DNA of 64,000 nucleotides. Source: Jiella marina. GTDB taxonomy: Bacteria > Pseudomonadota > Alphaproteobacteria > Rhizobiales > Rhizobiaceae. This document shows positions 1 to 64,000 of the stretch, one piece after another (positions within the stretch are counted from its first letter, which is position 1; every line of letters starts with the position of its first letter). The notes below the pieces were generated by a model. It made no database searches. It was not told the origin of the DNA and saw nothing but the letters and a program-made list of their open reading frames with translations. Location of the stretch: assembly GCF_024359545.1 (NCBI RefSeq), contig NZ_JAKQZG010000016.1, positions 1 to 64,000 on the forward strand, given 5' to 3'. The translations under genes and the position numbers were made by a program.

Positions 1-124
1 TCCGGCACCGGCGGCGGCAAAGAGCGCTCCCCGCCCGATGCCGCAGATGAAGAACACCGGGACGGGCGGTGCTGCCCGCGCGGCAAACCACGACGTCGCC
101 TCTGAAGGATGGGAGGAGTTTTGA
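1..124 (+). CDS. methyl-accepting chemotaxis protein, C-terminal tail (5' truncated by window)
   Basis: The reading frame beginning at base 2 is open from the window edge to a TGA at 122-124. It encodes an Ala/Pro/Gly-rich tail ending in GWEEF. A flexible low-complexity linker followed by a pentapeptide of the form x-aromatic-x-x-aromatic is the known C-terminal docking site through which chemoreceptors recruit CheR and CheB. The stop overlaps the next start (TGATG), and rhizobial che operons begin with a receptor gene (icpA/mcpE), so this is inferred to be the operon's first gene. Only the last 40 residues are visible; the signalling domain lies outside the window. Confidence 0.72.
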   Translation, partial: PAPAAAKSAPRPMPQMKNTGTGGAARAANHDVASEGWEEF

Positions 125-447
125 TGCCTCGCAAGTCAACCAAGAAAACCGGCGCAACCGCGGCTGACGGCACGGTCTTTCCGCTCCCCGCGGTCCTCGA
201 CCTCAAGGCGACCGGGCCGCTGACGGAGGGTCTCCTCGCGATGCGCGGCCAGAACCTCGTGCTCGACGCTTCCAAGGTCGAGCGCCTGGGCACCCAGTGC
301 GTCCAGATTCTGATGGCAGCCGCGGCGACCTGGAAGGACGACATGGCTTCGATCAGCATCGTCGAACCCTCCGATTCCTTCAGCGCCGGCCTCCGGATCC
401 TCGGCCTCACGCCGCAAGCCATTCTCGAAAAGGAAATCGCACAATGA
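124..447 (+). CDS. cheS: STAS-domain protein, CheS-like component of the chemotaxis operon
   Basis: A 107-residue protein. ATG at 124 is preferred over ATG at 109 because a GGAGGAG ribosome-binding site sits just before it and the start overlaps the receptor stop. Nearly the whole protein looks like a STAS fold, including a central V-L-D-A-S-K-V-E-R-L-G-T-Q segment typical of anti-sigma-factor antagonists. In Sinorhizobium meliloti the small gene at this position, CheS, binds CheA and speeds dephosphorylation of the phosphate-sink regulator CheY1; that role is inferred here from position and size. Its stop overlaps the cheY1 start (ATGA). The STAS call is firmer than the CheS function. Confidence 0.75.
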   Translation: MPRKSTKKTGATAADGTVFPLPAVLDLKATGPLTEGLLAMRGQNLVLDASKVERLGTQCVQILMAAAATWKDDMASISIVEPSDSFSAGLRILGLTPQAILEKEIAQ

Positions 448-815
448 GCCGCACCATCCTCACCATCGACGATTCGCGCACCATGCGCGAAATGCTCAAG
501 GCGACGCTCGCCTCCTCGGGCTTCACCGTGGTTCAGGCCGAAGACGGCCAGCACGGGATCGAGGTTCTCCAGTCCATGGGGCAGGAACCCGACGTGATCA
601 TCACCGACATCAACATGCCTCGCAAGGACGGCTTCCAGTTCATCGAGGAAGTGCGTGCGAGCGCCGATCGCCGGGCGATCCCGATCCTGGTGCTCACCAC
701 GGAAAGCGATGCGGAGAAGAAGCAGCGGGCGCGGCTTGCCGGCGCCACGGGCTGGATCGTCAAGCCGTTCGATCCCCGCAAACTGGTGGACGCGATCAAC
801 CGCGTCGCCGCGTAA
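444..815 (+). CDS. cheY1: chemotaxis response regulator CheY1
   Basis: A 123-residue single receiver domain. Visible CheY residues are the acidic pair D9-D10, the phospho-acceptor D55 (in ITDINMP), T85/T86 and K107 (in VKPFD). It receives phosphate from CheA. In rhizobia with two CheY proteins, the one encoded beside cheS and upstream of cheA acts mainly as a phosphate sink, while CheY2 controls the motor; assigning that split here rests on gene order. The start overlaps the stop of the STAS gene, so the two are probably translationally coupled. A gap of about 90 bases separates it from cheA. Confidence 0.9.
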   Translation: MSRTILTIDDSRTMREMLKATLASSGFTVVQAEDGQHGIEVLQSMGQEPDVIITDINMPRKDGFQFIEEVRASADRRAIPILVLTTESDAEKKQRARLAGATGWIVKPFDPRKLVDAINRVAA

Positions 816-906
816 GCACCGAAGACGTCCGTCCGAACGGCGATCAAGGTCAAGGCAACATACCGGCGCTCATATGCCGGGTCGAGGGTGGGAAAGAGAT
901 AGATCC

Positions 907-3195
907 ATGGACGCGATGGCGGAAATCCGGCAGACCTTTTTCGAGGAATGCGCCGAACAGTTGGCGGACCTCGAGGCGGGTCTTCTGGCAATCGAGAACG
1001 GCGAGGCCGACTCCGATACCGTGAATGCCGTGTTCCGCGCGGTCCATTCGATCAAGGGCGGAGCGGGTGCGTTCTGCCTCGACGATCTGGTGCATTTCGC
1101 CCATGTCTTCGAGACCACTCTCGACGAGATGCGCTCGGGCCGTCTCGATACCAGCGACAAGGTCATCAAGATCATGCTGCGCTCGTCCGATGCGCTGGCG
1201 GATCTGGTGACCGTTGCACGCGACGGCGGGACGGCCGATGCCGAGCGCAACGCCACGCTGATCGACGAGCTCAAGGGCCTCGTCGCCCTCGCCAAGGGCG
1301 AGGAGCCGCCGGCACCTTCGGCCGGTGCTGGCGCCCCCGCGGCTGACGGTCCCACTTATGACGACGGCATGGGCGATCTCGACTTCACGCCGGTGGCGGT
1401 CGACCTGTCCGACCTCATGGGGGTGGGCGGCGACAACACGTTCAAGATCGAGTTCAAGCCCAATCCGCGCATGTACGCCAAGGCGAACGACGCGATCCGG
1501 GTGCTGCGCGATCTCTATGAACTCGGCGAGGTCAAGGTCACCTGCAACACTGGCGAGGTGCCGCTTCTGACGGCGATCGATCCCGAAGGCGCCTACCTCT
1601 CCTTCTCGGTCGAACTGTCCACCGCCGAGAGCGAGTCCAAGGTCCGCGAAGTCTTCGAATTCGTCGAGTTCGATTGCGACCTCTCCGTCGAGGAAGTTGC
1701 ACCCGAGATGGGCGAAATGGATCTCGACGGCGTCGATCCCGACATCGCCGACATCCTGAGCCGTATCAAGGCCAGCGACGATGACGAGGCCCCCTCCGCC
1801 GTGAGCGATGAGCCCGAGGAGGAGGAAGTCGAGGAGGCGGAACCGGAAGCACCGGTCGCGAAAGCCGAGCCCGAGCCGGTCGCCGAAGCGCCGAAGGCGC
1901 CACCCGCACCCGCCAAGCCTGCTGCTCCCGCCCCGGCTCCGGCTCCGAGCGCCCCCAAGGGCGAAGCGCAGGACGCCAAGGGTGCGTCCGGCAGCCCGGC
2001 ACAGACGATCCGCGTCGATCTGGAGCGCGTCGACCGGCTGATCGACCTCGTCGGCGAGCTGGTGATCCACCAGGTGATGCTCTCCCAGCGGGCCTATCAG
2101 GCCGGGCTTGCCCGCGCTTCCGACGTCGCCGTCGGCTTCGACGAGCTCGAGCAGCTGACCCGCGAGATCCAGGACTCGGTCATGGCGATCCGCGCCCAGC
2201 CGGTGAAGTCCGTGTTCCAGCGCCTGCCGCGCCTTGTCCGCGAGGTCGCCGACATTTCCGGCAAGCAGGTCCGCCTCGTCACCGAGGGTGAGTGGACCGA
2301 GGTCGACAAGACGGTCATCGAGCGTCTGGCCGATCCGCTGACCCACATGATCCGCAACGCCATCGATCACGGTCTCGAAAAGCCCGAGAAGCGCCTCGAA
2401 GTCGGCAAGGCCGAGGAAGGCGTCGTCCGCGTCGCGGCGATGCATCGCTCGGGCCGCATCGTCATCGAGATTTCCGACGACGGCGCCGGCATCAATCGCA
2501 AGAAGGTGAAGGAGATCGCCTCCGACAAGGGCCTGATCCCCGCCGATGCGAATCTGTCGGACGAGGAGATCGACAATCTGATCTTCATGCCCGGCTTCTC
2601 GACGGCGTCCGAGATTTCCTCGCTATCGGGCCGCGGCGTCGGCATGGACGTGGTCAAGCGCTCCATTCAGGCGCTCGGCGGTCGCGTGTCGATCTCGTCG
2701 AAGCCCGGCAAGGGCTCGACCTTCACCATGAGCCTTCCGCTGACGCTCGCCGTTCTCGACGGCATGATCGTCTCGGTCGGCGACCAGACAGTGGTGGTGC
2801 CGCTGACGGCGATCATCGAGACGCTGCAGCCGAAATCTTCCGAAGTGAAGAGCTTCGGCGGCGACGCCCGCCTGATCCAGGTTCGCGACGCCTTCCTGCC
2901 GCTCGTCGATGTTGCCCGCGAGCTCGGCTATTCCTACGAGCCCTCCAATGCGACCGGTGGCGTCGCCATTCTGGTCGAAGCGGAGAACGGCGCCCGTTCG
3001 GCGCTCCTCGTCGATGCGATCCAGGGCCAGCGGCAGGTCGTGATCAAGAGTCTCGAAGCCAATTACGGCCGCGTCCCCGGCATCGCCGCGGCGACGATCC
3101 TCGGTGACGGACGTGTTGCCCTGATTCTCGACGTCGATGCCGTCGTCGCCACGTCGCGGGTCGAGGGCAACTTCTTCAATCAGGCAGCGGAGTGA
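907..3195 (+). CDS. cheA: chemotaxis histidine kinase CheA
   Basis: A 762-residue protein. Domains in order: an HPt (P1) domain with phospho-accepting H47 in AVHSIKGG; a second alpha/beta domain at about 159-268; an acidic then Pro/Ala-rich linker at about 291-358; a dimerisation (P3) domain at about 368-430; a GHKL ATPase with N box near 480, DDGAGI near 524 and GRGVGMDVV near 575; and a CheW-like (P5) domain from about 614. It autophosphorylates in response to receptors and passes phosphate to CheY1, CheY2 and CheB. ATG 907 was chosen because it gives a normal CheA N terminus. Its stop overlaps the possible GTG start of cheW. Confidence 0.97.
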
Positions 3196-3200
3196 GCGAC

Positions 3201-3683
3201 ATGACGACGGTCTCACCAGCCCATAACGACAATCGGGGCGAACTGGGCTACGCCCGAGAACTCATCGCATTTCGCATCGGAGAGCAGGAATTCTGCGTCG
3301 ACATCATGTCGGTGCGCGAGATCCGCGGATGGACACCGGCGACACCGCTGCCGCATTCGCCCTCCTATGTGATCGGCGTGATCAATCTGCGCGGCGCGGT
3401 TCTGCCGATCGTCGATCTGGCGGCGCGACTTGGCTTTCCGCGCACCGAGCCGACGGCGCGCAGCGTGATCATCGTGGTGCGCGTGGAGCAGCAGCTCTTC
3501 GGTCTCCTGGTGGATGCCGTGTCGGATATACTGACGATCACCGACGAGGCGCTGCAGCCCACACCCGACCTTGCCTCCGACCTCGCCAAGACCTTCGTGC
3601 GCGGCGTCATGGCGATCGAGGGCCGGATGATCTCGCTGATCGCGACCGACAACGTTCTTCCGCAGTTCCAGGCGGTCGCCTGA
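3201..3683 (+). CDS. cheW: chemotaxis adaptor CheW
   Basis: A 160-residue CheW-family adaptor that couples receptors to CheA. It carries the typical segments [12 protein letters not shown] and [25 protein letters not shown] 3201 has a GGAG site eight bases upstream, ending at 3192. An in-frame GTG at 3192, overlapping the cheA stop, would add three residues and cannot be excluded. The protein is soluble and is predicted to act at the cytoplasmic face of receptor arrays. Confidence 0.94.
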
Positions 3684-3788
3684 ACGGCGCGCTGATCAAA
3701 AACGCATGCGCAACGGGTACATGAACGCTGCCCGAAGATCTGACCGGCGACCGCAAGGGTGTCGCCCCTACGAGAGGAGAGACGGCCG

Positions 3789-4721
3789 GTGAGTGCTTCG
3801 CGAGAGCCCATCATGCGTTCGCAATCGCGCGCGGGTTCCGATGCCAAGTCGGTGGGAAGCGGCGAATTTCCGATGACGGAGAAGGATTTCGCCACGATCG
3901 CGAAACTTCTCTACGAGGACGCCGGCATCTTCCTCGCGGAGACCAAGGCGACCTTCGTCTACTCCCGACTTTCCAAGCGGCTTCGGGCGCTGGGACTGGA
4001 AAGCTTCAAGGACTACTGCTCCCTTGTCCAGACGACGGGCAAGGCGGGCGGAGAGCGCATGGCGATGCTCGCCGCGCTGACGACCAACGTCACCCATTTC
4101 TTCCGTGAAAAGCACCATTTCGACTTTCTGCGCGACACGCTTCTTCCCCCCCTTCTCGCCGAGGCCAAGCGGGGTGGCCGCGTACGGCTGTGGTCGGCAG
4201 GCTGCTCGATCGGCCATGAGCCCTATTCGATCGCGCTGACTGTCCTGTCCATGATGCCGGATGCGGCCGAGCACGACGTGCGCATCCTGGCGAGCGACAT
4301 CGATCCGAACGTGGTTGCGACCGGTCGCGCCGGCGTCTACGCGGCGAGCGCGCTGGAAAGCATTCCCACCGAGATGCGCCGCAAGTGGTTCCGCCCCAGT
4401 TCGGCGGATTCGCTGGGCGGAAAGGGTCACGCTGCGACCGAGATGATCTACGAGGTGGCCGATCCGCTGCGCGATCTGGTCGCCTTTCGCGAATTGAATC
4501 TCATCGGGGAATGGCCGATGCGCGGCCAGTTCGACGCGATCTTCTGTCGCAATGTGACGATCTATTTCGACCAGCCGACGCGCGAGCGTGTCTGGAAGCG
4601 GTTCAGCGAGCGGCTGCACCCGGAGGGCGTCCTGTTCATCGGACATTCCGAACGGATCACCGGGCCGGCTCTCGAGGTTCTCGAGTTCCAGGGCAACACG
4701 TCCTACCGGAAGGTTCGTTGA
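3789..4721 (+). CDS. cheR: chemoreceptor glutamate methyltransferase CheR
   Basis: A 310-residue protein with an all-helical CheR N-terminal domain (about 35-95) and an S-adenosylmethionine methyltransferase domain. The SAM-binding segment reads SAGCSIGHEPYSIA and a downstream motif reads FDAIFCRNVTIYF, both characteristic of CheR. It methylates receptor glutamates during adaptation and is expected to dock on the pentapeptide of the upstream receptor. GTG 3789 is preferred over an in-frame ATG at 3813 because a strong GAGAGGAGA site precedes it. Confidence 0.95.
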   Translation: MSASREPIMRSQSRAGSDAKSVGSGEFPMTEKDFATIAKLLYEDAGIFLAETKATFVYSRLSKRLRALGLESFKDYCSLVQTTGKAGGERMAMLAALTTNVTHFFREKHHFDFLRDTLLPPLLAEAKRGGRVRLWSAGCSIGHEPYSIALTVLSMMPDAAEHDVRILASDIDPNVVATGRAGVYAASALESIPTEMRRKWFRPSSADSLGGKGHAATEMIYEVADPLRDLVAFRELNLIGEWPMRGQFDAIFCRNVTIYFDQPTRERVWKRFSERLHPEGVLFIGHSERITGPALEVLEFQGNTSYRKVR

Positions 4722-4871
4722 GCGAAGATCGGCGAACACTCGAAGAATGAGGGTTTGCGCCGTTGACGGGACGCGGGGAGCCTACGGGGCGTTCGTGGAT
4801 AACCGCAACGGAACGGAGACGATGCGCCGGATCGATCAAGAGAGGATCGCCGGCCTTGGGGGAACTTTGCC

Positions 4872-5903
4872 ATGTGCGCTGCAAGCGTTCTTGTTGTCGA
4901 CGACTCCATGACGATGCGGGCTTTGATCAAGCACGCGCTGAGCCGTGACCCCGAGATCCGGGTCGTCGGCGAAGCGTCGAATCCGTTCGAGGCACGCACC
5001 AAGATGAAGGAACTCGATCCGGACGTGGTGACGCTGGATGTCGAGATGCCGAACATGAACGGCATCGAGTTCCTGGAAAAGATCATGACGCTCAGGCCGA
5101 CGCCGGTGATCATGGTGTCGAACCTCACCGCCCCCGGCGCTGCCGCGACCCTTGCAGCGCTGGAGATCGGCGCTTTCGACTGCGTCGCCAAGCCGAGCGC
5201 GCGCGAGAACATGTTCGAATCCCTGCCAGGCATGATCAAGGAAGCCGCCCGGGCGAAGCCCGGCATGGCGAAGCGATGGAATTCGGGTCCGCAGCGAATC
5301 AACGTCTCGCCGCGCGAGACGGCTCGGCCGCAGCGCGCCGCTCGGATGCCCGAGCTGATCGCCATCGGCTCCTCGACCGGTGGGGTGGAGGCCCTGATGC
5401 AGGTTCTGTCGGAATTCCCGGCCGATTGCCCGCCGACCCTCATCGTCCAGCATCTGCCCGCGGCGTTCACGACCTCCTTCGCCGCCCGGCTCGACCGTGC
5501 GTCACGCGCCACCGTGGTCGAGGCCAAGGGCGGCGAATCGCTCATGCCTGGCCACATCTATCTCGCGCCCGGCGGCGAACGGCACATGTTGCTGAAGTCC
5601 GGCTCCCGGCCATCGATCGCGCTGGTGGAGGGCGCTACGGTCTCGGGACACCGACCGTCCGTCGACGTTCTGTTCTCCTCGATCGCCAAGGGCTTCAAGG
5701 GCGAGGCCTGCGGCCTGATCCTCACCGGCATGGGGCGAGACGGGGCGCAGGGCCTTCTCGAAATGCGTCAGTCCGGTGCGCAGACCCTTGGTCAGGACGA
5801 GGAAACCTCTCTGGTTTACGGGATGCCGCGGGTGGCATTCGAAATCGGTGCGGTTACGCGACAACTGCCTCTGAACAAGGTCGCAAAGTACATTTTCAGC
5901 TAG
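4872..5903 (+). CDS. cheB: chemotaxis response regulator and protein-glutamate methylesterase CheB
   Basis: A 343-residue two-domain protein. The N-terminal receiver has D10-D11 and phospho-acceptor D56 in LDVEMPNMNG. The C-terminal methylesterase has the catalytic triad visible as Ser167/168 in GSSTGG, H194 in QHLPAAF and D290 in GMGRDGAQG. It removes methyl groups from receptors and opposes CheR. A gap of 150 bases separates it from cheR. An ATG at 4872 starts the receiver directly. Confidence 0.96.
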   Translation: MCAASVLVVDDSMTMRALIKHALSRDPEIRVVGEASNPFEARTKMKELDPDVVTLDVEMPNMNGIEFLEKIMTLRPTPVIMVSNLTAPGAAATLAALEIGAFDCVAKPSARENMFESLPGMIKEAARAKPGMAKRWNSGPQRINVSPRETARPQRAARMPELIAIGSSTGGVEALMQVLSEFPADCPPTLIVQHLPAAFTTSFAARLDRASRATVVEAKGGESLMPGHIYLAPGGERHMLLKSGSRPSIALVEGATVSGHRPSVDVLFSSIAKGFKGEACGLILTGMGRDGAQGLLEMRQSGAQTLGQDEETSLVYGMPRVAFEIGAVTRQLPLNKVAKYIFS

Positions 5904-5994
5904 GCTTACGGTTTGATAATAAAGAGATTTTTCGCGCCGCGGAGAGATTTCTTTCATCAAATTCGTGTCTACTCGGCCTCGGAAGGAAAACGCC

Positions 5995-6384
5995 ATGAGC
6001 ATCGCACAACACTTAAAGGTCCTGATCGTCGACGATCACCGCACGAGTCGCATGCTGATCCGCGACGCGCTGGAGCAGCTCGGCATCAAGAACATCGTCT
6101 TTGCCTGCGATGGCGAAGAAGCGTTGAAGGCGATGATGGCGACGCCCTGCCACATCATCATCTCGGACTTCAACATGCCGAAGCTCGACGGGATCCAGCT
6201 GCTCAAGGCCATTCGCTCGTACAATCCGACGAAGAAGACGCCGTTCATCATTCTGACGAGCAAGGGCGACCGCGAGCTTGTGATGAAGGCCGCCCAGCTC
6301 GGTGTGAACAACTTTCTGGCCAAGCCGATCACGGTGCCGGTGCTGAAGAAGACGATCGAAGCGGTCGTGGGAAGGTTGCAGTGA
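5995..6384 (+). CDS. cheY2: chemotaxis response regulator CheY2
   Basis: A 129-residue receiver domain with D13-D14, phospho-acceptor D58 in [11 protein letters not shown]88 and K110. The start is ATG 5995 behind a GGAAGGAAAA site; an upstream in-frame start at 5965 is less likely. Lying after cheB and before cheD, it corresponds by position to rhizobial CheY2, the regulator that acts on the flagellar motor. It is clearly diverged from CheY1 in the same operon. Its stop overlaps the GTG start of cheD. Confidence 0.92.
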
Positions 6385-6923
6385 TCCAGAGCGGCGCACG
6401 GCCCAATCGAATCCATATCATGCAGGGCGAAGCCCGAGTGGAGAGGGGCGAAAATGTCGTGCTGACGACATTGCTCGGCTCATGCGTCGCCGCTTGCATC
6501 CGCGATCCCGAGGCCGGGGTTGGCGGCATGAATCACTTCCTTCTTCCCGGAAGCGGAGGGGCGGAGGGTGGCCGGGCCGAAAGCTTCGGTCTCTATCTGA
6601 TGGAAGTTCTCATCAACGGTCTGCTGCAGAAGGGCGCGCGTCGGGCGCATCTGGAAGCCAAGCTCTTCGGTGGAGCGCGCACGGTCGACGGCCTGTCGGA
6701 TGTCGGCTCCAAGAACGCCGCCTTCGCCGAGCGATTCCTCAAGATGGAGGGCATTCGCTATCTCGGCGGAAGCCTCGGCGGGACGCGGGGGCGCCGGATC
6801 GAATACTGGCCGGTCTCGGGCCGAGCCCGGCAGATCTTCTTCGAGGACACGACGATGCCGAAAATCCCCGTCGCGCCGCCCGCGCGTCCGCCCCAGTCGG
6901 TCGGCGACGTCGACCTGTTTTGA
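6381..6923 (+). CDS. cheD: chemoreceptor glutamine deamidase CheD
   Basis: A 180-residue CheD. The family's catalytic Cys-His pair is visible as C35 in LLGSCVAAC and H52 in GGMNHFLLP, with T29/T30 nearby. It converts receptor glutamines to glutamates before methylation and in some bacteria interacts with CheY-phosphatases. The GTG start at 6381 overlaps the cheY2 stop (GTGA), with GGGAAGG upstream, so the two genes are coupled. The C-terminal 20 residues are Pro/Ala-rich and end in DVDLF. Confidence 0.95.
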
Positions 6924-7017
6924 TCGCGTCCCTCACGACGAGGCTTCGGCGGGCAGACGTTCATGGAGCCCGCCGGTGCGAAGCTGCGCACGACCAGGAA
7001 AAGATGAGAGCATTCGC

Positions 7018-7365
7018 ATGACGACGCATTCTCTTTCGGACCTCCTGCGGTCCCTGTCCGAGGAACTGCGGGCCCTTTCGGGAACCACGGAGGAAATGCA
7101 CCATCTGGTCTGCCATGATCATCTGAGCCAGGACAGCGATTATGTTCGCACGGTCCAGAGTATCGATCACACGACGCAGATGCTCGACAATCTCTCCACG
7201 TTCCTGGCGGTGATCGGGGAAGAGGCGAGCGAGGACTGGCAGGTCGCGGTGGGCACCGCGCTGGAGACGGTCCGGATGACCGAGCTCAAGCGTCGCCTGC
7301 ACGGCAGCAGCGCCGAGACGCCGGATTCGAGCAACGACAATGGTGATCTGGAACTCTTCGGATAA
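7018..7365 (+). CDS. cheT: CheT-like chemotaxis protein with a DxxxQ motif
   Basis: A 115-residue mainly helical protein closing the che operon. Residues 50-54 read DHTTQ, matching the DxxxQ signature that CheZ, and reportedly CheT of Sinorhizobium meliloti, use to dephosphorylate CheY. There are no membrane segments. The N-terminal half (about 4-75) looks like paired helices, and the C-terminal 20 residues are acidic and probably disordered. The assignment rests on position after cheD, size and this motif. A CheZ-type activity is inference. The final residues DLELF resemble the CheD terminus DVDLF. Confidence 0.68.
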   Translation: MTTHSLSDLLRSLSEELRALSGTTEEMHHLVCHDHLSQDSDYVRTVQSIDHTTQMLDNLSTFLAVIGEEASEDWQVAVGTALETVRMTELKRRLHGSSAETPDSSNDNGDLELFG

Positions 7366-7370
7366 GGCGG

Positions 7371-7391
7371 AGCCAGGCCGAGGGCCTGGCT
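7371..7391 (+). terminator. hairpin closing the che operon
   Basis: A perfect 9-bp inverted repeat with a GAG loop begins five bases after the cheT-like stop. It lies between convergent units (che plus strand, cfa minus strand). No T-run follows, so it may mark a Rho-assisted or bidirectional end. Confidence 0.5.
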
Positions 7392-7539
7392 TGCCGCGTC
7401 ACGGGGCGGCGTTTGAAACCGCGCGTCTGTGACGGAGCCCAACGCAGACACGGGCGCCGGGCGGCCATCCTGAAACGCCAAACTTCGCCGGCTGGCGGCC
7501 ATGGCCGAAGAGCAGCCGCAGCCGGTCCGGCGAAACCAT

Positions 7540-8829
7540 CTACTCGGCGGCCTGGCGGTCCACCCAGGCCATGTCGTCCCGTTTCTCCTTTCGGGCCGCC
7601 GCCTCGTCGAGCGCGCGGAGGCGATCCTCCTCCTCGCTCATGTAGCTGCGAGTGATCGGCAGGGTGTCGAGGCTCTTGGTGAGCTGGATCTGGAAGACCA
7701 CGAGATCCTGCCAGCGGAATGCCGTCTCCGAGACGACGAGATAGAACTCCCACATGCGGCAGAAGCGCTCGTCATAGAGCGCCTTGGCCTCCTCGCGCCG
7801 CGCCAGGAAGCGCTCCCGCCAGGCTTTCAGCGTCTCGGCATAGTGGATGCGCAGGACTTCCACGTCGTTGACGATCAGGCCATTGCGCTGAACGGCCTCC
7901 ATGATTTCCGAAAGCGCAGGAATGTATCCGCCTGGGAAGATGTATTTGGCGATATAGGAGTTGGTCGTGCCCGGCGGGTCGTATCGCCCGATCGTGTGGA
8001 GCAGCATCACGCCGTCGTCCTTCAACACGCTCTCGCAGCGCTTGAAGTATTCGTCGTAGAAGCCGACGCCGACATGTTCGAACATGCCGACCGACACGAT
8101 CCGGTCGAACGGGCCTTCGGTCTTGCGGTAATCTTCGAGCCGGAACTCGGCGAGATCGGAAAGGCCGCTTTCTGCTGCCCTGCGATTGGCGATGGTCAGC
8201 TGCTCGTCCGACAATGTGACGCCGACCACATTGGCCTGCAGATTGCGGGCCAGATAAAGCCCCATGCCGCCCCAGCCGCAGCCGATGTCGAGGACGCGAA
8301 GGCCTGGCTTGTCGAGTTTCATCTTGGCCGCGATGTGCCGCTTCTTGGCGAGCTGCGCCTCTTCGAGGGTCGCGTTCCTATCCTCGAAATAGGCGCAGGA
8401 ATACTGGCGGTCCTCATCAAGGAACAGATCGTAGAGCTGCCCCGACAGGTCGTAGTGATGCTTGACGTTGGAGCGGGCGCGTTTGGGCGTGTTGTACTGC
8501 ACGATGCGGCGCGCCGCGACGCGCACCCGCTCGATCACCTTCATCCACGTCTGGTCGGTCGCGTGGTTGCCCGCATTCTGGAAGATGAGCGCGAGAACGT
8601 CGTAGAGGCTGCCTTCGACGACGTCGATCTCGCCGTTCATGTAGGCTTCGCCGAATTTCAGGCTCGGATTGAGCGCGACGGCTCGTTCGGCCGCCCTGCT
8701 GTTGAACCGCAGGGCCACCGGCATTCCGGTGCCGTCGCCCCATCTGTGGGTCTGACCGTCCGCGTCGATCACCTTGAAATCGCCGAAGGCGATAATGCGG
8801 TCGAGATAGAATTTCAGAATTCCGTTCAT
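7540..8829 (-). CDS. cfa: cyclopropane-fatty-acyl-phospholipid synthase
   Basis: A 429-residue soluble enzyme. An N-terminal lipid-binding region (about 1-120) leads into a SAM-dependent methyltransferase domain with the glycine motif VLDIGCGWGG at 179-188. Downstream segments typical of Cfa include SVGMFEHVG and the R-Y-D-P-P region. It adds a methylene group from S-adenosylmethionine across double bonds of membrane phospholipid acyl chains, usually in stationary phase or under stress. Length and motifs are ordinary. It is flanked by intergenic gaps on both sides, so it is probably transcribed alone. Confidence 0.93.
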   Translation of the reverse strand: MNGILKFYLDRIIAFGDFKVIDADGQTHRWGDGTGMPVALRFNSRAAERAVALNPSLKFGEAYMNGEIDVVEGSLYDVLALIFQNAGNHATDQTWMKVIERVRVAARRIVQYNTPKRARSNVKHHYDLSGQLYDLFLDEDRQYSCAYFEDRNATLEEAQLAKKRHIAAKMKLDKPGLRVLDIGCGWGGMGLYLARNLQANVVGVTLSDEQLTIANRRAAESGLSDLAEFRLEDYRKTEGPFDRIVSVGMFEHVGVGFYDEYFKRCESVLKDDGVMLLHTIGRYDPPGTTNSYIAKYIFPGGYIPALSEIMEAVQRNGLIVNDVEVLRIHYAETLKAWRERFLARREEAKALYDERFCRMWEFYLVVSETAFRWQDLVVFQIQLTKSLDTLPITRSYMSEEEDRLRALDEAAARKEKRDDMAWVDRQAAE

Positions 8830-8942
8830 ACTGTCGATCTCCTGGCCGAAGCCCCTAAGAGACCGCGGCGGCCGTCGTCAGCCGTCGGGTACCGTTACAC
8901 GCTGCACTGCGATACGGAATCCTAATTGAGACTCACGATATG

Positions 8943-8969
8943 AAAAGAGCCCCGCCGTGGGCGGGGCTC
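8943..8969 (-). terminator. rho-independent terminator after rplI
   Basis: A perfect 10-bp GC-rich stem (8947-8956 with 8960-8969, GTG loop) is followed on the minus strand by TTTT, about 40 bases past the rplI stop. A short T-run also follows on the plus strand, so it could work in both directions. Confidence 0.8.
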
Positions 8970-9006
8970 CAATTTTTGACAAAAAAATGTCGGGCTGCAG
9001 ATTTTT

Positions 9007-9609
9007 TCAGGCCGAGGCTGCGTTCTCTTCGCCTTCGCTCGCTTCGGTCTCGGTGTCCTCGCCTTCTTCGATCTCGTCCTCGTCGGCATATTCGTCCTCG
9101 TCCGGGCCGTACATGGCCTCGACCGAGGTGAGATCCTCGCCGCGCGCCTGGCGCTCGGCCTCGTCCGGCGAGCGGGCGATATTGAACTCGATCTCCACCG
9201 AGACTTCCGGGTGAAGGCTGATGGTCACGCTGTGCAGACCGATCGTCTTGATCGGATGGTTCAGTTCGACCTGGTTGCGGCCGACCTTGTAGCCTTCCTC
9301 GGCGAGGATCTCGGAGACGTCGCGGGTCGACACCGAGCCGTAGAGCTGACCGGTCTCGCCGGCCGAGCGCACGACGATGAAGCTCTTGCCCTCGAGCGTA
9401 TCGGCGACGCTCTTGGCTTCGGCCTTGCGCTCTTCGTTGCGCTGGACGAGCTGGGCCTTCTGCGCCTCGAAACGCGCGCGGTTGGCTTCGTTGGCGCGAA
9501 GCGCACGGCCGGTGGGCAGGAGATAGTTGCGCGCATAGCCATCGCGCACCTTCACGGTGTCGCCCATCTGGCCGAGCTTGGCGATGCGTTCGAGAAGAAT
9601 GACGTCCAT
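9007..9609 (-). CDS. rplI: 50S ribosomal protein L9
   Basis: A 200-residue L9. The N-terminal globular domain begins [17 protein letters not shown] and carries the [11 protein letters not shown] segment. A long helix and the C-terminal rRNA-binding domain follow, to about 150. The last 35 residues are almost entirely acidic (Glu/Asp), an extension seen in several alphaproteobacterial L9 proteins. It is the last gene of the minus-strand cluster rpsF-rpsR-DUF2232-rplI, separated from the membrane-protein gene by about 40 bases. Confidence 0.97.
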
Positions 9610-9651
9610 TGTGATGGTTCCCTTGTTTGAAGTCGTGTGGAATGCTTGGGT

Positions 9652-10650
9652 TCAGGCGGAATCGGTCGGAGGGGCGCGCAGCTGCCGCCAGGTGTCGGCA
9701 AGCCCCATGATCGTGAAGATCAGGATCGGAAAAGACAGGATCACGATCCCCGCATAGCTCGCAAAGAGCAGCAGGCCGCGATTGGAGCGACCCCGCGAAC
9801 GGGCGTGGAGCCGGGCGAGCCCCACCAGGGTGAATGCCATGCCGAAGGCGCCCATGACGACGGTCGCGGCAAGGGCGATCGTTCCCGGCAGGAACGAAAC
9901 GGCAAGGGCGGTCACGAACACGAAGAGCGCCACCGGTGGCAGGTGCGCGGCTGTCGGCAGATCGTCCTTCGGCCTCGGCAGGCGACCGGAGGTCCGCACG
10001 ATCCAGGCCCCGAGATAGAGCCCGACCACCAGCGTCAGCGTCAGAACCGCCGGCTGCACCAGCGGCACCAGATTGAGGAGCAGGCCGGCGACATTGTCGA
10101 GTTCGGCCTCGCTCACCTGGGCGGCGGTGCCTCCCTCGCTCAGGGCCGCCACGATCTCCGGCTTCAGCGCCTCGACATCGTAGCCGAAATACCAGCCGAG
10201 ACCGAGGCATGCGAGGGTGGCCATCAGGGCGATGGCGAACAGCACGCGATCGAGAGGATACCAGAGCAGCTTCGGAGGCGCCGGTTGCGGGGCCTGGCCC
10301 GGCCCAGCCTCGTTCTGATTGGCCGCCATGTTCGGATCGTCATGCGCCGGATCGCCCAGCGGCTGGGCGAGGCCGAGGAGATGGCCGGCGATCGCGGCCG
10401 GACCGGTCATGGCAACGATCAGGAGAAGCGCACCGGCCCAGGAGCCCGAAAGCGCCACGATGACGAGCGCGGAGGCGATCGCCGCGATGGCACCTGCAAC
10501 CGTTCCCCAGCCAAGGCTGGCGATCGCGATCGGGATCGGCGCGGCGAGCGCCAGCGTCACGGCCGAACTCGATTGCAGGACGACCCCTGCAAACAGAAGC
10601 GCGCTCGCTGTTCCCGCGGCGGCGGCAATGAGGAGGCTGGAAGGTTTCAT
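9652..10650 (-). CDS. DUF2232-type integral membrane protein in the ribosomal cluster
   Basis: A 332-residue hydrophobic protein with about eight predicted membrane segments and a hydrophilic Asn/Pro-rich loop near residues 115-145. A protein of this kind (DUF2232) sits between rpsR and rplI in many Hyphomicrobiales; its function is unknown. The chosen start (ATG at 10648-10650) places the first membrane helix at the N terminus; an upstream ATG would add a 46-residue hydrophilic leader and seems less likely. There is no enzymatic motif. Confidence 0.72.
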   Translation of the reverse strand: MKPSSLLIAAAAGTASALLFAGVVLQSSSAVTLALAAPIPIAIASLGWGTVAGAIAAIASALVIVALSGSWAGALLLIVAMTGPAAIAGHLLGLAQPLGDPAHDDPNMAANQNEAGPGQAPQPAPPKLLWYPLDRVLFAIALMATLACLGLGWYFGYDVEALKPEIVAALSEGGTAAQVSEAELDNVAGLLLNLVPLVQPAVLTLTLVVGLYLGAWIVRTSGRLPRPKDDLPTAAHLPPVALFVFVTALAVSFLPGTIALAATVVMGAFGMAFTLVGLARLHARSRGRSNRGLLLFASYAGIVILSFPILIFTIMGLADTWRQLRAPPTDSA

Positions 10651-10744
10651 CTCGTCCGGTCGCTGTCCTGCACGCGGGCAGTTAGAGGCGTCTTGCCCCA
10701 GCTCGATCGCCGGTCCCGAACCTGCGATCGTCTTGGTCTTTTGC

Positions 10745-10777
10745 GGTTCGTCCGCCACTTCGGCGGCGGACGAAACC
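10745..10777 (-). other. RNA hairpin between rpsR and the DUF2232 gene
   Basis: A perfect 10-bp inverted repeat (10747-10756 with 10765-10774, 8-base loop), extended by GG/CC past a one-base bulge, lies in the 179-base gap. No T-run follows on the minus strand. It could be an attenuator or processing site separating abundant ribosomal mRNA from the membrane-protein message. Confidence 0.5.
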
Positions 10778-10829
10778 TTGGTCTTCATCCATGGCGCGCG
10801 GGCGACCGTCCGTCAGCCGCTCCCGCGTC

Positions 10830-11078
10830 CTACTTGATGACGTAGGGCAGCAGGCCCAGGAAGCGGGCCCGCTTGATGGCGCGGGCAAGCGCGCGCTGGT
10901 TCTTCTGGGAAACCGCCGTGATGCGCGAAGGCACGATCTTGCCGCGCTCGGAGACGTAGCGCTGCAGGAGGCGGATGTCCTTGTAGTCGATCTTCGGCGC
11001 TTCGGAGCCGGAGAACGGGTCGGACTTGCGCCGGCGATGGAAAGGACGGCGAGTGGGAAGCTGGGCGATATCGACCAT
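10830..11078 (-). CDS. rpsR: 30S ribosomal protein S18
   Basis: An 82-residue S18. The family segment from [20 protein letters not shown] through [11 protein letters not shown] to the C-terminal [12 protein letters not shown] is complete. The protein binds S6 in the platform of the small subunit. The gene lies six bases after rpsF on the minus strand, the conserved order for these partners. The N terminus is rich in arginine. Confidence 0.97.
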
Positions 11079-11084
11079 GAGAGC

Positions 11085-11543
11085 TTACTCCGAATCAGAA
11101 TCGCGGTTGCGGCGGGGGCGGTCGTCGTCGCGGTCGCGACGCGGACCCCGATCATCGTCACGGTCGCGGCGCGGGCCACGATCACCGCGATCGCGGTCAC
11201 CGCCGCGGCGGGGGCGGTCGTCGCGCTTCTGCATCATCGCGGACGGGCCTTCTTCATGGGCCTCGACGCGGATGGTCATGTAACGCAGGATGTCTTCGTT
11301 GAAGCGCATCAGGCGCTCCATCTCATCGACCGCCTCGGAAGGCGCATCGATGTTGAGCATCGTGTAATACGCCTTGCGGTTCTTCTTGATGCGGTAGGTC
11401 AGGGTCTTCAGACCCCAGTTCTCCACCTTGACGACCTTGCCGCCATTCGACTCGAGAATGCCCCGGAACGTTTCCACCAGCTGGTCGACCTGCTGGTTCG
11501 AGACGTCCTGGCGCGCGAGGAAAACATGCTCGTAAAGAGCCAT
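11085..11543 (-). CDS. rpsF: 30S ribosomal protein S6 with Arg/Asp-rich tail
   Basis: A 152-residue S6. The core, residues 1-110, starts [15 protein letters not shown] and includes the [19 protein letters not shown] segment. From about 112 onward the protein is a low-complexity Arg/Asp/Gly tail made of repeated R-R-D-R-D-D-D-like units, unlike the short tail of E. coli S6. ATG at 11541-11543 follows a GGAAAGG site; a longer open frame upstream encodes no S6-like sequence. It is the first gene of the cluster, so its promoter should lie in the gap up to 12049. Confidence 0.95.
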
Positions 11544-12049
11544 TCGGTTCACGCCTTTCCGTTTTCGTTCATCCTGGCCCGAACCAGCGGCTAAGCCTCT
11601 GCCACTTCCCGGGATGGCCGGAAGGCCGGAACGGAAAGGCGACATCGAGAGCGGTCGAGAGCGGAGACACGGGAAGCCGACGACATTTGAAGCGTCATGA
11701 TGCCGGAAATCCGGCAGCCTTCCGTTCAGCCCCCAGCTGGTTGCCGGGCTATGATGGGCGGCGCATAGCGCGAGCTGTCGAAAAATGCAAGCCCGTCCCA
11801 TCGCCAGCCGGGTCGAAGCTCGAATGTGCGCTGCAATCCCTGGCTGTCGGCGCCGATGGTGGCGAAAGCGCAGAGGGCGGATGTCGCAACGGGGTGGCCC
11901 GTCCGAGCGCGCCGCGCGGCTATGGATGTCGCAAGGTGGCGGCCTAACTGCCCAGCCGAATTCTCGATCAGAACCTGATCCTGCCTTCCATTCCTCATGT
12001 GCTGCCGGTCTGCGGATCGAGGCTGCCGCGACAGATCCCGGAGAACCGA
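11544..12049. other. 506-base intergenic region between rpsF and the kaiC-like gene
   Basis: This is a divergent intergenic region that must carry the rpsF promoter (minus) and the kaiC promoter (plus). I see no credible gene in it. A 16-base palindromic stretch at 11701-11716 (6-bp stem, AAAT loop) and tandem GGCCGGAA repeats near 11619-11633 are the only local structures. No convincing -35/-10 pair could be assigned by eye. Confidence 0.4.
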
Positions 12050-13486
12050 ATGCCGCACGACCACACGACGATCACCACGGGAATTGCCGGGCTCGACGAA
12101 GTCCTGAAAGGCGGATTCCCGATCTCGAACATCTATGTCCTGAAGGGCATTCCAGGCTCCGGCAAGACGACGGCGGCGCTGCAGTTCCTCCGCGCCGGGG
12201 TCGAGCAGGGCGAGCGGTGCCTCTATGTCAGTCTCGCCCAGACCGGGGAGGAGCTGAGGCAGATCGCAGCGTCGCACGGCTGGAGTCTCGACGGAATCGA
12301 TATCGCGGAGTTGTCGGCCACCGAGGATGCGGCGATGGCCGTCGACCAATCGATCTTCCAGACCGCCGATCTGAAGCTCGACGAGACTCGCAAGGCCATC
12401 ATCTCCGCCATCGACAAATACGCTCCTCGCAGGGTCGTCTACGACTCCTTGCTCGAAGTCCGGGTGCTGACGGGCGACGACGCCCGTTTCCGCCGGGAGT
12501 TGATCGGCCTGAAGACGATACTCGCCAAGCGGGCGATCACAGGTCTTCTCGTCGATACGGATACCGATCATGGCCGCTCGCGCGATGACGAGATCGAGGC
12601 GATCGCCCACGGCGTCATCCGCCTGGACAAGACACTGCCCGATTACGGGGTCGCGCGCCGGCGGATCGAGGTCTCGAAAATGCGGGGCAGACCGGTCGCC
12701 GATGGCTATCATGACATGGTCATTCGCGAGGGCGACGGTGTGGTGGTGTTTCCGCGGATCGTCCCGCGCGTCGCGGCGGAGCAGACGAAGTCGCTCGACC
12801 TGATCAAATCGGGCGTCGAAAATCTCGACAACCTGCTGGGCGGCGGCCAGGAGGCCGGCACGACGACCTTGGTGATCGGGCAGGCCGGTACCGGCAAGTC
12901 GACCATGGCCTCGCTCTATGCCACGGCGGCGCTCAAGCGCGGCGAACATGTGGCCCTGTTTCTGTTCGAGGAACGTGTCGAGACCTTCTTCCGGCGCTCG
13001 GAAGGTCTCGGCATGGATCTCCGGGGCTTCAGTGAGGACGGCAGGCTCTTGATCAAGGACTTCAATCCCGGCGAGGTCACCGCCGGCCAGTTCGGCCAGA
13101 TCGTGCAGGAGGAGATTGCACGCGATCGCACGCGCGTCGTGGTGATCGACAGCTTCACGGGCTATCTCAGCGCCCTTCCGAACCGCGACCAGGCCGTTCA
13201 GGACATCCAGTCGCTTCTCAAGTTTCTGGCGCGTCGAGGTGTTTTGACGATGCTGATCGTTGCACAGCATGGCTTGATCGGTCAGAACGTCTCCATTGAC
13301 GTCGATGTGAGCTTCCTCGGCGATACCGTGTTGCTTCTCAGGATCGAAGAAGACGGCCATCGCTTGCGGCGGTCGATCACCGCGGTGAAAAAGCGGCACG
13401 GCCCCCACGCGATGAGTGTGCATGAGCTTTCAATCACGGCGGACGGTGTCAGTGTCAGTCCATCATCGCTCAATCGGGTAGACTAA
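12050..13486 (+). CDS. KaiC-like dual RecA-fold ATPase
   Basis: A 478-residue protein with two tandem KaiC (RecA-like) domains, Walker A motifs at 33-40 (GIPGSGKT) and 277-285 (GQAGTGKST). The second domain has the paired glutamates E307-E308 expected at the KaiC catalytic site. In the first, the matching positions look like A63-Q64, so that half may bind but poorly hydrolyse ATP. The ATG at 12050 follows a GGAG site. No kaiA or kaiB is present nearby. A histidine kinase and a response regulator follow closely, so it is inferred to be a signalling ATPase rather than a full circadian oscillator. Confidence 0.85.
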
Positions 13487-13499
13487 CAAGGAATTGCCT

Positions 13500-14561
13500 G
13501 TGTTCTCAGACCTCGAAGAGGTCCTGATCTATGCTCCCTTTCGCAACGACGGCCAGATGCTGTCGAGCCTTCTCGAGACGCATGCCATTCAGGCCTCTGC
13601 ATGCTTGGATGTCGATGCCCTCTCGGCGGCTCTGAAGGATGATCGTCTGCCGGGAGCCTTGATCTTGACGCAGGAGGCGTTGACGGCGCAGGTGATCGCA
13701 CTCGTGCGCACACATCTCTCGGCGCAGCCGGAATGGTCGGAATTGACCGTGTTCGTGCTCGTGGAAAAGGGCGCGTTGCCGGCGACGATGGCGCGCTACC
13801 TGGCCGAGCACTGGCCAGGCTCGCGCCAGGTCTTCTACCAGCGACCGCTTGCCACGATCGAACTTCTGAGCGGCGTGCAGTCCGCACTGCTGGCCCGGCT
13901 AAGGCAGCGGGAGGTTCGTGATCACATGGCTCTCGAGCGCGAGTTGCGGCACGAGCTGAACCATCGCGTGAAGAACATTCTGGCGAGCGTCACCGCGATC
14001 TTTCGCATGACGGCCCGCAACAGCAGCAGCGTGGAGGAACTGACGCAGACGTTTGGCGGCCGTCTGATGACACTGGGCAGTGTCCACTCGGCCCTGTTCG
14101 AGGCCGGCGGCGAGGCCGTGGACATTCGCGAACTGGTGACGCTGATACTCTCGCCATATGGGGGCCAGGAGGGTGCACGCTACGAGCTTTCCGGACCGCC
14201 GCTCGACCTCAACAAGGACGCCGCCACCAATTTGAGCCTGACGCTTCATGAATTGACGACCAACGCGATCAAATACGGCGCGTGGTCGGTCGAATCCGGT
14301 CGGATCTCGATCGCGTGGAAGGTGGAAGGGCCGACCTTCACCCTGAGCTGGCGGGAAACCGGCGGGCCCGAGCTTTCGGAGCCGACCCGTCGCGGCTATG
14401 GGACCCGCTACATTCGAAGCTCGTTTCAAACCCTGCTTGGAAATCCACCCGAAATCCGCTTTGAACGTCAGGGACTTGCTCTCGATGCGCATGGACCACG
14501 CAACAGGATCGAATGGGGCTCCCATCCGGATCAAAACGAAGCCGAGTTCGTTGGTTCGTGA
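13500..14561 (+). CDS. HWE-family histidine kinase with N-terminal pseudo-receiver
   Basis: A 353-residue soluble kinase. Residues 1-130 resemble a receiver fold but lack the usual phospho-acceptor aspartate. The dimerisation/phosphoacceptor helix has H155 in ELNHRVKNILASV. The ATPase part has an N box with histidine (HELTTNAIKYGA) and the W-x-E of the HWE family (SWRETGGP), then GYGTRYI. GTG 13500 is chosen because AAGGA lies seven bases upstream; a TTG at 13494 is too close. It starts 13 bases after the kaiC-like stop and probably phosphorylates the next gene product. The sensory input may come through the KaiC-like protein. Confidence 0.85.
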   Translation: MFSDLEEVLIYAPFRNDGQMLSSLLETHAIQASACLDVDALSAALKDDRLPGALILTQEALTAQVIALVRTHLSAQPEWSELTVFVLVEKGALPATMARYLAEHWPGSRQVFYQRPLATIELLSGVQSALLARLRQREVRDHMALERELRHELNHRVKNILASVTAIFRMTARNSSSVEELTQTFGGRLMTLGSVHSALFEAGGEAVDIRELVTLILSPYGGQEGARYELSGPPLDLNKDAATNLSLTLHELTTNAIKYGAWSVESGRISIAWKVEGPTFTLSWRETGGPELSEPTRRGYGTRYIRSSFQTLLGNPPEIRFERQGLALDAHGPRNRIEWGSHPDQNEAEFVGS

Positions 14562-14582
14562 CCTTTGACCGGATAGGGCGGA

Positions 14583-14927
14583 ATGAAAATATTCTGTTTG
14601 GAAGATAACCCCCTCGTATCTCTCGATCTGGAAATGATGATCGAGGATGCGGGGCATGATTGCGTCGGCTCGGCCGTGAGCTTCGCCGAGGCTTCCGCCC
14701 AATGGGAGGAGGGTCTCGATTTCGATCTGGCTCTGATCGACATCGATCTGACGGACGGGAAGACCGGCATCGACGCCGCCCGCTGGCTGAAGGCACGCGG
14801 GATCCCGGGATGTTTCGTGACGGGACAGACCGAGTTGGCCAATGAACATCGCGATCTCGTCATCGACGTCGTCACGAAGCCGGTGGACGAGGCCGCGATC
14901 AAGCGGGTCTTCGATCTGGTCGAATAG
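14583..14927 (+). CDS. single-domain response regulator
   Basis: A 114-residue lone receiver domain with an acidic pair at E7-D8, phospho-acceptor D53 in ALIDIDLTDG, T80 and K99 in VTKP. There is no output domain. Short receivers of this form usually partner HWE kinases. It lies 21 bases after the kinase gene and is its likely phosphate acceptor. The output is unknown; it may act by protein contact. Confidence 0.85.
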   Translation: MKIFCLEDNPLVSLDLEMMIEDAGHDCVGSAVSFAEASAQWEEGLDFDLALIDIDLTDGKTGIDAARWLKARGIPGCFVTGQTELANEHRDLVIDVVTKPVDEAAIKRVFDLVE

Positions 14928-14947
14928 CGCCTCTCTCGGGCTGCTGC

Positions 14948-14963
14948 CTGCCATGGGTGGCAG
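14948..14963 (+). terminator. weak hairpin after the kaiC-kinase-regulator cluster
   Basis: A 6-bp stem with TGGG loop lies 20 bases after the regulator stop, with no T-run. It is a possible but weak transcription end. Confidence 0.25.
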
Positions 14964-15216
14964 ATCAAGTCGGCAATCGAGAAATAGCTGCAATGACTCC
15001 CTGTTTGGTTCGGATTGCCGAAGCCTCTTGGATATGAGGCGCTCTGCAATCGTCCCATGTTGGCCCTCGCGCGCCGGGAAAATGTCGCACCGCGCGTAAC
15101 CCTCTATGCGCGCGTGTGAAGATCCATTACCCACGGGTCTCTCGTGGTCGAGCGTTATTGCGCCGTCTGCAACGAAGGAAACAAGTATCTCGTGCCGTCG
15201 GGGAGACGCTCGCTCA

Positions 15217-15813
15217 ATGTTCCGAATCCTGATGTCCACCTTGGCGGCGTGTATTCTATGCGCTGGCAATGTCTCTGCCGATCAGCTTGCCGGCAAGTGG
15301 ACCGTTCCTCGTGCCACTTATAAGAATATGTCGCAGGATGCCTGCAATGGCGACGAAACTGCCTTCAAGCAGTTGTTCAACGACGCTCTCGTGGAAGGCC
15401 ATCCTGTCGCGTTGAACAGTCTTGCGTGGATGATCGGCCCAAGCCAGAGATGCGCTTTCGTCCACCATGACCAGGAGGACTGGGTGAGCCTGCTTCGTCG
15501 ATCGGCGGAAGCGGGGTACCCCGTTGCCATGAAGAACTACGGCAATCTTCTCCTGCAGGGCGAGAAGGTGCAGCGCAACATTCCCAAGGGTCTCAAGCTG
15601 CTGCAGGCCGCCGAAAGCAGGGGACATTCCACGGCCGCTGTCGCCCTGGCCTCGATCTTCGCCGACGAGCTCTACGGCTTCGATCAGAACTGGAACGTTG
15701 CGAAGCGTCATGCCCGCCGAGCCCTGAAGCTCGGCGCAAAAGGGACGGCGCGGACGCGGATGCGGCAAATACTCCGCGAGATTGAACGCTGCTCACTGCT
15801 CGCCCCGTGCTGA
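15217..15813 (+). CDS. secreted Sel1-repeat protein
   Basis: A 198-residue protein. A signal peptide (about 1-23, ending V-S-A) is followed by a region with Cys at about 43 and Cys at 74. Two or more Sel1-like (TPR-type) helical repeats follow at about 96-170, with the consensus A-x-x-G-Y-P-V-A-M-K-N-Y-G-N-L-L and a second, longer unit. Sel1 repeats mediate protein contacts, often in the periplasm. The start is chosen to give the signal peptide; the upstream part of the open frame reads as non-coding. No enzymatic motif is seen and its partner is unknown. Confidence 0.7.
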   Translation: MFRILMSTLAACILCAGNVSADQLAGKWTVPRATYKNMSQDACNGDETAFKQLFNDALVEGHPVALNSLAWMIGPSQRCAFVHHDQEDWVSLLRRSAEAGYPVAMKNYGNLLLQGEKVQRNIPKGLKLLQAAESRGHSTAAVALASIFADELYGFDQNWNVAKRHARRALKLGAKGTARTRMRQILREIERCSLLAPC

Positions 15814-15912
15814 GGCGCGATCCGGCAGGGGTTTCGAGGTGATCCGGCAGATCATCATGCGGGGTCTGGCGTAACGATCTCGCGCAGTAGGCACCGTGAA
15901 ATGCTCATGCAG

Positions 15913-15948
15913 AAAACCTCCCCCTGGCCTGCGCCGGAGGGAGGTTTT
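15913..15948. terminator. bidirectional terminator between convergent genes
   Basis: A 10-bp inverted repeat has A4 on one arm and T4 on the other (15913-15922 with 15939-15948), with further pairing in the loop. It lies between the Sel1 gene (plus) and the DUF6101 gene (minus) and gives each a hairpin ending in Ts. Confidence 0.7.
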
Positions 15949-15977
15949 GACGAAATTCGCGAAAGCGGCCGAACCGC

Positions 15978-16556
15978 TCAGTTCCGTGCGACGATCTCCT
16001 CGCCGCTCACCACCATGCGCAGGCCGAGGCCACCGGGTTTGCGGCGGGCGAGGAAGCGCGGGCGGCGGCGCTGATGGGGCGCGGCGCGGCGGGGGGCCGG
16101 GGCGGTGGCCTTGACCTTGCCGAGGGTTTCTTCCAGCGCCACCACCGAGCCGTCGGCTTCGATCATCAGCATGGGCAGGCCGAAGACATCCGCCCAGCCG
16201 CGCCAGTCGGCCGCGACGTCGAAGAGGTCGCCGGCGACGAGCAGGGGCACCGTGCAGAGCGGATCCTCGTGGTAGAGTTCCAGCGTGACCGTGACATTGC
16301 CTTCGCCGTCTTCCATCGCCCGGGCGGCAACGCCGCGAAAGGCGCGAGCCGGAAGCGTCAGCGACACCGGCAGGCCGCAGCCTTCCAGAGTGCGGCGGAT
16401 GACGGCGCCGCGGCGGTCGACGCGATAGGTGACCTCGACGCCGTCATCGCCGGTGGAAAAGCTCTGGTGACGGTCGCAGTCGCGCGGGTCGAAGCGAAGG
16501 GGCGCGGCTGCCCAGTTCGGACGCGGCAGCATTTCGGTTTTCTGAGCGATGGTCAT
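15978..16556 (-). CDS. DUF6101-type conserved protein
   Basis: A 192-residue soluble protein. The segment covering PARAFRGVAARAMEDGEG and the VTLELYHEDP and PMLMIEADG stretches match my memory of the DUF6101 family, which is confined to Hyphomicrobiales and has no known function. The C-terminal third is Arg/Ala/Pro-rich and probably disordered. There is no signal peptide or membrane helix. It stands alone between a convergent terminator and the FAD-oxidoreductase gene. Confidence 0.7.
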   Translation of the reverse strand: MTIAQKTEMLPRPNWAAAPLRFDPRDCDRHQSFSTGDDGVEVTYRVDRRGAVIRRTLEGCGLPVSLTLPARAFRGVAARAMEDGEGNVTVTLELYHEDPLCTVPLLVAGDLFDVAADWRGWADVFGLPMLMIEADGSVVALEETLGKVKATAPAPRRAAPHQRRRPRFLARRKPGGLGLRMVVSGEEIVARN

Positions 16557-16741
16557 GTTTGACGCCTTCTGCCTCTCCTGAGAGCCGATCGTTGCGGCCC
16601 GTATTCCCTGTCAGTTGGCCGATGTGTCCCGGCCTTTGATGATTTGGAGAATAGGCAGAGCGTCTTGACCGGCGCCTAAGAAAGTCAGTTAAGTCTTCCT
16701 GACCTTTCGGACGGTTATCAAAACACAAACTTGAATCAAAT

Positions 16742-18184
16742 TTAAACGACCTTTCCCGGGTTTAAGATATTGTCAGGATCAAACAGCCGTTTGAGTTTTA
16801 CTTGCAGATCCATTTCGGTGGGGTGCTTGGTCCGGGCGAGTTCCTCGCGCTTCAACTGACCGATCCCGTGCTCGGCGGCAAACGTGCCGTCCATGTCGCG
16901 GACGATGGCGTGGACGATCGCGTTGATTTCGTGCCAGCGCGCGAGGAAGGCGCTCGTCTCGGCGCCGACGGGCTGCGAGATGTTGTAATGGACGTTGCCG
17001 TCGCCCAGATGCCCGAAGGCGCAGATGCGCGCATCCGGTATCGCGGCGAGCACCGCCTTGTCGGCGGCCTCCAGGAATTCCGGGACCCGGGCGACAGGCA
17101 CCGCGACGTCGTGCTTGATCGAGCCGCCTTCGGGCCGCTGCGCCCAGTTCATGGATTCGCGCATGTGCCAGAAGGCCTTCGCCTCGGAGAGCGACTTGGC
17201 GATCGCGGCGTCGGCGACGATCCCGGCCTCGAAAGCCTCTGCCAGGATCGCCTCCAGCATGGCACCGGCGTCCTCTTGGGATCGGCTCGACGAGATCTCG
17301 ATCAGCACGTACCAAGGATGCGAATCCGCCATCGGGTCGCGCGCACCTTCGATGTGTCTGAGCACGAATTCGAGGCCGAGACGGGGCAGGAACTCGAAAC
17401 CGGTGAGGCCGGTGCCGGCGTGGCGTTCGGCGATGGTCAGGAGCTTCAGCGCCTCGGCCGGAGAGGCGAGGCCGGCATAGGCGACCTCGCGACCGGCGGG
17501 CTTCGGGAAAAGTTTCATCACCGCCCCGGTCATCACCGCAAGCGTTCCCTCCGAACCGATCAGAAGATCGCGGATGTCGTAGCCGCGATTGTCCTTCTTC
17601 AGCTTGCGCAGACCCTGGAATATCTCGCCGGAGGGCAGGACGGCCTCGACCCCGAGGCAGAGATCGCGGGTGTTGCCGTAGGCGAGGACACCGGTGCCGC
17701 CCGCATTGGAGGCGAGATTGCCGCCGATCTGGCACGAGCCTTCCGAACCGAGCGACAGGGGAAAGAAGAGCCCGGCCTCGTCGGCCGCTTCCTGAACGCG
17801 CTGGAGCACGACGCCTGCATCGACGGTGATCGTGCGACCAACCGGATCGACCTCCCGGATCGTATCGAGACGGGACAGGTTGAGCAGGATTTCACAGCGC
17901 GAACGTGGCGACTGGCCGCCGACCAGGCCGGTATTGCCACCCTGGGGCACGATCGGCGTCTTCGTCTCGCTGGCGAGCGTCATGATCGCCGCGACTTCTT
18001 CCACGCTGCCGGGGCGCAGCACCACCGCCGTCTCGCCGGCATAAAGGCCTCGCGGTTCCTCCAGATAGGGCTCCATGTCGTTTGGCGTCGTCAGCGCATT
18101 CTTCTCGCCAACGATCGCGGCGAAGCGGGTGATCAGCGCATCGGAAAGCGGCGCGGGAGGTGTCTTGTCGGGGTTTCCGGTCAT
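16742..18184 (-). CDS. FAD-linked oxidoreductase (GlcD / D-2-hydroxyglutarate dehydrogenase-like)
   Basis: A 480-residue flavoprotein of the vanillyl-alcohol-oxidase fold. The N-terminal FAD domain has PQGGNTGLVGGQ, GSEGSCQIGGNLASNAGG and GSEGTLAVMTGAVM. The C-terminal substrate domain has GHLGDGNVHYNI and EHGIGQLKREEL, which carry the metal and substrate ligands in D-2-hydroxyacid dehydrogenases. It should oxidise a D-2-hydroxyacid to the 2-oxoacid; the exact substrate (lactate, 2-hydroxyglutarate or glycolate) cannot be told. No electron-acceptor gene is adjacent. Confidence 0.88.
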   Translation of the reverse strand: MTGNPDKTPPAPLSDALITRFAAIVGEKNALTTPNDMEPYLEEPRGLYAGETAVVLRPGSVEEVAAIMTLASETKTPIVPQGGNTGLVGGQSPRSRCEILLNLSRLDTIREVDPVGRTITVDAGVVLQRVQEAADEAGLFFPLSLGSEGSCQIGGNLASNAGGTGVLAYGNTRDLCLGVEAVLPSGEIFQGLRKLKKDNRGYDIRDLLIGSEGTLAVMTGAVMKLFPKPAGREVAYAGLASPAEALKLLTIAERHAGTGLTGFEFLPRLGLEFVLRHIEGARDPMADSHPWYVLIEISSSRSQEDAGAMLEAILAEAFEAGIVADAAIAKSLSEAKAFWHMRESMNWAQRPEGGSIKHDVAVPVARVPEFLEAADKAVLAAIPDARICAFGHLGDGNVHYNISQPVGAETSAFLARWHEINAIVHAIVRDMDGTFAAEHGIGQLKREELARTKHPTEMDLQVKLKRLFDPDNILNPGKVV

Positions 18185-18279
18185 GGGGCAGCACGTCGCT
18201 TGGCGTTGCGGGATGACGAGGAGATAAGCCTTTCAGACCGCACGGTCGAGCCGCCCTGCAAAGCCCCCCGTTTGCTTCG

Positions 18280-19245
18280 TCAGCGGGGAGCGGCGGCGCG
18301 CTTCAGCCGGTCGTTGATCGCCTCGCCGAGTCCGTGGCGCGGAATCGAGGCGACGACGATCCGGTCGATGTCCGGGGAGTCGAAGGCGGCGAGCGCGGCA
18401 AAGAGATGCGCTGCCGCTTCGGCGAGATCGCCGGTCGGACTGAGATTGATGACTGCGGCGGCTGTCTCGATCCCGGGCAGCGGAGCGGGGCCGAAGGCGA
18501 TCACATGCTCACCGGGTTCGACCGCGGCGGCATCGAGCCGGACGCGACCCTCCGGCGCATAGTGGGAGGCGAGCGCGCCGGGAGCGGCGATTGCCGCGTC
18601 CGCTTCCGGATCGGTGACGGGCAGGCCGGCGGCATCCGCCAGGGCCTCGCGTGAAACACCGCCGGCGCGCAGGAGCACCAGCCGGTCGGCGAACGGTCGC
18701 ACGATGGTCGATTCCACACCGACCGCAGACGGCCCGCCGTCGAGGATCAGCGCGATCCGGCCGGAGAGCCCGCGCGCCACAATTTCAGCACTGGTGCCGG
18801 TGACCTTGCCGGAGGGGTTGGCGCTCGGCGCGACCAGGGGACGTTCAAGACGACCGGCAAGACGCGCCGCCACGCCCTGTGGCATGCGGAGCGCGACGGT
18901 CGGCAGGCCAGCGGTCGCCAGCGGGTGGACCGGGGCGTTCTCGGCAAGCGGCAGGACGAGGGTGAGGGGGCCGGGCCAGAAGCGCTCCGCGAGGCGTTCG
19001 GCCACCGGGTCGAAGTCTGCCACGCGTTTTGCCATGGCGAGACCGTCCACATGGCAGATCAGCGGATTGAATTGCGGCCGGCCCTTGGCGGCATAGATCG
19101 CCGCGACCGCGGATCCCGACGCCGCGTCGCCGGCCAGTCCGTAGACCGTCTCCGTCGGCAAGGCGACGAGTTCGCCGGCTCTCAGAAGCGCTTCGGCGCG
19201 CTCCTCTGCGGCATCATCGGCAAGGGGGATGATTTCGGTCTGCAT
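18280..19245 (-). CDS. tsaC: L-threonylcarbamoyladenylate synthase (Sua5/TsaC type)
   Basis: A 321-residue enzyme. The N-terminal YrdC domain has PTETVYGLAGDA, the K-G-R-P motif and PLVAPSANPSGKVTGT. The C-terminal Sua5 domain, with the ASHYAPEGRVRL linker, makes this the longer Sua5 form rather than the single-domain TsaC. It makes threonylcarbamoyl-AMP from threonine, bicarbonate and ATP for the t6A modification of ANN-decoding tRNAs. It lies 95 bases upstream (in transcription sense) of the FAD-oxidoreductase gene and could be cotranscribed with it. Confidence 0.94.
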   Translation of the reverse strand: MQTEIIPLADDAAEERAEALLRAGELVALPTETVYGLAGDAASGSAVAAIYAAKGRPQFNPLICHVDGLAMAKRVADFDPVAERLAERFWPGPLTLVLPLAENAPVHPLATAGLPTVALRMPQGVAARLAGRLERPLVAPSANPSGKVTGTSAEIVARGLSGRIALILDGGPSAVGVESTIVRPFADRLVLLRAGGVSREALADAAGLPVTDPEADAAIAAPGALASHYAPEGRVRLDAAAVEPGEHVIAFGPAPLPGIETAAAVINLSPTGDLAEAAAHLFAALAAFDSPDIDRIVVASIPRHGLGEAINDRLKRAAAPR

Positions 19246-19289
19246 GGTCTGCTGGATTGCAGACCTTGCGCGCGGTGAAAAGCGTTTTC

Positions 19290-19310
19290 CGGCCGCAAAC
19301 GGCCGTTTTT
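19290..19310. terminator. hairpin between GH25 gene end and tsaC
   Basis: A perfect 6-bp CGGCCG repeat with CAAA loop is followed by T5 on the plus strand. The only gene ending here is on the minus strand, where GAAAA follows instead, so its function as a terminator for that gene is doubtful. Confidence 0.35.
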
Positions 19311-19311
19311 C

Positions 19312-20772
19312 TCAGCGCGTTGCTTCGAAGGCCGAGAAGACGCGGCGATTGGCCGTGTCGAGTTCGGCCAGCTGGTCGGCGGAGGCGTGGCGCACCCGCC
19401 CGCCGCGATCGGACTGATCGGCGCCGAGCTGGGTCAGCACGCGCGCCGGCATGGTCAGGGCATTGGCCCGGCGCGCGGCTTGCGCCGACTGGATGACATC
19501 GAGAACGCGTGAGCGATGCCGGATTGCGGCCTCTTCTTCCTCGATCTGCGTGACGGCGGCCCGGGCCGGCGTGAAGATCAGGTCGTCGAGGCTGCGTGCC
19601 GCGATCGACACCGCATTCTGGAAGCTGCTCACATGGGCCGTAAGAGCGCGGGCCGCCTTGTCAGTGAGGACGGAAGGCTTCGACGCGATCTTTGCGGGCT
19701 CGGCGGCCGCTGCCTCGTCGCCTTTGGCGATCGCAGTCAGGAGCTTCAGCGGATCGACGGACACCGGATGGCCGGATGGACCGTAGGCAGCGAGCAGCGG
19801 GTTCTCGGCCGGATCGGCGCTCGTGTCGTCCTTTCGCGGCGCGGCCTGCGGAATCGCAGCGGCGACCTTGGTTTTCGTCTCTTCCGAGACCGACGCGATC
19901 AGCTGATCGGCTGCGGCCGGAGCTTCGTCGATCAGTTCGGCGAAGGGCCAGGCCTTGCGGAGACCGTCATGGTCGAGGCTCGCGACGTTCACGTCGATGT
20001 CGGTCTTCGCGCCCTTCACCCGATACGGGCAGGTGCGGGAATTGCAGTTGTGCATCGAGGAGAACTGCCAAAGCGCGTAGGACGGCCAGGTCTCTTCCGG
20101 GAACTTGCCGGTGATGTCGTTGCGATAGCGCGCATACCAGAGCGGCAGGCGCGACAGTAGCGGATAGTCGTCGGCGTTCTGAGCGATATAGTCCGCCGTC
20201 GAGCCGTTGGTGTAGAGAACCGGATAACGGCCGGTGCGGATCTTGATCTGGTCGGCGAAGATCTCGGCGTCCTCGAGGCTCATCCACTCTTCGCTGTTGT
20301 CCTCGATGTCGAGCGCGATGAGATCGTCCTCCGCCGGCTCGGCGAATTCGATGAAATGATCGGCCTGTTCGCGCGGGTTGCCCGGCCGGCCGAGATGATA
20401 GGCGCCCCACAGGAGCCCCTTCATCTTCGCCATCTGCCGGCGGGTCATGTAGAGTTCCTTGGTGACGGAATACTTCCACCAGCGGTTCTTGCAGAGCTTG
20501 TAGTCGTCACCGCTCAGCTTGCCGCAGCTCCATTCCGGCGGCAGACCGTCCGAAGCCTTGTTGATGAAGCCGGCGATCCGCTTGTCGGAGCTCAGTTCTT
20601 CCCAGTCGATGGGATTGAACTCGTAGGCGTCGATGACGAGCGCCTTGTCTTCGGATTTCCATGGCTCGTTCCAGGCCGCCAGGGCCGAACTCGTGCCGGT
20701 GATGATCAAGGTGGAAGCCAAGATCAGAGCGAGTCGCATCGTAGCTGCGAACGCAGCCTTGTGCTTCGTCAT
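19312..20772 (-). CDS. secreted GH25 lysozyme-like protein with long C-terminal region
   Basis: A 486-residue protein. Residues 1-33 form a signal peptide. Residues about 45-270 match glycosyl hydrolase family 25 (Chalaropsis-type lysozyme), with VIDAYEFNPIDWEEL, FINKASDG, LLWGAYHLG, LIALDIED carrying the acidic catalytic pair, and YPVLYTNG. Four cysteines (SCGK, LCKN, NCNSRTC) are placed for disulfides in the periplasm. The C-terminal 200 residues are Ala-rich, partly coiled-coil, and unrecognised. It probably cleaves peptidoglycan in the periplasm or outside the cell. A GAGGGGG site precedes the start. Confidence 0.8.
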   Translation of the reverse strand: MTKHKAAFAATMRLALILASTLIITGTSSALAAWNEPWKSEDKALVIDAYEFNPIDWEELSSDKRIAGFINKASDGLPPEWSCGKLSGDDYKLCKNRWWKYSVTKELYMTRRQMAKMKGLLWGAYHLGRPGNPREQADHFIEFAEPAEDDLIALDIEDNSEEWMSLEDAEIFADQIKIRTGRYPVLYTNGSTADYIAQNADDYPLLSRLPLWYARYRNDITGKFPEETWPSYALWQFSSMHNCNSRTCPYRVKGAKTDIDVNVASLDHDGLRKAWPFAELIDEAPAAADQLIASVSEETKTKVAAAIPQAAPRKDDTSADPAENPLLAAYGPSGHPVSVDPLKLLTAIAKGDEAAAAEPAKIASKPSVLTDKAARALTAHVSSFQNAVSIAARSLDDLIFTPARAAVTQIEEEEAAIRHRSRVLDVIQSAQAARRANALTMPARVLTQLGADQSDRGGRVRHASADQLAELDTANRRVFSAFEATR

Positions 20773-21268
20773 CGCGTGTTGCCCCCTCGACGCCGTCTCG
20801 TGCGGTTGCCGCTATGTGTGTCCCCAGGGCGTTCCCCAAAGCCGAAGCTTCATCGCCCTCGTGATTTCAAGCTTGTACCCGGAAATCGGGCATGTTCCGG
20901 GCGGCGAGTTCACGAATTATTACAACCTGGCCCGTGCGCGGTCGCATGTGGAGCGACCAATCTCCAATCTGACAGATTTGATGAAAATTCGAAATCATAG
21001 ACGTGCCAGAGGGTTAATGGAGTTTTCGGTACGCCCGCCCGTCCCCGAGGGCAACGCGCACCCGGAAGGTTCAGTGGCCGCCTGGCGGTTCATCTCGTTC
21101 AGGCTGAGGTCAGCTTGCCCTCTGGGAGGCGAGGAATTCGGGAGCCAAGACGGGCGAACAGCCTGAAATGCGGAGAAGCCACCCCGGGGAGGACGGGGTG
21201 GCTTCGGGAAACTGTCCGGCTTCGGGAGGGGGACGGGACCGGACAGCGGGGGACTGTCGGGACCGGTC
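20773..21268. other. 496-base region between the GH25 gene and a small secreted-protein gene
   Basis: Both flanking genes are on the minus strand, so this region holds the terminator of one (21176-21204) and the promoter of the other. The part at 20850-21010 is relatively AT-rich. The stretch at 21224-21254 has four G-runs of three or more that could form a G-quadruplex on the plus strand. No convincing gene is seen. Confidence 0.4.
21176..21204 (-). terminator. terminator-like hairpin after the small secreted-protein gene
   Basis: A perfect 10-bp stem (21176-21185 with 21195-21204, 9-base loop) lies about 65 bases past the stop on the minus strand. It is followed by a pyrimidine-rich stretch rather than a clean T-run. 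Confidence 0.5.
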
Positions 21269-21481
21269 TCAGTGGCAGCGGCGAATGCGCTTCCAGACCC
21301 AGAGCTTGTTGCCGCACTCGTCATAGCCGGCGAAGACCTTCTGCTTCTTGATGTGGCAGACCTTCTCGTACTTGACGTGATGATAGTGCTTCTTGTGCCA
21401 GCCACCGGCCTGAGCGGGAGCGGAGAAGGCAGCGGCTGCGGTGGCGACGGTGGCCAGGGCGATCAGGGTGTTGCGGATCAT
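21269..21481 (-). CDS. small secreted His/Lys-rich protein
   Basis: A 70-residue protein. A signal peptide (about 1-25, cleavage after A-Q-A) leads into a basic mature part of 45 residues with five His, many Lys, and three Cys (V-C-H, E-C-G, R-C-H) near the end. A GAGGAGAG site precedes ATG 21481; the open frame continues upstream but reads as non-coding. The His/Cys content could bind metal, which is only a guess. I do not recognise the family. It is transcribed away from glyS's end, with a terminator on each side. Confidence 0.6.
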   Translation of the reverse strand: MIRNTLIALATVATAAAAFSAPAQAGGWHKKHYHHVKYEKVCHIKKQKVFAGYDECGNKLWVWKRIRRCH

Positions 21482-21550
21482 GGGGGCTCTCCTCGGGTTC
21501 GTTCGATGCCAGGAGAGTGAAAGGCCCAGAGCCGAAAACGCGGTGTCCAC

Positions 21551-21582
21551 ACGAAAAAATCCCGCGAAATGCCGCGGGATTT
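21551..21582 (-). terminator. rho-independent terminator of glyS
   Basis: A perfect 10-bp stem (21557-21566 with 21573-21582, 6-base loop) is followed on the minus strand by T6. It lies about 65 bases past the glyS stop and just upstream of the next minus-strand gene. A textbook intrinsic terminator. Confidence 0.88.
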
Positions 21583-21645
21583 TCGATAAAGCTTCGCCCC
21601 CGAAGGACAAATTTCTTCAGGATGTCTTTGCGGCCAGGGCGGACA

Positions 21646-23829
21646 TCATCCGCTGATCTTGGAAAAATCCGCGACCCGGCCGCAGGCCGTGCGGATGCGG
21701 GTCAAGAGCGCCAGCCGGTTGGCGCGGACGGCAGGGTCCTCGGCATTGACCAGCACCTTGTCGAAAAAGGCATCGACCGGCAGGCGCAGCTTGGCGAGGC
21801 CCGCCATGGCCTGCTCGTAATCGGCGTTCTGCAAAGCATCGGCCAGTTCGATCTCCGCCCGGTCGATCGCGGCGGCAAGCAGTTTCTCTTCCTGCTCGGC
21901 CAACAGATCGAGATCGACCGTCTCGGCGATCGCGGTGCCCTTCTTCTCCTCGGCGGCCAGAATGTTCGCAGCGCGCCTGTAGCCGGCGAGGAGGTTCGCT
22001 CCGTCCTCGGTGACGAGGAACGAGCCCAGCGCCTCGACGCGACGCGTGATGTCGAGGAGGTCGTCATTGGCCGCTGCACCGCCACCGAGCACCGCGTCGA
22101 CGAGATCGTGGCGCGCCCCGGCATCGCGGAGCTGCACTTTCAGCCGGTCGTGAAAGAAGGCGAGGAGGTCGCCGGCCGGGGTCAGCGTACCGAGCTTCAG
22201 TGAGAGGCCATTGTCCGCGAGCAGCCGGATCACCCCCAGCGCCGCACGACGCAGCGCATAAGGATCCTTCGACCCGGTCGGCTTTTCGTCGATGGCCCAG
22301 AAGCCGACGAGCATGTCGAGCTTGTCGGCCAGCGCGACGCAGATCGAGACGGGGTCGCTCGGCACGATGTCCGAGGGGCCGAGCGGCTTGTAGTGCTCCT
22401 CGATCGCCGCCTGTACCGAGGGGTGCTCGCCCTGAAGCCCGGCATAATAGCGGCCCATCAAGCCCTGCAGTTCGGGGAACTCGCCGACGGCTTCGGTAGG
22501 CAGATCGGCCTTCGAAAGCAGCGCCGCACGCCTGGCCAGGGCTTTCAGCTCGTCGATTGAAACGCTCTGTCCGCCAAGCTCCGCCCCCTCGGGATAGACG
22601 GTCTCGGCGATCGTTTCCGCGAGCGCGGCAATGCGCGCGACGCGTTCGCCCTGGCTGCCGAGCTTGGCGTGGAACGTCACGCCGAGCGCGTCGAGCTTGG
22701 CCATGCGCTGGTCGAGCGGCTTGTTGAGGTCCAGCCCAAACTTCTCGGCCGAAGCTTTCAGCCCGTCGAGGTCGGGAAGATCCGCCTGGTCGGTCTGCCA
22801 GAAATACAGTGCATCGGAGAGCCGGGCGCGCACGACCTTGCCGTTGCCCTGGGCGATCTCGGCGCCACCGTCGCTCGCCGCGATGTTCGAGACCAGCAGG
22901 AAGTGATTTGACAGGGTGTTTTCGCGGCCATCCGAGGCGCCGCCCTGCGCCCGGGTGACGAAGCATTTCTGGTTCGTCTTGATGGTGAGCTGGATCACCT
23001 CCGGCGGGATTTCCAGAAAGGCCGCGTCGAATTCGCCCATCAGCGTCACCGGCCATTCCACGAGGCCGGAAACCTCCTCCAGCAGCCCTTCGTCGGGCAC
23101 GACTTCGAGACCCTTCGCAAAGGCGAGGTTTTCCGCATCGTGGCGGATCATCTCCTTGCGCCGCTCGGCATCGAGCACCACGCGCGCCTTTTCGAGGCTT
23201 GCCACATAGTCGTCGAAGCGGCGCACCTTGATCGGATCGGGTGCGTGGAAGCGGTGGCCATAGGTGAGATTGTCCGATTTCAGCCCGTCGATCTCGAACG
23301 CGACGACCACCGGCTCCTCGGTCTCGGGACCGAAGGTGCACAGGATCGACTGCAGCGGCCGCACCCAGCGCAGCGAACCGGGCGTCGCCGAAGCCGGGCC
23401 CCAGCGCATGGATTTCGGCCAGGGAAAATCGCGGATGATCGCCGGCATCGCCTCGGCGACGATCTCTTCCGCTGCCCGGCCGGGCTTCCTGATGGTCGCG
23501 ACGTAGAAATCGCCCTTCTTCGGGTCGGACTTCACCTCTGCCTCGTCGATCGAGGCAAGACCCGCGCCGCGCAGAAAACCCTGGATCGCCTTTTCCGGCG
23601 CGTCGGTGCGCGGACCCTTCCGCTCCTCGATCACGTCCTTGGAACGCGCCTCGACGCCACGAATGTCGAGCGCAAGGCGGCGCGGCGTCCAGTATTCCCG
23701 CGCGCCCTCATAGGTCAGACCCGCATCGACCAGCGCATTGGTGACGAGGGATTTCAGATCGCCCGCCGCCTTGCGCTGCATGCGGGCGGGAATTTCCTCG
23801 GATCGGAGTTCGATGAGTAGGTCGGGCAT
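21646..23829 (-). CDS. glyS: glycine--tRNA ligase beta subunit
   Basis: A 727-residue beta subunit of the heterotetrameric glycyl-tRNA synthetase. It opens with [16 protein letters not shown], contains the HRFHAPDPI segment and the internal GIGR-like D-K-L-D-M-L-V-G-F region, and ends in the anticodon-binding helical part. Full length for the family. It works only with the alpha subunit (glyQ), which is not adjacent on the upstream side, where an intergenic repeat and unrelated genes are found. It is probably transcribed with its own promoter or through the repeat. Confidence 0.96.
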
Positions 23830-23838
23830 GGCTCGGCA

Positions 23839-23948
23839 TCCTCACCCTCCCCTTGATGGGGAGGGTCGGCGCGTAGCGCCGGGGTGGGGTGATGGCGCCG
23901 CCCCCCACCCGCCGCTTCGCGGCGACCTCCCCACGAGGGGGAAGTGGG
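23839..23948. repeat. paired inverted palindromic intergenic repeats
   Basis: Two related GC-rich palindromic units fill the gap between glyS and the DUF559 gene. Unit 1 (about 23840-23889) contains two hairpins, a CCCTCCCC-GGGGAGGG arm and a GGCGC-GCGCC arm. Unit 2 (about 23901-23947) reads like the reverse complement of unit 1 with changes. Elements of this appearance recur between genes in many Hyphomicrobiales genomes. Together the units can fold into a cruciform-like structure and may also end or stabilise transcripts. No coding potential. Confidence 0.75.
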
Positions 23949-23955
23949 CGGAGAG

Positions 23956-24330
23956 TCAGTCACAGACGAAGTGTCGTCGCCGCTCTTCGACCACGGCAAA
24001 GATGGTGTCAAGGACGGCTTCGATTTCGAAACGCACTTCGTCGTTCCAGAAGCGCAGCACACGATAGCCCTGCGACTTCAGCCAGCGGTCGCGCTCGAAA
24101 TCCGCTCTGGCGTGTCGAGGCGATCCGTGCTGCGCGCCGTCGATTTCGATCACCAGTCTCAACCGATGGGACGCAAAGTCCACGGTGAACGGGCCGATGG
24201 GAGCTTGCCGCCGAAAATGACTTCCTTCGATTGGAATGCGGGTGAGATGGCGCCAGAGTTTTCTTTCCCAGTCGGTCTGATTGTCGCGCAGCTGCCGCGC
24301 CCGGTTTCGCCGAAACCGCTCAAGCGACAT
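23956..24330 (-). CDS. DUF559 domain protein (predicted endonuclease fold)
   Basis: A 124-residue protein. The DUF559 core has the features of the very-short-patch-repair/PD-(D/E)XK fold: LRDNQTDWERKLWRHL, FRRQAPIGPFTVDFAS, LVIEIDGAQH (the E-I-D-G carrying an acidic metal ligand) and the W-N-D-E-V end. Such stand-alone proteins are common near rhizobial intergenic repeats; their role is unproven. ATG at 24328-24330 lies inside the end of the preceding gene (11-base overlap), and the open frame upstream is an out-of-frame shadow. It may nick or cut DNA, but this is inference. Confidence 0.78.
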   Translation of the reverse strand: MSLERFRRNRARQLRDNQTDWERKLWRHLTRIPIEGSHFRRQAPIGPFTVDFASHRLRLVIEIDGAQHGSPRHARADFERDRWLKSQGYRVLRFWNDEVRFEIEAVLDTIFAVVEERRRHFVCD

Positions 24331-24880
24331 CGCTGGCGCCGCCCCCGTTGTGGCATCTCGACCGCCGCACCGCCTCGCGAAAAGCCCGAAGCTCGGGGAC
24401 GGAGGCAAGCCGGATCTTGCGGCCGGAGAATTCGCGGAAAAAAGTCTCGAGCCCGGGCGCGGAATGGCGCGGAAAGCTCCAGACCCATTTGAGAAAGCCC
24501 CAGTCCAGGCGTTCGGGGCAGCCGGGAGCCATGTCCGGGCGGACGCGGCCATAGCCGAGCGCGATACGCTTGACGATGCGGCGCAGGCAGATGTCGCGCG
24601 GCAGGTCGATATAGATCAGCGTGTCGGCCCTGGTAGCTCGTAGAGCGAGCGTGCGGGAATTGTTGCCGTCGAAGACCCAGCCCTCCGTCGCGATCGCCTC
24701 GGCGACGAGAGCAGGCAGTTCGCTGCTGTCGCGCGGCCGCCAGCCGGGTTTCCAATAGATCTGGTCGAAATGGACGACGCGCAGGTCGAGGGCGCGGCCG
24801 ATCTCGCGGGCAAGGGTGGACTTGCCGCTCCCCGGGCAGCCGATGACCATGACATTGCGCCCGACGACCGAGCCCGACAC
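24320..24880 (-). CDS. P-loop kinase of the adenylate-kinase/topology-modulation type
   Basis: A 186-residue soluble NTPase. Walker A is GCPGSGKST (residues 14-22). HFDQIYWKPGWRPRD and GWVFDGNNSRT match the FlaR/topology-modulation family, a branch of adenylate-kinase-like proteins. L-I-Y-I-D-L-P-R then R-x-x-K-R form the usual second motif and lid. Substrate unknown. The name topology modulation is historical and gives no firm function. It overlaps the DUF559 gene downstream. The C-terminal 20 residues are basic. Confidence 0.8.
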   Translation of the reverse strand: MSGSVVGRNVMVIGCPGSGKSTLAREIGRALDLRVVHFDQIYWKPGWRPRDSSELPALVAEAIATEGWVFDGNNSRTLALRATRADTLIYIDLPRDICLRRIVKRIALGYGRVRPDMAPGCPERLDWGFLKWVWSFPRHSAPGLETFFREFSGRKIRLASVPELRAFREAVRRSRCHNGGGASDVA

Positions 24881-25006
24881 CCCACACCTCGTGTCCTTGG
24901 ATCGAATGAAACCGTTGCACCGCCATCGAAGCTGACCTTGCGCGGGGGATCAACGGGAAGGTGCGGTCCCGGCCATGGATTCCGGTGAATCGCGGGCGCC
25001 GCGCCT

Positions 25007-25900
25007 TCAGATCGCGCCGCCGAACGTGTCGCACGCGGTGACGTCGCCGCTCTCGAAACCGCGGCGGAACCATTCCTGTCTTTGCGCCGAGGTGCCGTGG
25101 GTGAAGGAATCCGGCACGACGGTCCCCTGGCTGCGGCGCTGCAGCGTGTCGTCGCCGATCTGCTGCGCAGCGTTGAGCGCCTCGTCGATATCGCCGGCCT
25201 CGACGATGCCGTCGCCATTCGCGTCATGGGCCCAGATGCCGGCATAGCAGTCCGCCTGCAATTCGACGCGCACCGAAAGAGCGTTGCCCTCGGCCTCGCT
25301 CATGTTCTGGCGGGCCTGATGATAGCGCGGCAGGATTCCGGTCAGGTTCTGGACATGGTGGCCGACCTCGTGGGCGACGACATAGGCCTGGGCGAAGTCG
25401 CCGGGGGCATTCAGTTGCTGGCGAAGCTGCCGGAAGAAGGAGAGGTCGATATAGAGCTTGCGATCGCTGGGACAGTAGAATGGACCGGTCGCCGAGCCCG
25501 CAATGCCGCAGGCCGAACGCACCTGGTTCGAAAAGAGAACGAGCGTCGGCTCGGGATAGGTCTCGCCGCTTGCCTGAAAGCGCTGATTCCACGTGTCCTC
25601 GGTCTCAGCGAGCACGGTCGCGACGAAATCGTCGGTCTCGTCCGCCGTGTTCGCGACCCCCGGGCCGCTGGAGCCGGATTGATAGGTGCCGCCTCCTCCG
25701 CCGCGGTCTCCGAGGAGAGCCAGCGGATTGATGCCGAATCCGAGCCACAGGACGAGGGCGATGATGATGAGGCCAATACCGCCGCCCCCACCGGCGCGTG
25801 CGGGGATGCGCAAGCCGCTGCCGCGCCCCATCCCCCTGCCGAAGCCGCCGCCGCGCCGGTCTTCGATATTGCTCGACTGTCTGCGACCGCGCCACCGCAT
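25007..25900 (-). CDS. ypfJ: neutral zinc metallopeptidase (YpfJ family)
   Basis: A 297-residue membrane-anchored protein. An Arg/Gly-rich cytoplasmic N terminus (1-40) is followed by one membrane helix (about 41-63), a Gly/Ser linker, and a periplasmic peptidase domain. The zinc motif HEVGH lies at 177-181, with LQADCYAGIW and a C-terminal EWFRRGFESG-D. Cysteines C131 and C143 and one pair near the end could form disulfides. The family is annotated as a peptidase by motif; substrates are unknown. It is transcribed away from the ABC exporter, with a shared 216-base upstream region. Confidence 0.88.
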   Translation of the reverse strand: MRWRGRRQSSNIEDRRGGGFGRGMGRGSGLRIPARAGGGGGIGLIIIALVLWLGFGINPLALLGDRGGGGGTYQSGSSGPGVANTADETDDFVATVLAETEDTWNQRFQASGETYPEPTLVLFSNQVRSACGIAGSATGPFYCPSDRKLYIDLSFFRQLRQQLNAPGDFAQAYVVAHEVGHHVQNLTGILPRYHQARQNMSEAEGNALSVRVELQADCYAGIWAHDANGDGIVEAGDIDEALNAAQQIGDDTLQRRSQGTVVPDSFTHGTSAQRQEWFRRGFESGDVTACDTFGGAI

Positions 25901-26116
25901 GGCGTGTTCTCCCTCGCTTCGGCCGCCTGCCGACCGGCCTTGTCACTTCCTGGTCGGCAAAATAGCGCCGGCGCGGGCAAGGCAACGTCCCCGGCAGCGA
26001 AGGCCTGATCCGGTGACGCATCGTCACCACCCGGTGGCTTTTCTCCCGCACCATGCCACCTATCTGCGACCAGACTTCGGGGGCCTCGCGCTCCCTCCCA
26101 CGGATTGCAAGCCTTC

Positions 26117-27061
26117 ATGCCCGCTTCTTCAGACGCATCGCCGATCCTCGCCGTTCAAGGGGTTTCGAAGACCTATGAGGGCGGGTTCCAGGCCCTGAAG
26201 GCCATCGACCTCGAAATAGCGAAGGGGGAGATCTTCGCGCTTCTCGGGCCGAACGGCGCCGGCAAGACGACGCTGATCTCGATCATCTGCGGCATCGTGA
26301 ACCTGTCCTCCGGCACGATCACGGTGGATGGCCACGACATCGATCGCGACTATCGCGCCGCCCGTAAGAAGATCGGCCTCGTGCCCCAGGAGCTGACCAC
26401 CGACGCCTTCGAGACGGTCTGGGACACGGTGTCCTTCTCGCGCGGCCTCTTCGGGAAGAAGAAGGATCCGGCCCATATCGAGAAGGTGCTGCGCGATCTC
26501 TCGCTCTGGGAAAAGCGCGACAACCGGATCATGACCCTGTCGGGCGGCATGAAACGCCGTGTGCTGATTGCCAAGGCGCTGTCGCACGAGCCGGAGCTTC
26601 TGTTCCTCGACGAGCCGACGGCGGGCGTCGACGTGGCGCTGAGGCGCGAGATGTGGGCGGTGGTGCGCAAGCTGCGCGAGGCGGGCGTCACCATCATCCT
26701 CACTACCCACTATATCGAGGAGGCGGAGATGATGGCCGACCGGATCGGCGTCATTTCCAGGGGCGAGCTGATCCTGGTCGAGGAGAAGACCGAGCTGATG
26801 CGCAAGCTCGGCCACAAGGAACTGACGCTGCATCTGCAGGAGCCGCTCGGCGCCGTGCCGGAGGGCTTTTCCGACTACGACCTTTCCCTGTCTGAGGACG
26901 GAAGCAGCCTGACCTACAGCTACGACACCAATGCCGAGCGCACCGGCATCGCCAGCCTCATGCGCCGGCTCGCCGAAGAGGGCATCCGTTTTCGCGACAT
27001 TTCCACCAAACAGTCGACGCTCGAGGAAATCTTCGTGAACCTCGTCGAGGAACGGGCATGA
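26117..27061 (+). CDS. yadG: ABC exporter ATP-binding protein (YadG type)
   Basis: A 314-residue ABC ATPase of the ABC-2 (drug/polysaccharide exporter) class. Walker [10 protein letters not shown], signature LSGGMKRR, Walker [13 protein letters not shown] and the H-loop TTHY are all present. The C-terminal 80 residues are the extra domain seen in the CcmA/YadG group. ATG 26117 is preferred to a TTG four codons earlier. Its stop overlaps the permease start (ATGA), so both form one exporter. The exported substrate is unknown. Confidence 0.92.
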
Positions 27062-27819
27062 ACTTCACCGCCATCGCCGCCATCTACAAATTCGAGATGG
27101 CGCGCACCTTCCGCACGATCATGCAGAGCGTGATCTCGCCGGTGATCTCCACCTCGCTCTATTTCGTCGTCTTCGGTGCGGCGATCGGCTCGCGCATCGA
27201 GGAGGTGGACGGGGTGTCCTACGGCGCCTTCATCGTGCCGGGCCTGATCATGCTGTCGCTGCTGCAACAGAGCCTGACCAACGCCGCCTTCGGCATCTAT
27301 TTTCCGAAATTCGTCGGCACGGTCTACGAGATCCTCTCGGCGCCGATTTCCGCCTTCGAGATCGTCATCGGCTATGTCGGCGCGGCGGCGACGAAGTCGA
27401 TCGCGCTCGGCCTGATCATCCTGGCAACGGCGGCGCTCTTCGTCGACTTGCGGATCGAGCATCCGCTCTGGATGATCTTCTTCCTGGTGCTGACGGCGGT
27501 CACCTTCGCCATGTTCGGCTTCATCATCGGCATCTGGGCCGACGGTTTCGAGAAGCTGCAGCTCGTTCCGCTCCTGATCGTCACGCCGCTCGCCTTTCTG
27601 GGCGGCAGCTTCTATTCGATCAACATGCTCCCCGAGTTCTGGCAGGACGTCAGCCTGATCAATCCGGTGGTTTACCTCATCAGCGGTTTCCGCTGGGCCT
27701 TCTACGGCGCGTCGGACGTTTCGATCGCCGTCAGCCTCGGCATGACGCTGGTCTTTCTGGCTGCGACGCTCGGTGCCATCGCATGGATCTTCAAGACGGG
27801 CTGGCGGCTGAAGAGCTGA
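27058..27819 (+). CDS. yadH: ABC-2 type exporter permease (YadH type)
   Basis: A 253-residue inner-membrane protein with six predicted helices and the ABC-2 signature region ([20 protein letters not shown]-type sequence before the last two helices). Together with the ATPase gene it overlaps, it should form a homodimeric half-transporter pair. YadGH homologues are found widely in proteobacteria without a settled substrate. It ends 13 bases before the stop of the convergent ABC importer permease gene on the other strand. Confidence 0.92.
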
Positions 27820-27832
27820 CGAACCACCGGCC

Positions 27833-28990
27833 TCAGTGCTGATATGGATCCACCGCATCCCTTAGCCCGTCGCCGACGAACGAAAACGCCAGCACGACCA
27901 GCACTACCGGCACCATCGGCAGGAGCAGCCAGGGATAGAGCGCCACCGCCTCGATGTTCTGGGCTTCCGAGAGGAGCACGCCCCAGGAGGTGATGGGCGG
28001 GCGGAGGCCGAGGCCGAGGAAGGACAGCGCCGTCTCGGCGAGGATCATGGTCGGGATCGACAGCGAGGCCGAGGCGATCAGATGGCTCATGAAATTCGGC
28101 AGGAGATGCCGGAAGATGATCCGCCGCGGCCGCGCTCCCAGCATTTCGGCGGCGACCACGAAATCCTCCTCGCGAAGCGCAAAGAGCTTCGAGCGCACCG
28201 CACGCGCCAGCCCGGGCCAGTCGAGCAGGGCCAGGATCAGCGTGATGCCGAAATAGATCAGAAGCGGGCTCCAGGTGACCGGGAGCGCCGCCGAGAGGGC
28301 TAGCCATAGCGGCAGTTCCGGGATCGATCGCAGGATTTCCGTGGTGCGCTGGACCGTCGCGTCGATCCAGCCGCCGAAATATCCGGCAAGACCGCCGATG
28401 GTGATGCCGAGAATGAAGGACAGCGTTACGCCGACAAGACCGATGGTGAGCGAGATGCGGGCACCATAGGTGATGCGCGACAGCATGTCCCGGCCGAGCC
28501 GGTCGGTGCCGAGCAGGAAGAAGGTGCCGCCTTCTGGCGGACAGACCAGATGCTTGTCGGCCGGGATCATGCCCCAGAAGCGATAGGGCTCGCCGGAACA
28601 GAAGAATCGCAAGGGCAGCGGCCGGCTCGTGTCTTCGGCATATTCCCGTTTGAGGGTTTCCATGTTGAGGGAATAGTCGAGCGGATAGACGAAGGGGCCG
28701 ACGAATTCGCCATCGTGGAAGAGATGCACCGCCTGGGGCGGGGCGAAGATGTAGTCGGTGTGGCGCGACTGCAGTTCGTAGGGCGACAGGAACTCGACGA
28801 TCAGGATCGAGGCGTAGCTGAGCGCCAGGAAGACGAGGCACACCACCGCCACCTTGTGCCGCAGGAAACGCCACCAGATCAGCCGAGCCTGCGAGGCCTT
28901 GGCGTAGCGCTCGGAGACGACCGAGCCGGCGGCGATGGTCGCTTCCGGATCGAAGGGTTCGCGCGAGACGAAATGGGTCGTGTCGCTCAT
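27833..28990 (-). CDS. ABC importer permease (oligopeptide type, YejE-like)
   Basis: A 385-residue inner-membrane permease with about six helices and a large periplasmic loop (about 60-170) containing the YIFAPPQ...LFHDGEF region found in YejE-like permeases. The EAA loop contacting an ATPase is at about 263-290, with EMLGARPRRIIFRHLLPN. It is the last gene of a three-gene unit in which each start overlaps the previous stop. It probably takes up a peptide or related solute together with the other two products. Substrate unknown. Confidence 0.88.
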   Translation of the reverse strand: MSDTTHFVSREPFDPEATIAAGSVVSERYAKASQARLIWWRFLRHKVAVVCLVFLALSYASILIVEFLSPYELQSRHTDYIFAPPQAVHLFHDGEFVGPFVYPLDYSLNMETLKREYAEDTSRPLPLRFFCSGEPYRFWGMIPADKHLVCPPEGGTFFLLGTDRLGRDMLSRITYGARISLTIGLVGVTLSFILGITIGGLAGYFGGWIDATVQRTTEILRSIPELPLWLALSAALPVTWSPLLIYFGITLILALLDWPGLARAVRSKLFALREEDFVVAAEMLGARPRRIIFRHLLPNFMSHLIASASLSIPTMILAETALSFLGLGLRPPITSWGVLLSEAQNIEAVALYPWLLLPMVPVVLVVLAFSFVGDGLRDAVDPYQH

Positions 28991-29985
28991 CGGGCGCTCT
29001 TTGCCCCCAGCCGGATGCGGGGGTCGAGGACGGCAAGCAGGATGTCGGAGATGAACATACCGACGACGGTGAGGAGCGCGAGGAACATCAGGAATGAGCC
29101 GGCAAGATACATGTCCTGACTGCGCAGCGACGAAAGCAGCATCGGGCCGGTGGTCGGCAGGCTCATCACCGCCGAGATGATCACCGAACCCGAGACGATC
29201 TGCGGCAGGATGCCGCCGAGATCGGCGATGAAGGGGTTGAGCGCCATGCGCAGGGGGTATTTGAACAGGATCGTCCGCTCGGGCAGGCCCTTGGCCCGCG
29301 CCGTGATGACATATTGCCGGTTCAGCTCATCGAGCAGATTGGCCCGCAGCCGGCGGATCATGCCCGCCGTGCCGGCCGTGCCGATGACCAGCACCGGCAC
29401 CCAGAGATGGGCGAAGACCGAGCCGACTTTCCCGAGCGACCAGGGCTCGTCGATATATTCCGGCGCCATCAGCCCGCCGATCGACGTGCCGAACCAGACA
29501 TTGGCCAGGTAAAGCAGGATCAGCGCGAGCAGGAAGTTCGGCGTGGCGAGGCCGAGAAAACCGAGGAACGACAGGCCGTGATCGGTCCAGGAATATTGGT
29601 GGGTCGCCGAATAGATCCCGATCGGGAACGACACCAGATAGATGAAGAGGACGGTCGCCGCGTTGAGGAGGAGCGTCAGCGGCATGCGTTCGCCGACGAC
29701 GTCGGCGACCGGCTGGCTGTACTCGAAGGAATAGCCGAGATCGCCGTGAAGCAGGCCGGTGGCCCAGACGAGATATTGCTCCCAGAGCGGGCGGTCGAGG
29801 CCGTACTCCTCCCGCAGGAAGGCGATCCGTTCGGCCGTGACCTGTTCGCCCTGGGCCTGGATCTCGGCGATGTAGCTCGTCAGATAGTCGCCCGGCGGAA
29901 GCTGGATGATGGCGAAGACGAGCACGCTGATCGCGACGAGCGTCAGCGCCATGGTGACGAGGCGGCTCAAAAGATAGCGGATCAC
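28987..29985 (-). CDS. ABC importer permease (oligopeptide type, DppB/YejB-like)
   Basis: A 332-residue permease with six helices. The first begins ISVLVFAIIQLPPGDYL, and the EAA-type cytoplasmic loop reads YVITARAKGLPERTILFKYPLRMALNPF. This is the classic partner of the DppC/YejE-type permease. Its start overlaps the stop of the binding-protein gene and its stop overlaps the next permease start. No gene for the two ATPases usually found (DppD/DppF or YejF) lies in the cluster. Confidence 0.9.
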   Translation of the reverse strand: MIRYLLSRLVTMALTLVAISVLVFAIIQLPPGDYLTSYIAEIQAQGEQVTAERIAFLREEYGLDRPLWEQYLVWATGLLHGDLGYSFEYSQPVADVVGERMPLTLLLNAATVLFIYLVSFPIGIYSATHQYSWTDHGLSFLGFLGLATPNFLLALILLYLANVWFGTSIGGLMAPEYIDEPWSLGKVGSVFAHLWVPVLVIGTAGTAGMIRRLRANLLDELNRQYVITARAKGLPERTILFKYPLRMALNPFIADLGGILPQIVSGSVIISAVMSLPTTGPMLLSSLRSQDMYLAGSFLMFLALLTVVGMFISDILLAVLDPRIRLGAKSAR

Positions 29986-31970
29986 GACGCGCTGTCCGCC
30001 GTCGACACTTCCGGGCAGGCGAAATGGAACGTGTCCGGATTGTAGATGCCGAAATAACCGCCGGGATTGTAATTGTAGATGCCGCGCTCAGGCACGCCTT
30101 CGAGCGTGTTCGAGACGACGACGATCTGGTCCACCTCCGACACGATGCCGATGGTGAAGACCTGATCGGCGAAGATTTCGAGGGCCTCCTTCCAGATGCG
30201 AATGCGCTCGTCGCGTTCCAGCGTCGAGGCCCAGGCCTTTCTGAGCGCGATCAGCTTCTTGAGCGGTTTGAGGCTCGAGGCGTCGCCCGGCTCCTCGCCG
30301 CCCGTGCCGCCGGTCTCGACCCACATGCCGAAGCCCGGCCATTCGAGCTGTTCGGCGGTCGAGGGAACGAGTTCCGCCGGGTCCGTGTCCGGTGTCGGCA
30401 GGCCGTTGTCGAGGCCGGTCCAGACCGACATCAGGGTCGAGCCGGCCTTGATGCGGTTGCGGAAGATCTCGCGCTGGGATTCGCGGATCAGGAGTTCGAT
30501 GCCGAGTTTGCGCCAGTCGTCGCGGATCAGTTGCAGGACATCGGATTGTTCGCGGCTTTCGCCGGCGGTCTCGATGACGATCCGCATCTCGCGCCCATCT
30601 GGCAGACGCCGAAGCCCGCGCGGCGTTTCGCGGGTCAGACCGAGTTCGTCGAGCAACGCCTCTGCCTGTTCGGGGTCGTAGTCCGTCCAGAGCGAGCGGA
30701 GGTTGGGATCGTAGAGCGGCGAGCCGGGCAGAACCGTGTTGCCGCCGGGTTCGGCGAGGCCATAGAAGATCGCCTTGTTGATGTCCTCGCGATTGATGGC
30801 GAGCGACAGGGCACGGCGGAAATCGGCCGTTTGCAGCAGCTTGCGCCAGACCGGGTCGGTGGCGTTGAGATTTGGATAGAGCGCGACATGGGCGCCGCGG
30901 CCGGATTTCCAGCGGCGGACCTCGAAATCCGAGCGTTTCTCGCCGCGTTTCAGGAAAGGGTAGTTCGGAAAGGAGAGATAAGCGGCCTGCAGGTCGGATT
31001 CGCCATTGGCGACCTTGGCGGGGATGAGGTCAGGATTGGAGATCGTCAGCGCGACCTCGTCGATATAGGGAAGCTGCCGTCCGGCCTGGTCGACGCGGTG
31101 GAAATAGGGATTGCGGGCAAAGATCAGCCGCTGCGAGGGCGGTTCGGTCACGAGCATCCAGGGCTGCAGCGTCGGCAGGTCGGGATTGTCGTTGCGCGAG
31201 GCCCGGTCCTTCTTGAAGTGGAGGCCGGCCCAATTGCGCTGTCCGGCCTTCTCGACCCGCTCGGCGAGCTTCTGGGGATCCTGATAGCGCTCGTGATATT
31301 TCTTGAGGTAATGGGCCGGCCGGAAGATCTCGAAGGGTGTGGCCGCTGCCTGGGAGGCGAGGAAGTTCGGGTTCGGCTTCGCCCATTCATAGCGTACGGT
31401 GTACTCGTCCGGGAAGGTCACTTCCGGCTTCTCGCCATCGACCAGGAGCTCGCCCGGAACGCCGAATTTGGCGATGTTCTCGTTGGTCGCCATGTCCTCC
31501 CAGAAATAGCGAAAGTCCTCCGAGGTGAACGGCGCGCCGTCGGACCATTTCATCCCCTGCCTCAGATGGAAGGTGAAGATCCGACCTTCCTCTACCTCGA
31601 CGCTCTTGGCGATGTCCGGGACGATTTCGTAGTTCGTGTCATAGGCGACGAGCCGCGCATAGCCGAAGACCGGCATGATGCGACTGTCCTTGGCGCTGCC
31701 GCCGAGCATGTTCAGCGTGCCGCCCAGCGAATCGGCGGGGCAGGCGGCGTCCACATCGAGAACGCGCGGCACCTCCGGCAGGCGCTGTTCGAGCGGTGGA
31801 AGCTCGCCCTTCGCGACGGCCGGGGCCAGAGACTTCGGTTCGGGAGGGGTCTGTGCGAAAGCCTGGGGCAGCGCGAGAAGCAGGAAAAGTGCCGAAACGA
31901 GCAGAGATGGGCTTCGGCAGCCGCCGCGCACGGTGCGAAGATGGCTCCTCACTGCCTTCGAACGCGCCAT
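29982..31970 (-). CDS. periplasmic substrate-binding protein of the ABC importer (SBP family 5)
   Basis: A 662-residue secreted binding protein. A basic N terminus and hydrophobic segment (about 10-40, A-F-A-Q at the end) form the signal peptide. The family-5 solute-binding signature is visible around SVEVEEGRIFTFHLRQGMKWSDGAPFTSEDF and in the FRRALSLAINREDINKAIFYG region. The size is nearer the large YejA-like proteins than DppA/OppA. The ATG start is at 31968-31970; a TTG at 32021 seems a less likely start. It feeds the two permeases that follow by overlap. Confidence 0.9.
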   Translation of the reverse strand: MARSKAVRSHLRTVRGGCRSPSLLVSALFLLLALPQAFAQTPPEPKSLAPAVAKGELPPLEQRLPEVPRVLDVDAACPADSLGGTLNMLGGSAKDSRIMPVFGYARLVAYDTNYEIVPDIAKSVEVEEGRIFTFHLRQGMKWSDGAPFTSEDFRYFWEDMATNENIAKFGVPGELLVDGEKPEVTFPDEYTVRYEWAKPNPNFLASQAAATPFEIFRPAHYLKKYHERYQDPQKLAERVEKAGQRNWAGLHFKKDRASRNDNPDLPTLQPWMLVTEPPSQRLIFARNPYFHRVDQAGRQLPYIDEVALTISNPDLIPAKVANGESDLQAAYLSFPNYPFLKRGEKRSDFEVRRWKSGRGAHVALYPNLNATDPVWRKLLQTADFRRALSLAINREDINKAIFYGLAEPGGNTVLPGSPLYDPNLRSLWTDYDPEQAEALLDELGLTRETPRGLRRLPDGREMRIVIETAGESREQSDVLQLIRDDWRKLGIELLIRESQREIFRNRIKAGSTLMSVWTGLDNGLPTPDTDPAELVPSTAEQLEWPGFGMWVETGGTGGEEPGDASSLKPLKKLIALRKAWASTLERDERIRIWKEALEIFADQVFTIGIVSEVDQIVVVSNTLEGVPERGIYNYNPGGYFGIYNPDTFHFACPEVSTADSAS

Positions 31971-32203
31971 AGGGTGTCTGATCCTTCCCAGTCTTTGCGG
32001 CCAGTAAGCTTCGGTGCCCAAACTTTGTCAATGTTCTCCTTCCGCGCGGGTCAACTTGGAATTCGAGCGTTTTTCGAGTGGCGAACGCTTCGTCGCGAAA
32101 GGGATGAACAGCGCCGTCTTGCCGCTCGCGGCGGGCTTGCCACATCAGGGTCGGAACGTCGGGCTCGATGCCGAGTTCGGCCGATGAACGGGAATGGAAC
32201 GGC

Positions 32204-33433
32204 ATGATCGAAGGGCGGGTCGCAATTCTGGTGAAGGGCTATCCGCGCCTGTCGGAAACCTTCATCGCGCAAGAAATCGCCGGTCTCCAGGATCGAGGAC
32301 TGCAGCAACTCATCGTCTCGCTGCGCCAGCCCCAGGAGGCGAAGGTCCATCCGGTGCACCGGCGGATCACCGCCCCCGTTCTCTATCTGCCGGAATATCT
32401 GAAGGACGATCCGGCGCGGGTGAAGCGCGGCCGGGAATTCGCGTCGCGCCAGCCGGGCTATGCCGAGGCCGAGAAGCTGTTTCAGGCCGATCTCGCCCGG
32501 GACCATACGGCCAACCGCTATCGCCGTTTTGGCCAGGCCTGCGTGCTCGCCGCAGAACTTCCCGCCGATGTCGGCTGGCTCCACACCCATTATCTGCACA
32601 CGCCGGCCTCGGTCGCCCGCTATGCCGCGGCGATCCTCGGGCTCGGTTGGTCGTTTTCCGCCCACGCCAAGGACATCTGGACGAGCGAGGCCTGGGAATT
32701 GTCGGAAAAGCTCGATTCGGCGTCCTTCGGGGTCACCTGCACGGGCACCAACCTGGACTATCTGCGCTCGCTCGCCAAGCGGCCGCAACAGGTCGAACTC
32801 GTCTATCACGGCCTCGACGTTTCCGGGATCACGCCGCCCGAGCGGAAAGCCTTCGACGGCAGTCGCCCCTTTCGCATCGTCTCGGTGGGCCGGGCGGTGG
32901 AAAAGAAGGGCTATGCCGATCTGATCCGTGCGCTTGCCCGCCTCAAGGACCGGAACTGGCATTTCGACCATGTGGGCGGCGGAACGCTGGCGAATAGGCT
33001 CAAGGAACAGGCCGAGAAGGCGGGCATTGCCGAGCGGATCACCTGGCACGGCAGCCGCGCGCGTGACGAAGTCTTTGAACTTCTCGCCAGGGCCGATCTC
33101 TTCGTCCTGCCCTCGCGGATCGCCAAGTCCGGAGATCGTGACGGCTTGCCCAACGTGCTGATGGAGGCGCAGGCGCACCGCCTGCCGGTCGTTTCCACCC
33201 GGGTTTCGGCGATCCCCGAACTGGTCGAGGACGGGCGGACCGGCCTTCTGGTCGACGAGCGCGACCCGAAGGCGCTCGCCGCGGCGATCGCCCGGGTGAT
33301 CGACGAGCCGGAACTGGCGCTTCGTCTCGGCAAGGCGGGCGAGGAGCGGGTGCGCTCGAAATTCTCGCCCGAGCCGGGCCTCGACCGGGTGGCCGCGCTT
33401 CTTGGCGGGGCGCTCAAGGCGGAGGCCGCGTGA
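32204..33433 (+). CDS. family 4 glycosyltransferase
   Basis: A 409-residue GT-B glycosyltransferase. The N terminus reads VAILVKGYPRLSETFIAQEI, typical of the group-1 family that acts on exopolysaccharide or surface glycans. The donor site has VGRAVEKKGYADLI and the E-x7-E region in DRDGLPNVLMEAQAHRLPVV. ATG 32204 is chosen; an in-frame ATG at 32168 would add 12 residues. The next gene overlaps it and encodes a deacetylase-like protein, so the pair may build and trim one glycan. Acceptor unknown. Confidence 0.88.
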   Translation: MIEGRVAILVKGYPRLSETFIAQEIAGLQDRGLQQLIVSLRQPQEAKVHPVHRRITAPVLYLPEYLKDDPARVKRGREFASRQPGYAEAEKLFQADLARDHTANRYRRFGQACVLAAELPADVGWLHTHYLHTPASVARYAAAILGLGWSFSAHAKDIWTSEAWELSEKLDSASFGVTCTGTNLDYLRSLAKRPQQVELVYHGLDVSGITPPERKAFDGSRPFRIVSVGRAVEKKGYADLIRALARLKDRNWHFDHVGGGTLANRLKEQAEKAGIAERITWHGSRARDEVFELLARADLFVLPSRIAKSGDRDGLPNVLMEAQAHRLPVVSTRVSAIPELVEDGRTGLLVDERDPKALAAAIARVIDEPELALRLGKAGEERVRSKFSPEPGLDRVAALLGGALKAEAA

Positions 33434-34194
33434 TGGCGGCGGACTTTCCCCTGACTGTGGCTGCCCTCGACCGGCTTGCCGGCGAAGACAGGGCCGTGGC
33501 GCTCTGGTGGCGCGACGACGATGCGCGGCGGCCCTCGGTCGCGCTCGACCGGCTGCTCCTTCTCAGGGAAAAACAGGACCTGCAGCTCGCCCTCGCCGTC
33601 ATTCCGGAGGATGCAGAGCCGGGGCTTGCCGCGCGTCTCGACCACAACGGCATGATCGCTGCGCTCCTGCATGGCTGGTCGCATGCGAACCATGCGCCAG
33701 CGGACGAGAAGCGGGCCGAGTTCGGCGATCACCGGCCGAACGCGGCCATGGAACGTGAACTGATCGAGGGCCGGGCCCGCCTCGTCGATCTCTTCGGGGA
33801 GCGGTTCCTGCCGGTCTTCGTACCGCCCTGGAACCGGATCGGCGAACGGGCGAGGACACTGCTGCCGACGCTGGGCCTGCCGATCGTCTCGACCTATGGC
33901 CCTGCTCGGCCGCCCGTCCTGGGCGGTCCGGCCGAACTCAACACCCATCTCGACATCATGGACTGGCGGGCGAAGTCCGGGCTTGCCATGGACGAAGCGG
34001 ACCGCCGGCTGTCGGACCTGATCGAAACGCGGCGCGGCGGATCGGTCGAGCCAATCGGGATCCTCTCCCACCACCTCCAGCATGACGAAGCGGCCTGGGC
34101 GCTTCTGGAACGGCTCTTGGCAGAGATGGCCCGCCACCCGGCGGTGCTTTGGCCGGACATGGCCGCGTTGATGGCGGCGCGAAACACGCAATGA
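33433..34194 (+). CDS. polysaccharide deacetylase-like protein
   Basis: A 253-residue soluble protein. ALWWRDDDARRPS holds the acidic pair of the NodB-type (CE4) deacetylases. HGWSHAN supplies a histidine motif, and FVPPWNRIG and ILSHHLQHDE look like the remaining motifs, so the metal site seems complete in a diverged form. There is no signal peptide, which points to a cytoplasmic substrate. The start ATG overlaps the stop of the glycosyltransferase gene (TGATG), implying a shared pathway. A GTG three bases earlier is also possible. Confidence 0.78.
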   Translation: MAADFPLTVAALDRLAGEDRAVALWWRDDDARRPSVALDRLLLLREKQDLQLALAVIPEDAEPGLAARLDHNGMIAALLHGWSHANHAPADEKRAEFGDHRPNAAMERELIEGRARLVDLFGERFLPVFVPPWNRIGERARTLLPTLGLPIVSTYGPARPPVLGGPAELNTHLDIMDWRAKSGLAMDEADRRLSDLIETRRGGSVEPIGILSHHLQHDEAAWALLERLLAEMARHPAVLWPDMAALMAARNTQ

Positions 34195-34384
34195 TTCCCG
34201 ACCCATTCGGGACGAGGCCGATCTTGCAATGTCGACGTGTTCTTCGCTGTCGGTTACCGGTTTTCTTACTGAACCGAAGATAAATGCGCCATTCAGGGCT
34301 CATTCCGCAGGGGAAGGTTACAAGGCGATCATCGAAACGTTGATTTCGCCCCAAGCCCCAACGCCCCCACGAAGGAAGCCTGAA

Positions 34385-34729
34385 ATGTCGAACTCTCTCG
34401 CTCCCCGCCTTCTCGCTGCCCTGGTCGCTCTCGGCGCTCTCGGTTCCGTCGCCGACGCCGGCCAGTTCAAGGCCGCCAAGATCCAGAGCGCCGGCGCCTC
34501 GATCTCCTGCTCGATCCCCAACGCCGTCGTCTGCTCGATCTCCAGCAACAAGGGCATCCGGTCCGTCAAGATCAGGGCAAATGGTCCGAACGGCCCGTTC
34601 AACCTGGTCAACAAGTCCTATCCCGGCTGCCCGAAGAGCGTGAAGGTTTCCTGGGACTCGGCCTATCACTCCTCGTCGAAGCAGGTCGTCGAGTGCAGGT
34701 CGGCGAAGCTGAAGCTCGGCGGTCGCTGA
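34385..34729 (+). CDS. small secreted protein with four cysteines
   Basis: A 114-residue protein. The signal peptide (about 1-26, ending A-D-A) leads to a mature part of about 88 residues with four cysteines (S-C-S, V-C-S, G-C-P, E-C-R) spaced for two disulfides, and many Ser/Lys. A GGAAG site precedes ATG 34385. I do not recognise the family. It lies alone between the deacetylase gene and ruvA; the 190 bases upstream of it are relatively AT-rich and probably hold its promoter. Confidence 0.62.
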   Translation: MSNSLAPRLLAALVALGALGSVADAGQFKAAKIQSAGASISCSIPNAVVCSISSNKGIRSVKIRANGPNGPFNLVNKSYPGCPKSVKVSWDSAYHSSSKQVVECRSAKLKLGGR

Positions 34730-34867
34730 TCGCGCGAGCGACCCAAACGCCTCACATGCGCGCAGCCCTTTGCGGTCGGCAGGTCTCTGCCGGCCGCAAA
34801 ACGTCTGGAAATCCGCCGCCGAATGGTGTCAACCGGTCGTCTCGCAGCGGGAAGACGGCAGGCAGAG

Positions 34868-35488
34868 ATGATCGGCAAGCTCAAGGGCACGATTGACGAG
34901 ATCGGCGAGGACCATGTGGTCGTCGACGTTCATGGTGTCGGCTATGTCGCCTTTTGCGGTGCCAAGACGCTCGCGGCGCTCGGCGGTGCGGGAGAAGCGG
35001 TGATCCTGTTCATCGAGACCATCGTGCGTGAGGACATGATCCGGCTCTACGGGTTTTCGAGCGCCGCTGAACGCGACTGGTTCCGCCTGCTCCAGACGGT
35101 CCAGGGCGTCGGCTCCAAGGTGGCGCTCGCGGTGATCGGGACTCTGTCGCCCGGCGATCTCGCCAATGCGGTCGCCCTCCAGGACAAGGCGATGGTCGCG
35201 CGCTCTCCCGGCGTCGGCCCGAAGGTCGCCGCGCGCATCGTCGCCGAACTGAAGGACCGTGCGCCAGCCTTTTCCGGTGCCGACGCCGAAGAAAGCTTCG
35301 GCCTCAAGCGCGACATCGGAGGCGGCACCGCCTCGGCGCCGATCGCCGACGCTGTCTCGGCCCTCACCAATCTCGGCTATGCTCGAGATCAGGCCGCCAA
35401 CGCCGTCGCGGCGGCCGTGAAGGAAGCCGGGGCGGATGCTGACAGTGCGAAGTTGATCCGGCTGGGGCTGAAGAAGCTGGCGCGCTGA
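34868..35488 (+). CDS. ruvA: Holliday junction branch migration protein RuvA
   Basis: A 206-residue RuvA of usual length. An N-terminal OB fold ([26 protein letters not shown]) is followed by two helix-hairpin-helix motifs ([22 protein letters not shown] and [18 protein letters not shown]) and a C-terminal domain III that contacts RuvB. It binds four-way junctions as a tetramer. ATG 34868 is chosen because the OB fold begins there. ruvC, usually just upstream in this order, is absent; a small secreted-protein gene occupies that place. Confidence 0.96.
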
Positions 35489-35550
35489 GCGCCCGGAAAG
35501 ATCGAGAGCGGTATTTCCGGCTGTCCGCCGGTGGCGAGCTCTGCTATTGT

Positions 35551-35685
35551 GACGCCATGCGCAACGATTCCGTCAGTTTTTCAGGCAATCGCAATTTTGG
35601 CCGCCGAAAGGCTTGGCGACGCATGCGCGTGTGATCTGCGCCCACGATAGTCCGTCTCAAGCCGCTCTTCGAAGCGGCTTTTTTT
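35551..35685 (+). ncRNA. candidate structured leader or small RNA upstream of the RNA ligase gene
   Basis: The 210-base gap between ruvA and the ligase gene holds a compact structured stretch. A GAAA-capped stem with a TT bulge lies at 35600-35617, CATGCG (35556-35561) can pair with CGCATG (35620-35625), and a strong terminator closes it. A TATTGT that could serve as a -10 lies at 35545-35550. A 25-codon frame (35557-35634, ATG to TGA, Arg-rich) overlaps it but has no good ribosome-binding site, so a leader peptide is possible but unproven. It is either an attenuator for the ligase or an independent small RNA. Confidence 0.4.
35659..35685 (+). terminator. rho-independent terminator just upstream of the RNA ligase
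   Basis: An 8-bp perfect stem (35659-35666 with 35673-35680, CTTCGA loop) runs into seven Ts. It ends 13 bases before the GTG start of the ligase gene, and the ligase ribosome-binding site GGAG (35688-35691) follows directly. It could end ruvA transcription or attenuate ligase expression. Confidence 0.85.
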
Positions 35686-35698
35686 ATGGAGTTGGGAA

Positions 35699-36865
35699 GT
35701 GTTCCCGGTCATAGAACATATCGACGACGTGTTGCCGCACATTGCGGGCGACAATGGCATCTATGTCTCGAAATACGCGACGCACGATACGATCGACTAC
35801 GGGCATCATCTCGATGAGACCTTCAATTCGGCCATCAGACGCGAGTGCCGAGGCCTGAAGTTCAACAAGTCCGGACGGCTCATCGCGCGGCCCTTCCACA
35901 AATTCTTCAACCTCGGCGAACGGGAACGGGTCGAGGATGTCGATTGGTCAAGGCCGCATCGAATCCTGGAAAAGCTCGATGGTACGATGATCCATCCAGC
36001 TTTCGTGGAAAGCGAAATGGTATTGATGACCCGAAAGGGCATTACGCGACAGGCGCTCGAGGCAGCGTCGTACGCGACCGAAGGATTGCTCGCTCTGGCA
36101 CGCGATCGCTTGGATGTCGGCAAGACCGCCATCTTCGAATTCACATCGCCGGGTAGTCGGATCGTCATCGGTTATGACAAGCCTGCGCTGACACTTCTCG
36201 CCATCCGCGACAACACGACCGGTGCTTATGCGGATTTCGAGCTGATGCATGACATGGCCGGGCATTACGGTGTGCCGGTTGTCAGCAGCCATCGCGTCGA
36301 CGGTTCCACCCCCACTTTTGTTTCGGGAGTTCGCGGACTCACCGAAATCGAGGGCTATGTGATCGTGTTCGATGATGGTCACCGGCTGAAGTTGAAGACC
36401 GACTACTACGCGCTGCGGCACAAGACGCTTGCCAGTCTGGCGCTCGAAAAGAACGCGCTGGATCGTGTGCTAAAGGACGCTGTCGACGACGTGGTGCCGC
36501 TTCTTCCCCCTGCGGCTGCACAAAAGCTCTTGGCCTACCAAGTCGCTGTTCTGGCTGGTGTCTCGCGTCTCGACACGCATGTGGCTGAACTGCTCGAGCT
36601 CTATCGCAGCGCGGATCGTAAGACCCAGGCACAGGTGATCAACGAGAAGCTGGACAAGCGCCTGCGCCCCGTTGCCTTCAAGTCCCTCGACGGCAAGAGT
36701 TCGCGGAATGCTATTCTTGACATCCTTCGGTGGGCATCACACAGCCAGACGCGGATTGATGCGGTTCGGGATCTGTTCGCCATGTCCTGGAATGGCGAGG
36801 ATTTCGAGATCGAGGATGGCTGGTCGGATGAGAAGGAAAGCGATTGTCTGAGACGGACCGCCTGA
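35699..36865 (+). CDS. T4 Rnl1-type RNA ligase
   Basis: A 388-residue protein. Nucleotidyltransferase motifs are in order: motif I KLDGT with nucleophile K92; [15 protein letters not shown] (motif III region, about 145-159); EGYVIVF (motif IV, E218); and KLKTDYY (motif V, K231/K233). RRECRGLKF precedes the active site as in phage T4 Rnl1. The C-terminal 140 residues are helical. Length is close to Rnl1 (374). It should seal RNA 3'-OH/5'-phosphate ends with ATP. Start GTG 35699 has GGAG seven bases upstream. GC is much lower than in flanking genes, suggesting acquisition. No kinase/phosphatase partner is adjacent. Confidence 0.85.
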
Positions 36866-37884
36866 TCTCCCCCGAAAAGCGCGGCGAGGATATCGACGCG
36901 ACCTTGCGCCCCCAGCGGCTCGACGATTTCGTCGGCCAGGCGGCGGCGCGGGCGAATCTCAAGGTCTTCATCGAGGCGGCGAAGGCGCGCGGCGAGGCGC
37001 TGGATCACGTGCTCTTCGTCGGGCCGCCCGGCCTCGGCAAGACGACGCTCGCCCAGATCATGGCGAAGGAACTCGGCGTCAATTTCCGCTCGACCTCCGG
37101 TCCGGTGATCGCCAAGGCCGGCGATCTCGCCGCGCTCCTCACCAATCTGGAAGAGCGCGACGTGCTCTTCATCGACGAGATCCACCGCCTCAACCCGGCG
37201 GTCGAGGAAATCCTCTATCCGGCGATGGAGGATTTCCAGCTCGATCTCATCATCGGCGAGGGACCGGCCGCGCGTTCGGTGAAGATCGATCTGTCGAAAT
37301 TCACCCTCGTCGCCGCGACGACCCGGCTTGGCCTTCTGACGACGCCGCTGCGCGATCGCTTCGGCATTCCGGTCCGGCTGAATTTCTACACGGTCGAGGA
37401 ACTGGAACATATCGTCACCCGCGGCGCCCGGCTGATGCAGATGCCGATGGGCGAAGACGGGGCGAAGGAGATCGCCCGCCGCGCCCGCGGCACGCCGCGC
37501 ATCGCCGGCCGCCTCCTGCGCCGGGTCCGCGATTTCGCGCAGTTTGCCGGGGCCGAAACCGTGAACCGCAAGGTGGCCGACGAAGCGCTGTCGCGGCTCG
37601 AGGTGGACAGCCTCGGCCTCGACCAGCTCGACCGGCGCTATCTCGACCTCATCGCGCTCAATTTCGGCGGCGGTCCGGTCGGCATCGAGACCATCGCCGC
37701 CGCGCTCTCCGAGCCGCGCGATGCGATCGAGGACATCGTCGAGCCCTATCTCCTGCAGCAGGGCTTCCTCCAGCGCACGCCGCGTGGCCGGCTTCTAACG
37801 CAACATGCGTTCCGCCATCTCGGCCTCGCGGTGCCGCCGGCCTATCAAGGCGTCCAGTCGAACCTCTTCGACGAGGGCGAATAG
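36844..37884 (+). CDS. ruvB: Holliday junction branch migration ATPase RuvB
   Basis: A 346-residue AAA+ motor. Walker A is GPPGLGKTT, Walker B FIDEIHRL, sensor 1 AATTRLG, and the arginine finger region RDRFGI; the winged-helix DNA-binding domain is C-terminal. The start is TTG 36844, the only codon that matches the family's N terminus ([10 protein letters not shown]). It lies 22 bases inside the RNA ligase gene, with GAAGGAAA upstream, so the two are translationally linked. Confidence 0.96.
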
Positions 37885-37937
37885 GCCGGCGCTGAATTGC
37901 CGGCTGCGGGGCTGTCGGATGACCTCGCCGGGGGCTG

Positions 37938-39308
37938 CTATCGCGATGCGGCGCGAATTGTCTTTGCCCCGGCCGCTTCGAGCGTGGCGAGCGATGCGCC
38001 GGAAAGTTCTTCTCGGGCGAGATCGAGGAATTTCTCGGCCTGCTCGCGAATGGCCTCGCACTGTTGCCTGTCGCGGCACATCGGCACGATCTCGGTCAGG
38101 CAGTTCAGGAAATGCTGGCCGGCGATCATGTCGGAGGCGGCATATTGCCTGAGATGGCCGAAGCCGATTTCCAGATAGGCGGGGAAGTCGTCCAACAGAC
38201 TCACGGCACGGAGCTTGCCGTTGTCGTCGATGATGTAGGGGCTGCGCTCCGACCGGCCGGCAATCTTCGCCATGGCTGCCTTCAGCCAGTCGAGGCAGGT
38301 GATCGCCGTATAGGGATCGTTCACGCCGGGCGACAGCGCCCGGCCGGCGATCTCGACCAGTTCGTCGAACAAAAAGTTCAGATCCTGGCCCGGGCTCCGT
38401 GTGTTGCCGACGGCGATCGTGGAACGCAGCTTGTCGCATGTCTCGTCGTTCACCCGCTCGGCCGGCCAGGCAAGCGCGATGACCTGACCCACATGGATGA
38501 AATTGCCCGGCCTACAGGTGAGTCGCACGACAACATCTTCGGTCGAGGTCGCCTCGATCAGGGACTCCGCATCGACAATCTGCACATAGCCGACACGGTC
38601 GGAAAGAATGCGTCTGTATCCGGGCGTGTCGCTTCCGCCTTCACCGAGGTCGGGTGTCTTGCGAAGGGCCGGCGGCAACTGCCATCGCAGATCGTTCAGC
38701 GCCTCGTCGTCATGGGCAGGCTTTTCCGGATATTCCTTTCCGATCCGCTTCAGGAGCGTGTGACCGATGTCGGCGATGACGTTGGAGATGTGAATCTTCG
38801 ACGGGACGTGGTGGATGAAGTAGATCAGCACGCCGATCGAGAGGATCGCCAGAACGAGCGCACCGAAGATCGCTATGTTGGGCACGAACATGGCGGCGAA
38901 ATCGCCGTTCTCGCTGCCGTCCCGCACGGTGCGCAGGACGATCATGCAGTAGACAAAGGTCGCGACGAACACCGCCAGCGTCACCTGGTTGCCGCGATCG
39001 TTCATGAAATTGGTGAGGAGTCTTGGCCCGTAGCTGCCGGAGGCGAAGACCACCGCCGCCATGGTGACGGAGAAGACCGTGCCGGCGACGCCGATCATCG
39101 ATCCGCCGATGGCGCCGAGAAGCGTCCGCGCCCCTTCCGGTTGCGTGGCATAGAGGAAGGGTCCGCTGCCCAGCCAGTCCGGCTCCACCAGCGTGTCGAT
39201 TTCGACAAGGGTGAAGGCGAGGATCGCCGAGAGAAGGGCCAGCACCGAGGGCAGGAACCAGTAGCTCGCCTTGATGCGCTCGTAATACTGAATAAGGAGA
39301 GCGCGCAT
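37938..39308 (-). CDS. DUF2254 integral membrane protein
   Basis: A 456-residue protein with four predicted helices in the first 175 residues (starting near 17, 62, 108 and 145) and a large soluble C-terminal domain. The pattern of GGSMIGVAGTVFSVTMAAVVFASGSYGPRLL and the LSPGVNDPYTA segment identify DUF2254. The family has no known function. It is transcribed convergently to ruvB (gap about 50 bases) and divergently from the secreted CXXCH protein. Confidence 0.85.
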   Translation of the reverse strand: MRALLIQYYERIKASYWFLPSVLALLSAILAFTLVEIDTLVEPDWLGSGPFLYATQPEGARTLLGAIGGSMIGVAGTVFSVTMAAVVFASGSYGPRLLTNFMNDRGNQVTLAVFVATFVYCMIVLRTVRDGSENGDFAAMFVPNIAIFGALVLAILSIGVLIYFIHHVPSKIHISNVIADIGHTLLKRIGKEYPEKPAHDDEALNDLRWQLPPALRKTPDLGEGGSDTPGYRRILSDRVGYVQIVDAESLIEATSTEDVVVRLTCRPGNFIHVGQVIALAWPAERVNDETCDKLRSTIAVGNTRSPGQDLNFLFDELVEIAGRALSPGVNDPYTAITCLDWLKAAMAKIAGRSERSPYIIDDNGKLRAVSLLDDFPAYLEIGFGHLRQYAASDMIAGQHFLNCLTEIVPMCRDRQQCEAIREQAEKFLDLAREELSGASLATLEAAGAKTIRAASR

Positions 39309-39498
39309 CTGGCCTCTTCGGTGTGGCGGATCGACGATCCGGGCATTTATGCAGGACGGTGTCCAGAGCTAGAGCCGGGCCGCAAAAACCCTGCGTTCGG
39401 CCGTCAAGAGATTTTTAGCTTTATTTCCGGCAAGCGCTATTCGTTCGAATATGAAGTATGGAACTGATATGAATTCCTTGGTGTCAGAGGAGAATTTC

Positions 39499-41130
39499 AT
39501 GAAGGTGTTCTTAATATCAGCGGTGCTGGCTGGTTCGGCGATGCTTCTGTCGGGTGCTCAGGCCGCCGATTCGAAGCCCAACCCGGTCGAGCAGGTCAGC
39601 TATTTTCGCGCCGACGCGCGCGATCGCCCCGGCTGCACGCCGAATTTCATCGATGGGCAGTTGCGCTGGCCGGCGGGAATCGGCAATCCGGCGGCGAGCT
39701 GTCCCGATGCTTATGCCTGGACCTCGATGCTTGAGGCGGTTCGGGAGAAGTTCTGGACCTGGGGCACCGATCAGACGATCTGGATATCCGATCCGAAGCC
39801 GATCTGCCTGCCGGGGCAGGTCAGTCAGGACTGCTGCGATCCGTCCGTCATGGACCGGACGCCGCCGATCGAGGGGGCTCCGCCCAGCGGGTGTCCGTTC
39901 TTCCCGACCGACTGGACCAATCCGCCGCCGCTGACGGTCGCCAAGCCCAATCCGAGTCACAGCCACGATTTCCTGAACACGCTGGATCCGGCTCGCGTGC
40001 TGCGGCAGGAAGAGGCCGAGATCGTGTTCAGGAACCGGCCCTTCGTCCGCTACAGCTTCCTGCAGAATCTTTACAACAAAGAGAGCCTGGGTGCGCGCTT
40101 CACGGCGATGCAGAACTGGATCAGCGACCATGCGCCCTATGCCAATCCGGCCCTGACGGTCGATTATCCGACCGACGCCGTCATGTTCAAGGTCGACTTC
40201 TTCAGCCAGTCCGAAATGCTGGAGTCGGGGCTCATCAGCGATACCGACGGAAATGGTCAGCGGCTCGATCCGCCCAACAATCCCGAGCATCCCTATGTCA
40301 CGATGCTGATCGAGGAGACCCTTGCGCCCGGTGACGAGGAGCCGGAACTCTTTTATCTCGTCTCGGTGACCGCGGCGTCCAAGGCCCTGCCCAACTGGCA
40401 TTGGTACGCCTTCGAACATGTCGGCAATCTGGGACGCTGCGACTATACGGGTTGCAACGATTCCTTTGGCTTTGACGCCCGCGGCGTCGAAGTGGGCGGC
40501 GCGTCCTTCGGGCAGAACTACATTCCACCGAAAACGGAAGATTCCGACGACGCGTCGAACGACATCGTCTTTCGCACCGGAACGCCCTACACCGTCGCGG
40601 AAACCGGCGAGTCGATCACGCCCTCTCTCGACGCCTTGCTGGCTGCGATGGGTGTCGCGACGGCCGACAGCGTCAGCGACCCGAACACGCCTTCGGCCGC
40701 CGATCCGGCCTGGCGGAGCTACCGGCTGAAGGCCAGCCAGATCAGTTTCGTCACGAATACGGGCGTGCCCACCCATGCCGGGCAGTCGATCACGGAGGGC
40801 GGCTTCGTCAATTCGGCCTCCTGCATGACCTGCCATTCCCAGGCCGGACCGGATGCCGACGGCAATGCGGGCGTGCCGGGCATCGGCAGCCAGACCAATC
40901 TCAACCTGTTCGGCCTCAACCAGACCGTCAACGGCGCGCCGGAGCCAAGCTGGTTCTTCGCCGAGGGCACGACCGTCATGCGCTCGCTGCCGATGGACTT
41001 CGTATGGGGCATGTTGAACGCGTCCTGCGTCGACCCGGATGGCGACACGGGAAAATGCAAGTCCTACAATGATCCGCATTTCGCCCCGCCGATCGGCCGT
41101 ATCGAGCCGGGAGCGACCACGCGCCGATAG
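39499..41130 (+). CDS. secreted single-CXXCH protein, cytochrome c-like
   Basis: A 543-residue secreted protein. The signal peptide (about 1-23, ending A-Q-A) is followed by a Cys-rich N-terminal part (C-T-P, S-C-P, I-C-L, C-C-D, G-C-P) and a single CXXCH (ASCMTCHSQ) near residue 440, which would bind one heme c or zinc. No further cytochrome fold is recognised. A GAGGAG site lies just before ATG 39499. It is not part of an obvious respiratory operon. Family unknown to me; an electron-transfer or oxidase role is a guess. Confidence 0.6.
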   Translation: MKVFLISAVLAGSAMLLSGAQAADSKPNPVEQVSYFRADARDRPGCTPNFIDGQLRWPAGIGNPAASCPDAYAWTSMLEAVREKFWTWGTDQTIWISDPKPICLPGQVSQDCCDPSVMDRTPPIEGAPPSGCPFFPTDWTNPPPLTVAKPNPSHSHDFLNTLDPARVLRQEEAEIVFRNRPFVRYSFLQNLYNKESLGARFTAMQNWISDHAPYANPALTVDYPTDAVMFKVDFFSQSEMLESGLISDTDGNGQRLDPPNNPEHPYVTMLIEETLAPGDEEPELFYLVSVTAASKALPNWHWYAFEHVGNLGRCDYTGCNDSFGFDARGVEVGGASFGQNYIPPKTEDSDDASNDIVFRTGTPYTVAETGESITPSLDALLAAMGVATADSVSDPNTPSAADPAWRSYRLKASQISFVTNTGVPTHAGQSITEGGFVNSASCMTCHSQAGPDADGNAGVPGIGSQTNLNLFGLNQTVNGAPEPSWFFAEGTTVMRSLPMDFVWGMLNASCVDPDGDTGKCKSYNDPHFAPPIGRIEPGATTRR

Positions 41131-41212
41131 AGCGTGATGGTGCGCGAGGGCGGGATGCGATGCGCTTCGCTCGCGATCCTGCTCTGACCGCCTGTTCGAG
41201 GGTCAAGACGAA

Positions 41213-41240
41213 GTCGCGGGCTGGAGGACCAGCCCGCGAC
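41213..41240. terminator. bidirectional terminator-like hairpin
   Basis: A perfect 12-bp stem with an AGGA loop lies between the secreted CXXCH gene (plus) and the phytase-like gene (minus). No T-run is seen on either side, so it may need Rho or only stabilise the mRNA ends. Confidence 0.55.
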
Positions 41241-41284
41241 GATGATCGATGAATTCTCGGCGACCGGATGTCGGAGCGACCGCG

Positions 41285-43468
41285 CTACATCGCCGAGCCG
41301 CCGAGATCGACCTTGAAGAAGAGCGTCTCGCCGGAGGAATCGTCGACACCGTCATTGTCGGTCACGGCATAGGCCGTCCCGTCGGCGGCGAAGGTGAAGC
41401 CCTCGATCTTGTCGACCACATAGCCAGCGGTGGCCTTCAGGTCGGGGAGGAAGTCGTGGACCTCCTCCTTGGTCACGGTCGGCAGCTCGTCGCCGATCGG
41501 TGCCGGGTTCAGATCGGCCTTGGCGACGCGGTAGAGCTTCTTGATCTTCGCCGCTTCGCCGATCTGGTTGTCGCGCTCGACGATGTAGAGATGGTCGCCA
41601 TGGGCGGTGATCTCCGACAGGCCGACCCAGCCCTTCTCCGCCGATTCGAGCGGATAGCGCACGGCCGACCACTCCTTCGAGCCTGGCTTGTAGGCGAGAA
41701 GCTTGACCTCGCCCTCCGGATCGTCCTTCCACTCCCGCTGAATGGCGATCCAAAGCGTGTCGCCATCCATGGTCACGCCTTCGGCGCCGAAGCGGATCTC
41801 GTTGGCGAGAAGGGCATCGGGGAAGGGCACGATTTCGGTGACATTGCCCTGGCCGTCCACATGGACGAGCTGATGCGGGATCTCGCGGTCGGTGCGGCCT
41901 TCGCTCGCCAGCCAGAAGCCGCCTTCGCCATCCGGGGCAATGCCTTCGAGGTCGAGATTCGGCGCGACGTCGCCGTCCCGCATCACCGTCATCGCGCCGG
42001 TGATTGTCGCCGGCATGGACGACGCGTCGATCGTGAAGATGCGCGGCTGGTTCTTGTAGAAGGAATCCGACACCGCATAGAGCGTCGAAGCGTTCTCAGG
42101 GTCCGCGGCGAGGCCAGACAGCGCGCCCCAGCCGAGCGGCGTTCCGTCCTGGTCTTCCGAGACGATCATCGGATAGCTCGGCGTGCCCTCGGCGCGCTCA
42201 TAGATCATGACGTGCGACCGCGCGCCGCCATCCTCGATCAGATCTTCCTCGTTCGATGTCGCGAAGAGATTGCGCGAGGGGATCGCCACCGCACCCTCCG
42301 GGCCGACGCCGGAGGGCAGAAGCTGAACGAGCTCCGGATCGCCGTCGCCGATCTGGTAGACGCCCACCGCCGAGCCGCGCTCGGAGAGCACGAAGGCATA
42401 GGTGGTGCCGTCGAATGTCGCGGTTTCGAGTCCCTCCGGCTCGACGCCCTTGGCGTCGGAGCGCTTGTCCGGATAATGGCCGGCGCGCACCAGCTCGTAT
42501 TCGAAGGCGGGGCCGGATTCATAGGCGACCGTGCCGTCCTTGTTCCAGACGGTAAAGGAGCGCGAACCACCTTCGTAATCGCCCTCATTGGCGGTGACGA
42601 AGCGGTCGTCGTCGATCCACTGCACGGCGTCGGGCTCGCGCTTGCGGCCTTCCTGACTGCCGGTGAGAGCGATCTCGCCATTGTCCTCGGTGTCGATGCC
42701 CTGAAGGTCGATGGCGCCGGCAGAGAAATGGTTGGTCACTTCGCCGGTGGCTGCGTCGATGATCGCCAGGTGATTGTTCTCCTGAAGCGTCACGACGATC
42801 TCGTTCTGGCCGTTGAAATCGACGAATTCCGGCTCGGGATCCTCGCCGCCGATCTCGGCAAGGCCGGTCATCTCGACCGTCTTCATCGAAGCGCAATCCG
42901 GCGCGCCGTCGGTGAGCGAGAAGATGGTGACGAAGCCCGCCGGCATCTGGGGCAGGGCGCCGTCGTCGAGATCCTCGTCGCGCTCGTTCTCGATGGCGAC
43001 GGCCGCGAACTGGCCGTCCCTGGAGACCGCGACCGAATCCGGCTGGCCGCCGAGATCGCAGGAGGCGATTTCGCTTTTCCCGGCGATGTCGACGACCGCG
43101 AGGCGTCCCGACGGATTGGTGAAGCTCTCCGACGTGTTGACGCCGACCAAGACGTCCGGTCCGGCGACGGCGACCGAGGTCGGCTCGCCGGACAGGTTGA
43201 TGAAGCCGAGCGGCTGGGGGGAGGCGGGATCGGTGATGTCGATCATGCCGATGCCACCGGCCGGGCTGTCGGAATAGATCAGCGTGTTGCCGTCCTGGCT
43301 TGCCGTGATGATCTCCGACGAGGTCACCGTCGCCGGGTCGGCATCGGCCGGCAGATTGCTCGCCACGGGAAAGGATGCGATGCGGGTGAACACCGGTTCG
43401 GCAAGCGCGCCGCCGGTTGCGGTCAGGATCGTGGTCGTGCAAAGCGCGGCGATGAGATGGCGCGGCAT
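41285..43468 (-). CDS. secreted phytase/esterase-like propeller protein
   Basis: A 727-residue secreted protein. Signal peptide at about 1-24 (ending A-L-A). The first part (about 25-390) has repeated beta-propeller blades with V-A-V-A and D-S-V-A-V-S-x-D-G units. The second (about 400-720) matches the esterase-like activity of phytase domain: ALSGLAADPENASTLYAVSD, DLEGIAPDGEGGFWLASEGR and KIEGFTFAADGTAYAVTDND. This suggests a periplasmic or extracellular phosphoester hydrolase; the substrate is unproven. It is separated from ybgC by a divergent gap. Confidence 0.78.
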   Translation of the reverse strand: MPRHLIAALCTTTILTATGGALAEPVFTRIASFPVASNLPADADPATVTSSEIITASQDGNTLIYSDSPAGGIGMIDITDPASPQPLGFINLSGEPTSVAVAGPDVLVGVNTSESFTNPSGRLAVVDIAGKSEIASCDLGGQPDSVAVSRDGQFAAVAIENERDEDLDDGALPQMPAGFVTIFSLTDGAPDCASMKTVEMTGLAEIGGEDPEPEFVDFNGQNEIVVTLQENNHLAIIDAATGEVTNHFSAGAIDLQGIDTEDNGEIALTGSQEGRKREPDAVQWIDDDRFVTANEGDYEGGSRSFTVWNKDGTVAYESGPAFEYELVRAGHYPDKRSDAKGVEPEGLETATFDGTTYAFVLSERGSAVGVYQIGDGDPELVQLLPSGVGPEGAVAIPSRNLFATSNEEDLIEDGGARSHVMIYERAEGTPSYPMIVSEDQDGTPLGWGALSGLAADPENASTLYAVSDSFYKNQPRIFTIDASSMPATITGAMTVMRDGDVAPNLDLEGIAPDGEGGFWLASEGRTDREIPHQLVHVDGQGNVTEIVPFPDALLANEIRFGAEGVTMDGDTLWIAIQREWKDDPEGEVKLLAYKPGSKEWSAVRYPLESAEKGWVGLSEITAHGDHLYIVERDNQIGEAAKIKKLYRVAKADLNPAPIGDELPTVTKEEVHDFLPDLKATAGYVVDKIEGFTFAADGTAYAVTDNDGVDDSSGETLFFKVDLGGSAM

Positions 43469-43612
43469 GTCCAGACACTCCTCATGGGTTTTCGGTTAAG
43501 GCCGCGCCGTTTTGCCCCCGCGTCGGTGACACGCAGATGACGCTTTACGGCTCGAAATTCGTCAGAAACCGCAAGGCCTTGATGAACAAGTGCAAAAAGG
43601 ACCGATTTCCGG

Positions 43613-44059
43613 ATGAGCAGTGATCTGGCAGGGCGCCTGACCGAAGACGGCCACCGGCTCGAGGTGCGGGTCTATTTCGAGGACACCGACTTTTCCGGCG
43701 TCGTCTATCACGCTCGCTATCTGCATTTTTTGGAGCGTGGGCGTTCGGACTTTTTGCGGTTGAAGGGCATCGGCCATCGCGAACTGATGGCCGGCACCTT
43801 CGGCGCGCCCATGGCTTTCGCGGTGCGGCGCATGGAGATCGACTTCCTGCGTCCTGCGCGCATCGACGATGTGCTGACCGTCTCGACCCGCACCCGGCAG
43901 CTCGGCGGCGCGCGGGTGCTCCTCGATCAGACGGTCCTGAAGGGCGACGAGGTGCTTCTCAATGCCAACGTCAAGGTCGCGGTGATCTCGCCCGAGGGCA
44001 AGCCGATGCGCATGCCGCCGCGTGTGCTGGAGGTCTTGGCGCCGGGCGCCAGCCAATAG
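43613..44059 (+). CDS. ybgC: acyl-CoA thioesterase YbgC
   Basis: A 148-residue hotdog-fold thioesterase. The catalytic segment YFEDTDFSGVVYHARYLHFLERGR contains the conserved aspartate and the G-V-V-Y-H helix. It heads the Tol-Pal cluster in most proteobacteria and hydrolyses short or long acyl thioesters in lipid metabolism. ATG 43613 gives the usual length. A 365-base gap separates it from tolQ, longer than in most species. Confidence 0.93.
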   Translation: MSSDLAGRLTEDGHRLEVRVYFEDTDFSGVVYHARYLHFLERGRSDFLRLKGIGHRELMAGTFGAPMAFAVRRMEIDFLRPARIDDVLTVSTRTRQLGGARVLLDQTVLKGDEVLLNANVKVAVISPEGKPMRMPPRVLEVLAPGASQ

Positions 44060-44350
44060 GCCATGACCGGGCCGCACGCGCCAAGCCCTTGTCTGCGTCG
44101 GTCGTAACCGTCTGTTAACCCTAAATCGGTGACATGACGATCGCGCGGATTTTCGACGAATTCGCCATGCTTTTACCGGAATCACTTGGGAAAGCGGATG
44201 AGGGGATGCGTTTTCGGCATGCGTTCGGCGCTGCGACGACCGATCAGATGCGCGGCCGGCAAGTGGCGGCGGAATGTCGAGGACTTCGAGGCGCCCGCGC
44301 GGCGTGGCCGCTGCCGAACGTGATCGATGCGGTAACTTTGTAATGGATGA
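44060..44350 (+). other. ybgC-tolQ intergenic region, upstream part
   Basis: This is 290 bases with no convincing gene; a 69-codon open frame (44134-44343) lacks a good ribosome-binding site and family likeness. An AT-richer patch with TAACC/TTAACC words at 44100-44135 could hold a promoter for tolQ, but I cannot place -35 and -10 with confidence. Confidence 0.35.
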
Positions 44351-44402
44351 GGGGCGTGGCGCGGGGCGCCGACGCCCCTTGCCGGCTGAGACAAGAGCCG
44401 GC
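44351..44402 (+). promoter_or_regulatory. tandem RNA hairpins in the tolQ leader
   Basis: Two hairpins lie end to end immediately upstream of tolQ. The first (44351-44378) is a 12-bp GC-rich stem with one bulged G and a GGG loop, followed by TT. The second (44381-44402) is a perfect 7-bp stem with an 8-base loop. The GAGGGG ribosome-binding site of tolQ (44408-44413) begins a few bases later. They could attenuate transcription or affect translation initiation. Confidence 0.6.
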
Positions 44403-44424
44403 GGATTGAGGGGCTTGATCTGAA

Positions 44425-45141
44425 ATGGACGGGCAAATCGCTCAGGAAGCGCTGCACGCGGCCGGTTCCGTATCCTTGTGGGATCTGTTCTGGCAGGCGG
44501 GCTTCATCGTCAAACTGGTGATGATCGGGCTGCTCGCGGCCTCGATCTGGTCCTGGGCGATCATCATCGACAAGATCCTGCGCTACGGCTCTTTCCGGCG
44601 CCAGCTCAACAAGTTCGAGAGCCATTTCTGGTCCGGCCAGTCGCTGGAGGAACTCTATCACACCCTCTCCGAACGCCGGACGACCGGCATGGGCGCGCTG
44701 TTCGTCGCTGCCATGCGCGAGTGGAAGAAGTCCTTCGAAAAGGGCGCCCGCTCTCCCATCGGCCTGCAGGCGCGGATCGAGAAGGCGATGGACGTCACGC
44801 TCGCCCGCGAGATGGACAGTCTGGAATCGCGGCTCGGCTATCTGGCGACGATCGGCTCGGCCGCGCCCTTCGTCGGCCTGTTCGGCACCGTCATCGGCAT
44901 CATGACCTCGTTTCAGGCGATCGCCGGCTCGCAGCAGACGAGCCTTGCGGTCGTCGCGCCCGGTATCGCCGAGGCGCTGCTCGCGACCGCGATCGGCCTC
45001 GTTGCGGCGATTCCGGCGGTGGTCGCCTACAACAAGCTGTCGGCCGATGTCGGCAAGCTCGGCATGCGGCTGGAAGCCTTCGCGGACGAGTTCTCGGCCA
45101 TCCTGTCGCGCCAGATCGACGAAAAGCTCGGCCAGCGCTGA
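44425..45141 (+). CDS. tolQ: Tol-Pal system motor protein TolQ
   Basis: A 238-residue inner-membrane protein. Three helices are at about 28-50, 137-158 and 172-195. The family's cytoplasmic loop lies between helices 1 and 2, and the proton-channel helices contain LATIGSAAPFVGLFGTVIGIM and GIAEALLATAIGLVAAIPAVVAYN. It works with TolR as a proton-driven motor that energises TolA during outer-membrane constriction. It begins after the tandem-hairpin leader and heads the tolQRA run. Confidence 0.96.
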   Translation: MDGQIAQEALHAAGSVSLWDLFWQAGFIVKLVMIGLLAASIWSWAIIIDKILRYGSFRRQLNKFESHFWSGQSLEELYHTLSERRTTGMGALFVAAMREWKKSFEKGARSPIGLQARIEKAMDVTLAREMDSLESRLGYLATIGSAAPFVGLFGTVIGIMTSFQAIAGSQQTSLAVVAPGIAEALLATAIGLVAAIPAVVAYNKLSADVGKLGMRLEAFADEFSAILSRQIDEKLGQR

Positions 45142-45177
45142 CCGGCGGTCAGAGACAAGCCAGAGAGGAACAACGCG

Positions 45178-45624
45178 ATGGGAATGTCCACCGGCAAGGC
45201 AGGCGCGATGCGCACGCGGCGCGGACGCTCGCGTCGCGCCCCGATGAGCGAGATCAACGTCACGCCGATGGTCGACGTGATGCTCGTCCTCCTGATCATC
45301 TTCATGGTGGCGGCCCCCATGCTGACGGTGGGCGTGCCGATCCAATTGCCGGAAACCCAGGCGAAGTCCCTGAATTCCGAAACGCAGCCGATCACCATTT
45401 CGGTGAACTCGGACGGAACGGTCTTCCTGAACGAATCCGAAATCGCCGTCGAGGAGGTGGTGCCGAAGCTGCAGGCGATCGCGCGGGCCGGCTACGAGGA
45501 GCGGATCTTCGTACGCGGCGACCGCAGCGCGGACTATGGCACGGTGATGCGGGTGATGGGGCGCATTTCCGCCGCCGGTTTCCGCAATATCGGTCTCGTC
45601 ACCGACCAAGACGTCAACGCCTGA
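45178..45624 (+). CDS. tolR: Tol-Pal system motor protein TolR
   Basis: A 148-residue protein with one helix (about 32-52) that contains the conserved channel aspartate in INVTPMVDVMLVLLIIFMV, then a periplasmic domain. The N terminus is strongly basic and cytoplasmic. It pairs with TolQ. It begins 36 bases after tolQ and ends 16 bases before tolA, so all three are cotranscribed. Confidence 0.96.
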   Translation: MGMSTGKAGAMRTRRGRSRRAPMSEINVTPMVDVMLVLLIIFMVAAPMLTVGVPIQLPETQAKSLNSETQPITISVNSDGTVFLNESEIAVEEVVPKLQAIARAGYEERIFVRGDRSADYGTVMRVMGRISAAGFRNIGLVTDQDVNA

Positions 45625-45640
45625 GTCTGGCGCCAAGCCC

Positions 45641-46723
45641 ATGAAGTCCGGCCTCGTCGTTTCCTCGATCCTCCATGCGGCAGCCCTCACCTGGGGGCTG
45701 TGGGCACTGGGTGCGCCCGAGCCGATGGAAGTGGCGGCGGTGGATTCCCTGCCGGTCGAGCTCGTGCCGCTCGAGGCCTATTCCCAGTCGGTAATCGGCG
45801 CCGAGGACGCGCCGGTGGCCGATACGCCAGCGCCCGAACCGACCGAGGCGTCCGAATCCGAGCCCGCCGAGAATGTCGGCGACAACACGGTCGATCTGCC
45901 GACACCGCCGACGCCGACGGAGCGACCGAAGGCGACGGAACAGGCGGCCGCACCCGCGCCGGCCCCAGCCGAGCCGGCGCCGCCCGAACCTGCGCCAGAG
46001 CCGGAACCCGCGCCGACGCCGGAGGCCGTGCCGCTGCCGGAGCCCGATCCGCAGCCTGCAGCGGAACCGGAGCCCGCCCCTCAGCAGGCCGAGCCGGAAC
46101 CCGAGCCGCAGCCTCAGCCCGATCCCATCGAGCAGGCGATCGCCACCGCCGAGCCTCAGCCCGAACCCGGGCCGGCGACGCCGCCGGAGCCGCAGAACGT
46201 GCCGGTTCCGACTGCCCGGCCGGAGCCGCCCGCACCGAGACCTGCCGAGATGCAGCAGGCCGAGCGTCCGCGCGAGCCGGCGACCCAGACCGCGCAGCAG
46301 GAAAGCGAATTCGATCCCGACAAGATCGCCGCGCTCCTGAACAAGGAGAAGTCGGCCGGCGGCGGGGCGCAGAGCTCGCAGCGGCAGGCGGCCCTCGGCG
46401 GCGAGCGCACGACGGGGGGCCGTCTTTCGCAGAGCGAGCTCGACGCGCTGCGCGGCCAGGTCAGCCGCTGCTGGTCACCGCCGGCTGGCGTTTCGGAGGC
46501 GGGATCGCTGCGGGTTTCGATCCGCATGCAGCTCGACCCGTCCGGCGGTCTCGAAGGCCGCCCGGTCCTGGTCGACGGCGGCGGCGGTACACCGATCGAG
46601 CGGGCAGCAAGCGAGGCGGCGCTCAGGGCGGTGATCCGCTGCGCGCCCTATCAGTTGCCGGCGGAGAAATACGACACGTGGTCCGAGGTGATCCTGAACT
46701 TCGACCCGCAGGAGATGTTTTGA
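45641..46723 (+). CDS. tolA: Tol-Pal system periplasm-spanning protein TolA
   Basis: A 360-residue protein. An N-terminal helix (about 5-25) anchors it in the inner membrane. A very long Pro/Glu/Ala-rich region (about 55-225, with repeated E-P-x-P and P-E-P units) takes the place of the helical domain II of E. coli TolA. The C-terminal domain (about 268-358) has a Cys pair (RCWSPP, IRCAPY) and the R-V-S-I-R-M-Q-L-D-P core. The Pro-rich linker should be extended. Its TGA stop forms part of a short hairpin. Confidence 0.92.
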   Translation: MKSGLVVSSILHAAALTWGLWALGAPEPMEVAAVDSLPVELVPLEAYSQSVIGAEDAPVADTPAPEPTEASESEPAENVGDNTVDLPTPPTPTERPKATEQAAAPAPAPAEPAPPEPAPEPEPAPTPEAVPLPEPDPQPAAEPEPAPQQAEPEPEPQPQPDPIEQAIATAEPQPEPGPATPPEPQNVPVPTARPEPPAPRPAEMQQAERPREPATQTAQQESEFDPDKIAALLNKEKSAGGGAQSSQRQAALGGERTTGGRLSQSELDALRGQVSRCWSPPAGVSEAGSLRVSIRMQLDPSGGLEGRPVLVDGGGGTPIERAASEAALRAVIRCAPYQLPAEKYDTWSEVILNFDPQEMF

Positions 46724-46777
46724 CGCGAAAGCGTCATCAAAAATCCCGATTGAGTCGTTGGAAGGGCTGCGGGATTT
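46721..46777 (+). promoter_or_regulatory. two hairpins at the tolA-tolB junction
   Basis: A perfect 6-bp stem capped by a GAAA tetraloop (46721-46736) includes the tolA stop codon. A second 8-bp stem (46741-46748 with 46770-46777, 21-base loop) follows four bases later. tolB starts 130 bases further on. They may mark an mRNA processing point or a partial terminator that lowers tolB and pal expression relative to tolQRA. Confidence 0.5.
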
Positions 46778-46906
46778 GACGGTGCACGAGAGCGCCGATG
46801 CACCGGCCGGCGGGCAGGGGAGGCCCGGCGGATCCATGAAGGACGGGGGAGCGGGGCCGCGCGGCTGAAGAGCCGGAATGGCCCGCGCCAGAGGGATATT
46901 CGAACA

Positions 46907-48217
46907 ATGCCAAGTTTCGCCAAACGCCTATGCGCGCTCGCGCTGGCCCTTGCCGGCTTCATCGCTTTCGCGATGCCGGCCCAGGCCGTTGTCGAGATCG
47001 ACATCACCCAGGGCAACGTCCAGCCGCTGCCCATCGCCATTGCCGATTTCCAGTCGCAGGACGGGATCGGCAAGCAGATCTCGGATGTGGTCTCGGCCGA
47101 TCTGAAGCGCTCCGGCCTGTTCGCGCCGATCGATCAGGCGGCCTTCATCCAGAAAGGTCTGGGCACCGACACCAGCCCGAACTTCCAGGACTGGACGGTG
47201 ATCAACGCCCAGGCGCTGGTCGTCGGCCGCGTCTCGCCGGAAGCCGATGGGCGGCTGCGCGTCGAGTTCCGCCTGTGGGACACCTTTGCCGGCCAGCAGC
47301 TCGACGGCCAGCAATTCTACACCAACCCGGAAAACTGGCGCCGCGTCGCCCACATCATCTCTGACGCGATCTATGAGCGGCTGACCGGCGAGAAGGGCTA
47401 TTTCGACACCCGCGTCGTCTTCGTCGCCGAATCCGGCGACAAGGCCAACCGGGTCAAGCGTCTGGCGATCATGGATCAGGACGGGGCGAATGTCCGCTAT
47501 CTGACCGACGGCCGCGACCTCGTTCTCACGCCGCGCTTTTCGCCAAACCGCCAGGAGGTCACCTACATGTCCTTCGGCAATGGCGAGCCGCGGGTCTATC
47601 TCCTTCAGCTCGAAACCGGGCAGCGCGAGATCGTCGGCAATTTCCCGGGCATGACCTTCTCGCCGCGCTTCTCGCCGGACGGCCAGAAGGTGATCATGAG
47701 CCTACAGCAGAACGGCAACGCCAATATCTACGCCATGGATCTGCGTTCTCGGGCGACGACGCGGCTCACCTCCACCAATGCCATCGACACCTCGCCGTCA
47801 TATTCGCCGGACGGCAACCGGATCGTCTTCGAATCCGACCGTGGCGGACGCCAGCAACTTTACGTGATGAACGCCGACGGCTCGAACCAGCAGCGCATCT
47901 CCTTCGGGGACGGCTCCTACTCGACGCCGGTCTGGTCGCCGCGCGGCGATCTGATCGCCTTCACCAAGCAGACGGGCGGGCAGTTCCAGATCGGCGTGAT
48001 GCGGCCCGACGGCTCGGGTGAGCGCATCCTGACCTCCGGCTTTCACAATGAAGGCCCGACCTGGGCGCCGAACGGCCGGGTGCTGATGTTCTTCCGCGAT
48101 CAGAAGGGCGGCGGCGGACCGCAGCTCTATTCCATCGATCTGACCGGCTACAACGAGCAGAAGATCCCGACCCCGAGCTACGCCTCGGACCCGGCCTGGT
48201 CGCCGCTCCTCGACTGA
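46907..48217 (+). CDS. tolB: Tol-Pal system beta-propeller protein TolB
   Basis: A 436-residue periplasmic protein. Signal peptide at about 1-25 (A-Q-A). The N-terminal TolB domain (about 26-165) precedes a six-bladed propeller with recurring S-P-D-G units ([26 protein letters not shown]). It binds Pal at the outer membrane and TolA. The start follows an AGGGATATT site. It lies 183 bases after tolA, longer than usual within this operon. Confidence 0.96.
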
Positions 48218-48281
48218 GTTGCGGCACGTCTGATCAGGCACCGAGGCCTTCATCGCTTCCTGTCGAGGGATTGCCCGAATC

Positions 48282-48327
48282 AAAGCATCGGCCCGAAAAC
48301 CAAAACCGGTTTTCGGGCCGTTGCTTT
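48282..48327 (+). terminator. strong hairpin after tolB
   Basis: A 13-bp stem (48289-48301 with 48308-48320) is extended past one mismatch by six more pairs (48282-48287 with 48322-48327). It lies about 65 bases after the tolB stop. A run of four Ts overlaps its end. A second 8-bp hairpin follows at 48341-48370. Together they could end most tolB transcripts before pal. Confidence 0.7.
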
Positions 48328-48370
48328 TGGGCGAACTCGCGGCAGCCAGTCCGGCGCAAGCTTGGCTGCC

Positions 48371-48565
48371 TAAAAGCGAGTGACTGTTGCAAGGACGCAT
48401 CAATCGTCCGGGAAAACCCTCTGAGGGCCGCGAATGCGGCAATGGCGCACAAAGCTGCCAAAACCCTGCCGCCTCGAGGGAGAAGCATTGGATTTTACCG
48501 GCTGTTAAGTGCGTGCGTGGTAAGCCGTCGGTAACCGAAATCCATTGGATTTGAAGGAGTTCACC
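48371..48565 (+). promoter_or_regulatory. tolB-pal intergenic region with a direct repeat
   Basis: The rest of the 348-base gap before pal contains a 10-base direct repeat (CATTGGATTT at 48486-48495 and 48543-48552), the second copy just before the pal ribosome-binding site. The gap is larger than in most tol operons and probably holds a separate pal promoter. No gene is seen here. Confidence 0.4.
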
Positions 48566-49087
48566 ATGCCGAGCATGGCCTTCCAAGGCAAGACGCGCAT
48601 CGCTCTCGCCCTCGCCGCAAGCCTTCTCGTCGCCGGCTGCGGCACCAATCGCGACGCCCTGCCCGACAACGCCGCCGGCCTCGGCCTCGGCGGTCCCGGC
48701 GGTGCGGGGTCCGCCACCCCCGGCTCGGCCCAGGACTTCACGGTCAATGTCGGCGACCGGATCTTCTTCGACACCGACTCCTCGTCGATCCGGGCCGACG
48801 CGCAGCAGACGCTGCAGCGCCAGGCGCAGTGGCTTCAGCAATATCCGCAATACGCCATCACCATCGAAGGCCACGCCGACGAGCGCGGCACCCGCGAGTA
48901 CAACCTCGCCCTCGGTGCCCGCCGCGCTTCGGCGACCCGGGACTACCTCGCTTCCCTGGGCGTTCCGGCCAGCCGGATGCGCACGATTTCCTACGGCAAG
49001 GAGCGGCCGGTCGCGGTCTGCGACGACATTTCCTGCTGGTCGCAGAACCGTCGCGCCGTGACGGTGCTCGGCGGCGCGGGAAGCTGA
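48566..49087 (+). CDS. pal: peptidoglycan-associated lipoprotein Pal
   Basis: A 173-residue outer-membrane lipoprotein. The lipobox LLVAGC ends at about residue 25, where the Cys becomes lipidated. A Gly/Ala-rich linker leads to the OmpA-like domain (about 60-170) with FFDTDSSSIRADAQ, ITIEGHADERGTREYN and RMRTISYGKERP, which bind peptidoglycan. ATG 48566 is chosen because GAAGGAG lies directly upstream; an in-frame start seven codons earlier is less likely. Confidence 0.95.
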   Translation: MPSMAFQGKTRIALALAASLLVAGCGTNRDALPDNAAGLGLGGPGGAGSATPGSAQDFTVNVGDRIFFDTDSSSIRADAQQTLQRQAQWLQQYPQYAITIEGHADERGTREYNLALGARRASATRDYLASLGVPASRMRTISYGKERPVAVCDDISCWSQNRRAVTVLGGAGS

Positions 49088-49355
49088 TCGACCGATCTTC
49101 ATAGCCAGCTTCCTTCAGGAAGCGGGATCGAACAGGAAAGCGGTGGAGACCCTCGTCTCCGCCGCTTCTGTCGACGGCACGCCAAACTTTGGCCGAACTC
49201 CCTCGTTCCATGCTCGAACGTGGATCGGATGCCGCACGCCGTTGCTTTTTTCCTCCCGGGGAGGGCCGATGACGCCCTCGCCTCTGGCCGACGGGCGGAA
49301 GCGCGCAACGTTATCGTGTTCCGATCCATCATGGCTTGATCGAGGGGATGATACC

Positions 49356-50294
49356 GTGACGAATTATCCGACGCTTCGCCGCGGCCTTGCGGCGGCAGCG
49401 CTTGTCGCTTTCCTGCAGCCGCAGACGGCGATGTCTTTCGAACTGCCCGGCGTGTTCGATCAGAGCGAGCGGCCGGCGGCCGAAGTGCCGCTTCCTGCGC
49501 CCTCGGTCTCAGAGGCCATGAGCCGGGACGATGGCCAGCCGATGCGGGTCGCGCAGTCGGGCGAGGTGCTGGTTCGCCTGAACCAGCTCGAAGAAGAAAT
49601 CCGCCGGCTGAACGGCCGGGTCGAGGAGTTGAGTTTCCAGCTTCTTCAGGCCCAGGAGGACATGCGGAAATATCGCGAGGACAGTGAATTCCGCTTCCAG
49701 CAGCTGGAGGGCGGCAGTTCTTCTTCGTCCGGCAGCGGCGAACGGCGCGGCGAGGCGGCGCCGGCCCCGTCAGGCACGAGCAACGATCAGGCCGCGGTCG
49801 ACGATATCGGCCAGCTTCTGGACAACGGCCTCGATACCTCATCGCTCGATACCGGCTCGGGCGACGGTCCGCCGTCCGGCGGCTCGCAGACGGTCGCGAG
49901 CGTTTCGCCGAACGGGCCGGGCGAGATGTATGATCTTGCCTACAATTATCTCCTCGCCGGCGACTATGCGCTCGCCGAAGAGGCCTTCCGGCAGTATTCC
50001 CAGACCTTTCCGAATGCGGATGACGCACCGGACGCGCAATACTGGCTGGGCGAGAGCCTGTTCCAGCAGCAGAAGTACAATGAGGCGGCCGAAGTGTTCC
50101 TCGAAGCCCAGAAAGGCCACCCCGACAGCGCCAAGGCGCCGGAAATGATGCTGAAGCTCGGCATGTCGCTCGCCAAGCTCAACAATCGCGAGACCGCCTG
50201 CGTCACGTACAAGGAAGTCTCGCGGCGCTATCCGCAGATGAGCGACAATGTCCGCCGCAAGCTCACTGACGAGCAGAAAGCTGCGAGCTGCTGA
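49356..50294 (+). CDS. cpoB: Tol-Pal associated periplasmic protein YbgF/CpoB
   Basis: A 312-residue periplasmic protein. Signal peptide at about 1-30. An N-terminal coiled coil (about 70-115, with RLNQLEEEIRRLNGRVEELSFQLLQ) forms the trimer part. A Ser/Gly-rich linker leads to TPR repeats (about 190-300: MYDLAYNYLLAGDYALAEEAF, AQYWLGESLFQQQKYNEAAEVF). CpoB coordinates outer-membrane constriction with peptidoglycan synthesis in E. coli. Start GTG 49356 has GAGGGG upstream. An upstream part of the open frame is out of character. It begins 269 bases after pal. Confidence 0.9.
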   Translation: MTNYPTLRRGLAAAALVAFLQPQTAMSFELPGVFDQSERPAAEVPLPAPSVSEAMSRDDGQPMRVAQSGEVLVRLNQLEEEIRRLNGRVEELSFQLLQAQEDMRKYREDSEFRFQQLEGGSSSSSGSGERRGEAAPAPSGTSNDQAAVDDIGQLLDNGLDTSSLDTGSGDGPPSGGSQTVASVSPNGPGEMYDLAYNYLLAGDYALAEEAFRQYSQTFPNADDAPDAQYWLGESLFQQQKYNEAAEVFLEAQKGHPDSAKAPEMMLKLGMSLAKLNNRETACVTYKEVSRRYPQMSDNVRRKLTDEQKAASC

Positions 50295-50307
50295 GCCCCT
50301 CGGGCCG

Positions 50308-51762
50308 ATGGCCGTCGCCTTGGCCGACCGGATGGGCAGCCCTTCCTCACCCTCTCTACCTCTTCTGGATACCGCCCTCGTCGCGGCGATCGACGCGCTG
50401 ATCGGCACAGCTACGACCTGCGGCGTCGAAACCGGCACCATTCTGCTCGCAGTCTCCGGCGGACCGGACTCGCTTGCTCTGTTGCTCGGAGCGGCGGCGT
50501 GGGTCCGTGCCGGGAAAACTTCGTCACGTCTTGCCGTCGCCACCGTGGATCATCGCCTGCGGCCCGAATCCGCCGGTGAGGCAGCCTTCGTCGCCCGGCT
50601 TTGTGCCGATCTGGGAATGGCGCATGACACCCTCGTATGGGACGGGGCGGAACACCGGGGCAATCTCGCAGCGGCGGCGCGAGAAGTGCGCTATCGCCTT
50701 CTTCTCGGCCACGCACGCAAATGCGGGGCAGGGCTCGTCTTGACCGCACACCATCAGGACGATCAGATCGAGACCCATTGTCTTGCCGAACGGCGCGGCG
50801 CGGCGCCCATCGACGCAGCGGGTATGCGAGCGCTCAGATACCTGGATGTGGACGTCCTGCTCGGGCGGCCCTTTCTCGAAATTCCCAGGACGAGCCTCGT
50901 GGAGGCTGTCGGACGGACGGGCTTGAGGCCTGTCGACGATCCCTCAAATCGTGATCCGGCCTATCAGCGCGTGACGATCCGGCAGCACCTGGCGGCAGGC
51001 CGGCTCGACCGAAAAAGCGTGCTCGAAGGCCTCAACCATTGCCGGCGCCAGCGGGAGGCGGCGGACGCCGCTCTCGCGAGGACCGTCGCGGAATTGTCCG
51101 CGGCCGATGCGCTCGCATTCCACACGGACGGCGCAGTCCGGCTTTCTTCCAAAGCCTACGCGGCGCTGGACGATGACATCGCCTGGCGGCTTCTGTCGCG
51201 GCTCGTCGTCGCGGTTTCAGGTGAAAACGCTCCGCCTTCGGGCCCTGCAATCCAGCGGATGCACCACGCCCTTCTCGCCGCATCGGCGGATGGCGAAGTC
51301 GTGATCCGCACGCTGGCAGGCGCGCTGATCATGAGCACGGATGCAATCCTGTTCATGCGCGAAATCGGACGGCGCGGCATTGAGTCGCTCGCTCTGGAGG
51401 CCGCGCCGCGTCTTGTCCCCGGTCGATGGCTGGCCGAACTCGGGTCGGCACGTCCGGGTCGGAGCCCTGCGTCCCGTCCGCACTGGACCCTCTTCGACGG
51501 GCGTTTCGCGGTGGAGATCGGCGCCTGGCAGGACGTTCCCGGTGCGACGCTCGTGCCATTGGCAAGCCTCGGCAAGGGCAATCGCCGCCAACTCTCGCAG
51601 CCGGTTCTGGTCGATGGGAAACGTCGGCCGGTAGCGGCGGCCGCGGCCGCCGCGGCGCGAATCGGTCCTGACCTGCCGAGGCTCGAATGTCTGTCTTTGA
51701 GCCGGTTTCGGCTCATGCGCGACCTGCCGGAAACACCTTCCGTTCAGCCCATTTCACGATGA
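50308..51762 (+). CDS. tilS: tRNA(Ile)-lysidine synthetase TilS
   Basis: A 484-residue enzyme. The PP-loop is SGGPDSLA near residue 51, with HHQDDQIETHCLAERRGAA and RPFLEIPRTSL...DDPSNRD following. It converts the anticodon wobble C of tRNA-Ile2 to lysidine so that AUA is read as Ile. The C-terminal half is Ala-rich, more diverged and unusual. ATG 50308 lies 13 bases after the cpoB stop; an ATG at 50332 is also possible. The position upstream of ftsH matches other Hyphomicrobiales. Confidence 0.9.
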   Translation: MAVALADRMGSPSSPSLPLLDTALVAAIDALIGTATTCGVETGTILLAVSGGPDSLALLLGAAAWVRAGKTSSRLAVATVDHRLRPESAGEAAFVARLCADLGMAHDTLVWDGAEHRGNLAAAAREVRYRLLLGHARKCGAGLVLTAHHQDDQIETHCLAERRGAAPIDAAGMRALRYLDVDVLLGRPFLEIPRTSLVEAVGRTGLRPVDDPSNRDPAYQRVTIRQHLAAGRLDRKSVLEGLNHCRRQREAADAALARTVAELSAADALAFHTDGAVRLSSKAYAALDDDIAWRLLSRLVVAVSGENAPPSGPAIQRMHHALLAASADGEVVIRTLAGALIMSTDAILFMREIGRRGIESLALEAAPRLVPGRWLAELGSARPGRSPASRPHWTLFDGRFAVEIGAWQDVPGATLVPLASLGKGNRRQLSQPVLVDGKRRPVAAAAAAAARIGPDLPRLECLSLSRFRLMRDLPETPSVQPISR

Positions 51763-51775
51763 GTGACGAAATGCT

Positions 51776-51843
51776 CCCCATTTTGCCGCAAATGGGGGGT
51801 CAAGATGTTGGCATTGGCCGGCGGAGCACTTATCTTCCGCCGG
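51776..51843 (+). promoter_or_regulatory. two hairpins in the ftsH leader
   Basis: The 118-base gap between tilS and ftsH holds two perfect 8-bp stems. The first (51776-51783 with 51790-51797, TGCCGC loop) could be a terminator for tilS. The second (51818-51825 with 51836-51843, 10-base loop) ends 37 bases before the ftsH ATG. They could govern ftsH expression under stress, but this is not shown by the sequence. Confidence 0.5.
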
Positions 51844-51880
51844 TCCGTATCGCGGTCATCTCGCCCATTCAGGAAGAGTG

Positions 51881-53800
<1,920 letters not shown>

Positions 53801-53827
53801 GCACAAGCCATTCAGGCGACGAGATCG

Positions 53828-53855
53828 AAGGGCGGCCCGCGGGTCGCCCTTTTTT
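53828..53855 (+). terminator. rho-independent terminator of ftsH
   Basis: A stem of seven pairs (53828-53834 with 53845-53851), continued by a G-T and a C-G pair, is followed by a run of Ts about 28 bases after the ftsH stop. A clear intrinsic terminator. Confidence 0.85.
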
Positions 53856-54009
53856 CAGAGTTCCCTTACCTTCGATCGCGATTGCACCGGCGCTGCAACC
53901 GTTGCGAAACGTGGTGTGTCGGATAGTCCGGCCCGAAGGCAGCCGAAATCAACAATCACACCGGCCGAAGCCGTCAGGCTGCCCGGCCGGGCGACGAGGG
54001 TTCGTTACC

Positions 54010-55356
54010 ATGGCAAAAAGCTATTTCGGAACCGACGGCATTCGCGGCACGGCCAATCGCCATCCGATGACCGCCGAGGTCGCGATGAAGGTCGGCATGG
54101 CCGCCGGCATCGTCTTCAAGCGTGGCAGCTATCGCCATCGGGTCGTCATCGGCAAGGACACGCGCCGTTCGAGCTACATGATCGAGAACGCCATGGTCGC
54201 GGGCTTCACCGCAGCCGGCGTCGACGTCTTCCTACTCGGACCCATGCCGACTCCGGCCGTCGCCATGCTGACGCGTTCGCTGAGGGCCGATATCGGGGTC
54301 ATGATCTCCGCCTCGCACAATCCGTTCGAGGACAACGGCATCAAGCTGTTCGGTCCGGACGGCTACAAGCTCAACGATCATATCGAGGCAGAGATCGCTG
54401 CCCTCATCAACGAGGATCTCAGCGGGCGCATGCCGACAGGTGCAGGGATCGGCAAGGCCAAGCGTGTGGATGGCGACATCTACCGCTATATCGAGTTCGC
54501 CAAGCGCACCCTGCCGCGCGAACTCTCCTTCGAGGGCATGCGGGTGGCGATCGACTGCGCCAATGGCGCGGGCTATCGCGTTGCGCCCGAAGTGTTGTGG
54601 GAACTGGGCGCGGAGATCGTGCCGATCGGCGTTGACCCGGACGGCACGAACATCAATCTCGATTGCGGCTCGACCGCGCCGCAGGCGCTGATTTCCAAGG
54701 TCAAGGAAGTGCGTGCGGACATCGGCATCGCCCTCGATGGCGATGCCGACCGGGTGCTGCTTGTCGACGAGAAGGGCCAGATCGTTGATGGCGATCAGTT
54801 GATGGCGGTGATCGCCGAAAGCTGGGCCGACGACGGACGCCTCGCCGCCGGGGGCATCGTCGCGACGATCATGTCCAATCTCGGCCTCGAGCGCTTCCTC
54901 GAAGCCAAGCACCTCCAGCTGGCGCGCACCAAGGTCGGCGACCGCTACGTGGTCGAGCATATGCGTGAGCATGGCTACAATGTCGGCGGTGAACAGTCGG
55001 GCCACATCATCCTTTCGGATTTCGCCACCACCGGCGACGGCCTCGTCTCGGCGCTGCAGGTGCTGGGCGTGGTGAAGCGCAAGGGTGGCACTGTCTCGGA
55101 AATCTGCCGACGCTTCGAGCCGGTTCCGCAGGTCTTGAAGAACGTGCGCTATCGCAATGGCGAACCGCTCCAGGAAGGCCGGGTGCAGGATGCGATCGCC
55201 GCCGGCCGCGACCGGCTCGGCAACAGCGGGCGTCTGGTGATCCGCCCCTCGGGAACCGAGCCCCTGATCCGGGTGATGGCCGAGGGCGACGACGCCGCTC
55301 TGGTGGGCGCGGTGGTCGATGACATCGTCGGCGCCCTGACCCAGGCCGCGGCATAG
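54010..55356 (+). CDS. glmM: phosphoglucosamine mutase GlmM
   Basis: A 448-residue enzyme. It opens [14 protein letters not shown], has the phosphoserine loop [12 protein letters not shown] with catalytic Ser102, the metal loop [13 protein letters not shown], the sugar-binding GGEQSGHI and the phosphate-binding [12 protein letters not shown]. It converts glucosamine-6-phosphate to glucosamine-1-phosphate for UDP-GlcNAc, the precursor of peptidoglycan and lipid A. ATG 54010 gives the canonical N terminus. The order ftsH-glmM is typical for the group, though an ftsH terminator separates them. Confidence 0.97.
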
Positions 55357-55464
55357 GCCGACCTCCGAACCCTTGCCATTTCCTCGGTTGATGCCCCTCC
55401 GGCACCATCCTGCACAGCAGCTCGGGTGCCGCTTGGGCAATTCCTGCCTGATGTTTGTGCAATT

Positions 55465-55517
55465 ACGGTAAACAACCGCTCAACGAAAACCTTTCGTTAA
55501 CCATTCCTGTTTACCGT
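55465..55517 (+). promoter_or_regulatory. nested inverted repeats upstream of the outer-membrane protein gene
   Basis: A perfect 9-bp inverted repeat (ACGGTAAAC at 55465-55473, GTTTACCGT at 55509-55517) encloses a perfect 7-bp inverted repeat (55482-55488 with 55492-55498, ACC loop). TTAACCAT at 55497-55504 equals the known half-site of the cell-cycle regulator CtrA. The region lies 59 bases before the gene start and is the likely promoter/operator. Confidence 0.5.
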
Positions 55518-55575
55518 TTCCGGTGAGGTCACTTGAGAAGTGGCGTCAGCACCGAGCTCACCGGAGACGCAATCC

Positions 55576-56574
55576 ATGAAGAAACTGCTTTTGACGACCG
55601 TCGCCGCCCTCGGTGCCTGGTCGTTCGCCGCCCCGGCTGCGATGGCCGCGGACATCATCGAAGAACCCGTCTACATCGCGCCGCCGGCGCCGGAACCGGT
55701 CGTGTCGCATGCCGGCTGGTACCTGCGCGGCGACGTCGGCTATAATTTCAAGTCCAAGTCGAGCGGCGACTACGACTTCTGGAATCCCGGCGACACGTCT
55801 CCTCTGCCGTATGACGACGGCTGGGTCCGCGGAATCGACCATACCGAGCACTACGACGAATTCTCGCTGCGCGGCTCGGCGAATTTCAGTGCCGGTGTCG
55901 GTTACCGCTTCAACAAGCATTTCCGCACCGATCTGACGGTCGACTACTTCAAGGCCGACATGGAAGGTTCGAGCCGGTGCGGCTACCTGGTCGAGATCGG
56001 CTACCTCCTGGATCCGACCAACAACGACTGCCGCTACAACGACTCTTCCTCGGCGTCGGTCTGGACTGCGATGGCCAACGCCTATGTCGACATCGGCACC
56101 TATGGTCGCATCACGCCCTATATCGGCGCCGGCCTCGGCTTCGCTCACGTCAGCTACGACGAGATGAAGAACAGCATCGATTGCACGGGCGGCCTGTGCA
56201 CCGGCAACGGCACCTATGTGGGAACCCATCCGGGTGAGTCCTCCTGGCGCTTCGCCTCCTCGCTCATGGCCGGTGCGACCGTCGACATCACCAAGAAGCT
56301 GAAGTTCGACGCGGGCTACAAGTACACCCGGATCGCCGCCGGCGACGCCTTCGGCTACGACGCTCTTGATCGCAGCAATGGCGCGTCGGGCGTCCAGTCC
56401 CGTGACCATGGCTTCGACATCCACACCATCAAGGCTGGTCTGCGCTACGAATTCGGCGGTGGCGGCGTTGGGTTCGGCAAGGGCAAAGGCAAGGCGCCAG
56501 CCCCGCTGTACGACGAGCCGGCTCCGATCTACGCCGACGCACCGACCTACGTCGATACGCCGATCTACAAGTAA
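55576..56574 (+). CDS. outer-membrane beta-barrel protein (Omp25/31-like)
   Basis: A 332-residue protein. Signal peptide at about 1-24 (A-M-A). A Pro-rich stretch with I-E-E-P-V-Y-I-A-P-P leads to a barrel of alternating strands: GWYLRGDVGYNF, RTDLTVDYF, YVDIGTYGRITPYIGAGLGFAHV, KLKFDAGYKYTRI and IKAGLRYEFGG. Two Cys pairs lie in surface loops. An unusual tail after the last strand has repeats of the type P-A-P-I-Y-A-D / P-T-Y-V-D. It resembles rhizobial surface-antigen porins; pore function is unproven. The start follows GGAG. Confidence 0.8.
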   Translation: MKKLLLTTVAALGAWSFAAPAAMAADIIEEPVYIAPPAPEPVVSHAGWYLRGDVGYNFKSKSSGDYDFWNPGDTSPLPYDDGWVRGIDHTEHYDEFSLRGSANFSAGVGYRFNKHFRTDLTVDYFKADMEGSSRCGYLVEIGYLLDPTNNDCRYNDSSSASVWTAMANAYVDIGTYGRITPYIGAGLGFAHVSYDEMKNSIDCTGGLCTGNGTYVGTHPGESSWRFASSLMAGATVDITKKLKFDAGYKYTRIAAGDAFGYDALDRSNGASGVQSRDHGFDIHTIKAGLRYEFGGGGVGFGKGKGKAPAPLYDEPAPIYADAPTYVDTPIYK

Positions 56575-56637
56575 GGCCTCTTTGGCCACAAAGGGACACG
56601 AGTCGCGACCGAACTCTCGCGGCTCACCTTTCCCGAA

Positions 56638-56681
56638 CAGGAACGCCCGCCGCATCTTAAATGATGCGGCGGGCGTTCCTG
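56638..56681. terminator. 19-bp perfect convergent terminator
   Basis: A perfect 19-bp inverted repeat (56638-56656 with 56663-56681) with a TTAAAT loop lies between the outer-membrane protein gene (plus) and the glyoxalase-fold gene (minus). It serves both as a likely bidirectional transcription end. No long T-run is seen. Confidence 0.8.
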
Positions 56682-56716
56682 CGTCGAAGCTTGACCCACC
56701 AGGCCCTGGCGCCTTC

Positions 56717-57145
56717 CTAAGCTGCAAAAACCGCGGCCATGTCGGCGAAGCCCTTGAACTCCAGCGCATTGCCGGAGGGATCACGCAGGAACAGCGTCGC
56801 CTGCTCACCGGGTTCTCCACGAAACCGCACCATCGGTTTCTCGATCCAGTCGACGTCGTCCCGCTGGGACAGTCGTTCTGCAAGGGCGCTGAATTCTTCC
56901 ATGGAAAGGACGACGCCGAAATGCGGAATCGGCACGGCATGACCGTCGACCTGACCGGTGGCATCGGCCGCGCGCTCTGCCGCATCCGCGCGGCGATGGG
57001 CGGAAAGCTGGTGGCCGAACAGGTCGAAATCGACCCAGGTTTCGGACGAACGGCCGATCTTCGCGCCGAGCACGTCGCGATAGAAGGCGCGCGTGGTCTC
57101 GAGATCGGCGACCGGGAAGGCGAGATGGAAGGGCTTGATCGTCAT
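56717..57145 (-). CDS. VOC-family (glyoxalase/dioxygenase fold) protein
   Basis: A 142-residue protein of the vicinal-oxygen-chelate fold. The first module starts IKPFHLAFPVADLETTRAFYRDVLG, and the second has HFGVVLSMEEF and a metal-ligand region FLRDPSGNALEFKGF. H7, H75 and E130 are candidate metal ligands. It may be a lyase or detoxifying enzyme; the substrate is unknown. Its ATG overlaps the antiporter stop (ATGA), so it follows the Kef-like gene in one unit. Confidence 0.85.
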   Translation of the reverse strand: MTIKPFHLAFPVADLETTRAFYRDVLGAKIGRSSETWVDFDLFGHQLSAHRRADAAERAADATGQVDGHAVPIPHFGVVLSMEEFSALAERLSQRDDVDWIEKPMVRFRGEPGEQATLFLRDPSGNALEFKGFADMAAVFAA

Positions 57146-59034
57146 CGTCTGTTGACCTTGTTGGGGGGAGTGCGGCGACCGGCGAAAAGCAGGCCGCGGC
57201 GCCGGCGTTTCGGCGCATTGTCTTCGATCACGGCGCCGGTGTCCTCGCCATCGGGCATCTTTTCGACCGCGTGAAGGCCGGGTTTCGGTTTGACCAGCGG
57301 TTCGGGCGTGACCACACGCGAGGTCACCATGTCGCTGCCGGCGTAAACGCCCTCCGCTTCCTGCAGTTTCAGGCGCGCGGTGTCGCGATGGCGGACGTCC
57401 TCGACGATCCGCTCGGCGAGTTCCTCCTCGACGCCGAGGGCGTTGATCGTCGCGCCGCCGAAGGAAAGCGCCGATTCCACCGTCTCTCGGATTTCGTAGT
57501 CGACGCCTCGCGCCCTCAGGGAGAGGGCGTGGCTGCGGTCATAGGAGCGGACGTACAGTCGCACGTTCGGGAATTCGTGCCGGATGAGATCGACGACGCG
57601 GTCGGTCGTCTCGCGCTTGTTGGTACAGACGGCGACCAGTGAGGCCCGGCGGATCCCGGCGGCTTCGAGCACGTCCTTGCGCACGCCCGAGCCGAAATAG
57701 ATGCGGAAACCGAAGCGCTCGGCCGTACGGATGCGATCGACCGAGGAGTCGAGGATGGTCACGTCGATCCCGCTCGACAGGAGCACCTGCGCGACGATCT
57801 GGCCGAAGCGAGAGAAGCCGACCAGCAGAACCTCCGAGCCGGCGCCTTCGAAATCCTCCTCCAGTTCCTCTTCCCGGGCCGGCTGCACCATGAGACGGCC
57901 GAGATAGGTGGCGAGAGGCGTGAGGACCATCGAAAGCGACACGATCGCGATCAGGATGGACGAGGTCTCGGCGGAGAAGATCTGGTTGGCGGCCGCCGCA
58001 GAGAAAAGCACGAAGCCAAATTCGCCGGCCTGCGCGAGAAGCGTCGCCACCTTGATGGACAGGTCGTGTCCCTCGCCGAAGAGGCGGCACAGGCCGTAGA
58101 GAAGTCCTGCCTTGACGACCATCAGGGCTGGGGCGGTGAACAGGATGATCATCCAGAACTCGCGGATCACCGCGAGATCGATCGACAGGCCGACACCGAT
58201 GAAGAACAGGCCGAGCAGAAGCCCGCGAAATGGCTCGATATTGGCTTCCAGCTCGTGCCGATAGGAGGAATCGGCCAGGAAGACGCCGGCGATGAAGGCG
58301 CCCATCGCCATGGAGAAGCCGGCCGCCGCCATCAGCATGGCCGAGCCGAGAACGACGAAGAGGGCTGCCCCGAGCATGACCTCTCGCGCGCCTGCGGAAG
58401 CCATCAGCCGGAACAACGGATTGAGCAGGAACCGGCCGGCCAGGATGAGCGCCGCGACCGCCGCGACCGAGAGGGCGATCTGGCCGGGCTCGATCTCCGC
58501 CTCGCCGCCGAAAGGGCCGAGAAAGGGAATGATCGCCAGGAGCGGAACCACCGCGAGATCCTGAAACAGCAGCACCGAGAAGGCCGCCTGGCCATGATGG
58601 GTGTTGGTCTCCCCCGCTTCGTCGAGGAGCTGCATGCCGAAGGCGGTGGAGGAGAGCGCCAGGCCGAAACCGACGACAAGGGCGGTCGAGATGTCGAGGC
58701 CGACCGGGTAGGCCGCGACCGCCGCCAGCACGAGGCCGCTGACCATGACCTGGGCGAGGCCGATGCCGAAGATCTGGCGCCGCATCGCCCACAACCGGTC
58801 GAGCTTCAGTTCGAGCCCGATGATGAACAGGAGGAAGACGACGCCGAGCTCGCCGATCGCCAGAAGTTCCTCTCCCTCGCCGATCAGGCGGAAGACCGGC
58901 CCCATCGCGATGCCGGCGGCGAGATAGCCGAGCACGGTGCCCAGCCCCATCCGCTTGAACAGCGTGCCGGCGATGATCCCGCCGCCCAGGAGGAGGACAA
59001 CCTCCAGGAAAATGGCTTCAGACCCGTGTTCCAA
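57142..59034 (-). CDS. KefB/C-type monovalent cation:proton antiporter
   Basis: A 630-residue CPA2 antiporter. About 12 helices fill residues 1-385. An RCK/KTN domain (about 400-520) has GFSRFGQIVAQVL, VTILDSSVDRI and YFGSGVRKDVLEAAG, closely like KefC of E. coli. A C-terminal tail is basic and disordered. Kef systems release K+ and acidify the cytoplasm when glutathione adducts of electrophiles bind. Ligand-binding residues were not checked here. The glyoxalase-fold gene overlaps its end. The first helix runs VVLLLGGGIIAGTLFKRMGL. Confidence 0.87.
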   Translation of the reverse strand: MEHGSEAIFLEVVLLLGGGIIAGTLFKRMGLGTVLGYLAAGIAMGPVFRLIGEGEELLAIGELGVVFLLFIIGLELKLDRLWAMRRQIFGIGLAQVMVSGLVLAAVAAYPVGLDISTALVVGFGLALSSTAFGMQLLDEAGETNTHHGQAAFSVLLFQDLAVVPLLAIIPFLGPFGGEAEIEPGQIALSVAAVAALILAGRFLLNPLFRLMASAGAREVMLGAALFVVLGSAMLMAAAGFSMAMGAFIAGVFLADSSYRHELEANIEPFRGLLLGLFFIGVGLSIDLAVIREFWMIILFTAPALMVVKAGLLYGLCRLFGEGHDLSIKVATLLAQAGEFGFVLFSAAAANQIFSAETSSILIAIVSLSMVLTPLATYLGRLMVQPAREEELEEDFEGAGSEVLLVGFSRFGQIVAQVLLSSGIDVTILDSSVDRIRTAERFGFRIYFGSGVRKDVLEAAGIRRASLVAVCTNKRETTDRVVDLIRHEFPNVRLYVRSYDRSHALSLRARGVDYEIRETVESALSFGGATINALGVEEELAERIVEDVRHRDTARLKLQEAEGVYAGSDMVTSRVVTPEPLVKPKPGLHAVEKMPDGEDTGAVIEDNAPKRRRRGLLFAGRRTPPNKVNRR

Positions 59035-59164
59035 TGGCGCTCGCTCATCCCTATCTGGTTCTCATCGCGGCTTGTCGCCGCTTCTTGATCATAGCGCAAA
59101 CCCTGCCTTGCGGAGGATGCGCTGCACAATAGATATTTTCCGGGAAAGTGCAGGTGGGGAAACG

Positions 59165-60502
59165 ATGGACGAAAACACCAGGCGCCTGACCGAGACCGCC
59201 GAGCGGCTGATCGACGCGGCGCGCCGCGCCGGCGCCGACAAGGCGGACGCGGCCGTTGTGCGGTCCTTCGGGCGCTCGGTCTCGGTGCGGCTCGGCAAGG
59301 TCGAGGATACCGAAAGCGCCGAGAGCGAAGACCTTGCCCTGCGCGTCTTCGTCGGCCAGCGCGTTTCGACCGTTTCCGCCGACATCAACGCCGATGTGGA
59401 CCGTCTGGCCGAGCGCGCGGTCGCCATGGCTAGGGTCTCGCCGGAGGACCGTTTCGCGGCTCTCGCGCCGAGGGACCGCCTTGCGAAGGACGATCTCGAC
59501 CTCGATCTCTACGATGCGACCGAGCTTGCGAGCGAGACCATGGTCGAGCAGGCCCTGGCGCTGGAAGATGCTGCGCGCGCCGTCAAGGGCGTCACCAATT
59601 CCAATGGCGCCTCGGTCTCCGCCGGCTCCAGCGGTCTCGTTCTCGTGACCTCGGAAGGCTTCGTCGGCGAGCGGATGCGCTCCGGCTTTTCGCGATCGGT
59701 CAGCGTGATCTCCGGCGAGGGGACGCGGATGGAGCGCGACTATGATTTCGATTCGCGCATCCACTACGCCGATCTCGACCCGGTGGAAGCGATCGGACGG
59801 CGGGCGGGCGAGCGCGTGGTGCGGCGGCTCGATCCCGGAAAGCTGCTGACCGCGACTTATCCGATCGTGTTCGATCCGCGCGTCGCGCGCGGGCTCCTCG
59901 CCAATCTCGTCAGCGCAATCAACGGTGCCGCGATCGCCCGCGGCACGAGCTTCCTGAAGGACCGGATGGGGGAGGCCGTGCTGCCGGAATCCATGACCGT
60001 GACCGACGAGCCGTTGCTGGCCCGTCGCGCGGGCTCGCGGCCGTTCGACGGCGAGGGTGTGCGCGGCGAGACCCTCAGGCTCGTCGAAAATGGCATCCTC
60101 AGGCATTGGCTGCTCGATACGGCCACCGCCAACGAACTCGGTCTTCAGACCAATGGCCGCGCGGCGCGCTCCTCCGGCGGCGTGTCGCCCTCGGCGAGCA
60201 ACGTCACGCTTTCGCCTGGCGGGGTCTCGCCCGAAGAACTGATCGCCGAGACCGGGCACGGCATCTATGTGCACGAGATGATCGGCCAGGGCGCCAATCT
60301 CGTCACCGGCGACTACAGCCGCGGCGCGACCGGCTATCTGATCGAAAATGGCGAACTGACGCGCCCGGTGTCGGAAATCACCATCGCCGGCAATCTCAGG
60401 GAGATGCTCCTGTCGCTGACGGCCGCCAACGATCTCGACACGCGGTTCTCGATCGTCGCTCCGACCTTGCGCGTCGCCGGGATGACGGTCGCGGGGCAAT
60501 AA
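59165..60502 (+). CDS. pmbA: TldD/PmbA-family metalloprotease component PmbA
   Basis: A 445-residue protein. It carries the PmbA/TldE features: a VRSFGRSVSVRLGKVEDTESAE start region, NSNGASVSAGSSGLVLV, and the C-terminal IYVHEMIGQGANLVTGDYSRGATGYLIENG. TldD carries the zinc HExxxH; here the equivalent region reads HEMIG with no second histidine, as in TldE/PmbA. It works with TldD to process small peptides. ATG 59165 gives the usual length. tldD is not in the window. Confidence 0.88.
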   Translation: MDENTRRLTETAERLIDAARRAGADKADAAVVRSFGRSVSVRLGKVEDTESAESEDLALRVFVGQRVSTVSADINADVDRLAERAVAMARVSPEDRFAALAPRDRLAKDDLDLDLYDATELASETMVEQALALEDAARAVKGVTNSNGASVSAGSSGLVLVTSEGFVGERMRSGFSRSVSVISGEGTRMERDYDFDSRIHYADLDPVEAIGRRAGERVVRRLDPGKLLTATYPIVFDPRVARGLLANLVSAINGAAIARGTSFLKDRMGEAVLPESMTVTDEPLLARRAGSRPFDGEGVRGETLRLVENGILRHWLLDTATANELGLQTNGRAARSSGGVSPSASNVTLSPGGVSPEELIAETGHGIYVHEMIGQGANLVTGDYSRGATGYLIENGELTRPVSEITIAGNLREMLLSLTAANDLDTRFSIVAPTLRVAGMTVAGQ

Positions 60503-60503
60503 C

Positions 60504-61310
60504 GTGCCGGAACATGCTCCATCCCGCCTTGCCGACGACCTGACGCTCCTCTCCGAAGCCGCCCGCGAGGCGGGTTCGATCGCCATGCGGTATTTCCGCC
60601 GTGATCCGAAGGTCTGGTACAAGGAAGGCAATTCCCCCGTCAGCGAGGCCGACTACGCGGCGGACGATTATCTGAAGCGCGTCCTCACCGCCGCCCGGCC
60701 GGGCTATCGCTGGATCTCGGAAGAAACTCCGCCGGACGGCAGTGAGAGCGAGTCGGACGGGCGCTGCTTCGTTGTCGATCCGATCGATGGCACGCGCGCC
60801 TATCTGCGCGGCGAGGATGTCTGGTGCGTCTCGATCGCCGTGGTGGAGGCCGGACGGCCGATCGTCGGCGCGATTCACGTGCCGGTGCGCGAAGAGACCT
60901 TCGAAGTCACGGTGGACGGGCCGCCGCTGTTGAACGGCATGGCTTGCACGGTCAGTGCCGTCGCAGCCGGGCAGCCGATGCGGCTTTCGGTTCCCGACGG
61001 CATGCGGCGGAGAATGTCCAGGGCGCAACGCGAAGGGATCGTGTCGGTGGAGTCGATCCCGTCGCTCGCCTACCGGCTTTCGCTCGTGGCCTCCGGTCGG
61101 CTCGACGGCACGCTGGTGCGTCCGCGCGCCAATGACTGGGATCTGGCCGCCGCCGATCTCTTGCTGCAGCGGGCGGGCGGACTCATCTGCGACGATCAGG
61201 GCCATCTTCCCCATTATGGCCGGGAGGGCGGGTCGCATGGCCTGCTGGTGGCCGGAGCCCTTGGCTCCGAGCGCCGGCTGCGCGATATGGCGAGGGAAAT
61301 CGCCGGTTGA
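60504..61310 (+). CDS. inositol-monophosphatase-family protein (CysQ-like)
   Basis: A 268-residue phosphatase. Motifs of the family are DFxAD-like in SEADYAADDYL, the metal-binding WISEETPPDG and DPIDGTRAYL, and the C-terminal WDLAAADLLLQRAGG. CysQ removes the 3'-phosphate of PAP; inositol or fructose phosphatase activity is also possible. GTG 60504 starts two bases after the pmbA stop. It heads the DUF4170-DUF374-waaA-lpxK run. Confidence 0.87.
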   Translation: MPEHAPSRLADDLTLLSEAAREAGSIAMRYFRRDPKVWYKEGNSPVSEADYAADDYLKRVLTAARPGYRWISEETPPDGSESESDGRCFVVDPIDGTRAYLRGEDVWCVSIAVVEAGRPIVGAIHVPVREETFEVTVDGPPLLNGMACTVSAVAAGQPMRLSVPDGMRRRMSRAQREGIVSVESIPSLAYRLSLVASGRLDGTLVRPRANDWDLAAADLLLQRAGGLICDDQGHLPHYGREGGSHGLLVAGALGSERRLRDMAREIAG

Positions 61311-61353
61311 GTGGGCCGCCCGGGCGTGGCGAAGCAAACGGAAAGGAGACTTC

Positions 61354-61584
61354 ATGCAGGAAGAAAAACCCAAGCAGCTCTTGCACCTGGTTTTCGGCGG
61401 CGAGCTGAACGACCTCTCCAGCATCGAGTTCAAGGACCTGGAAAGCCTTGATATTGTCGGAATTTTCCCGGACTACGCCTCGGCACATGCCGCCTGGCGC
61501 GGCAAGGCGCAGCAGACCGTCGACAACGCGGCCATGCGCTACTTCATCGTGCACATGCACAGGCTGCTCGATCCGCAAAGCTGA
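61354..61584 (+). CDS. DUF4170 protein
   Basis: A 76-residue soluble protein. The pattern LHLVFGGELNDL, YASAHAAWRGKAQQTVDNA and YFIVHMHRLLDP is that of DUF4170, found in Hyphomicrobiales in this same cysQ-waaA neighbourhood. A GGAAAGGAG site precedes the ATG 61354. Function unknown. A link to the lipid A/LPS genes around it is inferred from order only. Confidence 0.83.
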   Translation: MQEEKPKQLLHLVFGGELNDLSSIEFKDLESLDIVGIFPDYASAHAAWRGKAQQTVDNAAMRYFIVHMHRLLDPQS

Positions 61585-61608
61585 TGGGCAGGAATCGCAG
61601 GGGGCGAC

Positions 61609-62436
61609 GTGTCGCGTACCATGTCGGATGAGACATTTTCCGGTGAAACGGTAGGACCCGTCGCAACGGTCGCACGAGACAAGACGGAGCGAAAGCGCCC
61701 GCCACGCCGGCGCAGCGTCATGCGCGAAATCGCCCGTTCGCCCGCCTTCGTCCAGATCGTGGGGGGAGCGGTCTATCGCTTGCTGCGTTTCGTTCGTGCC
61801 ACCCAGCGACCGGTTCCGGGCTCCTCGGAAAGCGCCCGCATTCTGCGGGAGCAGCATCCGGCGATCGTCGGGCTCTGGCACGGCCAGCACCTCTTGGCCC
61901 CGTTCTTCCGACCGACCGACCTTCCCTATGCCGCGCTTCTGTCGCGTTCGACAGACGCCGCGATCAATGCGGCGGTGGTGGAGCGGTTCGGCATCGCCAC
62001 GGTGCGCGGCTCCGGCGGTCGGTCGACGACGAAGGGCAAGCGCGCCCGCAAGAAGGGCGGTGCCCGGGCCCTCGTCGCCATGCGGCGCCTCCTGGCGAAC
62101 CATACCGGCATCTGCATGATTGCCGATGTGCCCAAGGGAACCCCGCGCGAATCGGGGCAGGGCATCGTGACGCTCGCCAAGATTTCCGGCCGGCCGATCA
62201 TCCCCTCCGCGGCGGTGACCAGCCGGCACCACATCGTCGAAAGTGCCTGGGACAGAACCCGGATTCCGCTTCCCTTCGGGCGGATCGCCGTGGTGATGGG
62301 CGAGGCGATCCACGTGCCGCCGGATGCCGACGACGCGCTTCTGGAGGAAAAGCGCCGCGAGGTGACGCAGGCGATCGAAACGGCAAACCGCGAGGCCGAG
62401 CGCCTCGTCGCGGCCCAAGCCGGGCGATCGCGGTGA
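61609..62436 (+). CDS. lysophospholipid acyltransferase-family protein (DUF374)
   Basis: A 275-residue protein. A basic N-terminal stretch (1-40) precedes the acyltransferase domain, which has IVGLWHGQHLLAPFF with the H-x4 region, TVRGSGGRSTTKGKRARKKGG and GICMIADVPKGTPRESGQGI typical of DUF374. Such proteins are thought to add an acyl chain to lipid A or a lysolipid. The GTG start at 61609 follows an AGGGGG site. The stop overlaps the waaA start (GTGA). Confidence 0.85.
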   Translation: MSRTMSDETFSGETVGPVATVARDKTERKRPPRRRSVMREIARSPAFVQIVGGAVYRLLRFVRATQRPVPGSSESARILREQHPAIVGLWHGQHLLAPFFRPTDLPYAALLSRSTDAAINAAVVERFGIATVRGSGGRSTTKGKRARKKGGARALVAMRRLLANHTGICMIADVPKGTPRESGQGIVTLAKISGRPIIPSAAVTSRHHIVESAWDRTRIPLPFGRIAVVMGEAIHVPPDADDALLEEKRREVTQAIETANREAERLVAAQAGRSR

Positions 62437-63764
62437 GCGACGCCATGACCCGAGCCGCCTTTGCCGCTTATCGTCTGGCCGGCGTCGTCGCCTATCCGCT
62501 GATCGGCCCCTATGTCGGCTGGCGGGCGTCGCGCGGCAAGGAGGAGCGGCGGCGGCTGAAGGAGCGCTGCGGCCATGCCGGGCGCGAGCGGCCGGTTTCC
62601 GGTCCCGTGGTCTGGTTGCACGCGGCCAGCGTCGGGGAGACCGTGGCCGTGATGCCGCTCGTCCAGGCCATCGCCGCAGACGGCCTGTCGATCGTCATGA
62701 CCACCGGCACCACCACCTCAGCTCGTCTGGTCGAGGAGCGCCTGGCGGATTCGGTGATCCATCAATATGTGCCCCTCGACGTCCAGCCGGCGGTGACCCG
62801 CTTCCTCGACCATTGGCGGCCGGATCTGGCGATCGTTGCGGAAAGCGAGATCTGGCCGCTCACCATCCAGGAACTGCGACAGCGTCACATTCCGCAACTT
62901 CTCGTCAATGCTCGCCTGTCCGACCGGTCCTTCAGCCGGTGGAAGGGGACGCCCCGCTTCGCCGAGGCGCTGTTCGAGAATTTCTCCCATGTGGTGGCGC
63001 AATCGGATGTCGACGGGGAGCGCTTTCGCATCCTGGGCGCCGCCTCGGTGTCCGTTGCTGGGAACCTGAAGGCCGACGCGGCCCCGCTTCCCTTCGATTC
63101 CGAGCAGCTCGCGAGGCTGAACGCTTCGCTCGGTGACCGGCCCCGCTGGGCGGCGATCTCGACCCATCCCGGTGAGGAGGAGATCGTCGCTGCGGCGCAT
63201 CTCGCTCTCAAGACGCGCCATCCGGGCCTTTGCACCATCATTGTGCCGCGCCATGTCGAACGCGCGGCAGCTATCGCAAAAATTCTCGGCGACAAGGGCC
63301 TCAAAGTCGCGCGGCGCAGCCGCGGCGAGTGGCCGGAGCCGGGAATCGACATCTATCTCGGCGACACGATGGGCGAACTGGGCCTCGTCATGAGAACCAC
63401 GGAGATCGCCTTCATCGGCAAGTCGATCACCGGCCAGGGCGGCCAGAACCCGCTCGAAGCCGCGATGCTCGGGACCGGCATCCTGTCCGGCCGCTATGTC
63501 CAGAATTTCCGCGACAGCTTTCAGCGTCTCCTGAGAAATGGCGGTGCCCAGATCGTGCGAGACGCCGACAGCCTGTCGGCGGCGGTGGACGATCTCCTCA
63601 GCGAGCCCGAACGGCGCCGGGCCATGGCGAGTGCCGCGGCCCGCACCGTGAGCGAGATGCGCGGCGCCCTCGATCGAACGCTGGGCGCGCTCGATCCCTA
63701 TCTTCATCCCTTGCGGCTCTCGGTGAGCCTGGAGCAGCGCGAGCGCGCGGGGGCTCTGCGGTGA
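62433..63764 (+). CDS. waaA: 3-deoxy-D-manno-octulosonic acid transferase WaaA (KdtA)
   Basis: A 443-residue membrane-associated glycosyltransferase. The N-terminal segment starts with RAAFAAYRLAGVVAYPLIG. A GT-B core has VVWLHAASVGETVAVMPL, FIGKSITGQGGQNPLEAAMLG and the catalytic E-S-E-I-W-P in VAESEIWPL. It attaches Kdo from CMP-Kdo to lipid IVA. The GTG start at 62433 overlaps the DUF374 gene stop and its own stop overlaps lpxK. Confidence 0.94.
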   Translation: MSDAMTRAAFAAYRLAGVVAYPLIGPYVGWRASRGKEERRRLKERCGHAGRERPVSGPVVWLHAASVGETVAVMPLVQAIAADGLSIVMTTGTTTSARLVEERLADSVIHQYVPLDVQPAVTRFLDHWRPDLAIVAESEIWPLTIQELRQRHIPQLLVNARLSDRSFSRWKGTPRFAEALFENFSHVVAQSDVDGERFRILGAASVSVAGNLKADAAPLPFDSEQLARLNASLGDRPRWAAISTHPGEEEIVAAAHLALKTRHPGLCTIIVPRHVERAAAIAKILGDKGLKVARRSRGEWPEPGIDIYLGDTMGELGLVMRTTEIAFIGKSITGQGGQNPLEAAMLGTGILSGRYVQNFRDSFQRLLRNGGAQIVRDADSLSAAVDDLLSEPERRRAMASAAARTVSEMRGALDRTLGALDPYLHPLRLSVSLEQRERAGALR

Positions 63765-64000
63765 AGGCCGCGCGCGCGCCGGCCTTCTGGTGGCAGCCAC
63801 CCTCTCTCGTTTCCCGCCTGCTCACGCCGGCATCCTTCACCTATGGCCGCGTCGCGCGGCGCAATCTGGTGCATGGGCCGCGGTCGCCCGCCGATTGCCC
63901 GGTTCTTTGCGTTGGCAATTTCACCGTCGGCGGGGGCGGCAAGACGCCGACGGCGATCGCGCTCGGCCATGCCGCGCTGTCTCTGGGGCGCCGGCCGGGC
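63761..64000 (+). CDS. lpxK: tetraacyldisaccharide 4'-kinase LpxK (3' truncated by window)
   Basis: The first 80 residues, open to the window edge. The start GTG 63761 overlaps the waaA stop. FWWQPPSLVSRLLTP is the family's N-terminal amphipathic helix and VGNFTVGGGGKTP is its Walker A. It phosphorylates the 4' position of the lipid A disaccharide at the inner membrane. Completion lies beyond 64000. Confidence 0.9.
   Translation, partial: MKAARAPAFWWQPPSLVSRLLTPASFTYGRVARRNLVHGPRSPADCPVLCVGNFTVGGGGKTPTAIALGHAALSLGRRPG

Follow-up and report, generated by a model that had tools for sequence, protein, structure and literature searches.

The closest described relative of the ligase considered here is T4 RNA ligase 1 (Rnl1; PF09511, TIGR02308, PHROG 562), the two having their nucleotidyltransferase residues in common and being similar along most of the protein, part of the C-terminal region included. 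In the bacterial Pnkp1-Rnl-Hen1 system the repair ligase is reported to be one member of a three-protein complex whose other two members are not ligases (PMC4411300). The rtcBA operon is likewise an RNA-repair ligase operon responding to RNA damage; its regulator RtcR is described as a CARF activator that binds cyclic-phosphate tRNA fragments (PMC7790460), whereas the present locus has another ligase type and, as we propose, a cis-acting sensor of leader translation. Such a leader would be closest to the ribosome-mediated attenuators: the amino-acid and antibiotic-resistance leaders and two reported precedents, the DUF1127 uORF of Sinorhizobium meliloti (PMC12218461) and toiL of E. coli (PMC12121999). 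It has in common with them a short upstream ORF and a proposed terminator/antiterminator switch, and its spacer is C-rich and G-poor, as described for the S. meliloti leader (PMC12218461). It would differ in controlling an RNA ligase, and it has no codon run and an intrinsic hairpin, where Rho is reported to be involved in toiL (PMC12121999) and probably in DUF1127 (PMC12218461). A VapBC module near ruvAB in Rhizobium leguminosarum (RL3987-RL3990) is also an RNA-acting neighbour of these genes, and the gene numbers given in that source place vapBC next to ruvA rather than in the ruvA-ruvB gap (PMC11406972). VapC cuts RNA, whereas the ligase joins it.

The window is the whole 64,000-nucleotide stretch of DNA that was analysed. 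Its ligase ORF sits between ruvA and ruvB, and the first 210 bases of the range from 35489 are a conserved leader rather than plain spacer. The features are:

34868-35488, + strand: ruvA, 206 aa (Pfam RuvA_N/HHH_5/RuvA_C; TIGR00084, 185.6 bits)
35542-35550, + strand: weak promoter-like extended -10 (TGCTATTGT), read from the sequence, just 5' of the small ORF
35557-35634, + strand: small leader ORF of 25 codons plus TGA (MRNDSVSFSGNRNFGRRKAWRRMRV)
35605-35622, + strand: proposed antiterminator strand within the small ORF, predicted to form an RNA duplex with 35652-35667
35652-35667, + strand: antiterminator partner, comprising flank and terminator left arm
35659-35685, + strand: intrinsic terminator (AAGCCGCTCTTCGAAGCGGCTT plus T5), its hairpin identical in G004 and G008, the two other genomes of the genus with the ligase in this gap
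35699-36865, + strand: T4 Rnl1-family RNA ligase, 388 aa, GTG start with GGAG 7 nt upstream; K92, E147, E218, K231, K233
36821-36865, + strand: 14-residue C-terminal extension of the ligase, where the stop codon of G004 and G008 is lost; overlaps ruvB
36844-37884, + strand: ruvB, 346 aa, TTG start, the same in G004 and G008

The earlier note had recognized an Rnl1-type ligase with complete motifs between ruvA and ruvB, and both observations hold. The protein scores 84.2 bits against Pfam RNA_lig_T4_1 (PF09511), above the gathering score of 28.3, and 196.3 bits against PHROG 562, covering 47-358 of 377 positions; the solved-structure sequences that it matches are three, each T4 RNA ligase 1 (E 5e-27 to 3e-26). 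Its score against NCBIfam TIGR02308 (130.7 bits) is below the equivalog cut-off of 242.25; it is, by sequence comparison, a member of the T4 Rnl1 family and not a T4 RnlA equivalog. K92 (in KLDG), E147, E218, K231 and K233 are invariant in a 21-row ligase alignment; we take these to be the KxDG lysine, the glutamates of motifs III and IV and the KxK of motif V. The AlphaFold model has a mean pLDDT of 89.4 and a helical C-terminal part, with residues 372-388 below 50.

Unlike the T4 enzyme, the window ligase is chromosomal and belongs to a clade of chromosomal alphaproteobacterial ligases with 27 tree rows, support of 100/99 and no viral rows. The tree leaves out 13 loci by hand, 2 without an aligned segment of 270 residues and 10 duplicates; L114, in which the ligase is read as two pieces, is also absent from it. 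As had been remarked, no nuclease or kinase partner adjoins the ligase, and no full-length T4-type kinase-phosphatase (Pnkp) was found in the 10 leader-ligase genomes searched. Any ligase match occurs in 5 of 101 relatives, 6 of 385 class genomes and 11 of 397 order genomes, and 3 of the 10 genus genomes have the ligase. The insertion is thus lineage-specific, as had been suspected, and the same gene is not found between ruvA and ruvB throughout the order.

The neighbours of the ligase and its leader mostly differ between the 31 loci clustered by neighbour, an analysis that sets aside the ligase itself and any ORF on the other strand. A conserved partner gene is rejected as a general explanation, the widest neighbour cluster, among the clusters listed, covering 4 of 31 loci. 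ruvA and ruvB flank the ligase in just 5 of 27 leader loci (3 Aurantimonas/Fulvimarina, 2 Mesorhizobium). A recent plasmid origin was also rejected: the nucleotide search of plasmids gave no match, and the 27 records from the protein search all cover less than 80% of the query.

We put at a little under 60% the probability that the gene encodes an RNA-repair ligase of the T4 Rnl1 family that stands alone and is controlled by a transcription attenuator monitoring translation, the whole being a movable unit that happens to occupy the ruvA-ruvB gap. The new part is the leader upstream of the ligase, which the sequences suggest to be its regulator. At 27 leader loci an ORF of 25-46 codons is followed by an intrinsic terminator and then by the ligase ribosome-binding site. 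The small-ORF stop lies 22-32 nt upstream of the terminator in 26 of these loci, one ORF having been picked where several were possible, and 27 nt in L213. In 25 of 27 loci no more than 34 nt separate the hairpin from the beginning of the ligase match (40 nt in L111, 52 in L105), and there is little space for a promoter between the two. A TTGAC box is found 46-58 nt 5' of the small ORF in 19 of 27.

Leader loci were first chosen by eye and scanned later. The fixed scan found a terminator in 25 of 27 (0.7% of shuffles), a small ORF in all 25 terminator-bearing loci (10.5%), and a Shine-Dalgarno sequence as well in 16 (1.5%). These terminators are those passing the looser score, which the window hairpin also passes; 21 of 27 pass the strict score, which the window fails, and L091 and L104 fall below even the looser one. 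The same scan found the layout in 0 of 78 viral homologues (terminators in 11, small ORFs in none) and 0 of 7 other bacterial contigs; the 78 are those examined of 80 loci kept among 478 relatives found. Among 33 named contigs, 8 are not counted as leader loci (L092, L106, L112, L113, L115, L117, L118, L119), L106 because its ligase match does not begin at the gene start. The count also excludes L120-L125, and L213 is the only distinct locus added later, L206, L212 and L217 repeating L097, L103 and L110 as judged by eye. Four clade members have no such leader: L092 (scanned), L216 (read), and L214 and L215 (viewed in part).

The position of the leader ORF is conserved, and its peptide sequences are unlike between lineages. 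Its asparagine content is specific to the reading frame: asparagine accounts for 37 of 595 codons against 19.1 in shuffles (z 4.9, the top of 20 amino acids tested) and for 13 and 2 in the other two frames. It is present in 15 of 17 lineage leaders and missing from the leaders of L090, L097, L094 and L108.

Pairing of the ORF end with the left arm of its own terminator has an advantage of -2.71 kcal/mol over pairing with the arms of other lineages (p=5e-5, 17 lineages), against p=0.72 for the control region. Only 3 of 17 lineages have their own arm as the best partner, and in L094, L099 and L103 the own arm pairs worse than the average of the others' arms. Comparison of the duplex with shuffled ORFs gave a Fisher p of 1e-5, the input for L116 (0 of 500 shuffles) being p 0.002. 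Partition-function folding gave a modest excess of the competing pairing (0.62 vs 0.49 in shuffles; Fisher p 0.025, Wilcoxon 5e-4). A conserved competing antiterminator pairing is thus supported by covariation, unevenly. In the folding, the values for naked RNA (0.55) and for RNA carrying a single ribosome at the stop codon (0.52) are close to that for RNA with a stalled ribosome (0.62), and masking would therefore need ribosomes spread along the ORF.

The window's own leader is a weak example of this layout. The small ORF likewise has 25 codons in G004 and G008, with AGGCAATCGCAATT common to all three, and the stretch matching the extended -10 is TGCTATGAG in both of those genomes. The consensus scan found no promoter in the window leader, which also has no TTGAC box; a Shine-Dalgarno sequence is missing here and throughout its lineage. 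The window duplex is predicted at -17.0 kcal/mol vs -13.8 in shuffles (p 0.10 for this locus alone); the corresponding duplexes have p 0.016 in G004 (L098) and 0.002 in G008 (L087). The own arm ranks 4 of 17; folding is equally good in 33% of shuffles.

The circuit would work as follows. Transcription would start upstream of the leader ORF. In normal translation, ribosomes would keep its last 10-20 codons unpaired, so that the GC-rich hairpin forms and the polymerase stops before the ligase. If leader translation fails or stalls, the ORF end could pair with the terminator left arm, a pairing to which the covariation points; the polymerase would then read through and the ligase would be made. 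The enzyme, judging from the T4 Rnl1 family, would join 3'-OH/5'-P breaks, most likely in toxin-cut tRNA anticodon loops, and the sealed tRNAs would restore translation and let the ligase switch itself off. A fuller version is possible and is offered tentatively: the asparagine-rich leader would sense loss of working tRNA, nucleases of toxins or phage defence would cut tRNAs and cause stalling, and the ligase would repair exactly those tRNAs whose loss had induced it, as a self-tuning circuit in a unit that spreads among alphaproteobacteria and replaces the RNA-cutting VapBC beside ruvAB. A leader tying expression to translation would offer a handle on what chromosomal bacterial Rnl1 ligases mend, and when, since a tRNA-cutting toxin that induced it would point to the substrate. 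If the attenuator is real, it would be an RNA-repair switch without a protein regulator, unlike RtcR.

It is rather unlikely that the ligase is instead the functional counterpart of VapC, having taken the VapBC slot beside ruvAB and reversing tRNA cleavage by PIN-domain nucleases. Of the 10 genus genomes, 6 have VapBC between ruvA and ruvB, 3 the ligase and 1 a VapC scar; elsewhere in the family VapBC lies there in 24 of the 63 genomes whose gap was measured, and vapC alone in 1 more. This survey covers 65 of 148 non-genus genomes, nearly all from the top of the RuvB ranking, 2 of the 65 having no ruvA within ~4.4 kb. VapC toxins are reported to cut anticodon loops (PMC6459853), and one account gives their ends as 3'-OH/5'-P (PMC7180214), joinable by Rnl1 without a kinase, which would suit the 10 leader-ligase genomes in which no full-length T4-type Pnkp was found. 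However, PMC6459853 gives the products a 5'-OH, PIN counts are untied to the ligase (5, 11 and 12 in genomes with it; 20, 10, 4, 17, 18, 14 and 16 in those without), and few leader loci adjoin ruvAB.

Equally improbable is an attenuator that answers amino-acid starvation, asparagine first, or ribosome-targeting antibiotics, with the ligase in a general stress role and not responding to its own substrate. The asparagine enrichment is consistent with this, and antibiotics are reported to act on toiL (PMC12121999) and on the DUF1127 uORF (PMC12218461). Against it, the four leaders named above have no asparagine, there is no single-codon run of the kind seen in classical amino-acid leaders, and no role of a ligase in amino-acid synthesis is known.

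We doubt still more that the hairpin is a plain ruvA terminator, that the acquired ligase behind it has an unrecognized promoter of its own, and that the small ORF arose by chance. The shortcomings of the window leader (no recognized promoter or Shine-Dalgarno sequence, a terminator under the strict score) would fit this, and the hairpin starts 170 nt past ruvA. The same ORF-hairpin spacing recurs, however, where the preceding gene is not ruvA, chance would supply the ORF at far fewer loci than all 25, and promoter space past the hairpin is scant. Least probable of all is that the leader is a small-RNA or small-peptide gene in its own right, inherited together with the ligase and possibly supplying its RNA substrate or partner: promoter-like box, ORF and terminator do form a complete unit next to the ligase at the 27 leader loci, but the peptides are dissimilar between lineages, the ligase would be left little room for its own promoter, and the whole window has 0 Rfam matches at gathering score, which also rules out a known structured RNA in the gap.

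Returning to the attenuator reading, its bearing on ruvAB differs from that first proposed. The earlier note had seen RNA sealing wired to recombination repair. This is not supported, because the terminator at 35659-35685 splits ruvA from the ligase, which has its own leader; the unit has other neighbours at most other loci; ruvC is away from ruvA throughout the genus; the ruvB overlap is confined to the window; and VapBC commonly holds the gap. Since VapBC is usual there in the genus, an RNA-acting gene is the norm at this site. The absence of ruvC upstream of ruvA was correctly noticed and is no peculiarity of the locus, nor a sign of insertion: each of the 10 genus genomes has one ruvC, elsewhere; it and ruvB are on different contigs or, in G001, ~3.27 Mb apart in contig coordinates.

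The ruvB TTG start does lie 22 bases within the ligase ORF. The ligase of G004 and G008 ends at a TGA ahead of ruvB, where the window reads TGG and continues for 14 residues, which fall within a disordered stretch of the model; the overlap is due to the loss of one stop codon in the window lineage and, occurring in 1 of 3 species, is not a designed nesting. In the ruvA and ruvB trees, in which many branches are weak, the window genome does not group with G004 and G008. The locus shows a gene lodging in a DNA-repair operon and leaving ruvB downstream of an unrelated, putative switch; in this species ruvB, lying downstream of the proposed attenuator, would therefore need read-through or another promoter. 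The ligase is lower in GC, as hand-counted blocks had indicated (51.7, 51.7 and 61.7% on recomputation, against 71.7% for a ruvB block): whole-gene values are 66.8% for ruvA, 57.6% for the leader, 57.5% for the ligase and 67.2% for ruvB, in a window of 64.6%.

The gene lying between ruvA and ruvB belongs to the T4 Rnl1 RNA ligase family, as the earlier note had proposed and as family matches bear out. The features of this region are as follows.

34868-35488, + strand: ruvA, the 5' neighbor of the leader and ligase
35557-35634, + strand: small leader ORF of 25 codons, between ruvA and the ligase
35659-35685, + strand: hairpin AAGCCGCTCTTCGAAGCGGCTT followed by five T, 24 nt past the end of the small ORF, with the ligase GTG 13 nt further on
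35699-36865, + strand: T4 Rnl1 family RNA ligase, 388 aa, GTG start, between ruvA and ruvB
36844-37884, + strand: ruvB, the 3' neighbor of the ligase

The active site is complete, also as proposed: the expected catalytic residues are all present and are invariant in a 21-row alignment. The protein is an Rnl1 family member, yet it scores below the T4 RnlA equivalog cut-off. Its gene has 57.5% GC (GC3 69%) compared with about 67% (GC3 82-87%) for ruvA and ruvB, which agrees with the lower GC content first noticed by hand counting, and it is the only ligase copy in the window's own genome.

The same leader plan is found upstream of ligases in Mesorhizobium, Rhodobacteraceae, Ruegeria, Kiloniellaceae, Pelagibius, Neomegalonema and others. 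Among 33 ligase relatives compared upstream of the gene, 26 loci have an ORF of 25-46 codons whose stop lies 22-32 nt before a hairpin; several of these have alternative starts or ORFs, one of which was selected by the analyst. Locus L213, from a later genome search, conforms to the same layout and brings the number to 27. A fixed scan found a terminator in 25 of the 27 (0.7% of shuffles), a small ORF in all 25 loci with a terminator (10.5% of shuffles), and a Shine-Dalgarno sequence in addition in 16 (1.5% of shuffles). The same scan of 78 viral homologs gave 11 terminators and no small ORFs, and no leaders were found on seven other bacterial contigs. By a strict hairpin score 21 of the 27 pass; those that fail are L091, L102, L104 and the three genus members with the ligase between ruvA and ruvB, namely the window, G004 (locus L098) and G008 (locus L087). 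A TTGAC box is located 46-58 nt upstream of the small ORF in 19 of the 27 loci, with none in these three genus members. In 25 of 27 loci the ligase match begins no more than 34 nt past the hairpin (40 nt in L111, 52 nt in L105). Counted over 17 leaders, the 458 bases of spacer past the small-ORF stop are C-rich and G-poor (152 C and 62 G), like the spacer described for the Sinorhizobium meliloti DUF1127 leader (PMC12218461).

Leader and ligase are a unit that is kept together. In a 103-row tree, 27 chromosomal ligases form one clade (100/99) that includes no viral rows, and 23 of them have the leader. The four without it (L092, L214, L215 and L216) form a sub-clade (99/95); read by eye, their upstream regions resemble the 5' end of a urease gene in opposite orientation. 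Gene neighbors vary by lineage, the widest-spread family occurring at 4 of 31 loci when ruvA and ruvB of two genera are set aside. In L114 (Mesorhizobium sp. WSM4313, 5001-6118) the ligase is broken into two pieces that overlap, as a frameshift would do, and the leader is retained. L090, titled as an Anaerolineae (Chloroflexota) MAG, falls within this alphaproteobacterial clade as sister to L097; the contig is perhaps misbinned.

We propose that the leader is a translation-monitoring attenuator, in which the end of the small ORF would pair with the left arm of the terminator. Read-through into the ligase is predicted whenever the end of the small ORF goes untranslated. Shuffled ORFs pair less strongly with the left arm and its 8-nt flank than the 3'-terminal 90 nt of the real small ORFs do (mean z -1.36, n=27; Fisher p=1e-5 for 17 lineage representatives). 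With row and column effects removed, the ORFs prefer their own arm over those of other lineages by 2.71 kcal/mol (permutation p=5e-5); the 90 nt preceding the small ORF, used as a control, show no such preference (p=0.72). Lineages differ in this preference: 3 of 17 pair best with their own arm, in the window it ranks fourth, and in L094, L099 and L103 it pairs worse than other lineages' arms. When the nascent leader is folded by partition function the picture is less clear than in the duplex comparisons, the modeled left arm being paired with the ORF at 0.62 compared with 0.49 in shuffles (Wilcoxon 5e-4, Fisher 0.025). This pairing is 0.55 in naked RNA, 0.52 with a lone ribosome at the stop, and 0 by construction when ribosomes cover the ORF fully. 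A classical protector hairpin does not show clearly in the folding model.

The small ORFs depart from chance in their reading frame. Across 17 leaders with 595 codons in total, Asn accounts for 37, where shuffles give 19.1 ± 3.7 and the two other frames 13 and 2; none of the other amino acids among the 20 tested has so large an excess. Codons for Tyr (z 3.7), Gly (2.4) and Asp (2.3) likewise outnumber those in shuffles, and codons for His, Ile, Trp and Pro are fewer. The peptides are otherwise dissimilar between lineages, which fits a leader in which translation, rather than its product, would matter.

In the window and in G004 and G008, the predicted attenuator stands between ruvA and ligase-ruvB. 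Without a second promoter for ruvB, its expression would hinge on read-through past the attenuator. The earlier suggestion that the ligase had been wired into ruvAB control is therefore reversed: if there is coupling at all, ruvB would be subject to the ligase's switch. The start of ruvB does lie inside the ligase gene in the window, but this does not appear to be a designed arrangement. In G004 and G008 the ligase stop TGA precedes the ruvB start with zero overlap, whereas the window has TGG at that position and its ligase frame runs 14 codons longer, into ruvB. In the AlphaFold model (mean pLDDT 89.4) residues 372-388 fall below 50, and thus the overlap looks like a small recent change. ruvC is indeed missing upstream of ruvA, but it is located elsewhere in all 10 genomes of the genus (Aurantimonas/Fulvimarina), and its position is uninformative as a mark of ligase insertion.

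Three of the 10 genus genomes carry the ligase (the window's own, G004 and G008), always between ruvA and ruvB. Counting any match, the numbers are 5 of 101 relatives, 6 of 385 class genomes and 11 of 397 order genomes, sets that all contain the window's own genome and in which several matches are partial or phage-like. In six of the seven remaining genus genomes (loci L031, L032, L034, L037, L038 and L039) the gap contains VapBC, an antitoxin of the AbrB/MazE type and after it a PIN-domain toxin, the domains having been assigned by Pfam for the pairs of G003 and G005. In four of the six (G001, G003, G005 and G007) the stop codon of the toxin gene and the start of ruvB overlap. The gap of G006 (L033) is a 98-nt scar that retains the end of VapC; L244 has a tail resembling this remnant, as judged by eye. 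Among 63 non-genus family genomes with a measured gap (65 examined), VapBC occupies it in 24, vapC alone in one, and the ligase in none. Two further occupants of the gap (L077, L081) are an AT-richer stretch of 477 nt that bears an ORF and a stretch of 522 nt whose ORF resembles a membrane protein gene; in G030 and G171 no ruvA was found in the roughly 4.4 kb that precede ruvB. VapBC adjoining ruvAB is also described for Rhizobium leguminosarum (PMC11406972). Two species of Mesorhizobium (L088, L114) likewise have the ligase between ruvA and ruvB. Because ruvA and ruvB trees, with weak support, do not group the window's genome with G004 and G008, the ligase may have entered, or persisted in, the gap more than once.

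T4 Rnl1 repairs tRNA cleaved by anticodon nucleases, and by analogy the bacterial clade would have a putative role in mending such tRNA. A ligase acting without a kinase needs substrates with 3'-OH and 5'-P ends. VapC products carry these ends according to PMC7180214, in conflict with PMC6459853, which gives 5'-OH. That either VapBC or the ligase can occupy this gap is suggestive, but PIN-domain counts do not track ligase presence, and for 22 of the 27 leader loci no position next to ruvAB is known. A prophage-like locus of Consotaella salsifontis (L004, 1504-3554; genome G060, on the contig of L118) has an Rnl1 ligase immediately after a PNKP-type phosphatase-kinase fusion gene. With this PNKP-type protein as query, partial matches (43-155 residues) were found in 3 of 10 leader-ligase genomes and none in the other seven.

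A literature search, with preprints and most subscription journals outside its scope, found no paper that combines the terms leader peptide, anticodon nuclease and RNA ligase; among the papers listed, as judged from titles and opening lines of abstracts, none describes a bacterial RNA ligase controlled by a leader. The nearest regulated ligase found was RtcB under RtcR (PMC7790460). Elsewhere in the window, ARAGORN calls a 98-nt tRNA-Pro (45907-46004, - strand), which is probably spurious, since the stretch is repetitive and GC-rich and resembles low-complexity protein coding sequence.
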